A stretch of DNA of 9,644 nucleotides from an uncultured Rhizobiaceae group bacterium (lineage in GTDB: Bacteria; Pseudomonadota; Alphaproteobacteria; Rhizobiales; Rhizobiaceae): the NCBI GenBank assembly GCA_937923355.1, contig CALAIO010000136.1, positions 1-9,644 on the forward strand, in the 5' to 3' direction. Within the stretch, counting starts at the first letter, position 1; every line of letters begins with the position of its first letter. A model generated the notes under the pieces. It was not told the origin of the DNA. It did no database searches and worked only from the letters and a program-made list of their open reading frames with translations. The translations under genes were made by a program, and so were the position numbers. Positions 1 to 9,644 of the stretch are shown here, piece by piece.

Positions 1-183
1 TTCGCATACCCAAGGAGCCATGATAGTTGACTCCATTTCTGAAAGAAATTCATCGCCCATTTGTTGGGCAATTTTCTCACTGCGCTCTTTTACAGCGCAC
101 AGGCCATATTCTATAGCTGTTCGTCTATGTAGTGCTTGAATGTAGTTGATATTTGCTAGCGAGTTCAAAGAGTTTCTCCGCAT
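1..183 (-). CDS. Hypothetical protein, N-terminal 61 residues (runs off the left edge)
   Basis: An open frame of 61 codons starts at ATG 183-181 and continues past the window edge. An in-frame TGA lies three codons upstream of the ATG, so the frame cannot start earlier. The start lacks a clear ribosome binding site: the nearest purine-rich stretch is a GGAAAA about 15-20 bases upstream. The residues begin MRRNSLNSLANINYIQAL and are mostly polar, with a predicted helical segment (VKERSEKIAQQMGDEFLSEM, 31-50) and Cys at 29 and 60. There is no signal peptide or membrane segment. I recognise no family. It is transcribed in the same direction as the fabABI operon but separated from fabI by 166 bases, so it may be a separate unit. 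It could also be a chance open frame, because only 183 bases are visible. Confidence 0.45.
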   Translation of the reverse strand, partial: MRRNSLNSLANINYIQALHRRTAIEYGLCAVKERSEKIAQQMGDEFLSEMESTIMAPWVCE

Positions 184-349
184 AATTGTTCACTATTTTT
201 CCAAAAATAAGAAAACTGTGATTTAATGTCAAAAATGACGGCACTTTAATCAAATCTTTTCGCGACAGGGTTTTGCGACACTCAACCTATTGAAATCATT
301 GTATCTGAAAAATCGTTGCAAAAAGGGTCATTTACAAATCAAACAACCA
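184..349. other. AT-rich intergenic region between fabI and the partial gene
   Basis: 166 bases with no gene. It holds a near-duplicated TTTTCGCGACA / TTTTGCGACA (about 258-280) and a small GTCA-aaaa-TGAC inverted repeat (229-240). I see no convincing rho-independent terminator for fabI: the run of A residues at 320-325 (T on the minus strand) is not preceded by a stable stem. No promoter with acceptable spacing was found for the leftward partial gene. Confidence 0.5.
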
Positions 350-1153
350 CTACCCATCCATAGAATTCAACTCATCCAGCTTCGGCATGGACACTGTCGA
401 ATAGCCTGAATCTACAAAGTGAATTTCTCCGGTTACGCCCGAAGATAAATCAGACAATAGATATAGCCCTGAGCCGCCTACTTCTGAAATGTCGACGGTA
501 CGGCGTAGGGGTGAATTGCGTTTTTGATAGTTAAACATTGCGCGCGCATCAGAAACGCCAGCGCCTGCAAGGGTGCGAACCGGGCCTGCAGAAATCGCGT
601 TTACACGAATGCCTTGTGGGCCGTAATCGCTTGCCAGATATCGAACACTTGCTTCAAGCGCTGCCTTGGCAACGCCCATGACATTGTAGTTTGGCATGAC
701 ACGAGAAGCACCGCCATAGGTGAGTGTCAACATCGAGCCACCTTCATTCATCATGGCAGCAGCACGTTTAGCTATTTCGGTAAAAGAGAAGCATGAGATA
801 ACCATCGTTCGGGAAAAGTTCTCGCGTGTGGTATCCGCATAAAGACCCTTAAGCTCATTCTTGTCTGAGAACGCAATCGCATGAACGAGAAAGTCTATAT
901 TGCCCCATTCTTTTTTTAGCGTATCAAAAACTGCATCGACAGAAGCAATATCCTCTACATCGCAGTCCAAAAGCAGGTTTGAACCCACACTGTCTGCCAG
1001 CGGTTTTACGCGTTTGCCAAAGCCTTCGCCCTGATAGGTAAAGGCAAGTTCAGCGCCCTGGTCAGCAAGTTGTTTTGCAATACCCCATGCAATTGAGTGG
1101 TTATTTGCAACACCCATTACAAGGCCGCGTTTGCCTTTCATTAAGTCACCCAT
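350..1153 (-). CDS. fabI: Enoyl-[acyl-carrier-protein] reductase (NADH), FabI
   Basis: FabI reduces trans-2-enoyl-ACP to acyl-ACP, the last step of each elongation cycle of type II fatty acid synthesis in the cytoplasm. The 267-residue product has the atypical SDR fold of the family: an N-terminal nucleotide-binding stretch GLVMGVANNHSIAWGIA (10-26), the catalytic pair Tyr146 and Tyr156, and Lys163 in YNVMGVAK, at the same numbers as in E. coli FabI. SAGPVRTLA at 188-196 is also typical. The ATG at 1153 has an AAGGA nine bases upstream. The second Met (residue 5) is a less likely start. The gene begins 12 bases after the fabB stop, so it is the third gene of a fabA-fabB-fabI operon. At the position matching E. 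coli Gly93, which affects triclosan sensitivity, the residue is Ala94. Rhizobial genomes often carry a second fabI elsewhere. Confidence 0.97.
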   Translation of the reverse strand: MGDLMKGKRGLVMGVANNHSIAWGIAKQLADQGAELAFTYQGEGFGKRVKPLADSVGSNLLLDCDVEDIASVDAVFDTLKKEWGNIDFLVHAIAFSDKNELKGLYADTTRENFSRTMVISCFSFTEIAKRAAAMMNEGGSMLTLTYGGASRVMPNYNVMGVAKAALEASVRYLASDYGPQGIRVNAISAGPVRTLAGAGVSDARAMFNYQKRNSPLRRTVDISEVGGSGLYLLSDLSSGVTGEIHFVDSGYSTVSMPKLDELNSMDG

Positions 1154-1165
1154 AATCTCAGTTCC

Positions 1166-2383
1166 TTAACCGTTGTAGCGCTGAAGCGCGAGCGTTGCGT
1201 TTGTGCCACCAAAGCCGAATGAATTGGAAATTACTGTATTGAGTTCTGCATTGTCGACGCGCTCACGAATGATATTGATATCCGCAAATTCCGGATCAAG
1301 CTCTTCGATGTGCGCACTTTCTGCAATGAATTTATTGTTCATCATCAACAGACAATAAATAGCTTCTTGAACACCTGTCGCGCCCAGTGAGTGACCCGTA
1401 AGAGATTTGGTTGCAGAGATTGGCGGGCATTTGTCGCCAAAGACTTCGCGAATTGCGCCAATTTCTTTTGCGTCCCCAACTGGTGTCGATGTGCCATGTG
1501 GGTTGATGTAATCAATCGGATCATGAACGGTATCAAGTGCCATTTGCATGCAGCGAACTGCACCTTCACCGGATGGAGCAACCATGTCACTGCCATCAGA
1601 CGTTGCGCCATAACCAATAATCTCACCATAAATTTTTGCACCCCGTGCCTTTGCATGTTCCAGTTCTTCAAGAACCAACACGCCAGCACCACCAGCAATT
1701 ACAAACCCATCGCGGTTTGCATCATAGGCGCGTGATGCTTTTGAAGGCGTGTCGTTGAACTTGGAAGACATCGCACCCATGGCATCAAAAAGGTTCGACA
1801 TCGACCAATCAAGATCTTCCGAGCCGCCAGCAAAAATAATGTCCTGCTTGCCCATTTGAATGGTTTCATAAGCATTGCCAACACAGTGATTGGATGTTGC
1901 ACAAGCAGATGTGATTGAATAATTCACACCCTTAATTTCAAACTGTGTACAAAGCACAGCGGATGCGGTTGAACTCATCGCCTTGGGTACAGCCGTCGGT
2001 CCAATGCGCTTTGGTCCTTTTTCACGGGTGGTGTCAGCAGCCTCGAAAATAGTCTTTGTCGAAGGTCCGCCAGAACCCATGATGATACCTGTTCGCGGAT
2101 TAACTACATCGCCAGTTTCAAGCCCTGCATCTTGGATGGCCTGCTCCATGGCAATGTAATTCCATGCGGTACCCTTAGCCATAAAGCGCGATGTGCGTCG
2201 ATCAAGCACTTCGAAAGGATCAAGATCAGGTGCGCCTTGCACCTGACAACGAAAACCATATTTCACATGATCTTCAGCAGTAGCTATGCCTGACTTGGCT
2301 TCTCTTAAAGAACCAAGAACCTCTTGGGTATTATTACCAATGGATGAGACAATGCCCATGCCTGTTACGACAACGCGTTTCAT
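1166..2383 (-). CDS. fabB: 3-oxoacyl-[acyl-carrier-protein] synthase I (KAS I)
   Basis: FabB condenses acyl-ACP with malonyl-ACP and is the elongating enzyme needed for the unsaturated branch, using the cis-3-decenoyl-ACP made by FabA. The 405-residue protein shows the thiolase-fold ketosynthase triad: nucleophile Cys161 (SACATSNH), His296 ([11 protein letters not shown]) and His331 ([12 protein letters not shown]), with Lys326. GSGGPSTK (103-110) and the C-terminal [12 protein letters not shown] (387-398) are typical of FabB rather than FabF. The length is normal. The ATG at 2383 has AAGGA about nine bases upstream. It follows fabA by 24 bases and precedes fabI by 12, which supports cotranscription. 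No acyl-carrier-protein gene is in the window. Confidence 0.97.
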
Positions 2384-2407
2384 GTTTCTGTTCCTTATAA
2401 ACTTGCT

Positions 2408-2923
2408 TTAAGAGGCTTTTTCTTTTGAAAGACCAACTTTAAGATCCTTGGCTGTATAGATTACCTCACCATCGGCCTTTAACCAGCCATCGGCAATACC
2501 AAGAACAAGACGACCACGCATGATGCGTTTGAAATCGATACCATATTCAACCAGTTTTGTAGTGGGCGTAACCATGCCTTTGAATTTAACTTCACCCGTT
2601 GAGAGCGCCATGCCGTAGCCTTCGCCACCGGACCAACCAAGGAAGAAACCGGTTAACTGCCACATGGCATCAAGGCCAAGACAACCTGGCATGATTTCAT
2701 TGCCAATAAAATGACACGGGAAGAACCATGCGTCTGGTTTTATATCCAGCTCTGCGCGAACCATGCCTTTGCCATGTTCGCCGCCTTCTTCTGAAAGTTG
2801 GGTAATACGATCAAACATAAGCATGGGTGGTGCAGGTAGTTGAGCGTTTCCTTGGCCGAAAAGCTCACCTTTTCCACATGCGATTAATTCTTCATAGCTA
2901 TAACTTGTTTGGCGTTCAGTCAT
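2408..2923 (-). CDS. fabA: 3-hydroxydecanoyl-[acyl-carrier-protein] dehydratase/isomerase
   Basis: FabA dehydrates 3-hydroxyacyl-ACP and isomerises trans-2-decenoyl-ACP to cis-3-decenoyl-ACP, the branch point to unsaturated fatty acids in the cytoplasm. The 171-residue hot-dog protein carries the catalytic His71 in [14 protein letters not shown] and Asp85 in [15 protein letters not shown], which correspond to E. coli His70 and Asp84. The conserved KFKG (113-116) is present. The ATG at 2923 is preceded by an AGAGG about ten bases away. As first gene of fabA-fabB-fabI it lies divergent from irr, with 257 bases between the two start codons. A possible promoter on the minus strand is TTGGCA (2997-2992), 18 bases, TAAATA (2973-2968). 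The presence of FabA means the organism uses the anaerobic route to unsaturated fatty acids. Confidence 0.97.
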
Positions 2924-2967
2924 GTAAGCCGTGCCTCTTTAAATGGTATTTCAATATGCTTCGCAAT

Positions 2968-2997
2968 TATTTACCACATGCGTTTACACTCTGCCAA
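2968..2997 (-). promoter_or_regulatory. Candidate promoter of fabABI
   Basis: On the minus strand a TTGGCA (-35-like, 2997-2992) is separated by 18 bases from TAAATA (-10-like, 2973-2968). This leaves a leader of roughly 40 bases before the fabA start. Match to the housekeeping consensus is only moderate and no start site is known, so this is a guess from spacing. Confidence 0.3.
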
Positions 2998-3047
2998 AGG
3001 AAGAATTGAACTTTTGTGGAGAAGTTTGCAAAGACTGTTCATACAGA

Positions 3048-3081
3048 CACATTATATTGACGTTTAGGTCAATATAATGTG
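3048..3081. promoter_or_regulatory. 34-base perfect-arm palindrome between fabA and irr
   Basis: Arms CACATTATATTGAC (3048-3061) and GTCAATATAATGTG (3068-3081) are perfectly complementary over 14 bases with a 6-base centre, GTTTAG. It lies about 125 bases from the fabA start and 100 bases from the irr start. Each arm contains TATAAT, read on the plus strand at 3073-3078 and on the minus strand at 3056-3051, so it could serve as operator, as -10 elements, or as a stem-loop. The inner TGA-N8-TCA resembles, but does not fit, the TGA-N9-TCA of RirA sites, and it does not match the Irr iron control element. The binding protein is unknown. Confidence 0.6.
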
Positions 3082-3114
3082 CTTTTTATGCGATTTTGTC
3101 TCTGCATGTCGCAC

Positions 3115-3143
3115 TTGCGTATAGAGCGTCAAAATATTATATT
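3115..3143 (+). promoter_or_regulatory. Candidate promoter of irr
   Basis: TTGCGT (3115-3120), 17 bases, then TATATT (3138-3143), about 35 bases before the chosen irr start. The spacing is ideal and the hexamers are moderately good. No Irr iron control element (TTAGAA-type palindrome) is evident over it. Confidence 0.35.
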
Positions 3144-3180
3144 CACTTTAATAATGAGACTTAATATCAAGTGGCCTAGA

Positions 3181-3600
3181 ATGTTTGACAGACTTGAAAA
3201 CTTGGATGTGACTTTGCGAGAGGCAAATTTACGCCCCACCCGTCAAAGAATTGACCTTGCGCGTTTGCTTTTTTCCAAGGGCGAACGTCACGTATGCGCG
3301 GAAACATTGTTTGAAGAAGCACGTGAGGCGGGTGTTATGGTTTCTCTGGCAACAATCTACAATACCTTGCACCAGTTTACAGACAGCGGTTTGCTGCGAG
3401 CAATTACAGTAGATTCAAGCCGCACATATTTTGACACGAATACAGGTGACCACCATCACTTCTATCTGGAAGAATCCAACGAATTAATGGATATGCCGGA
3501 TGGCTTTGTTAAAGTGGATAATCTGCCAAAGCCACCAGAAGGCTTGGAAATTGCAAGTGTTGATGTTGTCGTGCGTGTGCGCCCGACATCCAAAAACTAA
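3181..3600 (+). CDS. irr: Iron response regulator Irr (Fur family)
   Basis: Irr is a haem-responsive transcription factor of the Fur superfamily that controls haem and iron genes in the Rhizobiales. With the start at ATG 3181 the product has 139 residues, near the family's usual length. The N-terminal winged helix includes LRPTRQRIDLARLLF (17-31) and SLATIYNTLHQF (55-66), the Fur recognition-helix region. HHH at 91-93, in TGDHHHFY, is the His-rich motif linked to haem and metal binding in Irr. There are no CXXC pairs and no Cys-Pro haem regulatory motif, which fits the Irr type lacking that motif. The ribosome binding site before 3181 is weak (AGTGG). Frames opening at 3079 or 3154 would add residues with no family similarity and have no better site. 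Divergence from fabABI matches the order I know from rhizobial genomes. Fur or Mur are less likely given the HHH motif and this context. Confidence 0.9.
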   Translation: MFDRLENLDVTLREANLRPTRQRIDLARLLFSKGERHVCAETLFEEAREAGVMVSLATIYNTLHQFTDSGLLRAITVDSSRTYFDTNTGDHHHFYLEESNELMDMPDGFVKVDNLPKPPEGLEIASVDVVVRVRPTSKN

Positions 3601-4152
3601 TTATTCCTCAATCAGTTCATCTGGGTAAACACCCCAGACATTGGCCTTGCTGACATAGCCATCGCTATTTCCAATGGTTAAATGGCAGAATTTCTCACCA
3701 CAATAATCTACCTGCGCAACGACTCCTGGTTCAATTTTAGCAATTGTGGAGGACGCCGGATCGCTTTTTGATTTTAAATCAGCCAGCCCTTTTTGCTTGT
3801 CAGATTCCCATGGATTTATGATTGCTGTGCGTTTGCCTGAAAGCAGGGAATGCAACATCCATCCTTCATTGCCTTCCGCATCACGAACCTTCCGCCAATT
3901 ATCAAATTCCTGAATGATTTCGATAGGCAGGCCTTTTTTCTTGTAAAGCCAAGCAACCTGATATTTGCCACCTGGCCCAACACGCATGTTTGCCTTGCCG
4001 GATTTCAGGCTGACAAAACGAGGGATAGGCAGGCCGGTTTTTCCAGTTGTGGTAGATTGTGCATTGGCTACAGGCGTCAAATTAGGAAGCGCAAGAAAGC
4101 TTGCTGCCATTAAACCCAAAAATGATTTTGAAAATAGTTTGGACAAATTCAC
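3601..4152 (-). CDS. Exported protein with bacterial SH3-like domains
   Basis: The 183-residue product begins with a lipid-like signal sequence: positive MNLSKLFSKS, a hydrophobic core FLGLMAASFLALP (11-23), and a likely signal peptidase I cut after ANA (residue 31). The mature part has an SH3-like domain at about 44-108, with ANMRVGPGGKY (54-64) and NEGWMLHSLLSGKR, and a weaker second copy at about 109-176 ending in GYVSKANVWGVYPDEL. Such domains usually bind peptidoglycan or peptides, so a periplasmic role in the cell envelope is inferred. Cys151 and Cys156 could form a disulfide. The start is GTG 4152, with an excellent AGGAG seven bases upstream; a nearby ATG is out of frame and stops at once. 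Its TAA directly abuts the irr TAA. The start faces the dehydrogenase gene across 148 bases. Confidence 0.85.
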   Translation of the reverse strand: MNLSKLFSKSFLGLMAASFLALPNLTPVANAQSTTTGKTGLPIPRFVSLKSGKANMRVGPGGKYQVAWLYKKKGLPIEIIQEFDNWRKVRDAEGNEGWMLHSLLSGKRTAIINPWESDKQKGLADLKSKSDPASSTIAKIEPGVVAQVDYCGEKFCHLTIGNSDGYVSKANVWGVYPDELIEE

Positions 4153-4300
4153 CTCATTTCTCCTGTAATGTCTTGTAAACGAAAACCATGGCTTTTGTCT
4201 TGCCAGTCTTGCCTTATAAATATATCTAATATCTTGATATTCTAAGACGGTTAATACCGCGTCAACATTTGGCTATAAGTCATAATCGGAATGAAAAATT
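4153..4300. promoter_or_regulatory. Divergent control region between the SH3 gene and the dehydrogenase
   Basis: 148 AT-rich bases. On the minus strand TTGACG (4265-4260) stands 17 bases from GAATAT (4242-4237), a possible promoter for the SH3 gene with a strong -35 but weak -10. The -10 lies in a small palindrome AATATC-tt-GATATT (4228-4241), which is followed on the plus strand by CTAAG. On the minus strand this reads TTAGAATATC, which contains one TTAGAA half-site like that of the Irr iron control element, but the second half is not conserved. For the plus-strand gene I find only a weak TATAAG (4274-4279). Confidence 0.35.
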
Positions 4301-5296
4301 ATGAGCAAAAAGAAACCTGTCGTCATAGTAACTCGCAAACTCCCTGATTCTGTTGAAACCCGGATGCGTGAATTGTTTACAACGACACTCAATTTGCAAG
4401 ACAAAGCCTTAAGCGAAGCACAATTAATTGAAGCGGTTCAAACTGCTGATGTCCTGGTGCCAACGGTTACGGATAATATTGATGCAGCCTTAATCGAAAA
4501 AGCTGGCCCGCAATTAAAACTGATCGCAAATTTCGGTAATGGCGTGGATAATATTGATGTAGCGGCAGCAGCTAAAAAAGGGATTACAGTCACCAACACG
4601 CCTAATGTTCTGACAGAAGACACGGCAGATATGGCAATGGGTTTGATGATTGCTGTCTCAAGACGTTTTGTGGAAGGCGCGCAAGCCATTAACAAAAATG
4701 AATGGCATGGTTGGTCGCCGACATGGATGCTGGGCAATCGTATTTGGGGCAAGCGCCTGGGCATTATCGGCATGGGTAGAATTGGTACAGCAGTCGCAAG
4801 ACGCGCCAAGGCGTTCGGTCTTTCCATTCATTACCACAATCGCAATCAGGCAAGCGGCGGCGTAGAAGACGAGCTGGAAGCAACCTATTGGGACAGCCTG
4901 GATCAGATGTTGCCGCGCGTTGATTTCCTATCAATCAACTGCCCTTATACAACAGAAACATACCACATGCTTTCGCAAGAACGCTTGGCTTTGATGAAGC
5001 CTGGTTCTGTCATTATCAATACAGCACGTGGCGAAGTAATCGACGAGAAATCTCTAATTCTGGCAATTTCTCACGGCAAGATTGCAGGAGCGGGTTTGGA
5101 TGTCTTTGAAAATGAACCGGCTGTAAGTCAGGACCTCATGAAGCTTGTCAAAAAAGGCAAGGTTGTTGTTCTACCTCGCATGGGTTCTGCAACCAGAGAA
5201 GGTCGTGTTGAAATGGGCGACCGTGTTCTGATCAACATCAGAACCTGGGTGGATAGTCACCGCCCACCAGATCGCGTCTTGCCAATTGATGCTTGA
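4301..5296 (+). CDS. D-2-hydroxyacid dehydrogenase, glyoxylate/hydroxypyruvate reductase type, with Arg at the catalytic His position
   Basis: The 331-residue protein belongs to the NAD(P)-dependent D-isomer-specific 2-hydroxyacid dehydrogenases, which reduce 2-keto acids such as glyoxylate or hydroxypyruvate. The catalytic domain flanks a Rossmann domain with GMGRIG (157-162). HNR at 179-181, after the second strand, suggests NADPH preference. Arg243 (INTARGEVIDE) and Glu272 (GLDVFENEP) match the usual catalytic Arg and Glu. Where the family has His in P-H-x-G-S-A-T, this protein has Arg293 (LPRMGSAT). Activity is therefore uncertain. The rest of the C-terminus, EGRVEMGDRV and HRPPDRVLP, is normal. 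The length is usual. The ATG at 4301 has only a weak GGA about 11 bases upstream. The kinase gene follows after 14 bases. I withhold a symbol because gyaR, ghrB and serA-like names cannot be separated here. Confidence 0.85.
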   Translation: MSKKKPVVIVTRKLPDSVETRMRELFTTTLNLQDKALSEAQLIEAVQTADVLVPTVTDNIDAALIEKAGPQLKLIANFGNGVDNIDVAAAAKKGITVTNTPNVLTEDTADMAMGLMIAVSRRFVEGAQAINKNEWHGWSPTWMLGNRIWGKRLGIIGMGRIGTAVARRAKAFGLSIHYHNRNQASGGVEDELEATYWDSLDQMLPRVDFLSINCPYTTETYHMLSQERLALMKPGSVIINTARGEVIDEKSLILAISHGKIAGAGLDVFENEPAVSQDLMKLVKKGKVVVLPRMGSATREGRVEMGDRVLINIRTWVDSHRPPDRVLPIDA

Positions 5297-5310
5297 TTGG
5301 AGCTGAACTT

Positions 5311-6348
5311 ATGAAAGCCATCACCTTTGGCTCTGCAATGATTGATATCATTACAGTCGTTAGCTCACAGTCTATTGAACAGCTTTCGCTTTCAAATTCA
5401 AACCGCCAGTTTCTACTTGTAGAACCCGGTCGAAAAGTCGAAGCAGAAACCATTACCCGTCATATCGGCGGCGGTGCGCTTAATACGGGAGTTTGTTTTT
5501 CGAAATTGGGATGTGAGGCCAGCCCTATTGTCAAAATGGGCGATGATGTTCCGCGTGATTACATCGTCAAAAACTGCACTGATCATGGTTTAAACATGGA
5601 CAGAGTTTTAATCGACGAAACCCAATCAACCGGTTCTGCCGTGATGATTGCAAGCCATGAGAAAAACGCTGCAATTTTCACCCAGCGCGGCACCAATACG
5701 TCGCTTGTTCAATCGGACCTTGATGCGGTCAAGCAGCTGGAAGCCGATATTGTGCATGCAGCACCGCTTAGTGGTGACTCGGCCGATATGCTTCCAATTA
5801 TTTCTGAAATGGCAAAATCTGCGGGTGCATTTTTCTCTTGTAATCCAGGTATTAAGCAAATCACAACGCGGGCAAATACGGTGTTATCTGCTGCAAAAAA
5901 CATGTCGCTGATTTCAATTAATGAGGTGGAAGCTGCAGCAATGGTGCCAAGTCTTTCTGCGCTCAATGATAGTCTTTCATGGGCAACGCCTGCGAAAAAC
6001 GATCCTGCCATTCATGCGCAGGATGTCGAGATTTGTTTAAAGCATTTTTGCGAAATTCTTCATGCCCAAGGGCCGCAATATATTCTGATTACCCACGGAT
6101 CAAAAGGCGCTTATCTTTATGATGGCGAAACGCTTCACCATCAAGATGTAATCAAAACAACTGTGGCAGGAACGGCTGGCGCGGGCGATTCATTCGTTTC
6201 AACCTTGGCCTGGGGTTTGCGTTCTGGCCATCCAGCTCAACAAGCACTCCTACAAGCAGCTCATAATGCTTCTTCCGTGGTTTCATTTGTGAATACAACT
6301 GATGGTTTGTTAAGCGCGGATGAGTTGATGAAGCGCGCCTCATCCTGA
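5311..6348 (+). CDS. PfkB-family carbohydrate/nucleoside kinase
   Basis: A 345-residue ribokinase-fold kinase that probably phosphorylates a sugar or nucleoside with ATP. The first PfkB signature is HIGGGALNTGVCFSKLG (51-67). The second is GTAGAGDSFVSTLAWG (287-302), with the anion hole and catalytic base in GAGD (290-293, base Asp293). The Asp that commonly opens the DTxGAGD motif is Gly287 here. ILITHGSKGAYLY (258-270) is the usual ATP-site strand. The substrate cannot be told from sequence. ATG 5311 has GGAG eight bases upstream; a TTG at 5293 overlapping the preceding stop is in frame but unsupported. It probably forms an operon with the dehydrogenase, 14 bases apart, suggesting linked sugar-acid or glycerate metabolism. 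The last codons, TCA TCC TGA, lie within a dispersed palindromic repeat, so the C-terminus may have been reset by that element. Confidence 0.85.
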   Translation: MKAITFGSAMIDIITVVSSQSIEQLSLSNSNRQFLLVEPGRKVEAETITRHIGGGALNTGVCFSKLGCEASPIVKMGDDVPRDYIVKNCTDHGLNMDRVLIDETQSTGSAVMIASHEKNAAIFTQRGTNTSLVQSDLDAVKQLEADIVHAAPLSGDSADMLPIISEMAKSAGAFFSCNPGIKQITTRANTVLSAAKNMSLISINEVEAAAMVPSLSALNDSLSWATPAKNDPAIHAQDVEICLKHFCEILHAQGPQYILITHGSKGAYLYDGETLHHQDVIKTTVAGTAGAGDSFVSTLAWGLRSGHPAQQALLQAAHNASSVVSFVNTTDGLLSADELMKRASS

Positions 6349-6363
6349 GTTTGTCGAAGGGTT
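6341..6363. repeat. Dispersed palindromic repeat, copy 1, between convergent pfkB-family gene and dut
   Basis: The core CCTGAGTTTGTCGAAGG (6344-6360) differs from the copy in coaBC (8494-8510) at two of 17 bases. Short arms ATCCT (6342-6346) and AGGGT (6358-6362) pair with one G-T wobble. The element supplies the TGA stop of the kinase gene and touches the TAA of dut, filling the whole 13-base gap between convergent genes. I know this motif family as a common short repeat in alphaproteobacteria. It may act as a weak bidirectional terminator, but there is no T tract. Confidence 0.7.
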
Positions 6364-6811
6364 AAGCCCCCGTTGAGCCAAAGCCACCTGAGCCTCGATC
6401 GGTTTCACTGGCAAGGGAACCTTCTGTGATTTCAACTTGCATCACGGGCGCGATTACCATTTGTGCGATGCGCATGCCGCGTTCGATTTTGAACGTTTTC
6501 TCACCGTGATTAATCAGTAGAACCATCACCTCGCCCCGATAATCAGCGTCAATCGTGCCAGGGGTGTTTAGGCAGGTAATGCCGTTCTTATAAGCAAGTC
6601 CTGAGCGTGGGCGAATTTGCCCTTCATGGCCTTTTGGAAGTTCCATCACCAGACCAGTCGGCACGAGCAAGCGCTTGCCAGTTTTCAATATCAGCGGTTC
6701 GTTCTCGGGAACAGCTGCGCGTAAATCCATGCCCGCTGCATCTTGCGTTTCATAGGATGGAAGCTCCAACCCTTCAGCATGTGGCATTCGGATGATGTTT
6801 AAGGTGCTCAT
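6362..6811 (-). CDS. dut: Deoxyuridine 5'-triphosphate nucleotidohydrolase (dUTPase)
   Basis: Dut hydrolyses dUTP to dUMP and pyrophosphate, keeping uracil out of DNA and feeding dTMP synthesis. The 149-residue protein has all five trimeric dUTPase motifs in order: AGMDLRAA (26-33), RPRSGLA (67-73), [14 protein letters not shown] (82-95) with catalytic Asp88 and the uracil-pocket Tyr91, RGMRIAQMV (111-119), and the C-terminal lid [10 protein letters not shown] (139-148). The length is normal. The ATG overlaps the stop of the VOC gene in an ATGA (6811-6808) and lacks its own close ribosome binding site, so translation is probably coupled. It is the last gene of coaBC-VOC-dut. Confidence 0.97.
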
Positions 6812-7209
6812 CGTGGATCATACGCAAACTCCAGGCGGTTGCCGCCTGGTTCATTGATAAAGAAATGCACTTTTGGCCCTGCACCAGAAAATTCAGGTGA
6901 ACATTCAACGGCCACATTAGGCCAATCCTTGATTTTTGCAAACGCCTCATTGAGTACTTCTTCTGTCGGCACCTTAAAAGCCACATGATGAAGACCGATA
7001 TTACCTCTGCGATCAAAAGCAATTGGCGTTCCAGACTTGACCTGCCAGATGGTCAAAACAGATGCGCCATCTGAAATAAACTTGGATGGATACTCAGGCT
7101 TGCCGCCCACCTCTTTCCAGCCCAGACAATCGGTGAAGAATGAAACAGTTTTATCAAGGTCTGCGACGGTGAGACCTAAATGGTCGATGCCTTGGGTGAG
7201 TGCGGTCAT
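6808..7209 (-). CDS. VOC (glyoxalase/bleomycin resistance/dioxygenase) superfamily protein
   Basis: A 133-residue protein made of two paired beta-alpha-beta-beta-beta modules. The first opens with [19 protein letters not shown] (7-25), the second with [10 protein letters not shown] (71-80), and the end is [11 protein letters not shown]. His10, His75 (or His74) and Glu128 stand at the usual metal-ligand positions of the vicinal oxygen chelate fold. The reaction is unknown: glyoxalase-like, dioxygenase-like and resistance proteins share this fold. ATG 7209 has GGAG six bases upstream. The frame stays open back to 7308, but that extension overlaps coaBC and carries no family similarity. It lies 34 bases after coaBC and overlaps dut by four, so it is cotranscribed with housekeeping genes. 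Confidence 0.85.
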
Positions 7210-7243
7210 GGAGTGCTCCAGAATGGGTAAGAGGTCAGCGCTA

Positions 7244-8674
7244 TCATACTTCGATTGTTTCCACTTCGAAATGTTTAATAATCTCATCGACAAGTTTTTG
7301 CGCCACATCTTGTTTGTTCATTTGCGGCCAGCTTTCAATGCCGGATTTTGTCAGCCGTTTTACGGTGTTTTGATCGCCACCCATAACACCGCCTTCCGGT
7401 GAAACGTCGTTCGCGATAATCCAGTCCGCGTTTTTGCGCTCCAGTTTTGCTTTCGCATGTTTCTCGAGATTTTCAGTCTCAGCCGCAAACCCGATGAGCA
7501 GGGAAGGTCGCTGTTTATGATGTCCCAGGCCTTTGAGGATATCCGGATTTTCGGTGAGCTTCAGCGACGAGGGGCCTTTGCCGTTTTCCTTTTTCATTTT
7601 TTGATTCGAGGCATCGACAGAGCGCCAGTCCGCAACCGCCGCAACCATGACCGCAATGTCAGCGGGTAGAGCAGTTTCGACTGTTTTCTGCATTTCACGC
7701 GCAGTTTGAATATGCACGGTCTCGCAATTTTCGGGCGCTGGTATATCAACCGGACCAGAGACCAAAACCACCTCTGCCCCTGCATTGGCAAGCGCTTCCG
7801 CGATGGCGTGGCCTTGTTTGCCAGATGAGCGATTGGCAATATAGCGTACTGGGTCAATCGGTTCATGCGTTGGGCCGGAAGTTACAATCGCCCGTTTACC
7901 AGTCAGAGGTTTTGGCGTGTTGTCAGGCACAAGCAGGTTGCCAATCGCGCCCAAAATTTCCATCGGTTCAGCCATGCGGCCAACGCCTGCTTCTCCGCTT
8001 TCAGCCATTTCGCCTGCGTTTGGGCCAATGAAATGAATGCCGTCGGATTGAAGCCTTGCGAGATTTCTTTGCGTTGCAGGATGCGACCACATGAGTGGGT
8101 TCATGGCGGGGGCGATTAACACGAGCTTATCCGTCGCCATCAAAACCGTCGAGGCAAGATCATTGGCATGTCCTTGCGCCATCTTCGCCATCAAGTCTGC
8201 GGTGGCAGGTGCAACGACAATCAAATCCGCCTCACGCGAAAGACGAATATGTCCGATATCATGTTCATCATCACGGTCAAAAAGTTCTGAGAAAACTTTA
8301 TCATTTGCGATGGCTGAAACGGAAAGCGGCGTCACAAATTCCTGCGCTGCTTTCGTCATGACGGGGCGAACAGATGCACCCCGTTCTCGCAAACGACGAA
8401 TGAGATCCAGACATTTATAAGCAGCGATGCCTCCCCCAATAATGAGCAATATACGTTTCTTGGATAAATCAATGTCATCACGTAATCCCTCACCCTGAGC
8501 CTGTCGAAGGGGAAGGGTTGGTCTTGCACTTGCTGACCTTGTAATTGAAGGCTTATCAACCTCCCCCAACAAAAGCCTCGCTTCTTCCTCCATCGAATTG
8601 CCGTTTTTGGCGGCGCGTTCGCGAAGAGCTTGCTTTGTCTTTTCATCCAAATTACGAATGGTTATACTGGGCAT
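7244..8674 (-). CDS. coaBC: CoaBC with an N-terminal FitA-like ribbon-helix-helix DNA-binding domain
   Basis: CoaBC joins cysteine to 4'-phosphopantothenate using CTP (CoaB) and decarboxylates the product with FMN (CoaC), giving 4'-phosphopantetheine for CoA. In this 476-residue protein residues 1-40 are a ribbon-helix-helix fold like FitA antitoxins: strand PSITIRN (2-8), helix around 10-24, and NGNSMEEEARLLL (24-36). Residues 41-69 are a linker; 54-65 are encoded by a dispersed repeat. CoaC spans about 72-250, with active His142 (GHIRLSREAD) and PAMN (189-192). Ser226 (SGEAGVGRM) stands where E. coli has Cys158. CoaB spans about 258-470, with Asn281 (NRSSGKQG), AAVADW (345-350), Lys372 (KLTENPDIL) and GFAAET (395-400). 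The start at ATG 8674 has GGGAG five bases upstream; an ATG at 8686 lacks one. No start codon lies between the two parts, so CoaBC seems to be made only as the fusion. Confidence 0.92.
   Translation of the reverse strand: MPSITIRNLDEKTKQALRERAAKNGNSMEEEARLLLGEVDKPSITRSASARPTLPLRQAQGEGLRDDIDLSKKRILLIIGGGIAAYKCLDLIRRLRERGASVRPVMTKAAQEFVTPLSVSAIANDKVFSELFDRDDEHDIGHIRLSREADLIVVAPATADLMAKMAQGHANDLASTVLMATDKLVLIAPAMNPLMWSHPATQRNLARLQSDGIHFIGPNAGEMAESGEAGVGRMAEPMEILGAIGNLLVPDNTPKPLTGKRAIVTSGPTHEPIDPVRYIANRSSGKQGHAIAEALANAGAEVVLVSGPVDIPAPENCETVHIQTAREMQKTVETALPADIAVMVAAVADWRSVDASNQKMKKENGKGPSSLKLTENPDILKGLGHHKQRPSLLIGFAAETENLEKHAKAKLERKNADWIIANDVSPEGGVMGGDQNTVKRLTKSGIESWPQMNKQDVAQKLVDEIIKHFEVETIEV
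8487..8517. repeat. Dispersed palindromic repeat, copy 2, read in frame inside coaBC
   Basis: Arms CCCTCACCCT (8487-8496) and AGGGGAAGGG (8508-8517) pair over eight of ten bases around an 11-base loop. The core CCTGAGCCTGTCGAAGG (8494-8510) recurs at 6344-6360 with two changes. On the coding strand it is read as LPLRQAQGEG without breaking the frame, and it sits in the linker between the ribbon-helix-helix and CoaC domains. This is like protein-coding palindromic elements known from Rickettsia, though the sequence family is different. Confidence 0.8.
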
Positions 8675-8687
8675 GAATGCTCCCATT

Positions 8688-8704
8688 TGATTGCATTGAT
8701 ATCA
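8688..8704. promoter_or_regulatory. Operator-like palindrome 1, proximal to coaBC
   Basis: TGATTGCATTGATATCA: half-site TGATTGCA, one central T, and an imperfect partner TGATATCA. It lies 13 bases upstream of the coaBC ATG, just before the ribosome binding site, over the expected transcription start. Fifteen of 17 bases match the perfect site at 8720-8736. Confidence 0.6.
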
Positions 8705-8733
8705 TATATAATTAAAAATTGATTGCATTGCAA
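8705..8733 (-). promoter_or_regulatory. Candidate promoter of coaBC-VOC-dut
   Basis: On the minus strand TTGCAA (8733-8728), exactly 17 bases, then TATATA (8710-8705). The -35 falls inside palindrome 2 and the -10 directly abuts palindrome 1, so a protein bound to either site would block RNA polymerase. Predicted transcription would begin within palindrome 1. Confidence 0.5.
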
Positions 8734-8736
8734 TCA
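8720..8736. promoter_or_regulatory. Operator-like palindrome 2, distal to coaBC
   Basis: TGATTGCATTGCAATCA is a perfect inverted repeat of 8 bases (TGATTGCA / TGCAATCA) around one T. The spacing from palindrome 1 is 32 bases start to start, near three turns of DNA, so both sites face the same side. The flanks are also similar (ATCATAT follows both). The region is shared with the upstream end of the cold-shock gene control region. Confidence 0.65.
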
Positions 8737-8880
8737 TATGAATTGTCTTGTAATAGTCTCATTTTCCGTGTATTGCGTAAGTACCTGATATTTTGCCGAA
8801 CTACTGACTAGTCTTGCGCCCTTCACATAGAACCGCGCCCTACCACGATTACTTCCCAAAATTGACGACAAAGGCGCTCC

Positions 8881-8896
8881 CACTCAATACCGAGTG
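8881..8896 (+). promoter_or_regulatory. Small hairpin in the cold-shock gene leader
   Basis: CACTC (8881-8885) and GAGTG (8892-8896) pair around a six-base loop, 29 bases before the start codon. A TTGACG at 8862-8867 is the best -35-like hexamer nearby, but the matching -10 at 17 bases (CAATAC) is poor, so I do not assign the promoter. If transcription starts further upstream, this would be part of a longer 5' leader, as is common for cold-shock genes. Confidence 0.25.
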
Positions 8897-8925
8897 TGAA
8901 GTCTATTTTAAAAAGGAAAATACTC

Positions 8926-9135
8926 GTGACTAATGGCACAGTAAAATTTTATAACGACCAAAAAGGTTTTGGTTTCATTCAACCTGAAGATGGCGGCACA
9001 GACGTATTCGTACATGCTACAGCACTAGAGCGTGCAGGCATGTCAGGTCTTTCAGAAGGCCAAAAAGTTGCTTTCACAACAGCTGTAGACCAGCGTTCAG
9101 GCAAAACAGCAGTGGACACAATCCAGGCTGCATAA
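8926..9135 (+). CDS. cspA: Cold-shock protein, CspA family
   Basis: A 69-residue single cold-shock domain that binds single-stranded RNA and DNA and acts as an RNA chaperone. It covers the whole family length: TNGTVKFYNDQKGFGFI at the start holds RNP1 (KGFGFI), and VFVHATAL holds RNP2. The start is GTG 8926 with AAGGA eight bases upstream. An in-frame ATG at 8896 would add ten residues foreign to the family and lacks a good site. Codon use is rich in ACA, GCA and GGC, as expected of a well-expressed gene here. It is monocistronic: divergent from coaBC and followed by a strong terminator. Alphaproteobacteria carry several paralogues, so the symbol names the family and does not claim strict orthology. 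Confidence 0.93.
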   Translation: MTNGTVKFYNDQKGFGFIQPEDGGTDVFVHATALERAGMSGLSEGQKVAFTTAVDQRSGKTAVDTIQAA

Positions 9136-9147
9136 TTGAACGTTTAA

Positions 9148-9197
9148 TTTAAATTGCACGTAGACTGAGCATAAGCGAAGGATGCGCAAAATTTAAA
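9148..9197 (+). repeat. Imperfect hairpin in the cspA 3' region containing a degenerate repeat copy 3
   Basis: TTTAAATTGCACGT (9148-9161) pairs with ATGCGCAAAATTTAAA (9182-9197), with a two-base bulge, one mismatch and one wobble. The loop and inner arm, CTGAGCATAAGCGAAGGATG (9165-9184), resemble the CTGAGC-TGTCGAAGG element seen twice elsewhere. It sits between the stop codon and the terminator, so it would be in the mRNA and may protect its 3' end. Confidence 0.5.
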
Positions 9198-9205
9198 TCA
9201 CTTAT

Positions 9206-9231
9206 AAAGGGTGGCTCTGCTGCCCTTTTTT
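9206..9231 (+). terminator. Rho-independent terminator of cspA
   Basis: The stem AAAGGGTGGC (9206-9215) pairs with GCTGCCCTTT (9219-9228), with two G-T wobbles, around a TCT loop. Six T residues run from 9226 to 9231. It is 70 bases after the cspA stop. Confidence 0.88.
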
Positions 9232-9265
9232 ATTGGGTAAATTTTGGTTCCTTTCTCGGTTTTTC

Positions 9266-9415
9266 TACCTCCCCCTTGAGGGGAGGTTGGCGAACGTAGT
9301 GAGCCGGTGGGGGTATGAACTTACATCGCCGCATGTGATCCCCCCTCTTGAAGTTTCTAATGACTTAGCAAGCTAAGCCAAAGAAACTTCATTCTCCCCC
9401 TCAAGGAGGGAGAAG
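9266..9415. repeat. Cluster of palindromic intergenic repeats
   Basis: Three hairpins in a row. First, CCTCCCC-CTTGA-GGGGAGG (9268-9286), followed by GGCGAACGTAGTGAGCC and a GGGGG (9309-9313) that could instead pair with the first C run. Second, a nested hairpin: GAAGTTTCT (9350-9358) with AGAAACTTC (9382-9390), enclosing CTTAGC-AA-GCTAAG (9364-9377). Third, TCTCCC (9393-9398) with GGGAGA (9408-9413). The first and third have the look of the CTCCCCC-TTGAG-GGGAGG family widespread in alphaproteobacterial intergenic DNA. No reading frame of note and no transposase are present, so this is a non-autonomous or REP-like cluster. Confidence 0.7.
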
Positions 9416-9429
9416 ACGTGCATCATCAT

Positions 9430-9644
9430 TCACTCGCCCATCTCTGAACGGTGTTATCCAAATCTCAGCGAAGCAAATCCTTTTGATTTGTTCGCCAACA
9501 AACAACTAAACATGCGGAGTTCTCAGTGGAGAGCCTCTAATGTTTGTTTGTATGGTTCTCAACCGAGAACTCCACGCAGAGATTTTTAGTACCGCCTCCC
9601 AGGATAAATCGTGGGGGTCCAGCCTTCTAGGAGGGAATGCACCC
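9430..9644 (+). other. Structured non-coding stretch, possible 5' leader of a gene beyond the right edge
   Basis: No protein gene is seen. CGAAGCAAATC (9469-9479) pairs with GATTTGTTCG (9485-9494) with one bulge. GCGGAGTTCTC (9514-9524, first base shared) can pair with GAGAACTCC-a-CGC (9565-9577). TTCTC-agtg-GAGAG and GTTCTC-aacc-GAGAAC (9555-9570) are competing local hairpins. ACAACTAAACAT (9502-9513) can pair with ATGTTTGTTTGT (9540-9551). At the end, CCTCCCAG (9595-9602) pairs with CTAGGAGG (9627-9634), a Shine-Dalgarno sequence ten bases from the window edge. This would suit a regulated leader with a sequestered ribosome binding site. A stand-alone small RNA, or another repeat, are alternatives. 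I match it to no known RNA family. Confidence 0.4.

What the first reader, a model, noticed from the sequence alone, without database searches (positions are those of the whole stretch)
7244..8674. CoaBC made as a fusion to a FitA-like ribbon-helix-helix DNA-binding domain
Seen: one open frame links a ribbon-helix-helix segment (residues 1-40, PSITIRN ... NGNSMEEEARLLL) to a full CoaC-CoaB with its active-site motifs. Between the two parts there is no in-frame ATG, GTG or TTG, so a separate CoaBC start is not evident. Known: FitA-type antitoxins bind their own promoter through this fold and hold a PIN toxin through a C-terminal part; that C-terminal part and any toxin gene are absent here. Inference: the DNA-binding half of an antitoxin has been captured by a central enzyme, which could let CoA synthesis, or substrate occupancy, control its own transcription, or could add a dimer contact to the CoaBC oligomer. 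I do not know how widespread this architecture is in Hyphomicrobiales.
Basis: partly seen in the sequence, partly recalled or inferred. Interest (0 to 1): 0.75.

Follow-up and report, generated by a model that had tools for sequence, protein, structure and literature searches.

The report
Coenzyme A enzyme carrying antitoxin DNA-binder
In this and many related bacteria, CoaBC, an enzyme that makes coenzyme A, carries at its front a small domain of the FitA antitoxin family, and a paired DNA box lies before its gene in nearly all carriers examined but not before the gene of the relatives examined that lack the domain, so the enzyme is predicted to switch down its own gene.

Summary
One frame (7244-8674, minus strand, 476 aa) joins a FitA-type ribbon-helix-helix (RHH; PF22513, 60 bits) to a full CoaBC (TIGR00521, 419 bits); 117 of the 120 best database hits have the same three domains. 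The RHH is under purifying selection about as strong as the enzyme's; the linker is not. New: paired 8-bp boxes (TGATNNCA, 9-bp pitch) precede fused genes. Of 74 unique upstreams 72 score at least 11/12, against 0 of 104 unfused (none above 9); held out, 17 of 19 against 0 of 20. Stray boxes inspected in 25 carrier genomes have no RHH or PIN gene nearby. RHH residue 3 co-varies with box base 4 (Ser: TGAT 69:0; Thr: TGAC 11:4; not corrected for kinship). Unfused relatives can hold a complete FitA-like antitoxin + PIN toxin operon in the same slot with similar boxes, and one fused gene keeps a relic of an antitoxin tail. Best reading: a toxin-antitoxin autoregulatory cassette captured by CoaBC, giving a PutA-like self-regulating enzyme. 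DNA binding, repression and any coenzyme A signal are untested.

The parts
7244..8674 (-). RHH-CoaBC fusion gene, 476 aa, start ATG 8674
8555..8674 (-). FitA-like ribbon-helix-helix domain (residues 1-40)
   Evidence: PF22513 60 bits; PDB sequence hit FitA; AlphaFold model and Foldseek; omega 0.04-0.10 in relatives
8465..8554 (-). variable linker (residues 41-70), predicted disordered at 42-64
8488..8509 (-). copy of a dispersed REP-like repeat, translated as part of the linker
7943..8458 (-). CoaC flavoprotein domain (4'-phosphopantothenoylcysteine decarboxylase)
   Evidence: PF02441 114 bits; 6tgv
7361..7906 (-). CoaB domain (phosphopantothenate-cysteine ligase)
   Evidence: PF04127 236 bits; 1u7u, 5int
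8720..8736 (-). predicted operator 1: TGATTGCA-A-TGCAATCA, -62 to -46 from the start codon
   Evidence: perfect inverted repeat; scored
8688..8704 (-). predicted operator 2: TGATATCA-A-TGCAATCA, -30 to -14; 32 bp start to start from operator 1
8680..8684 (-). GGGAG, ribosome-binding-site-like, before ATG 8674

Best explanation
The window encodes CoaBC fused to a FitA-family ribbon-helix-helix domain that is predicted to bind the paired TGATNNCA boxes in front of its own gene and so likely represses its own transcription. Shown: the fusion, its conservation and selection, the boxes, their absence before the unfused coaBC genes examined, and their covariation with the domain. Inferred: RHH chains of the CoaBC oligomer pair through the flexible linker, each dimer reads one 8-bp box, and the enzyme particle takes the place of the PIN toxin as the scaffold that holds neighbouring dimers on tandem boxes; binding then blocks the promoter and sets a ceiling on CoaBC. 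Inferred origin: FitA/FitB-type toxin-antitoxin operons repeatedly occupied the slot just before coaBC, and deletion of the toxin and of the antitoxin tail left RHH plus operator joined to coaBC. Speculative: coenzyme A thioesters, which inhibit mycobacterial CoaB, or the enzyme's substrates tune the binding.
For: RHH identity. Conservation: 117 of 120 best hits. Selection: omega 0.044-0.096 for RHH, 0.042-0.107 for CoaBC (four sets each), 0.278 and 0.370 for the linker (two sets; elsewhere saturated). Operator: a 17-mer of two TGATNNCA/TGNNATCA boxes with 1-nt spacer scores 12/12 in 59, 11 in 13 and 10 in 2 of 74 unique fused upstreams (120 nt); 0 of 104 unique unfused exceed 9; shuffles of the fused upstreams reach at least 11 in 0.6%. 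Held out, rule fixed beforehand: of 19 new fused upstreams 17 score 11-12, 1 scores 10, 1 scores 8; 0 of 20 unfused exceed 9 in about 300 nt each. The 7 fused loci of the second clade, whose upstream DNA I first saw after the rule was set, are 7 of 7 at 11-12. Genome-wide: in 25 carrier genomes an exact direct- or inverted-type 17-mer lies within 100 bp before coaBC in 19 (coordinates against 43 and 44) and in 0 of 5 unfused; of the other sites, those fetched have no RHH or PIN gene nearby. Covariation: RHH residue 3 Ser goes with TGAT-majority boxes 69:0, Thr with TGAC 11:4, Fisher p 7e-11, not corrected for kinship. Origin: antitoxin (PF22513) + PIN toxin (PF01850) operons before unfused coaBC; L151 linker RLKTSRDEILALGRRP against free antitoxin P0140 RKKPSIDEILALGVKP, highest z (4.3, 0 of 60 shuffles) of 74 linkers. 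Precedents: PutA, RHH fused to an enzyme and autogenous repressor (PMC5293562, abstract and section 17); CoaBC dodecamer inhibited by CoA thioesters (PMC7794376, passages).
Against: No binding, expression or ligand data. The 17-mer rule was drawn from looking at most of the 74 sequences; only the held-out sets are clean. Loci are related: fused against box has only 4 independent pairs on starred branches (4 of 4 concordant, p 0.125), and residue 3 against box type agrees in 2.5 of 4 on average, with 1.5 uninformative. One held-out carrier (L264, G474) lacks the box (8/12); L151, L193 and held-out L263 score 10. Of five fused RHHs with Thr3, three have TGAT-majority boxes and one is tied. 6 of 25 carrier genomes have no exact 17-mer of the two scanned types before coaBC. 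Promoter prediction at the window is weak (3 promoter-like sites on both strands, 1.4 expected), and the upper box also scores as terminator-like on the same strand. The Foldseek E-value for the 44-residue model is weak. Only 34 of 74 fused starts have a GGAG/GAGG/AGGA before them. In 45 of 65 fused genes (9 of 74 dropped because the pattern for the CoaC strand missed them) an in-frame ATG/GTG/TTG exists in the linker, so a second, shorter product cannot be excluded there.
Confidence: 0.75

Rival explanations
1. The RHH is kept for oligomerisation or localisation of CoaBC (for instance an extra dimer contact), and DNA binding is lost or incidental.
For: RHH domains dimerise (general knowledge); CoaBC is a dodecamer in mycobacteria (PMC7794376, passages), so extra dimer contacts are conceivable.
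Against: It predicts neither the box before nearly every fused gene and no unfused gene examined nor the covariation of residue 3, which by RHH analogy lies on the DNA-facing strand, with box base 4. Strand residues T5 and R7 are invariant and N8 nearly so in two alignments.
Confidence: 0.12
2. The boxes are a leftover of a toxin-antitoxin operator, or belong to another regulator, and no longer have a role with the fused protein.
For: Boxes of the same kind sit before free antitoxins at this slot.
Against: 97 of 104 unfused upstreams (5 of the 104 have a module) lack even one exact half-site, whereas boxes persist in carriers whose CoaBC is 57-83% identical to the window's and in two separate clades. 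In L151 RHH and box type changed together.
Confidence: 0.1
3. The fused protein still works as the antitoxin of a PIN toxin encoded elsewhere, so CoaBC is an addiction-linked enzyme.
For: L128 and L129 have a complete RHH+PIN operon just before the fused gene.
Against: The window's linker shows no similarity to antitoxin tails (z -0.15); the operons in L128 and L129 carry their own full antitoxin; a PIN profile built from four such toxins finds nothing in the window. PIN genes elsewhere in the genome could not be sought, since no genome is held.
Confidence: 0.03

Closest known systems
PutA, trifunctional proline utilization A (E. coli type)
   Same: N-terminal RHH fused to a bifunctional metabolic flavoenzyme; autogenous transcriptional repressor; adding the E. 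coli RHH to an RHH-less PutA gives DNA binding with Kd 58 nM (PMC5293562, abstract and section 17)
   Different: Other enzyme and pathway; FitA-type rather than PutA-type RHH; switching ligand unknown
FitA antitoxin of FitAB (Neisseria gonorrhoeae; PDB 2h1o, 2bsq) and relatives
   Same: Same RHH family and closest solved structure; FitAB sits on a 36-bp piece of its own promoter as four heterodimers (PMC3920265 and PMC5086665, passages). Recalled, from no call: the FitA half-site is TGATAGCA, which fits TGATNNCA
   Different: No toxin-binding tail and no toxin in the window; the partner on DNA would be CoaBC itself; boxes in tandem at 9-bp pitch
CoaBC of Mycobacterium smegmatis (6tgv) and CoaB of E. 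coli (1u7u)
   Same: Same enzyme domains
   Different: No RHH in these: the best match in the chain starts at query residue 71 (6tgv)
BirA and NadR (recalled, not tested here)
   Same: Cofactor-pathway enzymes that also bind DNA and regulate
   Different: Helix-turn-helix, other pathways, other targets

Membership tests
Bifunctional CoaBC (TIGR00521) | full-length match above the curated cut-off | tested here: met
   419 bits, cut-off 219.7, residues 75-470 of 480 to model 2-392 of 392
FitA-like RHH (PF22513) | match above the gathering score over the whole domain | tested here: met
   60 bits, cut-off 27, model 1-37 of 39
FitA antitoxin | C-terminal toxin-binding tail | tested here: not met
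   window linker has no similarity above shuffles to 114 antitoxin tails, 110 of them free antitoxins (z -0.15)
FitA antitoxin | PIN toxin gene beside it | tested here: not met
   PIN profile search of all loci and the window: no hit in the window at E 1e-3; present in relatives
FitA antitoxin | operator before its own gene | tested here: inconclusive
   two box pairs at 8688-8704 and 8720-8736; binding not testable here
RHH trigger enzyme of the PutA kind | N-terminal RHH on a metabolic enzyme in one chain | tested here: met
RHH trigger enzyme of the PutA kind | represses its own gene | not testable with these tools
   needs gel shift and reporter assay
RHH trigger enzyme of the PutA kind | substrate or product switches DNA binding | not testable with these tools
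   CoA thioesters inhibit mycobacterial CoaB (PMC7794376, passages); effect on this RHH unknown

The most novel reading that the evidence does not exclude
CoaBC of many Hyphomicrobiales is a coenzyme A-sensing repressor of its own gene, made more than once by collapse of FitA/FitB-type toxin-antitoxin operons parked in front of coaBC: the toxin was deleted, the antitoxin's DNA-binding half and its operator were kept, and the essential enzyme replaced the toxin as the scaffold on DNA. The slot shows the stages side by side: complete toxin-antitoxin operon + coaBC, toxin-antitoxin + fusion, fusion with an antitoxin-tail relic, clean fusion, bare coaBC.
Probability: 0.4. Interest if true: 0.85.

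Novelty: new variant of a known kind. Interest (0 to 1): 0.72.

Why it matters
How bacteria set the level of coenzyme A beyond feedback on pantothenate kinase is, to my knowledge, poorly understood. A CoaBC that would read its own promoter makes this testable with one protein and one DNA fragment. It would also be a clear case of a selfish toxin-antitoxin cassette turned into a housekeeping regulator, with intermediates still present, and would add CoaBC to PutA as an RHH-enzyme fusion.

Tried and rejected
Internal start of CoaBC: rejected for this window (no start codon between codons 36 and 76), not excluded elsewhere (45 of 65). Frameshift or assembly error: rejected. A regulon beyond coaBC: exact direct- and inverted-type 17-mers were sought in 25 fused and 5 unfused genomes; in the loci fetched from these hits none away from coaBC has an RHH or PIN gene nearby. 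Not every hit was fetched, the third box arrangement (TGNNATCA first, then TGATNNCA) was not scanned, and the genes at stray sites were not annotated. One common origin of all fusions: not settled. On the CoaBC tree of 178 rows the fused label needs 10 changes, at least 5 forced by starred branches, and the second clade (L179-L185) stands apart; no AU test was run, and the quick tree warns of joined long branches. The polarity of the first event cannot be shown: toxin-antitoxin loci are nested among fused ones. A profile of whole free antitoxins was too loose for tail relics, so linkers were compared one by one with shuffles (for the 9 genes missed by the CoaC pattern the linker was cut at residue 90). 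FitA's operator letters were sought in print: 1,506 papers hold one of the two 8-mers, 15 were listed, none about FitA by title; they stay recalled. Print on this fusion: searches found no paper; two papers, unrelated by listing; three, general by listing; one search found 31 papers and listed 15, of which I opened PMC7794376. Other papers opened: PMC3920265, PMC5086665, PMC3384007 (passages) and PMC5293562 (abstract, outline, section 17). Subscription papers and preprints are not held, so earlier mention cannot be excluded.

Full report
WHAT IS THERE. The minus-strand frame 7244-8674 encodes 476 residues: FitA-like RHH (1-40), a variable linker (about 41-70), CoaC and CoaB. The AlphaFold model from 52 sequences has the two RHH helices (11-24, 28-39), residues 42-64 below pLDDT 50, then the CoaC fold (mean pLDDT 82.8, pTM 0.60). 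The isolated RHH model (44 residues, 27 sequences, mean pLDDT 85.2, pTM 0.55) is closest to FitA, then Arc, CopG and VapB12, all at E above 0.2. The CoaBC part matches M. smegmatis CoaBC 6tgv.

HOW WIDESPREAD. Of the best 120 hits listed (8000 scored), 117 have the RHH. Whole genomes, query 476 aa; the match lists are cut, so hand counts of rows starting at residue 1 or 2 are lower bounds: class-wide sample of 240 genomes (184 with a match), only the centre genome itself; order sample of 249 (242 with a match), 12; family sample of 297 (295 with a match), 65, and a 66th, G286, is fused by profile. Named carriers include Phyllobacterium, most Mesorhizobium loci, Zhengella, a Nitratireductor, Pseudochrobactrum and two Brucella (ex-Ochrobactrum) species; Mesorhizobium denitrificans and M. 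xinjiangense, a second Nitratireductor, Chelativorans, Pseudaminobacter, and the Rhizobium, Agrobacterium, Ensifer and Shinella loci are unfused..

SELECTION. Nei-Gojobori omega: Mesorhizobium RHH 0.044, linker 0.370, CoaBC 0.107; Phyllobacterium RHH 0.057, CoaBC 0.042; Brucella-like set 0.096 and 0.080; pair L124/L125 0.072, linker 0.278, 0.060. In the window's own small clade synonymous sites are saturated and no ratio is given; several other dS values exceed 1 and are rough.

THE BOXES. In the window TGATTGCA-A-TGCAATCA (8720-8736) and TGATATCA-A-TGCAATCA (8688-8704) lie 32 bp apart, start to start, before the start codon. Such boxes were then read before other fused genes, a rule was set (two boxes TGATNNCA or its complement, one base between, 12 fixed bases) and scored in 120 nt upstream: 74 unique fused upstreams (from 88 fused loci, the window among them) 59 at 12, 13 at 11, 2 at 10 (L151, L193); 104 unique unfused (from 106) none above 9; shuffles of fused upstreams 0.03% at 12 and 0.6% at 11; random windows elsewhere in the same loci 0.17% at 11, none at 12. 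The unfused set includes five loci with a toxin-antitoxin module, scored before coaBC and so not at their antitoxin's promoter; L015 is of unsure status because its contig ends near coaBC. Held-out test: 20 carriers not fetched before, one upstream a duplicate; of 19, 12 at 12, 5 at 11, 1 at 10 (L263), 1 at 8 (L264); 20 unfused with about 300 nt each: 7 at 9, 10 at 8, 3 at 7. Successive exact half-sites are most often 9 bp apart (68 cases); the best 17-mer ends a median 32 nt (10-72) before the start; 97 of 104 unfused upstreams have no exact half-site, 7 have one.

SPECIFICITY IN THE GENOME. TGATTGCANTGATTGCA with up to 2 mismatches in 9 genomes (6 carriers, 3 unfused): the only exact matches, in G001, G002 and G005, and the single best match in G003 and G006 (1 mismatch), lie by coaBC; in G004 the one match does not. 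Exact generalised patterns of two of the three box arrangements in 25 carriers and 5 unfused genomes: in 19 of 25 carriers a site lies within 100 bp before coaBC (coordinates against 43 and 44); G258, G360, G443, G252, G450 and G004 have none there; none of the 5 unfused has one there. Of the fetched loci, those with an RHH gene nearby are all coaBC.

PROTEIN-DNA COVARIATION. Over fused and antitoxin loci, majority type of half-site per promoter (ties, promoters without a half-site, and RHH hits of the later set with best pair below 10 left out): Ser3 69 TGAT, 0 TGAC; Thr3 4 and 11; other residues 2 and 4; Fisher Ser against Thr p 7e-11, not corrected for kinship. Within fused genes alone Thr3 gives 3 TGAT, 1 TGAC, 1 tie, so most of the contrast comes from free antitoxins. 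The tree-aware test on the earlier, smaller set has 4 starred pairs: on average 2.5 agree, 0.0 disagree, 1.5 do not differ (one of the two L157 antitoxins left out). Fused against box: 4 of 4 pairs agree, p 0.125 (L015 left out).

THE SLOT AND THE ORIGIN. A ubiB match on the same strand is found in 65 of 74 fused loci, with median gap 68 nt to the gene (range -1437 to 1287, so not always directly upstream); in the window a csp-like gene stands divergently instead (named by eye). Unfused relatives can carry a complete antitoxin (PF22513) + PIN toxin (PF01850) there: L066, L079, L142, L155 (the L142 antitoxin by my profile only) and L157, which has two antitoxins. Of 20 held-out unfused family members 12 show PIN similarity in the 300 nt before coaBC, three of them only its last part. 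Of the 20 longer regions then fetched (those 12 plus 8 more unfused) 15 have both RHH and PIN (in L300 about 330 nt from coaBC), 3 (L293-L295) a PIN remnant without RHH, and 2 neither (L305, and L303, a contig end that cannot be judged). These genomes come from the upper part of the hit list, so this is not a family-wide rate; in the first set of 104 unfused upstreams only 5 have a module. L128 and L129 have a complete module and then a fused gene. L151, inside the Mesorhizobium group on the tree, has an RHH 83% identical to free antitoxin P0128 but at most 67% to other fused RHHs, TGAC-type boxes, DNA alignable with L070 up to 70 nt before the start codon and again from the CoaC part, not across box, RHH and linker, and a linker with 11 of 16 residues shared with the tail of antitoxin P0140. 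That looks like a captured antitoxin with box and tail relic. For the window's own RHH the source is not traced, and its linker shows no relic.

MECHANISM. Shown: fusion, conservation, boxes, covariation. By analogy (PutA, FitAB): an RHH dimer would bind a box, neighbours bind side by side, and the gene is repressed. In FitAB the toxin promotes binding by stabilising the complex that tethers FitA dimers to operator DNA (PMC3920265, passage); CoaBC, a dodecamer in mycobacteria with dimerised CoaB domains (PMC7794376, passages), could do this here through the flexible linker. Whether CoA thioesters, which inhibit mycobacterial CoaB (same paper), change binding is open.

NOVELTY. RHH-enzyme autoregulators are known (PutA); I found none for CoaBC (open-access text; for most hits only listings seen). 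I rate it a new variant of a known kind.

Noticed in passing
window 8488-8509 (-) and 6338-6359 (-): Dispersed REP-like repeat CTTCGACAGGCTCAGGGTGAGG, exact in the coaBC linker (translated) and with 3 mismatches at the end of the kinase-like ORF 5293-6348; with up to 2 mismatches 81 copies in G001, 6 in G536, 1 each in three and none in five of ten carriers scanned. Such repeats may lengthen linkers.
   Followed up: partly
L287-L292, L296-L302, L304, L306; L066, L079, L142, L155: Varied FitA-like antitoxin + PIN toxin operons stand before unfused coaBC, most of them directly, so coaBC may be co-transcribed with a toxin-antitoxin module there. (L303 within no range given; it has neither.)
   Followed up: partly
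L293-L295: Only the last 23-33 residues of a PIN-like frame match before coaBC, without an antitoxin: apparently decayed modules.
   Followed up: no
L157, L301: Two antitoxin genes, the first without a toxin, then an antitoxin-toxin pair, then unfused coaBC.
   Followed up: no
window 8675-8895: The boxes lie between coaBC and a divergent cold-shock-like gene (8896-9135 +, named by eye), which could be affected too.
   Followed up: no
window 6362-8674: coaBC is followed by a VOC-like ORF (6808-7308 as listed, overlapping the end of coaBC; an ATG at 7209 would avoid the overlap) and a dut-like ORF (6362-6811); names by eye.
   Followed up: no
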